From the NCBI GenBank assembly GCA_025057395.1, contig JANWXU010000022.1, positions 1 through 43,587 on the forward strand: a DNA stretch of 43,587 nt, read 5' to 3'. The stretch is from Bacteroidia bacterium (lineage in GTDB: Bacteria; Bacteroidota; Bacteroidia; J057; JANWXU01). Of the stretch, positions 1 through 43,587 are shown piece by piece; the first letter of the stretch is position 1; each line of letters opens with the position of its first letter. The position numbers and the translations under genes were made by a program. The notes beneath the pieces were generated by a model. That model was not told the DNA's origin. It worked only from the letters and a program-made list of their open reading frames with translations, and ran no database searches.

Positions 1-22
1 TTTCTTCCTTCATGCCGCACTC

Positions 23-3000
23 TTATTTCAAAACCACCTTCACCGTCTCCACATCAGCACCCTGCTGCAATTGCAACAAGTATATCCCCGACGCATAGCC
101 CGTCAAATCCAACTCCACACTATTCATCCCCTCTACCACTTCCACTCGCCTATCCACCACCACACGACCCGATACATCCACCACACGAATCCCCAACTCC
201 CCAAATACCCCACCCCTCAACTCTACTTGCAAACGTCCCGTCGTCGGATTCGGATACACTACGTACCTACTAACACCCTCCTCAACACCCGAATCTACCC
301 GCAAATTATCCACCACAAAATTCACTATCTCCGAATACTGCGAACGATTCGCTTCACTCGCAGGACAGCTCAAACAATGCGCCCGAACACGAACCCCATA
401 ACTAAATCCCGGCGTCAATCCCCCTATCCGATAACTGTTCGTGCTTATCCCACTCACCACCGCCCACGTCGCAGGATTCGCACTCGATAAACCATACTGC
501 AAATCATAACACACCGCCGTCGCATCCGAATTCCAGTGCACATCCACACTGTTCGAATTGTTCACCTGATTCACGTATACCCCACCCACACGACGACACG
601 TGCCCACTTGCGTCTGCAACGTCCTAAACGTAGCCACTTCACTCCAACTCGGCGACAATACCCCATTGCACCGACTCCTTACTCGAACCTCATAATTCGT
701 AAAGTTCTGCAAGTTCGTCAGCACATAACTCGACGTACTCCCAGGTATATTCTCCACCTCCGTCCAGCTCTGTGAACCCACCACCCGGTATTGCAATATG
801 TACCGAACATTCCCCCTCCCATTGTACGGCGTCCAACTCACTACCGCACTGCTCTCACTAATCTGACTGATACTCGTTATCTGCGTAACCCCAGGATTAT
901 TCACCGCCACCACCGTAGATACCTCACAATTCCACTTCACATTCCGTGCATATACCGTATAACTACCCGCCCGCAAATTCATAAAGAAATTGCTGCTCTG
1001 ATAGTTCACCCCATCCAACGAGTACACAAACTGCTGATCCGGAAAGTTCGCATCTACACGAGCCGTCGCCGTAATCATCCCATCGCTCTCCCCATCACAG
1101 CTCACATCCACCTTCGTCGCCACCAACTCTATCGCCGGCAACGTCGCCACCTCCACCTGTACCACATCCTCACTCGTACATCCACTCACATTATCCGTCA
1201 CCCGCAACGTGTAATTATATATCCCAGGTGCCGTCGTCGAAAATACAGGATTCGCTACATTCGAACTACTCAAGCGCGCCGCAGGACTCCAACTGTAACT
1301 ATAATCCCCACTCCCGTTGCTCGCACTCCCATTCAGCCGAACACTCCCCTGCGTACAAACATACACATTCCGAGCTCCAGCGCTCGCCACCGGCGGGTTC
1401 AACACCGTTATCGTCACCCGTGCACTCCCACTACACCCATTCACATCCGTCGCCGTCAACGTATATGTATACGTACCCACATTCTGTGCTATAAATGTCG
1501 GACGCAAACTATTGGCATTCAACAACCCACTCACCGGACTCCAACTAAACGTAGCCCCGCTCTGATCCCCTCCTATACTCCCCTCCAACACTACATTCTG
1601 ACCCCGGCACGTACCCCGATCCCGACCCGCACTCACATTCAAACTAAAGTTCACCACCACCTGCACAAAATCCACACTACTGCACCCATTCGCATCCGTC
1701 ACCGTCAACGCCAAATTGTACGTCCCAGCTACATTGCTACGAAATACAGGATTGGCTACATTCGCATCGCTCAAATTCTCGCTCGGACTCCACGTATACC
1801 GATAACTCCCAGTACCACCACTTGCCATCCCCATCAACTGTAACGGACTTCCTACACACACCTGCGCATCATTCCCCGCATTGGCAACCGGCGAAGTACG
1901 AACCTGCACCACTACACGACTGCTACTTACACACCCATTCGCATCCGTTACCTCTAATGTGTACACAAAATCTCCCGTCACATTGCTCAAAAACTGTGGA
2001 TTCCGAATATTACGATTCGATAAGTTCGTCTCCGGCGTCCACCGATAGCTATATGGCGCATCTCCCCCACTTGCCGTCCCATTCAACGTAATACTACTAC
2101 CCGTACACGCATTCACCACACCCCCAGCATTCGCTACCAACGCCTCCGCAACCCGAACATTTACACTACTAGTAGCACGACAATTGTTCGCATCCGTCAC
2201 CTCCAACGTATACACATAATTCCCCGGTACATTTAACGACAACGTCGGCACCGCTAAACTCGCATTATTCAAACCCGTACTCGGCGTCCAACGGTATACA
2301 TACCCAGCACCAGGAACTCCCCCTACCGCACTCCCCTCTAACGTCACACTCCCCCCAGCACACAACACCTTGTTGCTCCCAGCACTAGCCACCGGCGAAG
2401 GATTCACCAATATGCTCGCACTGCTCCTGCCTACACAACCCCTACTATCCGTCACCGTCAACGTATAATTATACGTACCCGCAATATTCGCATTAAACAC
2501 CGGCGCCTGTGCACTCGCATTGCTCAAATTCGCCGCCGGACTCCAACTAAAACTATACGGACCTACTCCCCCTACCGCATTCCCCTCCAACACTATCCCA
2601 CTCCCCGTACACGCCGTACGATTACCCCCCGCCGTCACTACCGGCAACGTGCTCACTTCCACCCGAACTACACCCTCCGCACTACACCCGTTCGCATCCG
2701 TCGCCGTCACCGTATAATTATATACCCCCGGTAACTCACTCAAAAATACAGGGTTCGATACACTCGCATTCGACAAGTTCACTATCGGCGTCCAACTATA
2801 ACTATACCCCGTAGGTCCCGGTAGTCCTCCACTTGCTCGAGCACTCAAGCTAATCCCAGAACCTACACACGCAAACCGCTGACTAGCAACCTCCACCACC
2901 GGACGATTATTCACCACAATATTCACACTCGAACTCCCACTACATCCATTCCCATCCGTCACCGTCAACGTGTACCGATAACTCCCAGCAACTTGCGTGC

Positions 3001-6000
3001 TGAATAACGGATTCGCCACATCACTCGAACTTAAATTCAGCCCCGGCGTCCAACTATAACGATAGTTCCTATCCCCCCCTACTGCAAAACCCTCCAACTG
3101 AACAACATCCCCACTGCACAAACGCAAATCACTCCCCGCACTCACCACAGGACGCTCATTTACCCTTATCTCTACCGTAGCACTCCGCTCACACCCCCGA
3201 GCATCCGTCACCGTCAATGTCACAGGATAAACTCCCGCTACCCCTCTGCTAAATACCGTACTCAATGTATTACGACTACCTATGCCCTCGCCACTCCACC
3301 TATACTCATACCCCCCTCCAAAACCCGGCGTACCCCCCACTACACTCCCCCGCAACACCACCTCATCACCAGGACATGTACTCCTTACACCCTCCACATT
3401 TACCACCATCGAAGGCAACACCATCAGCCCAACCACTCCACTATTACTACATCCATTCGCATCCGTCACCGTCACCGTATAACTATATACCCCACTCATC
3501 CCACTGTTGAACACCGGATTCGAAATCCCCGAATTGCTCAACATCTGAGCAGGACTCCAACTATAACTGTACCCAGGAGCTCCTCCACTTACTCGTACCC
3601 CCAATTCCAAATCCCTACCCGGGCATACCTCCCGCATCCCGTTCACTTCCACCACCGGCTTCGCATTCACCCGAACCAAAATCTCATCACTCGCACTACA
3701 CCCATTCCCATCTGTCACCGTCAACCGATACCGATAGTTCCCAGCAAAACGTAACGACAAACGAGTGCTCGCACTCCGTGAATCCTCCAACCCCTCATCC
3801 GGACTCCATTGATAACTATACCCCTGTGGGAAAAACGCTACCCCACCACTGGCTATCCCACTTATCCGAACCACACTCTCCGCACACTTCACCACATCCT
3901 CCCCAGCATTCACCACCGGAACAGGATTCACCACCACCGACACCATCGCCTGACCCTGACATCCATTCGGATCCACCACATCCACCCTATACGTATACGT
4001 CCCCGGCTCTAACGTCCTGAATACAGGATTAGCAATATCCCGAGCACTTAATCGCTCCCCAGGAGTCCATGTGTACCGATACCCAGGCGTACCTAAACTC
4101 ACACCCGGAACACTCGCCTGCAACTGCAACTCGCTCCCAGCACACACCGGTCGATATACACCCCCATCTACCCGTAACTGATTCCCCACTATCACCCGAA
4201 CGCTCGAAATCGCCTCACATCCAATATCATTACTCACCCGCAAGGTATATGTATACGTACCCACAAACGGCAACCGACCCCGTGGATTCGATACCCGCTG
4301 CGGATCCACCTCCCCATCTATCAAACCCTGACGTGGCGTCCAAAAGTAACTAAAATTCCCATTACCCCCACTCGCACTCGGATTCCCCCCCAAGGTAAAC
4401 ACACTATTCACACACGTCACCACCTCCCCACCAGCATTCGCTACCAAACGAGGATGTACTCGCAAATTCACAGAACCCACCGCTACACACCCCGCAGCAT
4501 CCGTCACCCGTACCACGTAACTAAAATCACTCACCTGTGCCACGTCTGGCGCATTAAACAGCGGCGACTCCGCCCTACTATCACTCAAATAACTCAACAA
4601 ACTCAACGGCGAATTCGAACTCCACTCAAAACTGTATGGCGCCGTACCCATCAACCCAGTACCCCCTTCCCCTCCCAACACCTGCGGCAAACCATTATAG
4701 CAATACTCCCGACTCGCCCCAGCATCCGCCATCGGCAATGGATTCACCTGTACCGTAATCATATCCCGCGCCTGACAACCCTTGCTATCCGTCACCACCA
4801 ACTCCAACATGTACTGCAACACATCCTGACCCCCTATCCTATCCGGACGAAACGTCGGATTCGGTACCACCCCACTCGACAATATCGAACCTATCGACGG
4901 AACCGCTATGTTCACCCCGCGCGTCACATTCCTTGCCCCCACTACCCGCCAACTGTAACTCAACGCTCCCGTACCCCCTCGACCACTCGGATTCCCCCCT
5001 AACACTACACTCCCATCCTGACAAACATTCACTACACTCGGACCCGCCTCCGCAACCGGCGCAGGATTCGAAAATGTCTCCCTCGTTAACCGAACCACAC
5101 ACCCCTTCGAATCTTCCACCTCCAACGTCACACTGTACCGACCACTCGGTAACTCCCGTGGATCTAAACTCGCTACCCGCATCTGATCATTACGCAATGC
5201 CCCTACCCCCGGATTTATCCTCCAATAGTACAAATACCCCTCTCCCAACGGACGCCTCGGACCCACAAACGGACTGCCACCACTTGCCTCCCCTATCAAA
5301 CTCACCACCTCCCCATTCTGACACAATTCCGCCGGTAAGTTAAAATTAATCCGAGGTAACCGATTCGTAAACACCGTCACCTGATCACTCCGCTGATTCC
5401 CCACCGCATCCGTCACCGTCACCGTATACACCACAGAATCCACACTCGGACTCGCTATCGGATTCGCTACCGTCCGTGAATTCAACCCACAGTTAGGCTC
5501 CACACTACATGTCCACCGATACGTATACGGCGGAACCCCTCCACTCGCCGTACGCGCTACCACCCGAGTATCCGTCTCATCATCCGGATTAATACCTCCC
5601 AACACCACACCATCCCCATTCTCACAACGCTCTCGGTTCGGACCCGCATACGCCCGCAACGAATTATCATCCCCAAACACCGTAAATATCCCTCGCGTTA
5701 CCCCAGGACTCGTCGCATTCACAAAATTCTCACGTCCTATCCGAATTATCACCCCCGCACTACTAGGTACACTCCGAATATCCGTATTCACCACCACATC
5801 CGAAGGCTGCAATGGACGCCATAGCGGAACTACTAAACTCGAACCCACTCCAGCCGCATTCGCCACAAACATCCGCTCCGGCAAATACGGACGAAAATCA
5901 TCCTCCGGATTCAACGCATCATTATCCCGCAACCAACTTAACCGCACACTCCAATTCACCGGATCCGCTCCCTGATAGCTCACCACCCAGCCCTGATCTA

Positions 6001-9000
6001 TACTCGAACTATTGAATGCAAAAAACGGCGACACCTCCCTATCCAACGACTGCGGCGGTAAATTCGGCTGCGACGCCCGATTCGGATTCGCAGGACTCGA
6101 TACCAACGGCTGTTGATTCTTCGTATCCGCCGTCCGACTCACCGTCCAAACACCCAACACATTCGCCCCTACCCCAGGTATCAACGTATACCCTATGTTC
6201 CCAAACGTCTCATTCCCCACACCACTAGGAATCCGACTCGTCTCCACCCTACCATGCACAAAATTACCAGCCCCCTCCGTCAACACCCCACTATACCGCA
6301 ACGTCCGCAACTCCCGAACATCATACAACTGATACAACGGCTGCTGTCCCGACGGCGTAGGCAATATCGTACGATACGGATACGTATATATATTCCCGTT
6401 CCCCACACCACTTAACGTCACATTGTTCGCACGAAAATCCGTCAACAGCTCCAACCGCTTACCCCCACTCACCGTAATATTATGCAACCGACTATCCCCC
6501 ACCAACGACTGAAACTTCAAATTCCTATTCACATTCACATTCTCCAACACCCCAGGATTCAATACACTCGTCACATAATCATCATCATGAAAATACACTA
6601 TATCCCCTCCCGCCTCATCCGCCAAATCATTCGCCCGCTGCGTAAAACTCACTCCCCCCAACGGCAATGGACCCGCATTCCAAACCCCAACATACCAAGC
6701 ATTCGCCTCCAACACCGCTAAATTCGCACTCGAATTGAACTGAACCCCAGGTCGAGTATTATCCCTATCCGGCAACTGCGCCCCACGACGATTCCCTAAA
6801 CTCGCATCCTGATCCTCCGAAAATCCCCCCAACCAAGGATTAAACGCTACATTCCCCCCCACTATCCGCTGCTGAAACGTAGAAGAAGGTCGAACGCTCG
6901 GATCCGTAAAATCTACCGCCTGCGGAACCCCTACATTCGGACTCCCACCATTATTCACATTCCTATTCACACTCACATTATTCACATCCAACCCAATCAC
7001 AGGACCTGCTGCACTCCCCCACCAGTTCCCCGTCGCATCTAACACCCCACTCGCCGAATTATTTATCAACGCACTCCCATTCCCTAAAGCATCATTATTG
7101 TGAAACGTATTGTACCGAACCCGTACCGCACTCCCATTCCCCCCACTCACCAACACCCCACCACGACGATTGCTCAACACGTGATTGTTCTCCAATAACA
7201 CACTCCCCACCTCCACCGAACTCGACGTCACCAACACCCCAGCATGTCCTACTGTGTTCTGCAAATTATTCCCCCATATATCATTAAACCGAATCTGTAT
7301 ATTCCCATTTACTCCACTACTCCCACTCTCCCGCAATATCACCCCACTCTGATACGTATTCTTCACCAAGTTCCGCTCTATCTTTACCCCCTCTACACTC
7401 GAACACCCATCTATCAATATCGCACTGCTCATCGTCCCATTCCCCTCAAAACTATTGTCACTTATATTCACCACCCCAGCATCTACATTATTCACATGCA
7501 ACGCTACCGCCGCCCCATCACTCGTACCCGATATCCGACGAAACGTATTCCCCACAAACTCTATCCCATGACTATGACCCACAAACGACGCCATCCCTAA
7601 ACCATTCCCGTTCCGCTGCAAAGGAAATACCTCCACCAAATTGTTCCTAAACCGAACCCCAACATTACTCCCACTGCTGTTCACCGCCTGATTCGTATTC
7701 GTCTCTATCCTAAATCCACTAAAATCCACCCGATTATTGTCCAATATGTTCAACGCCGCACCCATCGTAACACTCGTTATCTGCCGTATCGTAGCCTCCT
7801 GCGACGGATTCGAACCCTCCCCACGAACAAAACGAACATTCGCTATGTCCAACCGACCCGGACTTATCACCGCACTATACGTACGATACAAATTGTTCGC
7901 CACCGTACTCCTTGCATCCGCCTTCGGCGCAACCTCCTCCCCATTCTCCACACTCCTTATCACTATCCGCCCCTCGCTCCCACTCACCGTACCAAACTTA
8001 TTAGGTATCACCACATTCTCCACATACAAACCCCGCCATACCTCTATCTTATCCCCATCCTTGGCCAACGATATCGCCTTATTTATCATCCCATTCACCC
8101 CACCAACATCCACCGTAGGCGTCAACCGCTGCGGTCGATTCCCCAACACCGGACTATTAATCGACAACGGATAACTCGGATCAAATCCCACCCCTATGCT
8201 CTGAAACCCAGGAACCGGATACCGACCATTCATATACACCAAATAGTACGACACAGCCTCCTTATTCTGATACCCCGGCGTAGCAGGATCATCATCCGGA
8301 ATCGACAACGCCACCCCCGTATCTATCCCCTCTATATCCGCCGTACGACCCCCTAACCACGGACTGTATACCACCACATCCCCCTGACTCGACTCCAACA
8401 CCTCATTTATCCGCTGTCCACGACCCGCACCCAAATTATTCACCCCACCCAACGGAAATGTACTATTATTCAACGGATTATCCACATCCACAGGACCATA
8501 CTTGGCAGCACTCAAACTCTGATAATCCCACCAATTCCCCGTCGCATCTATCTGACCATACCGATTATCCCCATCCACAAACACCAACCGCTGCGCCAAC
8601 GCCTTAATACCATCCCGCTGCCTTACCACCCCAGGATTATAGCCCCCATCCGAAGGATCATCATTACCAATAAACAAATTGTAATTCACCCGTATATCCT
8701 TCTTGTAAAAATTACTCTGCGAACTGTTCACATCCGAAACATTCGAACTATTATTGCGCAACACCAAACCCGCATTCCCACACCCACGAATAATGTTATT
8801 CGTCACATATACCTTCGAACTCGTATTAAACTTACCAGTATTATTATGATCCGAAAATATCGCTATCCCCCCAGACTGCAAATAATCCACCAACGAACTC
8901 CCTACCAAATTACTCCTACGATTCGCACGCTCTATCGTGTTCGAATGCACCATAATATTCTCCATCCGACCCCCAGCATCCGTAATGTGTATCCCAGAAT

Positions 9001-10516
9001 TAAACGCATCACTCACCGTATTCAACTCCACCCGAACATTCACACTCCGCTGTACCACTATCCCATCCCCACCCGTACCACGCGCCACAATATTCCCACC
9101 TATCCGATGCATAAAACCCGGCAACAACGTATGCGGCCGCAAATCCTCCACATTAATCCCATGACCATTCACCCCATTCACCGACGTATTCGAAAAATAA
9201 TCCGCCCCAAACCGATTCCCCAATACCTCCACACTCTTGCTCCCTATCACATGTATCCCATTCACCATCAACGGATCCAACAACCGATACGCAGAAACCC
9301 GCTGCTCCAAATTATACATGTTATTCTCCCGTATCACCAACGTGTCCTGCGTCACCCCACTCGTATTCACATATATCCCACTCCCCCTTATGTTCGATAT
9401 CTGATTCCCCTCTATCCTAATATTCGTACTATACAACGGCGGCGGTAACGGCGCCCCCCCACCAAAATTCGTATGCTCCACATATATCGCATTATCCATC
9501 GTCCGTATCGGAAACCCGTTTATATCATTATTCAAATTCCCTATAAAATGATTCCCCTCCATAATCACCCGATACACCCGCTCCACATACACCGCTATCC
9601 CACCCCGATTATTCGCATTACTACTGTTCAAATTAAACGGCGCCCACGTAATATTATAAAACCGATTATCCACCATGCGCAACTCCACTATCGACTCAAA
9701 CAAATTAATCCCCCGATTATCCCCACCAGCTACTAAATTATTCTCCCCTAAAAAGATATTCTGCCGAAACGTCAGCTGCGTCGTACTTACATTGTTTGGA
9801 TTACAATTCCGATTAACCACCTCAAATATCCTACCCCCTAACACATTCCCCTCAGTACGTGACTCAAACATCAAACCCTCAAACGTCACCCGATTGTTAC
9901 ACCCAATCGAAAATATCGGACGATTCACCCCCACCGGCGGAATAAAACTATTATTCGGCGGCGCTACCGCTAACGGCCTATGCCCACCCCGTAAATTCGA
10001 TCCATTGGCCGCCGCCCCATACGGCGTGCGTATTATCGCCTCCCGCGTCGGATTATACTCCCGTATCGTAGGACCCCCAGGAAATGCCTGAACATTCGGA
10101 CTCTCCCCCACCCTAGGACCCCGAATAATCAAATGCTGCTGCAAACCCGCCTGCGCATAATTATTGGGTATAAATATCGTGCTCGGATCATTATAAATCC
10201 CCGGCCCTACATCAATAATATACGTCGTGCCCGGCGGCAATGGCGTTATCGCCTGACCCGTGTTCGGATCCAATAACGGAATATCCGTACGAAACTGGTC
10301 TATCGCCCGCTGAATCGTGGCAAAAGCCCCAGCAGAATTCGTCGGATCTGTCGAAGGAGTAATACCCGTACGCAAGTCATTACCCCCTACCCGTACATAG
10401 CGAATAATTTGGTTCGTTTGCGCCATCAGCTGACCCCCCACCAACAACCCCAACACCACCGCCAACGCGCTCAACTTTACCTTTCCTTGAATAAAGCTTC
10501 GTACTGTTTTAGACAT
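23..10516 (-). CDS. Giant T9SS-secreted surface protein: beta-helix, 17 PKD-like repeats, FN3, type A sorting tail
   Basis: About 3,497 residues. A signal peptide (lysine-rich, then LSALAVVLGLLVGGQLMAQ) is followed by a parallel beta-helix region (about nt 10410-8470) and a second one (about 8100-6960). Each ends in a TGNWW motif. An unrecognised linker (about 6960-5680) leads to 17 PKD/Ig-like repeats (about 5660-1140), one SprB-like repeat (about 1135-895), two fibronectin III domains (about 895-300) and a C-terminal sorting domain with YPNPTTG. By family knowledge it crosses the outer membrane through T9SS and is anchored to the surface or released; adhesion or gliding is inference. An in-frame ATG at 10606 lies at the predicted transcription start, so the ATG at 10516, directly before the signal peptide, was chosen. 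The coding strand is strongly G-rich and C-poor, unlike all neighbours. The ligand cannot be read from the sequence. Confidence 0.93.
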   Translation of the reverse strand: MSKTVRSFIQGKVKLSALAVVLGLLVGGQLMAQTNQIIRYVRVGGNDLRTGITPSTDPTNSAGAFATIQRAIDQFRTDIPLLDPNTGQAITPLPPGTTYIIDVGPGIYNDPSTIFIPNNYAQAGLQQHLIIRGPRVGESPNVQAFPGGPTIREYNPTREAIIRTPYGAAANGSNLRGGHRPLAVAPPNNSFIPPVGVNRPIFSIGCNNRVTFEGLMFESRTEGNVLGGRIFEVVNRNCNPNNVSTTQLTFRQNIFLGENNLVAGGDNRGINLFESIVELRMVDNRFYNITWAPFNLNSSNANNRGGIAVYVERVYRVIMEGNHFIGNLNNDINGFPIRTMDNAIYVEHTNFGGGAPLPPPLYSTNIRIEGNQISNIRGSGIYVNTSGVTQDTLVIRENNMYNLEQRVSAYRLLDPLMVNGIHVIGSKSVEVLGNRFGADYFSNTSVNGVNGHGINVEDLRPHTLLPGFMHRIGGNIVARGTGGDGIVVQRSVNVRVELNTVSDAFNSGIHITDAGGRMENIMVHSNTIERANRRSNLVGSSLVDYLQSGGIAIFSDHNNTGKFNTSSKVYVTNNIIRGCGNAGLVLRNNSSNVSDVNSSQSNFYKKDIRVNYNLFIGNDDPSDGGYNPGVVRQRDGIKALAQRLVFVDGDNRYGQIDATGNWWDYQSLSAAKYGPVDVDNPLNNSTFPLGGVNNLGAGRGQRINEVLESSQGDVVVYSPWLGGRTADIEGIDTGVALSIPDDDPATPGYQNKEAVSYYLVYMNGRYPVPGFQSIGVGFDPSYPLSINSPVLGNRPQRLTPTVDVGGVNGMINKAISLAKDGDKIEVWRGLYVENVVIPNKFGTVSGSEGRIVIRSVENGEEVAPKADARSTVANNLYRTYSAVISPGRLDIANVRFVRGEGSNPSQEATIRQITSVTMGAALNILDNNRVDFSGFRIETNTNQAVNSSGSNVGVRFRNNLVEVFPLQRNGNGLGMASFVGHSHGIEFVGNTFRRISGTSDGAAVALHVNNVDAGVVNISDNSFEGNGTMSSAILIDGCSSVEGVKIERNLVKNTYQSGVILRESGSSGVNGNIQIRFNDIWGNNLQNTVGHAGVLVTSSSVEVGSVLLENNHVLSNRRGGVLVSGGNGSAVRVRYNTFHNNDALGNGSALINNSASGVLDATGNWWGSAAGPVIGLDVNNVSVNRNVNNGGSPNVGVPQAVDFTDPSVRPSSTFQQRIVGGNVAFNPWLGGFSEDQDASLGNRRGAQLPDRDNTRPGVQFNSSANLAVLEANAWYVGVWNAGPLPLGGVSFTQRANDLADEAGGDIVYFHDDDYVTSVLNPGVLENVNVNRNLKFQSLVGDSRLHNITVSGGKRLELLTDFRANNVTLSGVGNGNIYTYPYRTILPTPSGQQPLYQLYDVRELRTLRYSGVLTEGAGNFVHGRVETSRIPSGVGNETFGNIGYTLIPGVGANVLGVWTVSRTADTKNQQPLVSSPANPNRASQPNLPPQSLDREVSPFFAFNSSSIDQGWVVSYQGADPVNWSVRLSWLRDNDALNPEDDFRPYLPERMFVANAAGVGSSLVVPLWRPLQPSDVVVNTDIRSVPSSAGVIIRIGRENFVNATSPGVTRGIFTVFGDDNSLRAYAGPNRERCENGDGVVLGGINPDDETDTRVVARTASGGVPPYTYRWTCSVEPNCGLNSRTVANPIASPSVDSVVYTVTVTDAVGNQRSDQVTVFTNRLPRINFNLPAELCQNGEVVSLIGEASGGSPFVGPRRPLGEGYLYYWRINPGVGALRNDQMRVASLDPRELPSGRYSVTLEVEDSKGCVVRLTRETFSNPAPVAEAGPSVVNVCQDGSVVLGGNPSGRGGTGALSYSWRVVGARNVTRGVNIAVPSIGSILSSGVVPNPTFRPDRIGGQDVLQYMLELVVTDSKGCQARDMITVQVNPLPMADAGASREYCYNGLPQVLGGEGGTGLMGTAPYSFEWSSNSPLSLLSYLSDSRAESPLFNAPDVAQVSDFSYVVRVTDAAGCVAVGSVNLRVHPRLVANAGGEVVTCVNSVFTLGGNPSASGGNGNFSYFWTPRQGLIDGEVDPQRVSNPRGRLPFVGTYTYTLRVSNDIGCEAISSVRVIVGNQLRVDGGVYRPVCAGSELQLQASVPGVSLGTPGYRYTWTPGERLSARDIANPVFRTLEPGTYTYRVDVVDPNGCQGQAMVSVVVNPVPVVNAGEDVVKCAESVVRISGIASGGVAFFPQGYSYQWSPDEGLEDSRSASTRLSLRFAGNYRYRLTVTDGNGCSASDEILVRVNAKPVVEVNGMREVCPGRDLELGVRVSGGAPGYSYSWSPAQMLSNSGISNPVFNSGMSGVYSYTVTVTDANGCSNSGVVGLMVLPSMVVNVEGVRSTCPGDEVVLRGSVVGGTPGFGGGYEYRWSGEGIGSRNTLSTVFSRGVAGVYPVTLTVTDARGCERSATVEIRVNERPVVSAGSDLRLCSGDVVQLEGFAVGGDRNYRYSWTPGLNLSSSDVANPLFSTQVAGSYRYTLTVTDGNGCSGSSSVNIVVNNRPVVEVASQRFACVGSGISLSARASGGLPGPTGYSYSWTPIVNLSNASVSNPVFLSELPGVYNYTVTATDANGCSAEGVVRVEVSTLPVVTAGGNRTACTGSGIVLEGNAVGGVGPYSFSWSPAANLSNASAQAPVFNANIAGTYNYTLTVTDSRGCVGRSSASILVNPSPVASAGSNKVLCAGGSVTLEGSAVGGVPGAGYVYRWTPSTGLNNASLAVPTLSLNVPGNYVYTLEVTDANNCRATSSVNVRVAEALVANAGGVVNACTGSSITLNGTASGGDAPYSYRWTPETNLSNRNIRNPQFLSNVTGDFVYTLEVTDANGCVSSSRVVVQVRTSPVANAGNDAQVCVGSPLQLMGMASGGTGSYRYTWSPSENLSDANVANPVFRSNVAGTYNLALTVTDANGCSSVDFVQVVVNFSLNVSAGRDRGTCRGQNVVLEGSIGGDQSGATFSWSPVSGLLNANSLRPTFIAQNVGTYTYTLTATDVNGCSGSARVTITVLNPPVASAGARNVYVCTQGSVRLNGSASNGSGDYSYSWSPAARLSSSNVANPVFSTTAPGIYNYTLRVTDNVSGCTSEDVVQVEVATLPAIELVATKVDVSCDGESDGMITATARVDANFPDQQFVYSLDGVNYQSSNFFMNLRAGSYTVYARNVKWNCEVSTVVAVNNPGVTQITSISQISESSAVVSWTPYNGRGNVRYILQYRVVGSQSWTEVENIPGSTSSYVLTNLQNFTNYEVRVRSRCNGVLSPSWSEVATFRTLQTQVGTCRRVGGVYVNQVNNSNSVDVHWNSDATAVCYDLQYGLSSANPATWAVVSGISTNSYRIGGLTPGFSYGVRVRAHCLSCPASEANRSQYSEIVNFVVDNLRVDSGVEEGVSRYVVYPNPTTGRLQVELRGGVFGELGIRVVDVSGRVVVDRRVEVVEGMNSVELDLTGYASGIYLLQLQQGADVETVKVVLK
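1140..5660 (-). repeat. Array of 17 tandem PKD/Ig-like domain repeats within the giant surface protein
   Basis: Seventeen units of about 82-105 residues (about 250-315 bases) follow each other without linkers. A typical unit runs: V-x-A-G, a cysteine followed by G or similar, a short strand ending SGG or VGG, Y-S-Y-x-W-(S/T)-P, NLS-x-x-x-VANPVF, an aromatic strand, then TVTD-x-NGC. Units nearest the C-terminus (about 1140-3700) are the most regular. Those nearest the N-terminus are longer and more diverged. Sixteen of the seventeen have exactly one cysteine near the start and one at the NGC position. At DNA level the stretch encoding LTVTDANG recurs almost unchanged about every 250 bases, for example near 1439, 1688, 2441, 2691, 2948, 3199 and 3454. 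Confidence 0.9.
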
Positions 10517-10611
10517 ACGACTTTTTAAATTTTGTTTAATAATGTTACAAAGTTGAAAGTAACCACTATAAGCAGCAATAAGACCTGCAGAATAGTAGTT
10601 CTTCAAGGGTG

Positions 10612-10645
10612 CAAAATTATATAAAATTGGAATAATAGCAACAAA
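10612..10645 (-). promoter_or_regulatory. Bacteroidota-type promoter of the giant surface protein
   Basis: Read on the minus strand, TTTGTTG (10645-10639) is followed about 19-22 bases later by TAATTTTG (10619-10612), matching the -33 TTG / -7 TAnnTTTG consensus of Bacteroidota. Transcription would start near 10605, leaving a leader of about 90 bases before the ATG at 10516. No experimental start site is available. Confidence 0.6.
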
Positions 10646-10770
10646 TTAGTGAGTAGAATATTTTTTTATGCGAATTTTAACAACCGAGGCCACCAAAGAT
10701 ATAATCTATTGGAATTTCTTTAGCAAAAGAAACTCAAGCTGACAAAAACAGATCGAAAAGTAACAATACC

Positions 10771-10778
10771 TATTTTTG
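10771..10778 (+). promoter_or_regulatory. Probable -7 promoter element of pyrD
   Basis: TATTTTTG matches TAnnTTTG and ends 19 bases before the pyrD ATG. No clear -33 TTG is seen at the right distance, so this rests on the -7 box alone. Confidence 0.4.
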
Positions 10779-10797
10779 CACTATAAAAACACTAAAC

Positions 10798-11823
10798 ATG
10801 TACTTCATTATTCGTCCTATTTTATTTAGGATGGACCCTGAAAAGGCTCATGAGTGGACTCTTCAAGTTCTGAATTCAGTATGGGGTCGTTCTTTTGCTA
10901 AACTCCATAAGGTCCCACGCCACTCTCGCCTACATCGGCTTTATTGGGGAATTCATTTCCGTAATCCCTTAGGCTTAGCAGCAGGAATGGATAAAAATGC
11001 TTATTTGTTACCACTTTGGGATATGCTAGGATTTGGATTTGTAGAAATTGGAACAGTAACGCCTCGTCCCCAGGAAGGTAACCCCAAACCTAGGCTTTTT
11101 CGCCTGCCACTAGACAAAGCACTAATTAACCGGCTAGGTTTTAACAATGATGGAGCTGCACAAATTGCACATCGGCTAGAGTATAAGCCCGATGGTTTAG
11201 TAGTTGGAGTTAATATTGGTAAAAATAAAGATACACCCCTCGATAAGGCCGTTAATGACTATCTCGCCTGTTTAATGCGCTTTTATGATCTTGCCGATTA
11301 TTTTACTATTAATGTGAGCTCCCCCAACACCCCCGACTTGCGCTTGCTAGAACATCCCTTTCCGCTAAAACAACTTTTAGAAGCTCTGCAAAATGCAGTT
11401 TCCAAGCAAAAACGCTGGAAGCCTATCTTTATAAAAATTTCTCCCGACATTTCCATGCCAAAATTACACGAAATTATTGCTGTAGCAAAACAAGCCCAAA
11501 TTGCGGGCATCGTAGCCACTAATACTACTACTTCTAGAGAAAATTTAAAGACCCCTACTACCATCTTAGAAAAAATTGGAGAGGGAGGGTTAAGTGGTGC
11601 TCCTCTCTTTGCAAAAAGCAACTCCATTATCTCTGAGATCGATAAAGCAAATATTCCTGTGATTGGTGTGGGAGGCATTTTTAGTGGACAAGATGCTGTA
11701 GAAAAAATACAGGCGGGAGCAGCCCTTATACAAATTTATACAGGGCTTATTTATAGGGGTCCCTCTCTTATCCGGGAAATTTTAAAGGCACCTTTACCAC
11801 ATAAATATCTTGCCAATTATTAG
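10798..11823 (+). CDS. pyrD: Dihydroorotate dehydrogenase (quinone), class 2
   Basis: 341 residues, normal for the class 2 family. It oxidises dihydroorotate to orotate, passing electrons through FMN to membrane quinone, the fourth step of UMP synthesis. The class 2 N-terminal helix region (YFIIRPILFRMDPEKAHEW) that contacts membrane and quinone is present. FMN and substrate elements GLAAGMDKN, NRLGFNN and NVSSPNTPDLR are visible; the serine in the last motif is the class 2 catalytic base. Near the C-terminus, VIGVGGIFSG and the phosphate-binding IYTGLIY segment are intact. It is transcribed divergently from the giant surface protein and convergently with the GDYXXLXY gene, so it is probably a single-gene unit. 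Confidence 0.96.
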   Translation: MYFIIRPILFRMDPEKAHEWTLQVLNSVWGRSFAKLHKVPRHSRLHRLYWGIHFRNPLGLAAGMDKNAYLLPLWDMLGFGFVEIGTVTPRPQEGNPKPRLFRLPLDKALINRLGFNNDGAAQIAHRLEYKPDGLVVGVNIGKNKDTPLDKAVNDYLACLMRFYDLADYFTINVSSPNTPDLRLLEHPFPLKQLLEALQNAVSKQKRWKPIFIKISPDISMPKLHEIIAVAKQAQIAGIVATNTTTSRENLKTPTTILEKIGEGGLSGAPLFAKSNSIISEIDKANIPVIGVGGIFSGQDAVEKIQAGAALIQIYTGLIYRGPSLIREILKAPLPHKYLANY

Positions 11824-11850
11824 GTATTAAAATTATTAAAATTAATTGGT

Positions 11851-12429
11851 TTACTTTTTGATTTTGCGAATTTCTATCTTTTCTAGACGTGCATTACCGC
11901 TAGGAGCAACCTTAACAAAGGCTAGTGCTTGAAAGCTATCCCCTTTCTGAATTTGAGTTTCTAGCAACTTTGCCCTAACTTGGGTAGTATAATATTCTTC
12001 TATCCCTGCCTTTAAATCTAAAAATAGTGTTTTATTCCCCGTACTATCCTGAAGTAAATAGGAATTATTTACTATTACCTTAACATATATTCCAGAATCT
12101 GGCTTATGAGTATAAATACCCGAAGGCTTAAAAACCTCGCCTTCCCGCTTTACTGTTAACCACAAAATATCTCCATATTTATACTCTTTTTTAGAATCCA
12201 AATCATTAGGAATATCTTTTGAAGAAATAGTAGAAAAGGAGTACTGCAGGGCTACATAGTTGCCACGCATCAAATCACGAGGGTCTGTTGCCTGAATAGG
12301 CAATACAATAGATTTGCCATTAATCAACGGAACTAGTGCATACACTATCATTCCTAGCACAATTACTAACTGAAAAGTACAGGCGCCCCATAATAATAAG
12401 GCAGTAGGATAGCTATTTTTAAAAATCAT
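11851..12429 (-). CDS. GDYXXLXY domain membrane protein
   Basis: 192 residues with one N-terminal membrane segment (about residues 10-35) and a non-cytoplasmic domain. The signature DPRDLMRGNYVALQYSF (about residues 48-64) corresponds to the family motif GDYXXLXY, with N in place of the usual D. The biochemical role of the family is unknown. In many bacteria it lies next to DUF2157 membrane proteins, exactly as here: the start overlaps the end of the DUF2157 gene by 11 bases, so translation is probably coupled and the two products may form a complex (inference). Confidence 0.8.
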   Translation of the reverse strand: MIFKNSYPTALLLWGACTFQLVIVLGMIVYALVPLINGKSIVLPIQATDPRDLMRGNYVALQYSFSTISSKDIPNDLDSKKEYKYGDILWLTVKREGEVFKPSGIYTHKPDSGIYVKVIVNNSYLLQDSTGNKTLFLDLKAGIEEYYTTQVRAKLLETQIQKGDSFQALAFVKVAPSGNARLEKIEIRKIKK

Positions 12430-13717
12430 TTTTTGAAGAGGGAAAAGGAGCTTGAGAAAAGCGGCGTTCCCAATAGCGGTTAATCCCTAAGATAAATAAG
12501 CCGCAAAGAATAAATAAAAAAGAAGCTAATAAGTAGTTGTCAAAGTAGTCTATAAATCGACCTATTGCTAAAACCATTATACCAACAATTCCACCAATAA
12601 ATAAATTTTTCTGTATTTTTCTGAGTCCCCAGTAAATAAATAATACACTAATACTTAAAAATACTAGATTACAAATGTAACCAACAATCAAAAAATTATT
12701 TTTCATTGCATTGGCAATAATCCATAAACTCCAAAAGATAAGTATAAAGCTAAAGTGTAAATGTTCTAATAAAGAATTCGCTTTCCACTGAAGAGCATAG
12801 GCTAATAGGGCCATAGAAGAAAGAATTACAGTAGCCCATGAAAAAGTACTAAAAGCACTATAAATATCTTGGCTAGATAAAAAAGTATAGCTGTAAAGTA
12901 TAAATAAGGAGGGCACAATAAGAATAGACTTATAACGAATCAAAATGTTTTGTTTCTTTAATTTTGGCAAAAATAAAGTAACCAAAGCTGCCCAGGGGAA
13001 GGTAATAAAAATAAAAAAGGGTAAAGCTTGCTCTGTTTGCGCTGGCACAAACCAATAAAAAACATTTAGTAAAAGTGCCAAAAAATTAAAGCTTATAAAG
13101 GGTAAACGGTAAAACGTAATCTTACTCAAATATTGCAGAAATAAATACCCCCATATTATCATACCTATTAAAATAGCAGGTTTCTCAAAAGTATTTTGCA
13201 TGAGTATCCAGCTGGAAAATAGAAGATCGCAAAATAAACCGATTAATGTGCTTCTAAAAATATAAACTAGTGGCAATGAACCAATTAGCCACCATAGAAA
13301 ACCATCAGGGAAATAAGCAGAAATATGAAAAATCTGAGCTTGCAAAAATATGTTAACCCCTAACATCAAGCTGGCAAAAAAAGCAGCTATTTCTGCTTGA
13401 ACTTTTTGCTTCCTCTTATAGAGAAGAATTGTTAGTCCCTGAGCAAAAAGTAAAGGGAGCAACCCAATAGCAAAACGTAATCCAATAGGAAAGCTATCCC
13501 AATTATACGAAATAAACAAAATAACACCCATAGCTACAATTATCACCCCTAGGGTGCTGATTATAAAACTGGAACGCTTATAGAAAGGAAGCTCATCACC
13601 AAAATAGCGGCTATACCTATCAAGTATTTTTTGTGCTTGCGCCTCAGTTATGATATTTTCCTTTATCCATTCTTGTAGCTCCTGTTCAAAGGAGGTTTTA
13701 TCTTTAAATGTGATCAT
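12419..13717 (-). CDS. DUF2157 multi-spanning membrane protein
   Basis: 432 residues. A short soluble N-terminal helical region (LQEWIKENIITEAQAQKIL, about residues 14-32) is followed by roughly ten to twelve hydrophobic helices from about residue 50 to the C-terminus. This is the usual layout of the DUF2157 family, whose function is not established. It is the middle gene of a minus-strand operon: 24 bases downstream of the M48 protease gene and overlapping the GDYXXLXY gene by 11 bases. No catalytic motif is visible. Confidence 0.82.
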   Translation of the reverse strand: MITFKDKTSFEQELQEWIKENIITEAQAQKILDRYSRYFGDELPFYKRSSFIISTLGVIIVAMGVILFISYNWDSFPIGLRFAIGLLPLLFAQGLTILLYKRKQKVQAEIAAFFASLMLGVNIFLQAQIFHISAYFPDGFLWWLIGSLPLVYIFRSTLIGLFCDLLFSSWILMQNTFEKPAILIGMIIWGYLFLQYLSKITFYRLPFISFNFLALLLNVFYWFVPAQTEQALPFFIFITFPWAALVTLFLPKLKKQNILIRYKSILIVPSLFILYSYTFLSSQDIYSAFSTFSWATVILSSMALLAYALQWKANSLLEHLHFSFILIFWSLWIIANAMKNNFLIVGYICNLVFLSISVLFIYWGLRKIQKNLFIGGIVGIMVLAIGRFIDYFDNYLLASFLFILCGLFILGINRYWERRFSQAPFPSSKNDF

Positions 13718-13741
13718 AAACTTTAATTTTCACAGCTTATA

Positions 13742-14551
13742 CTAAGGAAGTAGACTTTTGAGCTCTGCATATCTGTCTTGCGTAGATTTCAAATTTTTAC
13801 ATCCTAATTTTTGAGCTTCTTTATAGATATTTTCTATTCGATTTTCAGGATTAGGGTGAGTACTTAGAAATTCAGGAATAGCACCGGCCTGCCCCCCTTG
13901 AAGTAATTTTTCAAAAAAGCCTGCGGTTCCTCGTGCATCATACTCTGTACCACATAAATAAGCTACAGAAGCTAAGTCGGCTTCTGTTTCGTGCTCTCGA
14001 CTATAAGCTAAACTAGTAATATTCGTAGCAATTTGAGTAAGCTGGTCATGCTCCCCTCCCATTAAAATAGTAATAAGTAAGTCAGTTCCATATTTTGCTG
14101 TCATCTGACGAGTAGAATGCCGTAAATCTGCATGAGCCATCTCATGACCTAACACACCCGCTAATTGGCTTTCATTATCTAGAAACTTGATAAGTCCTGT
14201 ATAAACATATATAAAACCTCCTGGTGCACAAAAAGCATTCAGAACTTTATCATCATGAATAATTTTTACTTCCCACCTAAAATCATCTCTATGCTTAAGC
14301 TTGCCAGAATTAAGAATAGTTTTTACAATTCGATATATATGATTATATGCCTCTTTATATTCTACGGGATCTAATATTTTATAATGGGAAGGATTATTAG
14401 CAATTTCAACACTTAATTTTTGCCCTAACTTTAAATCATCTTCTATTTTAAAAAGGTTTATGTCGCTTGCCGAGAAGAACTTGGCGAGAAAGGGGCCTAA
14501 TATAATTAATACTAAAAAGATAATAAGACGATACCTTCTAAGTTCCTCCAT
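13742..14551 (-). CDS. M48 family zinc metalloprotease
   Basis: 269 residues. An N-terminal hydrophobic segment (about residues 6-25) acts as signal or anchor, so the protease domain probably faces the periplasm. The zinc site reads LGHEMAHADLRHS (HExxH), and the third ligand region is SREHETEADLASVAYL. FCAPGGFIYVYTGL before the active site is typical of the M48 / BepA-LoiP-like group, which degrades or chaperones misassembled envelope proteins. A later STHPNPENRIENI segment also fits this group. It is first in an operon with the DUF2157 and GDYXXLXY membrane genes. The substrate cannot be inferred. Confidence 0.92.
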   Translation of the reverse strand: MEELRRYRLIIFLVLIILGPFLAKFFSASDINLFKIEDDLKLGQKLSVEIANNPSHYKILDPVEYKEAYNHIYRIVKTILNSGKLKHRDDFRWEVKIIHDDKVLNAFCAPGGFIYVYTGLIKFLDNESQLAGVLGHEMAHADLRHSTRQMTAKYGTDLLITILMGGEHDQLTQIATNITSLAYSREHETEADLASVAYLCGTEYDARGTAGFFEKLLQGGQAGAIPEFLSTHPNPENRIENIYKEAQKLGCKNLKSTQDRYAELKSLLP

Positions 14552-14761
14552 ATATTCATATATTTACATAATTGCTTTTATAAGTTGAGATCAAATTATT
14601 TAATTATTAATATTTAATAAAACAACTACTCCTAAATAACAACAATTTAAGAAGGAATCTATTACTTTTTAGAACTTTAGTATTGTTAAATCAAAATTTT
14701 ATTCATTAATTTAATTGAATTACTTACTAAAAAATTTATTGGCTTGGCATCTATGTATAAC

Positions 14762-17700
14762 ATGAAATATACTATTTTCAAAACATTCTCTTTTACTTTG
14801 CTCTTTTTTGCACTTCTTGCTTTAAATTTTTTAAAGTCACAAATTCTGCAAGAAAGACCCATTTTAGAAATTAACCAGGCTCGTAAATTTGATAATAGCC
14901 CACTTGCACCAGAAGTTAAAAAGGGAGAACTATTTTTTCGAGTAGTAGCAGGGATAGAAGAAAATATTCCTATTTTTAATAACATTCATGAATTAGATAA
15001 TTTAGTAAAAAACAATGGAGTACCTGAGTATTGGCAAAGAGTCTATAAAGAATTTGGAGTACAGGCCGTAGAAAAGGCATTTAAAATAAAAACCGAAAGA
15101 CTACAAAGATATTTCAAAATCACTTTTACAGAACATCACTTACAAGAAGAGCTTGAAAAACAACTCAAAAACTTACCAGGTATAGAACATGTAGAAGGCA
15201 TACCTATTTATCGTTTATTTTCACAGCCTAATGACATCCACCCTACACAGTGGGGGCTTTCACGTATTAATGCTCTAGGCGCATGGACCCAAACTACAGG
15301 ACGCTCAAAAGTAGTAGTAGCTATTGTAGATGACGCAGTTAAAATAACCCATCAAGATTTAAGAGATGTAATTTATCGCAACCCCAACGAAATACCCAAC
15401 AATGGTATCGATGACGACCAAAATGGCTACATCGACGATATTAACGGCTGGGATGCAGGCGATAACGATAATAATCCTAACCCACCAATAAGAGCTAGAG
15501 ATATGATTTTTTCGCATGGTACTCATTGTGCGGGAATTGCCGGCGCAACTACTAATAACGGGAAAGGAATCGCTTCGATTGGTCACAATATTTCTATTCT
15601 ACCCGTTAAGGCTGCTGATGATAATAGCAGCGGAACTGGTATTTCTGATGGCTACCTGGGTGTACAATATGCAATTATTGCTGGAGCTGATGTAATTAGC
15701 ATGTCTTGGGGCGGGGCTGCATCTTCCCAAGCTATACAAGACCTGTTTAATTACGCAAATAGCATCGGGATTGTACTAGTAGCAGCAGCAGGAAATAATA
15801 ACCAGAATCAACGAATTTTCCCTTGTGCTTATAACCACGTAATATGTGTTGCTTCTACAGATTTTTCCGATAGAAAAAGTGATTTCTCCAATTACGGCAC
15901 TTGGGTAGATGTTTCTGCCCCCGGAGAATACATATATAGTACGGTAGCAACTCATGATAGTGCCTATTTTTATTACGATGGCACTTCCATGGCTACTCCT
16001 CTAGTTGCGGGACTTTGTGCACTAATGAAGTCTTATAACCCTTCTCTCACGCCTGCTCAAATTGAAAGCTGCCTTAAGTCTACAGCAGATAATATCGATA
16101 ACATTAATCCTAATTTTAGGGGACTCCTAGGAGCGGGAAGAATTAATGCTAGCGCGGCCATACAATGTGCGGCTCCCCCCAAGCTAGACTTAGGATTTAT
16201 ACAACGCATTCAAAATGGCGTAGCACTTCTATGCGAAAACCAAGAAAATATACAGATTACCCTACTTAATAGCGGGAGCGAGCGTATAAACCACTTTACT
16301 ATTCGATATTCGGTTGGCGCAAATAATTGGCAAACCCAAAACGTTAGTGCCAATATTGAAGCGGGAGAAGAATATATTTTCGTTATGCCTTTGCCAAGAC
16401 CACTACCCTCAGCAGGAAATTACGAAATACGTGCTGAAATTCTTTCAGTAAATGGAAGTGCTGACCAAAATATACAGAACAATACGTTGCTAGCCTTTTT
16501 ACGTATCCCCAAAATCGAAAACCTTACCTGTGGAAGTCGCTTTACAGGTACTACGACTAATGCACCACAGATAAATAGCCGCTATAATTGCAATGCTAAC
16601 CGCAATGAAACGGGCCCAGAAGTATATCACAGAATTGTTATTTCTGAAAAAGGAATTCTAACTATCACCCTTAGCGGCGCAACCACCAATACTCATGTTT
16701 ATTTGCTTTCCGCCTGCTTCCCCAATCGATGTGTTAATTTTGGAACAGCAACTTTTAGTACTTTTGTAGAACCAGGAACTTACTATATCGTAGTAGAAAG
16801 TCCTAATGCCCAAGGTACAAACTATACTCTATCAACTAGCTGTCAGCCTTTAGCATGTAATACTAGTTCTACAGCTACAATTTCTTGCGGTACACCCGTA
16901 CAAGGGCAGCTTACTGGAAATCAAAATATACTCAATAACTATAACTGTGGAGCCACGGGGCAAAATGCAGCAGAAAGAATTCATAGAATTATAATTAACG
17001 AGCCTACTACTCTTTCGGTACAAGTAAGTACAAACACCACAAACGCTACCATCAGAGCACTTGTATTAAGTAATTGTGACCCTGCTACCTGCTTGGGATC
17101 TGCTCTGGGTACAGCCATAGGAAGTAACCAGATTCTAACTTTACCAAGCCTTCAACCCGGAGAATATTTTATTGTAGTGGACGGAACAGCAAATGGGAAT
17201 TATACACTGTTAGTAAATTGTATAAGTTGTAGCAATCCAATACCCTTACAATGCGGTGTGCCCTATTCGGGCACTACAGCGGGAGGAGTAAATAGAATTA
17301 ATACATACAACTGTAGTACTCAAAATTTAAGTGGTAGCGAAAATGTTCATCAAATTACGGTAACAGAAGCTGGAATCCTTAGGGCCCAATTAAGGAATGC
17401 CAATCCAAATATGCGCGTAATCTTATTAGATAATTGTAACTCGCAGCGTTGCCTTGCTATTAGTGATACAGCTCTACAAGTTTTTGTACCCAACGGTGGT
17501 ACCTATACAATTGTAGTAGATGCTACCACACTAGTAAGTGCTGGCGCCTACCAACTAACCGTCGATTGTTTACCTTATCGCTGCCCTACTCCTATTAACC
17601 TAAACTGCGGACAAACCTATAATGGTAATACAGCTAATGGAACAAGAACTATCTCGCGCTATAATTGTGTTAATAGGCTAGTTGCAGGTCCGGAAGTTTT

Positions 17701-19639
17701 TCATGCTATTCAAATTAACGCCCCCAGTATTATAACTGCTACGTTAAGCAATTTAAATACCGACCAAGATGTATTTATTCTCTCCGCCTGTAATCCTAAT
17801 CAATGCATTGCCTTTGGAGATAATACCGCAACCGCCACTCTCGAAAGACCAGGAACCTACTACGTTGTGGTAGATGGCAACACAGCAGGTACTTACCGCC
17901 TACAAGTAAACTGCGTGCCTATTAATTGTGGCAATACGGCAGTAGATATTCAGTGTGGAGCACGATATCAGGGAAGTACAGCTACTTCTCGCAATAATCG
18001 AACCACCTATCCATGCCTACCTGGCATTAACTTTGGCGCCCCAGAAGTAATACACCGGATAAGAGTAACGCAGCGTACAAATCTAATAGCTCGTTTGCAG
18101 CCTTCCAATGCAAATGCACAGTTTGTTATGTTCTGGCAAACCAGCTGTGACCCTAATAGTTGTATCAATTTCGGCTTAGGACAATTACAACTAATGAATG
18201 TAAATCCTGGTGAATATTTCTTAGTAATAGATGCTCAAACTGGCACACAGGGAGACTATACTCTACTTGTAACTTGTGAAAACATGAATTGTAGCAATCC
18301 TATCGCTCTTTCCTGTGGTCAAGATATTGAATATAGAGGTACTACAAGTGGTAAAGCAAGAAATACTACTTTTTATCCCTGTAAACCCTCCTCATTTTCT
18401 TTTGGAGGTGAAGAAATTTTGGTATTCCGACCCGAATTTAGTGGCTATGTAGAGTTGCAATTCCGTAGTCAAGCCAATGCGGGGGCCCTAGATTTAATGC
18501 TACTTTCAGGGTGTAATGCAGCCACTTGCATGGGTTTCTGGTCAGGAGTAGGTCCTATTAATGAAAAAATTTACGTAGAAGCAAATAATACCTATTACTT
18601 GGTAGTCGATGGGAGTGTTAATGGGCAAAATATTATTGAGGGAGCATATGCTCTAAAAATCAAATGTCCTTGTCCTACCATTCGAGTAAAGGGACCTGAT
18701 AGGGCAGTATGCTCGGGCACTCCCTTCACTTTAAACGTAGAAGGGTATGATGGAAAAATTCGATGGTACGAAAGCAGTACTACCACTATACCTTCTTTTA
18801 TTGGGAATAGTTACCAAGTAAATGGCTTAACTACCCACACCCGTTTTTTTGCAGAGCCAGATAAGTTTTGTAATCTTATCCAAAGAGCTACCTTCGATGT
18901 TGTTGTTACTCCAAGCCCTAAGCTTACGGTTACTCCTGATGCAGCTACTATATGTAAAGGACAGTCCATAACATTAAAGGCTGACGGAGATGCTGATGCC
19001 TACCATTGGAGCCCTACAATAGACTTGAGTAGTTCGGAAGGAAAAGTAGTAATTGCCTCGCCTAGCAGTTCAATTGATTACACCGTTACTGCCCAAAAGC
19101 TGGAAAATAACTGTAGTACACAAAAAATTATTCCTATTACAGTAACACCTGTCCCTCAACCTGAAATTTACCAGCAGCAGGATTTTCTTTTTGTCCGTAA
19201 CTATCAGCAAGGAATTCAATGGCTACGCAACAGTATTCCTATTCCTGGTGCAACTCAACCTCAGTACCAAGTAACAGAAACGGGATGGTATTCCGTTGAA
19301 GTAACAGCAGGACCTGCTAATTGTAAAGGGCGGTCTGATTCTCTATTCGTGCAATTAACAAGCATAAAGGACCTTAAGCAAGAAAATAGCTCATGGGCAA
19401 AGTGCTACCCTAACCCTACCACCGGCTTGGTTACCCTTTCTTTTGTAAAAGCCTTGCAAGAAAAAGGCAAGCTTATAATATATAACACCTTAGGGCAAAA
19501 AGTGGGCGCTGAAGAAATATCTCCAGAAGCTATAAATTATACTCTAAACATCACTACTTTACCTAATGGAACATATAGGCTATTTCTTGAGCAGGGGGTA
19601 AAAATACATAAGATTGCTTCTATAATAAAGCAGGAATAA
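14762..19639 (+). CDS. T9SS-secreted subtilisin-like (S8) serine protease with six cysteine-rich repeats
   Basis: About 1,625 residues. The signal peptide (KYTIFKTFSFTLLFFALLAL) is followed by a propeptide of roughly 130 residues and an S8 catalytic domain. Catalytic Asp lies in AIVDDAV (codon at 15329), His in SHGTHCAGIAG (15514), Ser in DGTSMATPLVAG (15986), and the oxyanion Asn in AAAGNNNQ. Six repeats of about 119 residues follow (16519-18670), then Ig-like modules and a type A T9SS sorting domain with CYPNPTTG. The frame is open from a TTG at 14744, but ATGs at 14753 and 14762 are better starts; 14762 places MK directly before the hydrophobic core. It is expected to be exported, matured by propeptide removal and attached to or released from the cell surface. 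A strong terminator follows. The substrate is unknown. Confidence 0.93.
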   Translation: MKYTIFKTFSFTLLFFALLALNFLKSQILQERPILEINQARKFDNSPLAPEVKKGELFFRVVAGIEENIPIFNNIHELDNLVKNNGVPEYWQRVYKEFGVQAVEKAFKIKTERLQRYFKITFTEHHLQEELEKQLKNLPGIEHVEGIPIYRLFSQPNDIHPTQWGLSRINALGAWTQTTGRSKVVVAIVDDAVKITHQDLRDVIYRNPNEIPNNGIDDDQNGYIDDINGWDAGDNDNNPNPPIRARDMIFSHGTHCAGIAGATTNNGKGIASIGHNISILPVKAADDNSSGTGISDGYLGVQYAIIAGADVISMSWGGAASSQAIQDLFNYANSIGIVLVAAAGNNNQNQRIFPCAYNHVICVASTDFSDRKSDFSNYGTWVDVSAPGEYIYSTVATHDSAYFYYDGTSMATPLVAGLCALMKSYNPSLTPAQIESCLKSTADNIDNINPNFRGLLGAGRINASAAIQCAAPPKLDLGFIQRIQNGVALLCENQENIQITLLNSGSERINHFTIRYSVGANNWQTQNVSANIEAGEEYIFVMPLPRPLPSAGNYEIRAEILSVNGSADQNIQNNTLLAFLRIPKIENLTCGSRFTGTTTNAPQINSRYNCNANRNETGPEVYHRIVISEKGILTITLSGATTNTHVYLLSACFPNRCVNFGTATFSTFVEPGTYYIVVESPNAQGTNYTLSTSCQPLACNTSSTATISCGTPVQGQLTGNQNILNNYNCGATGQNAAERIHRIIINEPTTLSVQVSTNTTNATIRALVLSNCDPATCLGSALGTAIGSNQILTLPSLQPGEYFIVVDGTANGNYTLLVNCISCSNPIPLQCGVPYSGTTAGGVNRINTYNCSTQNLSGSENVHQITVTEAGILRAQLRNANPNMRVILLDNCNSQRCLAISDTALQVFVPNGGTYTIVVDATTLVSAGAYQLTVDCLPYRCPTPINLNCGQTYNGNTANGTRTISRYNCVNRLVAGPEVFHAIQINAPSIITATLSNLNTDQDVFILSACNPNQCIAFGDNTATATLERPGTYYVVVDGNTAGTYRLQVNCVPINCGNTAVDIQCGARYQGSTATSRNNRTTYPCLPGINFGAPEVIHRIRVTQRTNLIARLQPSNANAQFVMFWQTSCDPNSCINFGLGQLQLMNVNPGEYFLVIDAQTGTQGDYTLLVTCENMNCSNPIALSCGQDIEYRGTTSGKARNTTFYPCKPSSFSFGGEEILVFRPEFSGYVELQFRSQANAGALDLMLLSGCNAATCMGFWSGVGPINEKIYVEANNTYYLVVDGSVNGQNIIEGAYALKIKCPCPTIRVKGPDRAVCSGTPFTLNVEGYDGKIRWYESSTTTIPSFIGNSYQVNGLTTHTRFFAEPDKFCNLIQRATFDVVVTPSPKLTVTPDAATICKGQSITLKADGDADAYHWSPTIDLSSSEGKVVIASPSSSIDYTVTAQKLENNCSTQKIIPITVTPVPQPEIYQQQDFLFVRNYQQGIQWLRNSIPIPGATQPQYQVTETGWYSVEVTAGPANCKGRSDSLFVQLTSIKDLKQENSSWAKCYPNPTTGLVTLSFVKALQEKGKLIIYNTLGQKVGAEEISPEAINYTLNITTLPNGTYRLFLEQGVKIHKIASIIKQE
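16519..18670 (+). repeat. Six tandem PPC-like cysteine-rich repeats in the S8 protease
   Basis: Six units of about 119 residues each start with x-L-x-CG-x-x-Y-x-G-T (TCGSRFTG, SCGTPVQG, QCGVPYSG, NCGQTYNG, QCGARYQG, SCGQDIEYRG). They continue with YNC or YPC, G-x-E-V-x-H-x-I, a C-x-x-x-x-C pair and G-x-Y-x-x-V-V-D. This resembles bacterial pre-peptidase C-terminal (PPC) beta-sandwich domains. Most units contain about five cysteines at equivalent positions. Confidence 0.8.
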
Positions 19640-19663
19640 CTTTTTTACAAAATCATCTATGCG

Positions 19664-19690
19664 AAAAGGCTTCTTAAAGAAGCCTTTTTA
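19664..19690 (+). terminator. Rho-independent terminator of the S8 protease gene
   Basis: AAAAGGCTTC (19664-19673), a five-base loop and GAAGCCTTTT (19679-19688) form a 10-bp stem running into a T tract. It lies 24 bases after the stop codon. Confidence 0.88.
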
Positions 19691-19747
19691 TTTTTAATTA
19701 TGAGCTGAATCAACTAATAAAAAACTACAAAAATCAGATAAAAAATT

Positions 19748-19781
19748 AGCCGCTCCTAAAATTCTTTAGGGAGCGGCTTTT
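19748..19781 (-). terminator. Terminator of the decayed acs gene
   Basis: An inverted repeat of 13-14 bases with one bulged base (arms 19748-19760 and 19765-19778) has loop ATTC. On the minus strand it is followed by TAATTTTTT and lies about 30 bases past the acs relic's stop codon. On the plus strand only TTTT follows, so minus-strand use is favoured. Confidence 0.75.
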
Positions 19782-19810
19782 GAGGGTCTTCAAAATCGCA
19801 CATAATTTTA

Positions 19811-20397
19811 TTATATCGCCTTCCTCACTAACTCTGCGCCTTGTTTAATTTCTTCAACTATACTCGGCTCTAGAAGAGTAGTAGTATCTCCTAAATTGAA
19901 AGTATCACCTTCAGCAATTTTTCATAAAATTCTACGCATAATTTCCCGGAACGTGTTTTAGGAAGACCAGAAACAAACTGAATTTTATCAGGCTTTGCAA
20001 TTCTACCAATTTCTGCTACTATTACGCATCCATTCTGAATTACGCTTAAACACTTTAGTCATAGTACACACTTTTTCATAAAGTTTTCAATAGACCCAAA
20101 GCACAAATTTTTCTTTAGGATCATTAGACTCCCAAAGTAAAGCCATTTTGTTGCCGCCTTGCTTGTTGCTTTGAGTAGCGATACAAACAATTGTAAGTAA
20201 TATTAGTTTTTCCGTCCATAAGCCTATAACCCACTTCACGTTGAGAGTACCCAATTCCCATTCTAAAGTTTTTTGCTGAAGCCAATATCAGTAATGCTCT
20301 TTAACGACTTTTTCCCGGCAAGGCCTCAGATATACTTTACACTCTTTCTGTATAATGCTGCATACTCCCTTATTGATTGAATTTTAAGGCTCATCAT
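19811..20397 (-). pseudogene. acs: Acetyl-CoA synthetase relic (acs) with internal deletion, frameshift and stops
   Basis: Minus-strand reading from ATG at 20397 gives the N-terminus of an AMP-forming acetyl-CoA synthetase: LKIQSIREYAALYRKSV, then EKVVKEHY-stop-YWLQQKTLEWE, GKTNITYNC and NKMALLWESNDPKEKF. Around 20030-20050 it jumps to the extreme C-terminus: IAKPDKIQFVSGLPKTRSGK (the acetylatable-lysine motif), then KIAEGD and LGDTTTLLEPSIVEEIKQGA, with stop at 19811. A full gene encodes about 630-650 residues; only about 190 codons remain. Disablements include a stop at 20288-20290, a one-base loss near 19940 and a stop at 19922-19924. Its terminator survives. The gene is dead beyond doubt, though homology was judged from memory rather than a search. 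Confidence 0.88.
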
Positions 20398-20460
20398 AGC
20401 ACAAAAAATTAAGTTTCATGGCATTATGTTAAGAAATGACGTTAAGAAATGTTATTCTTC

Positions 20461-20790
20461 TCACTTTGCAATTAGCTTATCAGCTAAATTTTTTATTTTT
20501 TGCATCAATAACTTAGTTGAAAAAGATTTAACAAGGTAATCATCAGCAACTAATGCATCCCCCTTTTGAATATCTTCTTACTTGTTTTTAGCAATTAAAG
20601 ATAATTTTCATATCTAATATTGTCGCGTTGTTTTTAATTTGACGGCAAACTTCTAATCCGTCTATCTCGCGCATCAAAATATCTAAACAACAATATCGAG
20701 TGCTACGCTTGTAGCTACTTCAATAGCATCTTTACCATAAACCAAGCACCGGGCAATAATGAGATAGGTGGTTTTTATGCTCCCCCTCCA
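20461..20790 (-). pseudogene. Response-regulator receiver-domain relic
   Basis: Joining frames on the minus strand recovers a CheY-like receiver: YGKDAIEVATSVALDIVV, then LDILMREIDGLEVCRQIK with the phosphoacceptor Asp. NNATILDMKIIF, IAKNK-stop-EDIQKG and ADDYLVKSFSTK with the conserved Lys follow, then MQKIKNLADKLIAK and a stop at 20461. A base is missing before LDIL, a stop interrupts NKEED, and a few residues are lost before ADDY. The N-terminal strand with the acidic pair is not recognisable. No output domain is seen, so the ancestor was either a stand-alone receiver or truncated. It lies upstream of the acs relic on the same strand. Confidence 0.75.
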
Positions 20791-20926
20791 ATAACTTTGA
20801 ATGAAATAAATTCATAGTAGTACGCCCTCATAATTTTACTGTAATAGTTGTTTTAAATACTGAAAGCTAGTAATAAGTGAGTAATAAGTCGTTCTTATTT
20901 TTTTACTTCCTGTAGAGTATCTGGGT

Positions 20927-22441
20927 TTATAGGTATACTTGGGTTTGCAAAATAAATTCACTTAAGAAACCATCTTGACGATTAACCCCACTATCGAGAA
21001 TATTAGGGCGGGCGGAATATTGTAATGTAATCTTAGCATGATGACCAGCAATAAAATAATTCAACCCTATATCTATTGAATGCACTGTTCTTTTAAGATA
21101 TTCAAGATTGTGTAGGGTATAAGTACCAAAAATTTGGATGCGATCCTGTGGTTGTTTTTTCAGTCCTTGTGCTAACTCACTTTTACTTTCAATATCACTT
21201 TCAACAGCTTTCTTACGCGTAATCAATAATTCCTTAGGCAACAAGTATCCTACTTGGGTATACCAAATTTGTCCTGTGCCTAGGAGGGGGCGGGTATTAC
21301 CGAACCCATTAATATTGGTTTCTCCTTTGTAGCCAACAGCTTTTTCTGTTGAAGCCACATTCATAATGCCTACCGTGCGGTAGTAATTGGGTCCCCAATT
21401 ATGATTATAAAAGACAGAATATAGAGTTAAAGCCATATTCTGATTCCCCCCAAAGGGACAATCCATAAACACATCTAAGCCTAGTATAAGTGCATCATTA
21501 TTTATCACAATAGTATCTTGCTCTCTAAGACTCCAGTGCTTAGTAGCGTTAGGCATGCGCTGAAAGCCTGCGCCAATATTAAATACCCTTTTAGTTCCTA
21601 CATAGGTGCCCACAGTATAAGGCAAAAGATTAGATTCTTTTTCCCAGAAGTGATAAGCAAAATAGCCCGACTGTATCCAGGAATTGCTTCCCGTATTATT
21701 TTCAACAGCTTTTTCTAAAATCGGAAGTCCTCTAGCGCCCCTTGGTAAGCTTTGATTAGTAACAAAGGGCTTTGATAGGTGCATTCGATATTCAAGTCTA
21801 TCGAAAAGAAAACCTTTAGCATATATACCCATATACCTAGCAAATTGGTCACTAAATTCAATAGTAAACCAATTGAAAATAGGAGCATCTACTGCCATAA
21901 AGTTAAGAGTACTAGCACTTGTCATACGCGAAACTCCATGCCAATAGTGCAAGCCAAAACCTAAGTAAAAAGAGTGCGGGTTATTTTTGCCGGTTTCAGA
22001 ATTTTTAGCGGGTATTACTGCATACTCATTCCACAAATCATGAAAGAAAATTCCAGGCTTTTTACCTGAAGTAAAATTTCCGCCGTTACCTGTCATTCCA
22101 CCATTAGGGACACCTCCATTGATAAAAGTTTGATTATTAATTCCCCAATGGGCTAGTATCAAAAACCGCAGATTAATCTGTGCAAGTGCTAACATTCTTG
22201 CGCGACGAATAGCTACGTCAAAATACCAGCCTACTGGTTCCAAGTTTACTTGTGACCCCGGGTTCATTTCGATAGCGCGGGTCCATATCTGATTCCAAAT
22301 GATAAAACGCAAGTACTTACTTCCTGCATCATTAAACTTAATTCTTAATCCAGAGCCATATTCTTCAGAACCTTGTGCTAGTAAGTATTTACTATGAATT
22401 ATCCATATAACCATAAATAATAGCGTAAATAACTTTTTCAT
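20927..22441 (-). CDS. Outer-membrane beta-barrel porin-like protein
   Basis: 504 residues with a clear signal peptide (KKLFTLLFMVIWIIHSKYLLAQ). The mature part is rich in alternating aromatic and polar strands, and the extreme C-terminus (SEFILQTQVYL) resembles a final barrel strand. The segments GSKYLRFIIWNQIWTRAIE, AIRRARMLALAQI and FGLHYWHGVSRM recall a conserved Cytophagales family annotated as porin or phosphate-selective porin. Substrate selectivity is not deducible. It is intact although flanked on both sides by decayed genes, which argues it is under selection. It appears to be a single-gene unit. Confidence 0.65.
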   Translation of the reverse strand: MKKLFTLLFMVIWIIHSKYLLAQGSEEYGSGLRIKFNDAGSKYLRFIIWNQIWTRAIEMNPGSQVNLEPVGWYFDVAIRRARMLALAQINLRFLILAHWGINNQTFINGGVPNGGMTGNGGNFTSGKKPGIFFHDLWNEYAVIPAKNSETGKNNPHSFYLGFGLHYWHGVSRMTSASTLNFMAVDAPIFNWFTIEFSDQFARYMGIYAKGFLFDRLEYRMHLSKPFVTNQSLPRGARGLPILEKAVENNTGSNSWIQSGYFAYHFWEKESNLLPYTVGTYVGTKRVFNIGAGFQRMPNATKHWSLREQDTIVINNDALILGLDVFMDCPFGGNQNMALTLYSVFYNHNWGPNYYRTVGIMNVASTEKAVGYKGETNINGFGNTRPLLGTGQIWYTQVGYLLPKELLITRKKAVESDIESKSELAQGLKKQPQDRIQIFGTYTLHNLEYLKRTVHSIDIGLNYFIAGHHAKITLQYSARPNILDSGVNRQDGFLSEFILQTQVYL

Positions 22442-22539
22442 TATAAAAAAATTTTAATTAGAAAAAATGTTTTATGATTAGGCATAAGATAAATTTATAA
22501 TAAACTTTATATTTTAATAAAAATTGAAGTATTTTTCGA

Positions 22540-22991
22540 TAGATGCATATTTGTGAACATTTGTTCTCTAAATATTTCTCATTTTATTACCATAAACTTA
22601 TCTCCTACTTCAGTAACTAGTAAGCCATGTCCTTCTTAAACTTTCTCGAATGGCTAAAAATATTCTTCTAACTCTTTGTGATTCAATATTTTATGGGTAG
22701 GGGGAGTTAATATTTTGGAGTCGTTGAACTTGATACTTACAAACCCAATTTAATAGCATGACTAATTCCTAAAATACGTTCAATTTCTCAATAGCTAAGC
22801 CCCTTAGATATAACTGCAAAGCTTTTGCCACGTAATATTCATCAATACTTTTACCTAACTTAATACACTAAAATAGAAACTACATTCTTTACAACAATAT
22901 CATCATTGACGTTTTCGGACTATTCCTGCTTTTACAGTTTGCTTAGAAGTACACTTAGGACACCCTTCTGTTTTTTTGGACTACATCTCAT
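22540..22991 (-). pseudogene. Relic of an IS1-like zinc-finger transposase
   Basis: Minus-strand frames give EGCPKCTSKQTVKAGIVRKRQ, two stops, then YCCKECSFYFSV: a CxxC...CxxC zinc finger of the InsA type. Helix-turn-helix-like text follows (LGKSIDEYYVAKALQLYLRG, IERILGISHA), then NINSPYPHKILNHKELEEYF and GHGLLVTEVGDKFMVIK. Stops and shifts occur throughout (TGATGA around 22900; others later). The DDE part and the terminal inverted repeats were not found, so this is a fragment. Family assignment to IS1-like elements is by recalled similarity. Confidence 0.68.
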
Positions 22992-23270
22992 ATCTAATCA
23001 GTACTATACTTATTTAGCATGGATACAACAAAAAACTAACACAAATAACAATTTTAAGATAATTCTTAATTATCTGGTTTTCAAATTCTTAGCCTCGCAT
23101 ACTTTTCCTAAGGCTTTATTTAAGTACTTGGGCAAACTTTCACATAACCTAATATTGCTTACAGACATGTCCGATTTATTAAGATTAATACTATCCTATC
23201 AAATATCGCTTAGTAAAATTTGGCAAATCCAAAAAAAGAAGTTAGCTTTAGAGGGATTTATTAAGAGATA
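22992..23270 (+). other. Stretch without a supported gene upstream of the bactofilin
   Basis: AT-rich sequence. One plus-strand frame stays open to a stop at 23269-23271, but its only start upstream is a TTG lying inside the transposase relic. An internal ATG at 23167 would give only about 34 residues. No homology was recognised. TAAAATTTG near 23214 is close to, but does not match, the -7 consensus and could promote the bactofilin/ATP synthase operon. Confidence 0.4.
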
Positions 23271-23273
23271 AGT

Positions 23274-23813
23274 ATGTTTAGTAAGGGTAATAAAAAACAA
23301 GCAGAAGATAAAAAGTCAGCAGAACCAGCTCTAAGCATTATTGCTGTGGGAACTACTATTGTAGGCGACATAGTAAGCGAGGGTGACATACGAGTGGAAG
23401 GACAAATTTTAGGGCGCTTAGTATGTAAGTCTAAGTTAGTAGTAGGCAATGGAGGTAGAATAAAAGGAACAGTAGATACCGAAAATGCAGTAATAGCAGG
23501 GGAAATCTCAGGAAATATTTTAGTTAGAAATACTTTACAAATTCAAGAAAGCGGCAAAGTAGTAGGAGAAATCATCACTCAAAAACTTGTTGTACAGGAG
23601 GGTGCTATACTTTCAGGCAATTGCAAAATGGGAAGTGACGCCCAAGAACTTCTAAAACGTACTCCTATACCAGACTTGCTATCCTCTGCAAAAGCAAAAT
23701 TTGAGGAGCAACTTCTTATTGAGAATAATAGTTCTCAACTAGGAGGACTAATGATAGCAGGGCTTGAAACAGAAAACCTTGCGCCCTCTAAGATCGATTA
23801 TAAGAAAAAATGA
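23274..23813 (+). CDS. Bactofilin (polymer-forming cytoskeletal protein)
   Basis: 179 residues. The central bactofilin domain (about residues 20-120) shows the regular six-residue beta-helix rhythm: TTIVGDIVSEGDIRVEG, RIKGTVDTENAVIAGEISG, SGKVVGEIITQKLVVQEGA. It is flanked by a charged N-terminal tail (GNKKQAEDKKSAEP) and a disordered C-terminal tail, the usual arrangement. Bactofilins self-assemble into nucleotide-free filaments at the inner membrane and affect cell shape or scaffold envelope enzymes. It is the first gene of the ATP synthase cluster, 51 bases before the AtpZ-like gene. This neighbourhood is known in Bacteroidota, but a functional link is not established. Confidence 0.93.
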   Translation: MFSKGNKKQAEDKKSAEPALSIIAVGTTIVGDIVSEGDIRVEGQILGRLVCKSKLVVGNGGRIKGTVDTENAVIAGEISGNILVRNTLQIQESGKVVGEIITQKLVVQEGAILSGNCKMGSDAQELLKRTPIPDLLSSAKAKFEEQLLIENNSSQLGGLMIAGLETENLAPSKIDYKKK

Positions 23814-23864
23814 ATTACTACTAAAATTAAAATTGCAAATCATTCTTAAAAAGAAGTACCAACT

Positions 23865-24128
23865 CTGAATAACAGGAACTACAAAAGTTATCTAAAACAA
23901 TACCTAAAGTATTCTACTATAGGTTTTCAAATAGTATCCACTTTAGCTGTGGTTATAGGTATAGGATACTGGATAGACCAGGTGCTACAAAATAAGCGCC
24001 TATGGGCTACTTTAATTTTTTCCCTATTAGCCTGTGTCTTAGTAGTAGTCTACTTAGTTTATACCCTAGGAGGAATAACCAAGCCGCCTGAAAAGCTGCA
24101 TAAGAATGAAAATGAAAATTACAAATGA
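23865..24128 (+). CDS. AtpZ/AtpI-family F1Fo accessory protein with CTG start
   Basis: 87 residues if read from CTG at 23865. The frame has no ATG, GTG or TTG between the upstream stop at 23847-23849 and the conserved region, so a non-standard start is needed. The product reads YLKYSTIGFQIVSTLAVVIG, GYWIDQVLQ, a second membrane helix and a charged tail: two transmembrane helices with the GYWID signature of the AtpZ / putative F0F1-ATPase subunit family. Members aid assembly or Mg2+/Ca2+ supply of the ATP synthase. Its end overlaps the next gene by 23 bases. Alternatively the start has mutated and the gene is decaying, but the rest of the frame is clean. Confidence 0.75.
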   Translation: MNNRNYKSYLKQYLKYSTIGFQIVSTLAVVIGIGYWIDQVLQNKRLWATLIFSLLACVLVVVYLVYTLGGITKPPEKLHKNENENYK

Positions 24129-24504
24129 ACAAAACAAACCTAATTTAGCAGTATCTTTTTTAGGACTGTTGGGTCTGGTTATAATAATCAATTTTTTAAT
24201 AAGCTGGATTTGGTATAGCAAAATCTTGTGGATGGAAGTTTTGCCGGGTACTTTTGTTATAGCTATTACCACCCTAAGTGCCTTAATATTAGCATATAAG
24301 GCTGCAAAGCAAAAAACAATTGCTTTTTTACAGAAAGTAATATTAGGAATGTTTTTGAAATTATGTGTTAGTTTAGTTTTTTTTGTATTAAGCCTAAAGC
24401 TCTTTTCTATCGAAAAGAGTTTGCTGATAGCCTCTTACTTTTTTGCTTATTTTTGTTTCACATTTTTTGAAGTTTGGGTGCTATTGAATAAATTGCGCGC
24501 ATAA
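24106..24504 (+). CDS. AtpI-like small membrane protein of the ATP synthase operon
   Basis: 132 residues from ATG at 24106 (a second ATG at 24112 is equally plausible). Four hydrophobic helices are visible: about residues 17-38, 43-63, 75-98 and 103-125. Size, topology and position between the AtpZ-like gene and atpB fit the AtpI-like proteins that precede Fo genes and help c-ring assembly. Sequence resemblance is weak, so the call rests mainly on context. Its stop codon (24502-24504) lies nine bases before the atpB ATG. Confidence 0.6.
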   Translation: MKMKITNEQNKPNLAVSFLGLLGLVIIINFLISWIWYSKILWMEVLPGTFVIAITTLSALILAYKAAKQKTIAFLQKVILGMFLKLCVSLVFFVLSLKLFSIEKSLLIASYFFAYFCFTFFEVWVLLNKLRA

Positions 24505-24513
24505 TTGAACAGT

Positions 24514-25704
24514 ATGTATAGCTGGATTCAACGCCTTTATATTTTCCTTTTACTCGTAATTACCTCATTTCCACTGAAAGCTTCTGATGATACAAACTCA
24601 GAAAAATTTGATATTTCAGCCACCTTATTTCACCATGTCTTAGAAACACATGATTGGCATGTTGCCGATATTCCCTTAGGGGGAGGAGAATATCTATCTA
24701 TAACAATTCCCTTGCCATGGCTAGTATATAACCCGCAGAAAAAAACTATCGATTTCTTTTTCCTGCTAGGGCACTCAGAAAAAGAAAAGAATCAAATAGC
24801 TCAGCAAAAGGGATATGTTTTACACCATGAAAAATTATATATTAGAAATGAAAACGTATTGAGCCCGGATGGTAAGCCGTTACCCGAATTTGAAAAGGAG
24901 GTAGAAAAAATAGGCGCAGTATGGAAACCTAAAAAAGGAAGCCACAGAGTGATAGAACAAGATGGGACTTTAATTGCCCTTTCTGACGAACTCATTGATC
25001 TTTCTCCCTCCAAAACAGTTCTTCACATGCTACTTGTGGGCATTCTTTTACTTATAATTTTTAGCAAAATAGCAAAAGAATACCAAATTAATAAAGATAA
25101 GCCTCCTAAGGGATTGCAGTCCATGTTTGAGCCTGTTATTATTTTTATTAGGGATGAGGTAGCAAAACCCAACCTGGGGAACAGGTACGAAGCATTTTTG
25201 CCCTATCTTTTAACTCTTTTCTTCTTCATCTGGTTTAGTAATTTATTGGGCCTATTGCCTCTGAGCTCAAATATTATGGGTAACATTAGCGTAACCGCTG
25301 CACTTGCAACGCTAAGCCTCATCCTCACTAACATAAATGGTTCCAAAGACTACTGGAAGCATATTTTTTGGTTTCCGGGAGTGTCCCTTCCTATGAAGTT
25401 CTTGATGTTACCAGTAGAGCTAATTGGGATTATCACCAAGCCCTTTTCCTTAATGATACGTCTTTTCGCAAACATCTCGGCAGGACATTTCATGGTATTA
25501 TCTCTTATCTCGCTAATTTTCTTAATCGGCAAGAATGGAACTAGTGCAGGGGGGACGATAGGAGGAATTTTATTAGCTATCCCATTCACTTTGTTTATTT
25601 ATTGTTTAGAATTTTTAGTTGCAATATTACAAGCTTATATCTTTACTTTATTGACTTGTGTATTTATTGGGCAAGCCATGGCTTCCCATGAAGAGCATCA
25701 TTAA
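24514..25704 (+). CDS. atpB: ATP synthase Fo subunit a
   Basis: 396 residues, longer than the E. coli protein (about 270) because of an N-terminal signal peptide (IQRLYIFLLLVITSFPLKA) and an exported domain of about 140 residues, a form known in Bacteroidota. The membrane part starts near residue 165. The essential arginine lies in LMIRLFANISAGH, and C-terminal helix text FLVAILQAYIFTLLTCVFIG matches the a-subunit half-channel helix. The subunit forms the proton path next to the c-ring. A TTG at 24505 is in frame, but the ATG at 24514 was chosen because the signal peptide follows directly. Confidence 0.95.
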   Translation: MYSWIQRLYIFLLLVITSFPLKASDDTNSEKFDISATLFHHVLETHDWHVADIPLGGGEYLSITIPLPWLVYNPQKKTIDFFFLLGHSEKEKNQIAQQKGYVLHHEKLYIRNENVLSPDGKPLPEFEKEVEKIGAVWKPKKGSHRVIEQDGTLIALSDELIDLSPSKTVLHMLLVGILLLIIFSKIAKEYQINKDKPPKGLQSMFEPVIIFIRDEVAKPNLGNRYEAFLPYLLTLFFFIWFSNLLGLLPLSSNIMGNISVTAALATLSLILTNINGSKDYWKHIFWFPGVSLPMKFLMLPVELIGIITKPFSLMIRLFANISAGHFMVLSLISLIFLIGKNGTSAGGTIGGILLAIPFTLFIYCLEFLVAILQAYIFTLLTCVFIGQAMASHEEHH

Positions 25705-25742
25705 CCTAAAGTTAGCGTTCTATTAAGTTTAATTCATTTTAA

Positions 25743-26009
<267 letters not shown>

Positions 26010-26084
26010 TTTTCTTTTTGGAGGAAGAGGATTAGCGATTGGCTATTCCTCCCTCCTAACTAAAACAAACTATGTTAGTTTCGT

Positions 26085-26597
26085 ATGGAAATCATATTAC
26101 CTAAGTTTGGCCTATTTTTTTGGACAGTCGTAATTTTTTTAACTTTTTTTCTGATTTTAAGAAAAGTAGCATGGAAGCCCATTCTAAGGGCTTTGCAGGA
26201 AAGGGAACAAGAAATAGAGGCGCGACTACAAGCCGCAGCGGAAGCTCAGAAAAAAATGGAGCAAATTACTCAACAAAATGAAAAAATGCTCCAAGAAGCA
26301 CTACTTGCAAAGGAAAAGATTCTTAAAGAAGCCCAAGAGCTAAAAGCTCAAATAGAGAATCAGGCACGGCAAGAAGCACGCCTACTGGCAGAAAAAATGC
26401 GCAAAGAAACTTTGCAAGAGGTAGAGCAAATAAAAAAGTCTTTGAAAGACGAAATCAAAAAAGAAGTAGTGGAGATGTCTTTCTATGTAGCGGAAAAAAT
26501 ATTGAGTCGTGAACTTCGCAATAAAAAAACACACGATAGCTACGTTGAAGCATTGATCTCAGACCTTCAATTAAACCCTAAACGTGTTACAGGATAG
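26085..26597 (+). CDS. atpF: ATP synthase Fo subunit b
   Basis: 170 residues. One N-terminal membrane helix (about residues 8-27, FFWTVVIFLTFFLILRKVAW) is followed by a long charged coiled coil (about residues 35-140, repeating E-A-K-K patterns) that forms the peripheral stalk dimer. The C-terminal part (FYVAEKILSRELRNKKTHDSY) contacts subunit delta. Length is typical. The reading frame overlaps atpH by 14 bases, implying translational coupling of the two stalk subunits. Confidence 0.94.
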   Translation: MEIILPKFGLFFWTVVIFLTFFLILRKVAWKPILRALQEREQEIEARLQAAAEAQKKMEQITQQNEKMLQEALLAKEKILKEAQELKAQIENQARQEARLLAEKMRKETLQEVEQIKKSLKDEIKKEVVEMSFYVAEKILSRELRNKKTHDSYVEALISDLQLNPKRVTG

Positions 26598-27123
26598 AAT
26601 TTCTAGGCGCTATGCTAAGTCTATCTTCGATTTAGCAATAGAAAAAAATATATTAGAGTCTTTATATCGCGAATTTCGGGAGCTAGATACTATCATCCAA
26701 CAAAATAGAGACTTCTATTACTTTCTCCATAGCCCCGTTATCAGTAGCGAAAAAAAAATAGATATTTTGGAAAAATTATTTCGCGGAAAAGCCTCAGATG
26801 TAATAGTCAATTTTCTTATCCTAATGACAAGAAGGAAACGCGAAGAATTGCTACCTCTAATCGCCCAAGACTTCATTGACATGTACCATGCATACAAAAA
26901 CATAACTATAGTAGAAGTAGTAAGTTCCGAGCATTTACCTAAGGAAATTCGACAAGCAATACAAAATAAAATCGAAGCAACATATAATACCAAAGTGCAG
27001 CTTATTTCTAAAGCTGATCCTAGTATTATTGGAGGTTTTAAATTACTAATCGGAAATTATATCTATGACCTTACAGTAAACTCTGCATTGCGAAAGTTAA
27101 AAAAAGCTGTAACAACTGCCTAA
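26584..27123 (+). CDS. atpH: ATP synthase F1 subunit delta
   Basis: 179 residues. RISRRYAKSIFDLAIEKN at the N-terminus and GGFKLLIGNYIYDLTVNSALRKL at the C-terminus are the conserved ends of the delta/OSCP family. Subunit delta joins the peripheral stalk to the top of the alpha3beta3 head. The start is GTG at 26584, inside the end of atpF; no in-frame ATG lies near, and the N-terminal motif begins four residues later, so this start is firm. Confidence 0.93.
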   Translation: MLQDRISRRYAKSIFDLAIEKNILESLYREFRELDTIIQQNRDFYYFLHSPVISSEKKIDILEKLFRGKASDVIVNFLILMTRRKREELLPLIAQDFIDMYHAYKNITIVEVVSSEHLPKEIRQAIQNKIEATYNTKVQLISKADPSIIGGFKLLIGNYIYDLTVNSALRKLKKAVTTA

Positions 27124-27190
27124 AGAATTTATTCACTATTTATATTTATCCACGTATTTATCAATCTACTCAATTAAAAACTGGTAATAA

Positions 27191-28792
27191 ATGTTTGAAA
27201 TAAGACCGGATGAAATTTCTGCCATTTTAAGAGAGCAATTGGGCAAAGTAAGTACCGCTGCGGAACTAGAAGAACGCGGTACGGTACTACAGGTAGGAGA
27301 TGGAATTGCTCGAATTTATGGGCTCACGTCAGTAGGAGCAGGGGAGCTAATTGAATTTGAAACAGGGCTTAAAGGGATGGTATTAAATTTAGAGGAGGAT
27401 AATATTGGAGCCGTTCTTATGGGCGATGGCAAAGATATTAAAGAAGGAAGCCAAGTTCGAAGAACAGGGAAAATAGCCTCCATTAAAGTAGGAGAAGGAT
27501 TATTAGGGAGAATTATCAATCCGTTGGGGGAACCTCTAGACGAAAAAGGGCCCATCCAAGGTACTTTATATGATTCTCCCTTCGAAAGGAAAGCCCCCGG
27601 CGTTATTTACCGACAACCCGTAAATGAACCATTACAAACCGGAATAAAAGCTATAGACGCAATGATCCCAATTGGTCGAGGGCAACGAGAATTGATAATA
27701 GGCGATCGTGCTACGGGAAAAACTACTATCTTGCTAGATACAATCATTAACCAGAAAGAAGGACATACCCCCGAGGGGCAAGCACGAGGATTAAAGCCAG
27801 TGTATTGTATATATGTAGCTTGCGGACAAAAGGCATCTACTATTGCTAACATTGTAAAGATACTGCAAGACTATGGAGCAATGGACTATTCTGTCGTAGT
27901 TGCAGCACCGGCTTCAGCACCAGCCCCCCTCCAATTTTTTGCGCCTTTTGCTGGCGCCGCTATTGGAGAATATTTTAGAGACACAGGTAGACATGCTCTG
28001 GTAATCTATGATGATCTATCTAAGCAAGCTGTAGCTTATCGAGAAGTATCCTTATTACTACGCCGCCCCCCCGGTAGAGAGGCCTATCCTGGAGATATTT
28101 TTTACCTTCACTCTCGTTTATTAGAAAGAGCAGCTAAAATTATTGATAAAGACGAAATAGCAAAACAAATGAATGACCTACCGGAATCTTTTAAACCCAT
28201 TGTTAAGGGGGGAGGCTCCCTAACAGCACTTCCTGTAATTGAAACTCAAGCAGGAGACGTATCCGCCTACATTCCTACTAATGTTATCTCCATTACCGAC
28301 GGACAAATATTTCTAGAATCCTCATTATTTAACTCTGGGGTAAAGCCCGCTATCAATGTGGGAATTTCAGTTTCTCGTGTGGGTGGAAATGCACAAATTA
28401 AGTCCATGAAAAAAGTAGCAGGAACTCTAAAACTAGAATTAGCCCAATACCGTGAACTTGAAGCCTTCGCTAAATTTGGCTCAGACCTAGACCCCGTTAC
28501 ACGGCAACAATTAGAGAGGGGTAAAAGAAATGTAGAAATTCTAAAGCAGCCCCCCTATAAGCCCATCCCTGTGGAAAAGCAGGTAGCTATTATTTATGCC
28601 GGAATTTCGGGTTTCCTGGACGCAGTGCCCGTAGAAAAACTCAAAGAATTTGAGTTAGAATATTATCAACATCTTGATTATAAGTACAGAGCTGAACTCG
28701 ACCAAATTAGAGAAGGACAGTTCAACGATTCTATCACTGAAGCTTTAAAGAAAGCAGCTGAAGAACTTATACCTAAGTATAAAAATATCTAA
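27191..28792 (+). CDS. atpA: ATP synthase F1 subunit alpha
   Basis: 533 residues. N-terminal beta-barrel ([19 protein letters not shown]), nucleotide-binding domain with P-loop GDRATGKTT, and the signature region [22 protein letters not shown]. The arginine finger lies in [15 protein letters not shown]. The P-loop has alanine where the family usually has glutamine (GDRQTGKT). The subunit carries the non-catalytic nucleotide sites and alternates with beta. The beta gene (atpD) is not in the window. 67 bases separate it from atpH, and atpG follows after 15. Confidence 0.97.
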
Positions 28793-28807
28793 TTTTGCTT
28801 TATTGGC

Positions 28808-29689
28808 ATGCCCAGCCTAAAAGATATTCGTAATCGAATTAAAAGTGTACAAAGTACGCAGCAGACAACCAAAGCAATGAAGCTAGTGGCTGCCTCTAAG
28901 CTGCGAAAAGCTCAAGAATTAATTTTCAACCTTAGGCCCTACTCGAAACGATTATCTGATATCCTTCATCATTTAGCAGCCACAGATATTCAGAGCCCAT
29001 TTTTAGAATCAAGGCCCATACAAAAGGTGCTCTTAGTGGTTGTTACTTCTAATAAGGGCCTATGTGGAGCGTTTAACAATGCTATTTGTAAATTAGCGCT
29101 GCATACTATTCAAACTGAGTATCAGAATATATCATCTACTAATATTATCATACTGGCCATTGGTAAAAAGGCACATGATTTCTTTCGCAAATCTCCTTAT
29201 CAAATAATAGGAGAAGAATATGACGTATTTCATCATTTAAGCTTCGATTATGTAAGCCAACTTGCTAATTTGATTTTAGAAGGTTACTTAAACCAAAAAT
29301 GGGATAAAGTTACACTAGTATATAATAGCTTTAAGAATATAGTAGTTCAACTAAGAATGGTCGAAACATTCTTACCTATAACTTTGAATAAAATAGAAAT
29401 AAGCCATTCTAATTTTGCTGTAAAAAATTACCTTTTTGAACCAGAACAGGAAATAATTATAAGTCAACTTGTTCCTGTTATCTTGAAAACTAACTTTTAT
29501 AGAATAATCCTTGATTCCAACGCTGCAGAACATGGAGCTAGAATGGTGGCTATGGATAAAGCCACAGAAAATGCAGACGCTCTTATTAAAGAACTGAGAC
29601 TTCAGTATAACAAAGCAAGACAAGCTTCTATTACAAAAGAAATTTTAGAAATAGTAGGAGGCGCAGAAGCTTTAGCTACTAGCAATTAG
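28808..29689 (+). CDS. atpG: ATP synthase F1 subunit gamma
   Basis: 293 residues. N-terminal helix PSLKDIRNRIKSVQSTQQTT followed by KAMKLVAASKLRKAQ, and C-terminal helix AEHGARMVAMDKATENADAL with LQYNKARQASITKEILEIVGGAEA, form the central rotor shaft. GLCGAFNN in the globular part is also conserved. It is the last ATP synthase gene in this cluster; 27 bases separate it from lpdA. The absence of atpD and atpC here means beta and epsilon are encoded elsewhere, as is common in Bacteroidota. Confidence 0.96.
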   Translation: MPSLKDIRNRIKSVQSTQQTTKAMKLVAASKLRKAQELIFNLRPYSKRLSDILHHLAATDIQSPFLESRPIQKVLLVVVTSNKGLCGAFNNAICKLALHTIQTEYQNISSTNIIILAIGKKAHDFFRKSPYQIIGEEYDVFHHLSFDYVSQLANLILEGYLNQKWDKVTLVYNSFKNIVVQLRMVETFLPITLNKIEISHSNFAVKNYLFEPEQEIIISQLVPVILKTNFYRIILDSNAAEHGARMVAMDKATENADALIKELRLQYNKARQASITKEILEIVGGAEALATSN

Positions 29690-29716
29690 TGATATTTTTT
29701 ATTCCTTAAGACTTAA

Positions 29717-31138
29717 ATGGAAAATCAACAATTTGATGTAGCTATTATTGGTTCGGGGCCGGGTGGCTATGTTGCAGCCTTACGTTGCGCGCAGCTAGGA
29801 ATGAAAACAGCCCTGATAGAAAGATATGATAGCCTAGGGGGTACCTGCCTTAATGTAGGGTGTATTCCTTCTAAAGCACTCCTAGACTCTTCAGAGCACT
29901 ACCATAACGCTAAACAGCATTTTGATGCTCATGGAATAGAAATTAGTGGTCTAAATGTCAATTTCAGGCAAATGATTGCCCGAAAGGACAAAGTAGTCAA
30001 CGATACAGTAGCAGGTATTCGTTTTTTAATGAAAAAAAACAAAATTGAAACATTCCACGGGCATGCAAGTTTTTTGACCCCCCAAACCCTCTTAATTACT
30101 GACAAAAAAGACCCTCAAAAGCAAATAGGTACTATTAGTGCTAGAAATATCATCATTGCTACTGGTTCTAAACCAGCTTCTTTACCCAATGTCTTTATTG
30201 ATAAAGAAAGAATTATTACTTCTACAGAAGCCCTTTCTCTAAAAGAAATTCCTAACGAATTACTTGTAATTGGAGGGGGCGTAATTGGCTTAGAACTAGG
30301 GGCTGTTTATGCTAGGCTAGGAAGCAAAGTAAGAATAGTAGAATATTCAGATTCTTTAATTCCTTCAATGGATAGGGAGCTGGGTAAGGAAATACATAAA
30401 ATTTTGCGTACCCAGCTCCACATAGAGTTTTTTATGAGCCATAAAGTGCAGCAAGCATTTCGCCAGGGAGAAAAAGTAGTAATAAAAGCTTTAAATGAAA
30501 AAAATGAAGTAGTAGAATGGCTCGCAGATTACTGCCTAGTAGCAGTGGGCCGTAGACCCTATACCGAAAAATTAGGTCTCGAAAATATAGGAATCACTTT
30601 AGACGAAAAAGGAAGAATCCCTGTCAATGAGCACCTGGAAACAAAAGTAAAGGGGATCTATGCAATTGGAGATGTAATTCGAGGACCAATGCTAGCTCAT
30701 AAAGCATCCGACGAAGGCATTCTAGTAGCAGAATATTTAGCTGGTAAACATGGTCACATTAATTATTTAGCAATACCGTCAGTAGTCTATACTTGGCCAG
30801 AAGTAGCAGGTGTGGGCTATACAGAAGAAGAATTAAAAGCACAACAGACTCCTTACAAAGTAGGGAAATTTCCTTTTCGTGCCCTGGGGAGGGCTAGAGC
30901 TGCCCACGATACTGATGGTTTTGTGAAAGTGCTAGCCCACCAAGTTACTGATGAGATTCTAGGGATACATATGATAGGTGCTCGATGTGCAGATATTATC
31001 GCTGAAGCAGTAGTTGCAATTGAATTCCGTGCTTCAGCGGAAGATATTGGTATTTTTTCTCATCCCCATCCCACTTTCACAGAAGCTCTTAAAGAAGCAG
31101 CTCTTGCTGCAACAGAAAATCGTGCCCTACATATATAA
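29717..31138 (+). CDS. lpdA: Dihydrolipoyl dehydrogenase (E3)
   Basis: 473 residues, family-typical. FAD-binding GSGPGGYVAALRCAQLG, the redox-active disulfide in GGTCLNVGCIPSKALL, NAD-binding GGGVIGLELGAVYARLG, second FAD contact IYAIGDVIRGPMLAHKA, and the catalytic His-Glu region SHPHPTFTEALKEAA are all intact. It reoxidises dihydrolipoyl groups of pyruvate/2-oxoglutarate dehydrogenases and the glycine cleavage system using NAD+. It follows atpG by 27 bases and may be co-transcribed with the ATP synthase genes. E1/E2 genes are not nearby. Confidence 0.96.
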   Translation: MENQQFDVAIIGSGPGGYVAALRCAQLGMKTALIERYDSLGGTCLNVGCIPSKALLDSSEHYHNAKQHFDAHGIEISGLNVNFRQMIARKDKVVNDTVAGIRFLMKKNKIETFHGHASFLTPQTLLITDKKDPQKQIGTISARNIIIATGSKPASLPNVFIDKERIITSTEALSLKEIPNELLVIGGGVIGLELGAVYARLGSKVRIVEYSDSLIPSMDRELGKEIHKILRTQLHIEFFMSHKVQQAFRQGEKVVIKALNEKNEVVEWLADYCLVAVGRRPYTEKLGLENIGITLDEKGRIPVNEHLETKVKGIYAIGDVIRGPMLAHKASDEGILVAEYLAGKHGHINYLAIPSVVYTWPEVAGVGYTEEELKAQQTPYKVGKFPFRALGRARAAHDTDGFVKVLAHQVTDEILGIHMIGARCADIIAEAVVAIEFRASAEDIGIFSHPHPTFTEALKEAALAATENRALHI

Positions 31139-31155
31139 CATTAATTATTATATAA

Positions 31156-32052
31156 CTAAGAGGGAGCTAAAAATGCTTTAATCGCTTGATTAACAATTTG
31201 TGGTTTTTCTATATTAGGCATATGCCCACATTCATCAATCCAAATGACCCTACTTCGTTGAAGGCGCCTAGCGCCTTCAGTAACTAATTTTTCTAAATCC
31301 ATATCTTTATGTAAATAGCGGTTAGGGATAAGAGCATCCTGCTTACCGAAAATAATGAGCGTTTCATTAGAAATAGAATGCAACTTATCAAGAACTGGAG
31401 CATCCAACATTGCTGCAACAGCTGCAGAAACTGTTTGACAATACAAAGAAAAATCTTTTGCGCTTTTGTAATGAGAGCGATCTTCTATTAGCTTTCGAAT
31501 TAGTTTAAGTCCCTCAAGCTCCAAGTTTTCAGGACGATATACATTCAAAAGAACATTAGCCTGTATCTGCTCAAAATTAAACGATTGAAAAAAAGCAGGA
31601 GATGAAAGATTTTTCAAAATTTTTGCTTCTTCTATAGTAAATGGCTCAAACCCGGCAGGAGCTATCAAAATAAGCTTCTCAAGCATAGAAGGATGCCTTA
31701 GGGCAAAGTGTAGTGCTATTTGCCCCCCCATGGAATGCCCACATAAATTGACTTTTTTCAACTGAAGGTGAATACAAAGCGCATGGATAATATCGGCATA
31801 ATAAGACATGGAAACCCTAGCCGGATCTTTTTCAGACTTTCCATACCCCGGCAAATCTAGGGCAATACAAAGAAATTCTTTACTTAAGTCTTTAATTTGA
31901 AAATACCAGTGAGGAAGGTACCCCCCTAAACCATGAATAAATATGATAGGAGATGCCACCAATGAGCCCGCTTTTACAATCGCTATTCTAGGGCCCTTTT
32001 TTAATTGAATAGTATGATGGGGGAAGGGATAAAGTAGTTGCCAAAATTCCAT
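31156..32052 (-). CDS. Alpha/beta hydrolase
   Basis: 298 residues. Oxyanion-hole motif FIHGLGGYLPHW, nucleophile elbow LCGHSMGGQIALHFALRHP (Ser), acid in LIIFGKQDALIPNRYL and His in WIDECGHMPNIEKPQ give a complete catalytic triad. A helical cap lies between about residues 130 and 210. No signal peptide is seen, so it is probably cytoplasmic. The family includes esterases, lipases and C-C hydrolases and the substrate cannot be told from the sequence. It lies 62 bases downstream of rplI on the same strand and converges with lpdA, with 17 bases between the stops. Confidence 0.88.
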   Translation of the reverse strand: MEFWQLLYPFPHHTIQLKKGPRIAIVKAGSLVASPIIFIHGLGGYLPHWYFQIKDLSKEFLCIALDLPGYGKSEKDPARVSMSYYADIIHALCIHLQLKKVNLCGHSMGGQIALHFALRHPSMLEKLILIAPAGFEPFTIEEAKILKNLSSPAFFQSFNFEQIQANVLLNVYRPENLELEGLKLIRKLIEDRSHYKSAKDFSLYCQTVSAAVAAMLDAPVLDKLHSISNETLIIFGKQDALIPNRYLHKDMDLEKLVTEGARRLQRSRVIWIDECGHMPNIEKPQIVNQAIKAFLAPS

Positions 32053-32114
32053 AAAACTTTATTCTTCCTTCACCCCTTTTCGTTTAAAAAAGCTACTTGC
32101 CAAAATATAATTAA

Positions 32115-32567
32115 TTAGTCGTTAGATTTTTCTACAACTTTAAACTTAAGCTCTACCTGCACCTCCTTATGTAAATGAATTATTGCCACATATTCTCCCA
32201 AAATCTTAATATCTTCTTTTATTTCAATCTTTTTTCGGTCTATATCGAACCCCTGCTCTTTAAGCAAATTTGAGATCTGGAGCGGGGTTACAGAGCCATA
32301 AATTTTACCCTCTTTACTCACCAACATAGGTATGGTCAATTCAACCCCACGCAACTTTTCAGCTAAATATTCTGCCGCTGCCCTAATCTTGTTTTGCTTA
32401 AATAAAGCTTGCTTTTTGTTCTCCTCAAGAATTTTTTTGTTAGCCTCGGTAGCAAGAATAGCCAACCCTTTAGGAATAAGGTAGTTATTGGCATACCCTG
32501 GCTTTACGTTAACAATATCGTCTTTATAGCCTAGGTTAAACACATCCGCTAAAAGGATTACTTCCAT
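32115..32567 (-). CDS. rplI: Ribosomal protein bL9
   Basis: 150 residues. N-terminal domain EVILLADVFNLGYKDDIVNV with KPGYANNYLIPKGLA is the L9 signature. A long connecting helix (about residues 42-75) and the C-terminal domain (GSVTPLQISNLLKEQGFDID) complete the bilobed protein that binds 23S rRNA near the L1 stalk. It is the third gene of the classical rpsF-rpsR-rplI cluster, 25 bases after rpsR. Confidence 0.97.
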   Translation of the reverse strand: MEVILLADVFNLGYKDDIVNVKPGYANNYLIPKGLAILATEANKKILEENKKQALFKQNKIRAAAEYLAEKLRGVELTIPMLVSKEGKIYGSVTPLQISNLLKEQGFDIDRKKIEIKEDIKILGEYVAIIHLHKEVQVELKFKVVEKSND

Positions 32568-32592
32568 AGTAATAGTAATTTTTTAAAACTTT

Positions 32593-32874
32593 TTACTTTA
32601 ATGAATCGGTAACAAAAGGAAGAAGAGCTAGATGGCGTGCTCTTTTAATTGCACGTGCCAGCCGCCTCTGATACTTTAAGCTAGTACCTGTAATTCTACG
32701 TGGTAAAATCTTACCCTGTTCATTAACAAAACGTAATAAAAAGTCTGGGTCTTTATAGTCTATATACTTGATACCAAATTTTTTAAATCGACAGTATTTT
32801 TTTCGCGTTTCAGGCCTAGGTGTTAAATTAGGATTGATAGGAGCGTCTCCAATTTTGTTTTTAGGGTCTTTCAT
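32593..32874 (-). CDS. rpsR: Ribosomal protein bS18
   Basis: 93 residues, with an N-terminal extension of roughly 20 residues before the S18 core. The core reads [37 protein letters not shown] and [19 protein letters not shown], the expected rRNA-binding helices. It binds the 30S platform as a partner of S6, encoded 17 bases upstream. A single cysteine remains, so it is not a zinc-binding form. Confidence 0.97.
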
Positions 32875-32891
32875 AGCTATATGTGATTAGT

Positions 32892-33338
32892 TTACTCTAC
32901 ATCCATAATTTCCTCGTCTATCTCAGCTACTTCCTCAAGTGTGTCTATTTCTATTTGAGAAGCCTTAGACTTGGACTGAATTTCTTCCAAAGCAACGGGT
33001 ATCTTACCTTTTTCTTTTCGTTTTTGATTATATGCTACTGCATATTTATCTAACGCAACGGTTAAATAGCGTATAATTCTATCATCATATTCATATTCAC
33101 GCTCCAACCGGGCAATAAAATTAGGCTCTGCCCTAAATTCAGTGTATACATAAAAGCCCGATTGCTTTTTATTAATAGGATATGCCAACTTTCGAAACCC
33201 CCAAATTTCTTGATTGATAATTTCACCCCCACTATCTAGAAGTAAGTTCTTAAATTTATCAATTACTGCATTACATTCCTCCTGACTCAATTCGGGAGTA
33301 ATAATATAGGTGGTTTCATAGTTACGAAGATTAACCAT
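32892..33338 (-). CDS. rpsF: Ribosomal protein bS6
   Basis: 148 residues: an S6 core of about 110 residues (YETTYIITPELSQEE, WGFRKLAYPINKKQSGFYV, RLEREYEYDDRIIRYLTVAL) plus a C-terminal tail of about 35 residues ending in an acidic run (EEVAEIDEEIMDVE). Acidic S6 tails are known elsewhere and in E. coli are glutamylated; whether that applies here is unknown. First gene of rpsF-rpsR-rplI, 85 bases downstream of the GDP-fucose synthase gene on the same strand. Confidence 0.96.
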   Translation of the reverse strand: MVNLRNYETTYIITPELSQEECNAVIDKFKNLLLDSGGEIINQEIWGFRKLAYPINKKQSGFYVYTEFRAEPNFIARLEREYEYDDRIIRYLTVALDKYAVAYNQKRKEKGKIPVALEEIQSKSKASQIEIDTLEEVAEIDEEIMDVE

Positions 33339-33423
33339 TTTTGTAACTCTTAGTACTATTCAGAACTGCGAATTTATAAATAAATTAGATTATTTCTCAG
33401 CTTTTTTATTCCAAACTTATCAC

Positions 33424-34359
33424 TTATTTATGCGATAGATTAGACACGTACTCGTGATATACTTCCCTAATACCCCTTTCCAAGGGTATTTCTGGAAAAA
33501 AACCCATTGCCTGTAGGCGACTGCAATCCAATAGTTTGCGCGGCGTACCATTAGGCTTTTCAGTATCAAAAACAATCTCCCCTTCAAAGCCAACAATTTT
33601 TTTTATCAAAAGAGCTAAGTCCTTAATAGATATTTCTTGGCCTGTTCCTACATTGATAATTTCTGCTTCTTCGTAGTTTTCCATTAAAAAAACACAGGCT
33701 TTTGCAAGATCGTCAACGTGCATAAATTCCCGTAAGGGACTACCATCTCCCCATACTACCACCTGTTTTAATCCCTTGGTGCGAGCTTCATGAAATTTAC
33801 GAATCAAAGCTGGCAAAACGTGGGCACTTTCAAGTTCATAATTATCATTAGGGCCATATAGATTTGTGGGCATTACTGCAAAAAAATTACATCCGTATTG
33901 CCTTCTGTAATTCTCACATAACTTAAGGCCCGCTATTTTGGCAATGGCATAAGGCTCATTGGTGGGCTCTAAAGGACCTGTAAGTAGAAATTCTTCTCGT
34001 ATAGGTTGTGGTGCAAATTTAGGATAAATACAAGAACTTCCCAAAAATAGTAATTTTTTTACTTTATACTTCCAGGCAGCGTGGATAACATTTGTTGCTA
34101 TCATGATGTTATCGTAAAGAAACTCTGCACGATAGACATTATTTGCATATATGCCCCCTACTTTAGCAGCTGCTAAAAATACATAATCTGGCCTATAAGC
34201 TTCAAAAAAAGCCTCTACCAGTGCTTGATTTCGTAAGTCTAATTCTGCAGAAGTTTTACCAATTATTTCCGTAATTCCTTTTCTAGTAAGCTGCCGTACA
34301 ATAGCTGACCCTACCATTCCCCTGTGCCCTGCCACGTATACCTTGCCCTTAAGCTCCAT
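33424..34359 (-). CDS. fcl: GDP-L-fucose synthase
   Basis: 311 residues, family-typical. Extended SDR fold with NADP-binding GHRGMVGSAIVRQL. The active-site serine lies in FLGSSCIYPKFAPQPIREE and the Tyr-x3-Lys pair in EPYAIAKIAGLKLCENYRRQ. NLYGPNDNYELESAHVLPA is diagnostic of the family. It epimerises and reduces GDP-4-keto-6-deoxymannose to GDP-L-fucose, the product of gmd (40986-42014) being its substrate. It lies 28 bases after adk on the same strand and probably shares its transcript. Confidence 0.95.
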   Translation of the reverse strand: MELKGKVYVAGHRGMVGSAIVRQLTRKGITEIIGKTSAELDLRNQALVEAFFEAYRPDYVFLAAAKVGGIYANNVYRAEFLYDNIMIATNVIHAAWKYKVKKLLFLGSSCIYPKFAPQPIREEFLLTGPLEPTNEPYAIAKIAGLKLCENYRRQYGCNFFAVMPTNLYGPNDNYELESAHVLPALIRKFHEARTKGLKQVVVWGDGSPLREFMHVDDLAKACVFLMENYEEAEIINVGTGQEISIKDLALLIKKIVGFEGEIVFDTEKPNGTPRKLLDCSRLQAMGFFPEIPLERGIREVYHEYVSNLSHK

Positions 34360-34387
34360 TTTCTTGGATTATTAAAATTAAACAGCA

Positions 34388-34969
34388 TTAATTAGAAATA
34401 ATTTTATCTATTAAATTACTAATGCGCTCACTAATAGTTTCTATCTCCCCGTTACCATCGATAGTGTATAACTTATTTTGAGACTTATAGTATTCTGAAA
34501 CGGGTAAAGTCTTTTGATGATATTCTTCTAATCGATTTTCAATCGTTTGTTGATTATCATCTTCCCTTCCTTCTATTCCCTTCCTTAGCAACAGCCGATG
34601 AATTAATTCCTCTTTCGCTACCTCTAAACTAATTACACAAGTAATGCTTTTTCCTGCTTGAGATAACAATTCGTCTAGCGCTTTGGCTTGCAAAACGGTT
34701 CTAGGAAAACCATCAAAAACAAAACCTTGACGGGCATCATATTCAGCAATCTTGTTTCCTACCATTCCAATCACAATTTCGTCTGGAACGAGTTTTCCTT
34801 CTTGCATAAGAGCAAAAGCAACTTTTCCCAATTCCGTTTGGTTTGCAACTTCTTTTCTAAGAATATCACCCGTCGATAAATGTACTAGCGAGTATCTTTG
34901 AGCTATTCTAGTAGCTTGCGTTCCTTTACCCGAACCTGGCGGCCCAAATAAAACAATGTTCTGTGGCAT
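34388..34969 (-). CDS. adk: Adenylate kinase
   Basis: 193 residues from ATG at 34969. P-loop GPPGSGKGTQATRIAQRY, AMP-site segments HLSTGDILRKEV and FVFDGFPRTVLQAKAL, and a short lid region around RKGIEGREDDNQQTIENRL mark a short-form, zinc-free enzyme. It interconverts ATP + AMP and 2 ADP. An upstream in-frame ATG at 35002 was rejected: the promoter at 35015-35022 would start transcription only a few bases before it, and family members begin just before the P-loop strand. It heads a minus-strand set with the fucose synthase and the ribosomal genes. Confidence 0.96.
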   Translation of the reverse strand: MPQNIVLFGPPGSGKGTQATRIAQRYSLVHLSTGDILRKEVANQTELGKVAFALMQEGKLVPDEIVIGMVGNKIAEYDARQGFVFDGFPRTVLQAKALDELLSQAGKSITCVISLEVAKEELIHRLLLRKGIEGREDDNQQTIENRLEEYHQKTLPVSEYYKSQNKLYTIDGNGEIETISERISNLIDKIISN

Positions 34970-35014
34970 TTTAATAATATAAAGCAGTATTTTAGAACAC
35001 ACGTATACTACTTA

Positions 35015-35022
35015 CAAAAGTA
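35015..35022 (-). promoter_or_regulatory. Probable -7 promoter element of adk
   Basis: On the minus strand TACTTTTG matches TAnnTTTG. Predicted start near 35008 gives a leader of about 40 bases to the ATG at 34969. No -33 element is obvious. Confidence 0.45.
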
Positions 35023-35162
35023 AAAATAATTTCGCTTTATGATAAAATTTATAAAATAAATAGCCATTTCTTACTAGCGAAAATCAATTTAGCCTTGTAC
35101 AAGAGGTCTTGGCAGTTACCTACTTTCAATCAGGACCCGTAAAGAAAAATTACAAAAATTTA

Positions 35163-35170
35163 TATCTTTG
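35163..35170 (+). promoter_or_regulatory. Probable -7 promoter element of maeB
   Basis: TATCTTTG matches TAnnTTTG and lies 81 bases before the maeB ATG. It is divergent from the adk promoter; a -33 box is not evident. Confidence 0.4.
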
Positions 35171-35251
35171 ATTACTCAAATCAATATAAAATAAAATATA
35201 AAAGTTAAGTAGTTAAAAGTTTTTCCTTTTTGAAACTCGATATCCAAAGCA

Positions 35252-37519
35252 ATGAATATTCGCAAAGAAGACGCCTTAGATTATCATAGGTCTGGCAAAA
35301 AAGGAAAAATCGAAGTGGTTCCAACTAAACCAGTGAGCACGCTTCGAGACCTCTCGCTAGCTTATTCCCCAGGCGTGGCTTTTCCTTGCATGGAAATAGC
35401 TGAAGACGTCAATAAAGTATACGAGTATACCGCACGTGGAAATATTGTTGCCGTTATAACTAATGGCACTGCTGTGTTAGGTTTAGGTAATATTGGTCCT
35501 GAAGCAGCCAAACCAGTGATGGAGGGGAAGGCAGTTCTACTAAAAAAAATGGCAGATATTGATGGCGTAGACATCGAACTAAGAGCAGAAAGTGTAGAGG
35601 AATTTGTTCGCGTAGTCAAAGCACTAGAACCTTCTTTTGGCGGCATCAATTTGGAAGACATCAAGGCTCCGGAATGTTTTGAAATTGAAAGCCGACTAAG
35701 AGCCGAGCTCAAAATTCCTGTGATGCACGATGACCAACATGGTACCGCCATTATTTCCTCGGCTGCCCTCCTTAATGCCCTAGAAATTACTGGCAAGTCT
35801 ATTAGCGATATAAAAATGGTAGTAAGCGGAGCGGGTGCAGCAGCTATCTCATGTGTTCGATTGTATTGTCAATTAGGCCTGAAAAAAGAAAATTTAGTAA
35901 TGGTAGATGTCCATGGAGTAATAAATACTCAACGTACAGACCTAGATGCCAATAGGGCTAGCTTTGCCACTACTCGTACCGATATTACTGACCTTAAGAG
36001 CGCTCTAGTAGGAGCGGATGTTTTTATTGGACTCTCTGTTGGCAAAATTGTTACTCCAGAAATGATCAAAGCTATGAATCCTAATCCTATCATTTTTGCG
36101 CTCGCTAATCCTATTCCAGAAATCAGTTATGAAGAAGCCATTGCAGCGCGACCTGATTGCATAATTGCTACCGGCCGTTCTGACTACCCTAATCAGGTAA
36201 ACAATGTTCTAGGTTATCCTTATGTTTTTCGCGGTGCTTTGGATGTCCGAGCTACGGAAATTAACGAAGCAATGAAACTGAGCGCTGTAAAAGCAATTGC
36301 CGCTTTAGCAAAGGAACCGGTTCCTGAAGAAATTTGTCAAATCTATGGTACTCGCCTTTCCTTCGGAAAAGATTATTTAATTCCTAAACCACTTGATAAA
36401 CGTCTTATCACCACTGTTTCAACTGCCGTGGCAATAGCCGCTATGGAATCGGGCGTTGCCCAAAAAACAATTAAGGATATTGAAAAATATAAATTAGAAT
36501 TGATGACGCGCATGGGCTTTAATAAAGGTCTAATGCACCGCGTTATTCAAAGAGCCAAAAATAGCCTTAAAACAATTGTACTGCCCCAAAGTTATCACTA
36601 CAAAACACTCAAAGCTGCACAAATTTTAACCGATGAAAAAATTGCGCGCCCCCTCCTTCTAGGAAATCGACAAAGAATAGAGCAGCTTCTCAAAGACTAC
36701 GAAATAGAAATCACCGACTTAAATGTAATCGACCCCGAAACAGAGCACCAGATGCGCGAAATGTTCGCCCAAGAATTCTTTAAAAAAAGGCAGCGTAAAG
36801 GACGTACGCTCTCTGAATCTCAGCAATTAATGCGTTCTCGTAATTACTTCGGAGTTATGATGGTACATTTAGGCTATGCAGATGGTCTAATTACAGGGTT
36901 AACAGTAAGCTATAATAATGCTATTCGCCCTATCTTAGAGGTCATAGACCTAGAGCCGGGTACAGATACAGCGGTTGGCTTGTATATTATGAATACTCGC
37001 CGAGGAGTTTATTTATTAGCGGATTGTACAATCAATAAAAATCCTGATGAAGACCGCCTGGTAAATATTGCTAAGCTCACTGCAAGAGCAGCTCATTTTT
37101 TTAATATTGAACCACGAATAGCATTCCTATCTTTTTCAAATTTCGGAAGTACCCGAGATGCGGAAGCTCAAAAAATGGCAAATGCTACCGCAAAATTCAA
37201 AAAAATAATGCCAGAAGTGGTAGCAGACGGCGAATTACAAGCCAATATTGCTATGCGTCCAGATTTAATGGAAGAATTCTTCCCTTTTAGTGAACTCGCT
37301 AAAACAGGAGCTAATACTTTTATATTTCCTAACCTTGCTGCTGCTAATATTGCATACAAACTATTACAAGAATTAGGTGAACTTGAGCCTATTGGCCCCA
37401 TTTTACTAGGACTCAATAAACCAGTGCATGTTTTGCAAATGGGAGCTTCTGTTCGAGAAATTGTGGATCTTGCTGCAATCACTGCTGTAGATGCGCAAAG
37501 TGAAAATAGATTTTTTTAA
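35252..37519 (+). CDS. maeB: NADP-dependent malic enzyme with C-terminal phosphotransacetylase-like domain
   Basis: 755 residues, the length of MaeB-type multidomain malic enzymes. The catalytic part (about residues 1-420) includes LAYSPGVAFPCMEIAED, EGKAVLLKKMADIDGVDIEL with the catalytic Lys, MHDDQHGTAI with metal-binding Asp, and the dinucleotide site VVSGAGAAAISCVRL. The C-terminal part (about 430-755) resembles phosphate acetyltransferase (LMRSRNYFGVMMVHLGYADG, TGANTFIFPNL); in MaeB proteins it is regulatory, sensing acetyl-CoA, and not an active transacetylase. It converts malate to pyruvate and CO2 with NADPH formation. Monocistronic by context. Confidence 0.95.
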   Translation: MNIRKEDALDYHRSGKKGKIEVVPTKPVSTLRDLSLAYSPGVAFPCMEIAEDVNKVYEYTARGNIVAVITNGTAVLGLGNIGPEAAKPVMEGKAVLLKKMADIDGVDIELRAESVEEFVRVVKALEPSFGGINLEDIKAPECFEIESRLRAELKIPVMHDDQHGTAIISSAALLNALEITGKSISDIKMVVSGAGAAAISCVRLYCQLGLKKENLVMVDVHGVINTQRTDLDANRASFATTRTDITDLKSALVGADVFIGLSVGKIVTPEMIKAMNPNPIIFALANPIPEISYEEAIAARPDCIIATGRSDYPNQVNNVLGYPYVFRGALDVRATEINEAMKLSAVKAIAALAKEPVPEEICQIYGTRLSFGKDYLIPKPLDKRLITTVSTAVAIAAMESGVAQKTIKDIEKYKLELMTRMGFNKGLMHRVIQRAKNSLKTIVLPQSYHYKTLKAAQILTDEKIARPLLLGNRQRIEQLLKDYEIEITDLNVIDPETEHQMREMFAQEFFKKRQRKGRTLSESQQLMRSRNYFGVMMVHLGYADGLITGLTVSYNNAIRPILEVIDLEPGTDTAVGLYIMNTRRGVYLLADCTINKNPDEDRLVNIAKLTARAAHFFNIEPRIAFLSFSNFGSTRDAEAQKMANATAKFKKIMPEVVADGELQANIAMRPDLMEEFFPFSELAKTGANTFIFPNLAAANIAYKLLQELGELEPIGPILLGLNKPVHVLQMGASVREIVDLAAITAVDAQSENRFF

Positions 37520-37861
37520 TATATCTATTTAATAATCTATTTACAAAAGTGAATAGACTCTGCGCCTACAAATTAAATTTTTTCGAGGTATCATTTAATA
37601 TTATTATATATTATCGCTTGGCTTCCTGCATAGACTTTTACCATAAAAAAGCATGCTTTTTGTAATTAAAAAGTATAAAGTATATGTATAAATTCGTGGA
37701 GCACATTTTTATGCTCCATTTTGCCTTCTAACCCCAAAAGGAACAAAAGGTAAAATGTAAAAAGCTAAGAACTTTTCTAAAATTAACGCTATTGTTTTAA
37801 TATGCTTCTTGGTTTGTAGTTTCAAAAACAAAAGATATTAATCGTAATCTTAAGAATTAAA
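37520..37861 (+). other. 342-base intergenic region between maeB and the PP2C phosphatase gene
   Basis: AT-rich with no coding frame supported. It holds a perfect 16-base palindrome AAAAAGCATGCTTTTT (37646-37661), which has no loop and could be a protein site or a cruciform rather than a terminator, and a hairpin at 37697-37722. No exact TAnnTTTG promoter box was found before the phosphatase gene. Confidence 0.5.
37697..37722 (+). terminator. Possible terminator downstream of maeB
   Basis: TGGAGCA (37697-37703) and TGCTCCA (37712-37718) form a 7-bp stem with an 8-base loop, followed by TTTT. It lies about 180 bases after the maeB stop, so assignment to maeB is uncertain. Confidence 0.45.
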
Positions 37862-39046
37862 ATGAACATAAGTACCCCTAGTAATATCTTAATTATAGAA
37901 GACAAGCCGCTTGAATCACAATTATCAGTTCAAAAGTATATTAACAATTGCCGCATATGGTCCGCTACTAGTAATACTGAAGAAGTTTTTTCCATATTAG
38001 AAACCCAACCACTGGGTTTGATACTACTAGGCAGAGAATTAAATAATGAAGAGAGTTTAAGGCTCTTACAAAAAATCAAATCTAATCCGCGTTTTGGAGA
38101 AATTCCTGTTATTATTTTAACCACTAAATTTGATTCTTTTACTAACTATCTAGAACTAGCATTCGAAAATGGAGCCTTTGAAGTCTTACATAATCCAATA
38201 GACCCCACTGAACTTGCTATAAGGATTAATAAATGCTTACAGATTAGCAACTATATTCAAAATATAAAAACCACCCTTAATGATTTAAGCTCCAGCATTA
38301 TTTACGCTAGCCGACTACAAAATGCGCTCTTGCCCAACCAAGAAGTAATGGACCGTTTTTTTTCTGACTACTTCATCATATATGAGCCCAAAGATATTCT
38401 AAGTGGAGATTTCTTTTGGTTTGAGTATAAGCGTAGTGATTTTATAATCGCAGTAGGAGACTGTACGGGTCATGGCGTACCAGGTGCCTTTATGAGTATT
38501 TTAGGTATTAATTTTTTGAACCAAATCTTTAAGGATTATGGAATACTAGGTACCGACGTAATGCTGGAGGAGCTTAATGAAAAAGTTTGTGTTATGTTAA
38601 AACAGACTTACGGCGAATATAAGGGAGTGCCTCCCCTAGATGGCATGGATATTGCCCTCTGCCATGTAAATATCGACCAACACTTCATAAGATTTTCGGG
38701 CGCCCACCGTCCACTTTATTTTTTCTCTCAAAAACAATTTCATAAAATTAAAGGAACACCTAAGTCTATTGGTGGCACTTCCTTGCTAAATCGTGTCAAT
38801 TTTGCTTACCATGATATAAGACTTCGCCCTGACGATACGGTATACTTATTTAGCGATGGTATTACCGACCAATTCGACAAAAATAACTACCGCCGCTTCG
38901 GTAACCGACAGTGGCAAGAACTATTAGAAGGAATTCAAGAATATGACATGGTTTCTCAGGGAGAAATTATTAAACGGGCCATAGACGAATGGAAAGGTAA
39001 TACTCCGCAAACCGACGATATCTTAATAATTGGGTTTCGCATGTAA
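37862..39046 (+). CDS. SpoIIE-type PP2C serine phosphatase with degenerate N-terminal receiver
   Basis: 394 residues. Residues 1-135 fold like a CheY receiver (NILIIEDKP start), but the phosphoacceptor position reads LILLGREL with Gly for Asp, and the Lys position reads VLHNPID with Asn for Lys. After a short helical linker, the PP2C domain (about 150-394) is complete: ILSGDFFWF, AVGDCTGHGVPGAFMS, DGMDIAL, LFSDGITDQF and TDDILI hold the metal-binding aspartates. Such phosphatases usually act on anti-anti-sigma or similar STAS phosphoproteins. With the receiver unable to take a phosphate, its input must be ligand- or protein-driven (inference). No partner kinase or STAS gene is adjacent. Confidence 0.9.
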   Translation: MNISTPSNILIIEDKPLESQLSVQKYINNCRIWSATSNTEEVFSILETQPLGLILLGRELNNEESLRLLQKIKSNPRFGEIPVIILTTKFDSFTNYLELAFENGAFEVLHNPIDPTELAIRINKCLQISNYIQNIKTTLNDLSSSIIYASRLQNALLPNQEVMDRFFSDYFIIYEPKDILSGDFFWFEYKRSDFIIAVGDCTGHGVPGAFMSILGINFLNQIFKDYGILGTDVMLEELNEKVCVMLKQTYGEYKGVPPLDGMDIALCHVNIDQHFIRFSGAHRPLYFFSQKQFHKIKGTPKSIGGTSLLNRVNFAYHDIRLRPDDTVYLFSDGITDQFDKNNYRRFGNRQWQELLEGIQEYDMVSQGEIIKRAIDEWKGNTPQTDDILIIGFRM

Positions 39047-39055
39047 ATGAAAAAA

Positions 39056-39289
39056 CTAGCCCTTTAGTAACTCAATCTGTTTTATTTCCACGGGCCTACC
39101 CCACATAAAGTAACTTAGGTCGGTGGAAGGGCTTACAATAGCTTTTATTTGCAGCCCTTCTTTTTGAAAATTAGCAGGCAAACCTTGCAAGGGCAAGTAT
39201 TTTTTATTATCCTCAGTTATAATACCCCAAAATCCAGTTTCCAACGGGATGTAAGTAATTTTTCCTACAATTTGAAAATATTCTTTCAT
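39056..39289 (-). CDS. Small OB-fold-like protein of unknown function
   Basis: 77 residues, no signal peptide or membrane segment. The pattern GFWGIITEDNKKYLPL, then LPANFQKEGLQIKAIV and MWGRPVEIKQIELL resembles a widespread small beta-barrel found in archaeal and bacterial hypothetical proteins. Function unknown. Its ATG follows immediately after the TGA of the upstream DUF697 gene with no bases between, so the two are almost certainly translationally coupled. Confidence 0.65.
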   Translation of the reverse strand: MKEYFQIVGKITYIPLETGFWGIITEDNKKYLPLQGLPANFQKEGLQIKAIVSPSTDLSYFMWGRPVEIKQIELLKG

Positions 39290-39952
39290 TCAACTAAATT
39301 GAGAGAAAAGTTTTTGTTTAATATTCTGAAATTCTTCCTCAGAAATAATTCCTGCAGATCTTAATTCTCCAAGCTGGCGAAGTTTTGATATAAGTTCTTC
39401 TTCCTTATTAATTTCTTTTTTATCTTCTTCTTTTGGAGAACTTTGCTTTCTTCGTAGCCTAAGGACAAACTCTTTACCCACTTCCAATTGCTCCTTAAAG
39501 TAAGATTTAAATTTCTCTGGGTCGAAGTTCATCAAAGTACCACCACTTTCAAAGTGCTTAACAAAAACCCTACCTACCCCATAAGTAACTGCCCCAGAAA
39601 GAATAGACATAGTGACGCCCCCCATAACTGTGCCTACTCCAGGTAGCAACTTAGCACTTTCAGCTACCAACCTTGAACTTATACTTCCTCCTAGCGTACT
39701 AACCCACGCTTTGGCTTGCATTTCTGAAAAATCTTGACCATATAAACTACAAATCTTTCGTATCATATCCATCTGAATGGCAGTTACGGCTGCAACGTCC
39801 ATCAGCGGCAAAGGAATCAGCCCAGCGCCCATGGACCAAATTACAGCATCCTGAATAATCTTAGTTACTTTAACAGAATTAGCCTCTTCCGTTCCCTGAA
39901 TTTGCTCTTCTGTATTTGTATTAGAATCACCTGGACCAAGTAAAGGATGCAT
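39290..39952 (-). CDS. DUF697-like membrane-associated protein with C-terminal SHOCT motif
   Basis: 220 residues. The central part (about residues 25-125: DAVIWSMGAGLIPLPLMDVA, AIQMDMIRKICSLYGQDFSE, SRLVAESAKLLPGVGTVMGG) matches the DUF697 / YcjF-like family, with two hydrophobic stretches. It continues with a charged region, then ISKLRQLGELRSAGIISEEE FQNIKQKLF, a SHOCT-type short C-terminal helix pair thought to mediate oligomerisation. Function not known. It is upstream of, and directly abuts, the small OB-like gene on the same strand. Confidence 0.8.
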   Translation of the reverse strand: MHPLLGPGDSNTNTEEQIQGTEEANSVKVTKIIQDAVIWSMGAGLIPLPLMDVAAVTAIQMDMIRKICSLYGQDFSEMQAKAWVSTLGGSISSRLVAESAKLLPGVGTVMGGVTMSILSGAVTYGVGRVFVKHFESGGTLMNFDPEKFKSYFKEQLEVGKEFVLRLRRKQSSPKEEDKKEINKEEELISKLRQLGELRSAGIISEEEFQNIKQKLFSQFS

Positions 39953-40008
39953 AAAAAAATAACTATTTTATAAAAAAATTACTAAAAAACTTGACAGTAT
40001 AACAATAT

Positions 40009-40857
40009 CTATGCTCTATATCTATATTTATGTAAGGCTAATAAGGGGGTTTGAGTATGAAAAGCCATTTTAGTAGTTATGCTTCTACTATATAGTTTAT
40101 CTAAGAAAGTGCGTTTATGGGTGGTCATAGCTAAGACCTGCTGAGGATTTTTTTCCGCATATTCCTTAATGCCCTGTAGTACATCTGGAGCTGCAATTAG
40201 TTCAATTTCAAGTTTATTGAATGTATTCCTCAAAAAATCGGTGAGTTCTTTCACAAAATTGGAGTCAAGTTGCTCCCGGGAATCAGTAATATGAATTAGA
40301 TGAAGCTCGCCATTGCAAAGTATCAAGAATTTATTTAGTTGCAAAAAAGAGTAAAGGTCAAGGTCTAAAAAATCACAAGCATAGACAACTCTCAATTTTT
40401 CAGTGGGCAAACGAGAAGAACGATAATGTAAAGGAATTGCTAAAACAGGGCAATGAGCATGTTCAATCACCTTTGCAGTATTGGAGCCAATCAAAAGTTC
40501 GCTCAAGCCTGTAGCACCAACTGTACCCATAATAATAAGTTCAATTGAATTTTGCCGACTATATTCAATAATTTCGTCTACTGCAAGCCCCAAACGCGTA
40601 ACACAAGTCACATGGGCAGCAGGAAGTTCCTTTAAGACTTTATGCTTCATTTCTTCTAATTTTTCTTCGGCAGAGCATCGTAACTCTTTTTCCATCATGC
40701 TGATCATTTCCTGATGAGTAAAGGGGTCCACAATCTGTAAATGATAAGCATGAAATAAAGTAATTTCAATAGGCTCATACCGAAATTGTTGCAATAAAAA
40801 CTGCATAGCGTTAGATGCGCCTTCAGAAAAATCAGTAGGAAAGAGTATTTTTTTCAT
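40009..40857 (-). CDS. Tandem universal stress protein (UspA family)
   Basis: 282 residues, two Usp domains. The first (about 1-145) begins KKILFPTDFSEGASNAMQF and keeps the ATP-binding pattern G-2x-G-9x-G-S/T in MGTVGATGLSELLIGSNTAK. The second (about 150-282) is diverged; its end (VLAMTTHKRTFLDKLYSRS) has lost the glycine pattern, so it probably does not bind ATP. Such proteins bind ATP and modulate stress responses in the cytoplasm. Single gene, 51-130 bases from its neighbours. Confidence 0.93.
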   Translation of the reverse strand: MKKILFPTDFSEGASNAMQFLLQQFRYEPIEITLFHAYHLQIVDPFTHQEMISMMEKELRCSAEEKLEEMKHKVLKELPAAHVTCVTRLGLAVDEIIEYSRQNSIELIIMGTVGATGLSELLIGSNTAKVIEHAHCPVLAIPLHYRSSRLPTEKLRVVYACDFLDLDLYSFLQLNKFLILCNGELHLIHITDSREQLDSNFVKELTDFLRNTFNKLEIELIAAPDVLQGIKEYAEKNPQQVLAMTTHKRTFLDKLYSRSITTKMAFHTQTPLLALHKYRYRA

Positions 40858-40985
40858 GAGTTCATTTTCACAAATTCTTACTATTTTTCTTATTTATTAA
40901 CTTTAGTAAGTTTTAGTTAAAAATAGTGTGAGTTACGCCAAACTTTATTTATTACAGTGCTAAGCTAGTAAAAAAATTGAGAATA

Positions 40986-42014
40986 TTACATAGCAGGCAC
41001 TAAATTATATTTTGCAAGGTCATGATACATCATAATCCTTACCAATTGATGAATATCCGTTTTAGGCTCCCAACCTAATAACTTTTTGGCTTTAGTTGCA
41101 TCGCCTATTAATATATCTACTTCAGTAGGGCGAAAATAACGCTTATCTACTGCAATAATAATTTTACCTGTTTTAGTATCTCTTCCTACCTCATTTTCAC
41201 CTTCTCCCTCCCAAACTAGTGAGAAGCCTGCATAAAGAGCCGCTAATTCACAGAATTCACGAACTGAATACGTTTTGCCTGTAGCAATAACAAAATCATC
41301 CGGATAGGGATGTTGTAAAATTCGCCACATAGCTTCTACATATTCGGGTGCATATCCCCAGTCGCGTTTAGCATTCAAATTCCCTAATTTAAGTACCTCT
41401 CGTTTTCCAGCCGCAATTTCGGATAGTCCTATTGTAATCTTTCGAGTTACAAAAGTTTTTCCACGACGCTCAGACTCATGGTTAAATAAAATTCCATTAC
41501 TTGCAAATAAACCATAAGCCTCCCTATAATTCTTTACCATCCAATAACTGTACTGCTTAGCCACGGCATAGGGACTTACGGGATAAAAAGGCGTATCTTC
41601 GTTTTGGGGTATAGCTTGTACTTTACCATATAGCTCAGAAGATGATGCTTGATAAAAGCGCGCCTCAGGACAATGATTTTGCATAGCATCTAAAATACGC
41701 AAAGTACCAATTGCATCTACTTGAGCCGTATATTCAGGCACTTCAAACGAAACTTGTACATGACTTTGTGCTGCCAAGTGGTAAATTTCTTGGGGTCGAA
41801 TCTTAGCTAAAAGCTTATTTAAATTAGCACTATCGGTAACATCACCATGGTAGAGTTTAAGGCGGGGATGATTAAAAATATGATCAATACGTTCTGTATT
41901 AAAAATACTAGCTCTTCTGATCAACCCATGCACCTCATACCCCTTTTCTAATAAAAGCTCTGCTAAATAAGAGCCATCCTGCCCCGTGATTCCAGTAATA
42001 AAAGCTTTTTTCAT
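40986..42014 (-). CDS. gmd: GDP-mannose 4,6-dehydratase
   Basis: 342 residues. NADP-binding [34 protein letters not shown], catalytic [13 protein letters not shown] and the Tyr-x3-Lys pair [13 protein letters not shown], and the substrate motif [17 protein letters not shown] are diagnostic. It makes GDP-4-keto-6-deoxy-D-mannose, the precursor of GDP-L-fucose (synthase at 33424-34359) and GDP-rhamnose. Unlike the common gmd-fcl operon, here the pair is about 6.6 kb apart, though on the same strand. A -7 box lies just upstream. Confidence 0.96.
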
Positions 42015-42036
42015 ATTATGTTAACGCTTTTATACG

Positions 42037-42044
42037 CAAAATTA
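42037..42044 (-). promoter_or_regulatory. Probable -7 promoter element of gmd
   Basis: TAATTTTG on the minus strand matches TAnnTTTG. The start would lie near 42030, giving a leader of about 16 bases. No -33 TTG at standard spacing. Confidence 0.45.
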
Positions 42045-42094
42045 ACAACTGCTCTACTAAGGCTTAGCCTCCAACCATAGAATAAATAAGTAAA

Positions 42095-42230
42095 ATAATA
42101 CAGCCCATCTCCTAAAGCTAGAGATCATACTCATTCTTACAAGCTTCTTAATTTTCACAATCCTACCTTGTTAAATTAATTGAACCATAGCCTCTCTAAA
42201 TTTTTTGTTTCAAGCATACCACCCCTCTTA
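42095..42230 (-). pseudogene. Possible relic of an IS3-type transposase OrfA (helix-turn-helix)
   Basis: One minus-strand frame reads NKKFREAMVQLI, a stop, QGRIVKIKKLVRMSM and FRRWA. This resembles the F-R-E-A-V-x-L-I-x-x-G-x-S-V-x-E-I-A-x-x-L-G-x-S-x-x-x-x-Y-R-W core of OrfA proteins of IS3-type elements. Only about 45 codons are recognisable, with one in-frame stop and no inverted repeats or OrfB. The match is short, so confidence is limited. Confidence 0.42.
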
Positions 42231-42334
42231 TATCAACCTAAAATTTATATTTAACAAAGTCTATTACTTATTGTGAGAAAAATAATTGGTAAGGCAATAA
42301 AAATACCTAATAGAATTCTAAAAACCCTTTTAAG

Positions 42335-42342
42335 TATTTTTG
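42335..42342 (+). promoter_or_regulatory. Probable -7 promoter element of the 42384 gene
   Basis: TATTTTTG matches TAnnTTTG and lies 41 bases before the ATG at 42384. -33 box not evident. Confidence 0.4.
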
Positions 42343-42383
42343 CTTTGAATTATATTTAAAGAGAGCAAAATGATACTTAAAAC

Positions 42384-42959
42384 ATGTTTGAACACATAGA
42401 ACCTTTTTATGGATGGCTGCACCTTTATAATCATAAAATGGACGCAAATTCACCGTTTCACGATGTGGAACATAATTTATTCGAATACGATAGAAAAATC
42501 TATACATTTAATGCTCATCCTTTATGGGACTCTATAGAGTCGGAAAGTTTACTCATAAAAATATTGTTTACCGACTATGAAAAAGGATATACTATTATAG
42601 AATTTTTAGGCGAATGGAACGATTTGTTCGATAATGATTTTAAGCTCCTTTGCCAAAATTGCTTGGAACTTCTACAAAGAGAGGGGATTAATAAGTTTAT
42701 TCTAATTTTAGAAAATGTTTTTCATGCTTATTTAGATATCGACGACTATTATCAAGATTTTTGGGAAAGCATAGAAGAGGGAGGATGGATGTTTTTACTT
42801 AGAGCACGAGAAAACGTTCTAGCAGAATTCGAGAACTATAACCTAGGACAATATTTTTATTGGTCTAAATCACTAGACTCTATTCATTGGCGTAAATTAA
42901 AACCCTGGGAACTTTACCAAATTATTCAAAAAAGCATCGAGCGCTGGTTAGTCCAATAA
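42384..42959 (+). CDS. Conserved hypothetical protein of Cytophagales type
   Basis: 191 residues, acidic and aromatic-rich, no signal peptide or membrane helix. Features include MFEHIEPFYGWLHLY at the start, YEKGYTIIEFLGEWNDLFDN, INKFILILENVFHAY and EEGGWMFLLRARENVLAEF. The alternating hydrophobic strands and helices suggest a compact alpha/beta domain, but no catalytic motif is seen. It reminded me of hypothetical proteins from Cytophagales; no function can be given. It converges with the next gene, with 13 bases between stops. Confidence 0.75.
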   Translation: MFEHIEPFYGWLHLYNHKMDANSPFHDVEHNLFEYDRKIYTFNAHPLWDSIESESLLIKILFTDYEKGYTIIEFLGEWNDLFDNDFKLLCQNCLELLQREGINKFILILENVFHAYLDIDDYYQDFWESIEEGGWMFLLRARENVLAEFENYNLGQYFYWSKSLDSIHWRKLKPWELYQIIQKSIERWLVQ

Positions 42960-42972
42960 AGATACACACCAT

Positions 42973-43563
42973 CTATTCTCGCCACATCTGCTCCTCTACA
43001 TTTAATATCTTTTTTATTTTAGCCATGCTTTCTTCCTCCAGTTCAAATTCGATTCCTAGAATATTTATTCGAATGCTACGCTGATTTTTTTGTTTTAAAT
43101 TAATTCGAAAGCAATAGTCTAATACATCATTAACTACATTCTTTTCAGAACCATAGCTAATCCTACTCCATAAACTTCGCTCAAAAATTTCCTTAACGTC
43201 CTCGTAAGCAAAAGCAACCACAGGAATCGAGGGTAGTAAACCAGTAGGGTCAGAAGCTACAAGATTGACCCATTTTACGCTATAAAAACCATTATCTGAA
43301 TACTTAGTATCAGTAATTCTCTCCGAAACAATTTCTAAATAGTGCATAAGAGGCTGAAATATCTTATTAGTATCAATCGCATAAGCCGATTCTTCTTCCA
43401 TTTCTTCCTCTGTCACTTCTGTAAACCATTCTTCATTATCCAGTAAAGGTACTACCGAGTGATTGTAGTTAGAAAGAAACTTCTTAATAGTAGGGTAGCG
43501 TAAAATTGTCTTACGAGACTTTACATCATAGCCCTTCAAATTTCCTGTAATGTAGAGCTTCAA
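42973..43563 (-). CDS. Hypothetical protein, unrecognised
   Basis: 196 residues starting MKLYITGNLKGYDVKSRKT. No signal peptide or membrane segment. An acidic stretch (EVTEEEMEEES, about residues 49-59) separates an N-terminal part from a mixed alpha/beta C-terminal part (SIRINILGIEFELEEESMAKI). Family not recognised. The start is 24 bases from the window edge; no stop separates it from the edge visibly enough to exclude a longer form, but the ATG is a reasonable start. Confidence 0.65.
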   Translation of the reverse strand: MKLYITGNLKGYDVKSRKTILRYPTIKKFLSNYNHSVVPLLDNEEWFTEVTEEEMEEESAYAIDTNKIFQPLMHYLEIVSERITDTKYSDNGFYSVKWVNLVASDPTGLLPSIPVVAFAYEDVKEIFERSLWSRISYGSEKNVVNDVLDYCFRINLKQKNQRSIRINILGIEFELEEESMAKIKKILNVEEQMWRE

Positions 43564-43587
43564 AATATCTTTTATAATCGCAGAGGA

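Follow-up and report, generated by a model that had tools for sequence, protein, structure and literature searches.

A giant gene in the window has a coding strand loaded with purines, chiefly G, at each of its three codon positions, and the bias is confined to the open reading frame. The window is the whole of contig C144 (43,587 bases), from an AT-rich Bacteroidia genome of 4.08 Mb in 244 contigs. Three other giants, on contigs C110, C206 and C60, are biased as well, and a fourth, on C165, is partly so, with a composition graded among them. A patch of one domain's length with the same signature lies within an otherwise normal giant on C178. Tentatively, we favor the reading that these sequences represent a small private set of compositionally distinct modules that has been shuffled among giants and is now relaxing.

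The protein is a type of T9SS cargo, as defined by the Por_Secre_tail sorting domain at its C-terminus (E 1.9e-11, residues 3450-3525, exceeding the curated cut-off). The N-terminus, as read from the translation, has a Lys-containing start followed by a hydrophobic stretch, LSALAVVLGLLVGGQLMAQ, a candidate signal peptide. The features of the gene and its surroundings are the following.

10612..10641, minus strand: promoter-like site, TTG-N19-TAATTTTG, of normal composition
10481..10609, minus strand: likely 5' untranslated region and codons 1-12, without G bias
10380..10479, minus strand: sharp start of the bias, with G 41 and C 13 per 100 bases
23..10516, minus strand: giant T9SS-cargo gene, 3,497 aa, ATG at 10516 and TAA at 23
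9209..9745, minus strand: right-handed beta-helix segment (Pfam PF13229), residues 288-466 of the 3,527-aa reading frame
1217..5539, minus strand: PKD/Ig-like repeat array, repeats of about 83-86 aa (K319L-like PKD, PKD_4, Ig_7), with approximate bounds taken from the translation
626..874, minus strand: fibronectin type III domain (PF00041)
32..259, minus strand: T9SS C-terminal sorting domain (Por_Secre_tail, PF18962)
1..77, no strand: contig edge; the same 77 bases open contigs C194 and C90

The promoter-like site fits TTG-N19-TAnnTTTG, the Bacteroidota promoter consensus, and a dihydroorotate dehydrogenase gene is divergent from the giant gene. Bases 10517-10609 upstream of the gene contain 13 G and 16 C, and early codons (TCT AAA ACA GTA CGA AGC TTT ATT CAA GGA) likewise show no G bias. 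Past the 3' end, GC content drops from the gene's 0.51 and reaches about 0.30-0.35 after no more than 150-300 bases. Within the first 110 bases of C194 (L226) and C90 (L225), the shared 77 bases are followed by the same terminator-like hairpin, GAAAGCCCTCCAA...TTGGAGGGCTTTC. The hairpin loop is inverted between these contigs (AATTTTT versus AAAAATT), and the 3' end of the gene forks into both. The 77-base identity suggests that another gene shares this 3' end or that the population contains two flanks.

The sequence-only reading had described the coding strand as G-rich and C-poor relative to neighboring genes, and its plus-strand base counts are exact: 31 C and 6 G in 2581-2640, 23 and 11 in 8101-8160, and 20 and 8 in 9721-9780. 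The coding strand has a GC skew of +0.48 at a GC content of 0.51. On the plus strand, the skew lies between -0.43 and -0.57 (GC 0.47-0.55) in all 1-kb windows that are wholly in the gene up to about position 10000, in sharp distinction to the remainder of the window, with a skew of about -0.23 to +0.14 (GC 0.29-0.43). Third positions in the 3528 codons comprise 1713 G (49%), 1274 T (36%), 370 A (10%) and 171 C (5%), compared with 13.5% G in the genome. The claim that C-ending codons are almost absent is right, as C accounts for 4.8% of third positions and 1.5% of four-fold sites. The bias well exceeds chance. When the same protein is recoded with the codon usage of other giants, the skew is +0.19 and GC 0.43, so amino-acid content and ordinary codon usage account for under half of the skew. 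The fraction of G at third positions (G3) is at least 0.34 in 68 of 68 windows of 150 codons in the giant gene, against a background of 7,618 windows that averages 0.135 (sd 0.041) and peaks at 0.39. About 45% of the genome (1.83 Mb) was read directly, and no other complete gene with comparable G3 is present among its 812 ORFs of at least 150 aa. The gene is thus unlike its host in composition.

The sequence-only reading described this bias as strongest in the repeats and rising toward the 3' end. That is not confirmed, and the bias stays level between about codon 12 and the stop codon. The third-position skew starts at 0.65 over the first 200 codons, reaches 0.81-0.94 in the beta-helix and middle regions, and lies at 0.66-0.82 in most PKD repeats. 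Four-fold G is 0.60-0.72 in each 350-codon block, and the bias of the beta-helix segment equals that of the rest of the gene. Long antisense frames fit their proposed status as a side effect: because there are just 46 in-frame TTA, CTA or TCA codons, we estimate that the longest such frame should reach about 340 codons, and a frame of 350 is seen.

Purines make up 0.80 of four-fold sites in the C144 gene, 0.79 in C110, 0.79 in C206, 0.70 in C60 and 0.65 in C165, whereas the share in 435 windows of other giants is 0.417 +/- 0.045 (maximum 0.534). In the same order, four-fold G/(G+A) is 0.85, 0.81, 0.70, 0.65 and 0.42, against a background of 0.29. Four-fold C/(C+T) is 0.07-0.23 in the biased genes versus 0.24 in the background; it is near normal in C110, C206 and C165, and lowered in the C144 gene (z -2.6). 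Because purines are raised while C:T stays near background in most of these genes, C is scarce largely because pyrimidines as a whole are scarce. A raised four-fold purine share requires transversions, and at its core the shift is a loading with purines through transversion. In C165, the purine shift is clear (z 5.1) and G:A is nearly normal (z 1.8), so this gene looks like a once G-rich member that is relaxing by transitions. First and second codon positions are affected too. Across 28 tails, their G content rises with G3 (r = 0.90, slope 0.43), and the domains concerned also have higher V/(V+I), R/(R+K) and Gly. A preference for ATA among Ile codons was considered as evidence against mutation and dropped, because ATA:ATT equals GTA:GTT, as exchange between Ile and Val would give.

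The giant gene is not unique, as had been implied. In the last approximately 400 codons, G3 is 0.47-0.52 in the C206 and C110 genes, 0.38 in C60 and 0.27 in C165. The C110 and C206 proteins are 83-86% identical, with identities of 55-57% for C60 and 40% for C165. Among 134 distinct T9SS-tail genes, 4 have G3 of at least 0.35 in their last 176 codons (median 0.15), and none of those outside the biased set shares the bias in these codons. The genes on C110, C206, C60 and C165 are all truncated by contig ends, and further short pieces of relatives are located at the ends of C10 and C191. The upstream bodies of the genes broken at these six contig ends were not found in the bin. Such breaks and missing bodies suggest loss by composition-based binning. 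At least 150 sorting domains of T9SS type occur in the genome, many of them in giants of 4,000-7,900 aa. Giant T9SS genes are exceptionally numerous in this genome (on C167, C88, C133, C193, C180 and others), with frames of up to 7,941 aa.

The giant on the minus strand of C178 (L111) has 3,387 codons and is normal, save for codons ~690-815, which carry the full G-rich signature with sharp edges. No paralogue of this patch is present in the stretches read. A lone, domain-sized patch in an otherwise normal giant suggests that the composition travels with DNA segments, as a process acting on the locus would not be expected to single out one domain. Contig C241 opens, within another giant, with a tandem block of 762 bases in nearly identical copies (99.4%; L089, 1-1524). 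Third positions in this block are keto-biased (C3 ~2%, T3 ~54%, G3 ~31%), and later, older repeats differ. Four-fold purines in the block are 0.54, and its pattern fits transitions.

Replication strand was rejected as the sole cause of the bias. The mean third-position skew is +0.18 for leading-strand genes and -0.17 for lagging-strand genes, so this factor explains only about +/-0.18 of the +0.82 in the giant gene, and neighboring genes on the same strand do not share the skew. Every biased gene lies on the leading strand. However, 40 of 59 giants are also located there, and the occurrence of 5 out of 5 biased genes on this strand is therefore not significant. The leading-strand location would nonetheless be expected of mutation in place, in which a leading-strand gene is strongly transcribed and R-loops, with its G-rich non-template strand displaced, reinforce themselves by deamination of that strand. 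Restriction of the bias to the transcribed stretch, the shift at nonsynonymous sites, and the C241 block, which is nearer to the expected transition signature, also are consistent with such a process. Mutational bias from transcription had been proposed from the sequence. As a sole cause, transcription-associated deamination is unsupported, because C>T and A>G transitions leave the purine share unchanged, whereas that share climbs from 0.42 to 0.80 at four-fold sites, with C:T close to normal in C110, C206 and C165. Moreover, the genes for EF-Tu and EF-G, whose high transcription we assume, lack the bias: they favor A-ending codons, with third-position skews of 0.23 and 0.10 that are of leading-strand type. 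The C178 patch sits within a co-transcribed normal gene, and G-quadruplex motifs are not enriched (2 in the native sequence versus 3-7 in codon shuffles). Mutation in place is thus improbable. Selection for G- or purine-rich, C-poor sequence in the giants' transcripts or coding-strand DNA, which might allow a 10-kb message to escape Rho termination or RNases, also is unlikely, if still worth considering. It would account for the scarcity of 78-nt windows in which C exceeds G (0.06% in the giant gene, compared with 46% in other giants and 14% after recoding), for effects at every codon position, and for a bias that starts after the leader and ends at the ORF edges. However, dozens of giants of equal or greater length are compositionally ordinary, and the C178 patch is only one domain long. 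Selection for unstructured mRNA was rejected because the native message is slightly more structured than the recoded one (-28.9 versus -26.8 kcal/mol per 120 nt), and selection for G-quadruplexes was discarded in view of the motif counts above.

Translational codon selection, another of the causes proposed earlier, fares worse, and it is most improbable that giants draw on a private or slow set of tRNAs. C34 tRNAs are present for Val, Thr, Gly, Pro, Ser, Leu and Arg, and their cognate codons are little used elsewhere, as might be expected of such a set. Yet GAG (93%) and CAG (89%) are preferred in the giant gene as strongly as codons with a C34 tRNA, although tRNAs with CUC, CUG or CGC (for GCG) anticodons were not found in the genome. 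Four-fold G also varies with the first base of the next codon (highest before A at 0.79, lowest before C at 0.41), amino-acid content shifts, and the codons of the gene resemble neither those of highly expressed genes, which end in A, nor the tRNA supply. An assembly or binning artefact that joined a foreign gene to the contig is very unlikely. The contig stops 22 bases beyond the stop codon and other biased genes also lie at contig edges, as an artefact might produce, but the native-like promoter and leader are continuous with the ORF, genes of the same kind occur on other contigs with normal neighbors, and the 77-base overlap connects the gene's 3' end with two further contigs in this bin. 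A further possibility, although less likely than not, is that an undescribed process specific to this gene family, whether of mutation, conversion or selection, pushes the coding strand toward G in a subset of the giants, such that strand composition marks a separate, shuffling pool of surface-protein modules within one genome. Both transversions and transitions would then add G at every codon position.

The private module set that we favor would comprise the T9SS giants of C144, C110, C206 and C60, together with the partly relaxed C165. Module DNA would be purine-loaded on the coding strand, mostly with G, at three codon positions, and its composition would be a property of the DNA lineage and not of the locus. 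This lineage may have been acquired from an unsampled organism, or may have been made under a regime that spares the rest of the genome. Duplication and domain shuffling would have spread it among giants, and G to A transitions would relax older members toward the AT-rich host, with the slower-changing purine:pyrimidine ratio retaining a memory of the original composition. The existence of the additional biased genes, their graded purine share and G/(G+A), and the abrupt onset after a native-like promoter, leader and first 12 codons argue for this module set. The leading-strand location that biased genes have in common with 40 of the 59 giants counts against it, as does the failure to find a donor of like composition in 84,980 species, plasmids or viral contigs. 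The direction of relaxation is inferred: as an outgroup, C60 is too diverged to polarize the changes between C110 and C206.

A foreign or compositionally distinct origin is the best of the three causes considered from the sequence-only reading. The C178 patch and the graded paralogues help this proposal, but the searches found no donor. A probe for G-ending PKD motifs recovered 54 stretches from 84,980 species, none with a third-position skew above 0.36, and an N-terminal search did not find relatives outside the genome. Relatives of the C110 tail in 395 Bacteroidota genomes are only 37-49% identical, and none was found in plasmids or viral contigs. No match of like composition was found in 395 genomes of the class, 395 genomes of the phylum, plasmids or viral contigs. 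Thus, no relative or donor of like composition was found outside the host lineage in these searches. We know of no genome with such strand asymmetry throughout.

The biased genes resemble several known systems in part. As under Szybalski's rule, the coding strand of the giant gene is enriched in purines at free positions. However, purine loading under that rule is a mild trend that is genome-wide or linked to temperature, whereas here it is extreme, involves G rather than A, and affects few genes only. The G-rich, C-poor non-template strand is reminiscent of immunoglobulin switch regions and their R-loops, but the giant gene lacks a transition-only signature, and no signs of R-loops, deaminase or targeted recombination were seen. 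In domain architecture, with a sorting domain and PKD and fibronectin type III modules, the gene is like the SprB-like T9SS giants of Bacteroidota with PKD/Ig repeats; it differs from other such Por_Secre_tail cargo genes in base and codon composition. Giant repeat genes are reported in PMC2528017, which cites Reva and Tummler 2008, to have high or moderate 'pattern skew', in which word usage differs between the strands. The giant gene, a long repetitive ORF with strand-asymmetric oligonucleotide usage, is likewise such a gene. The phenomenon is thus already described and is not new in kind. Relative to the giants described there, most giants here have normal composition and the extreme ones form a small paralogous set; the bias is no weaker in the beta-helix part outside the PKD repeats, and it resolves into purine loading at four-fold sites. 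What is new is the limitation to a small paralogous set among many giants, the presence beyond the repeat array, and the resolution as purine loading.

Strand asymmetry is usually ascribed to replication or transcription, and these few genes depart from both. Because equally long sister genes are unbiased, they provide a clean test case for gene-by-gene base composition. Composition-based binning may systematically drop such giants from metagenome-assembled genomes. Third-position skews of 0.59-0.66 also occur in three genes of ordinary length, with GC at third positions of only 0.25-0.37. These genes encode a TPR-like protein, an ATPase-like protein and a small conserved protein, and are located at L048:13991-15349 (minus strand) and at L050:13249-14337 and 16051-16818 (plus strand).
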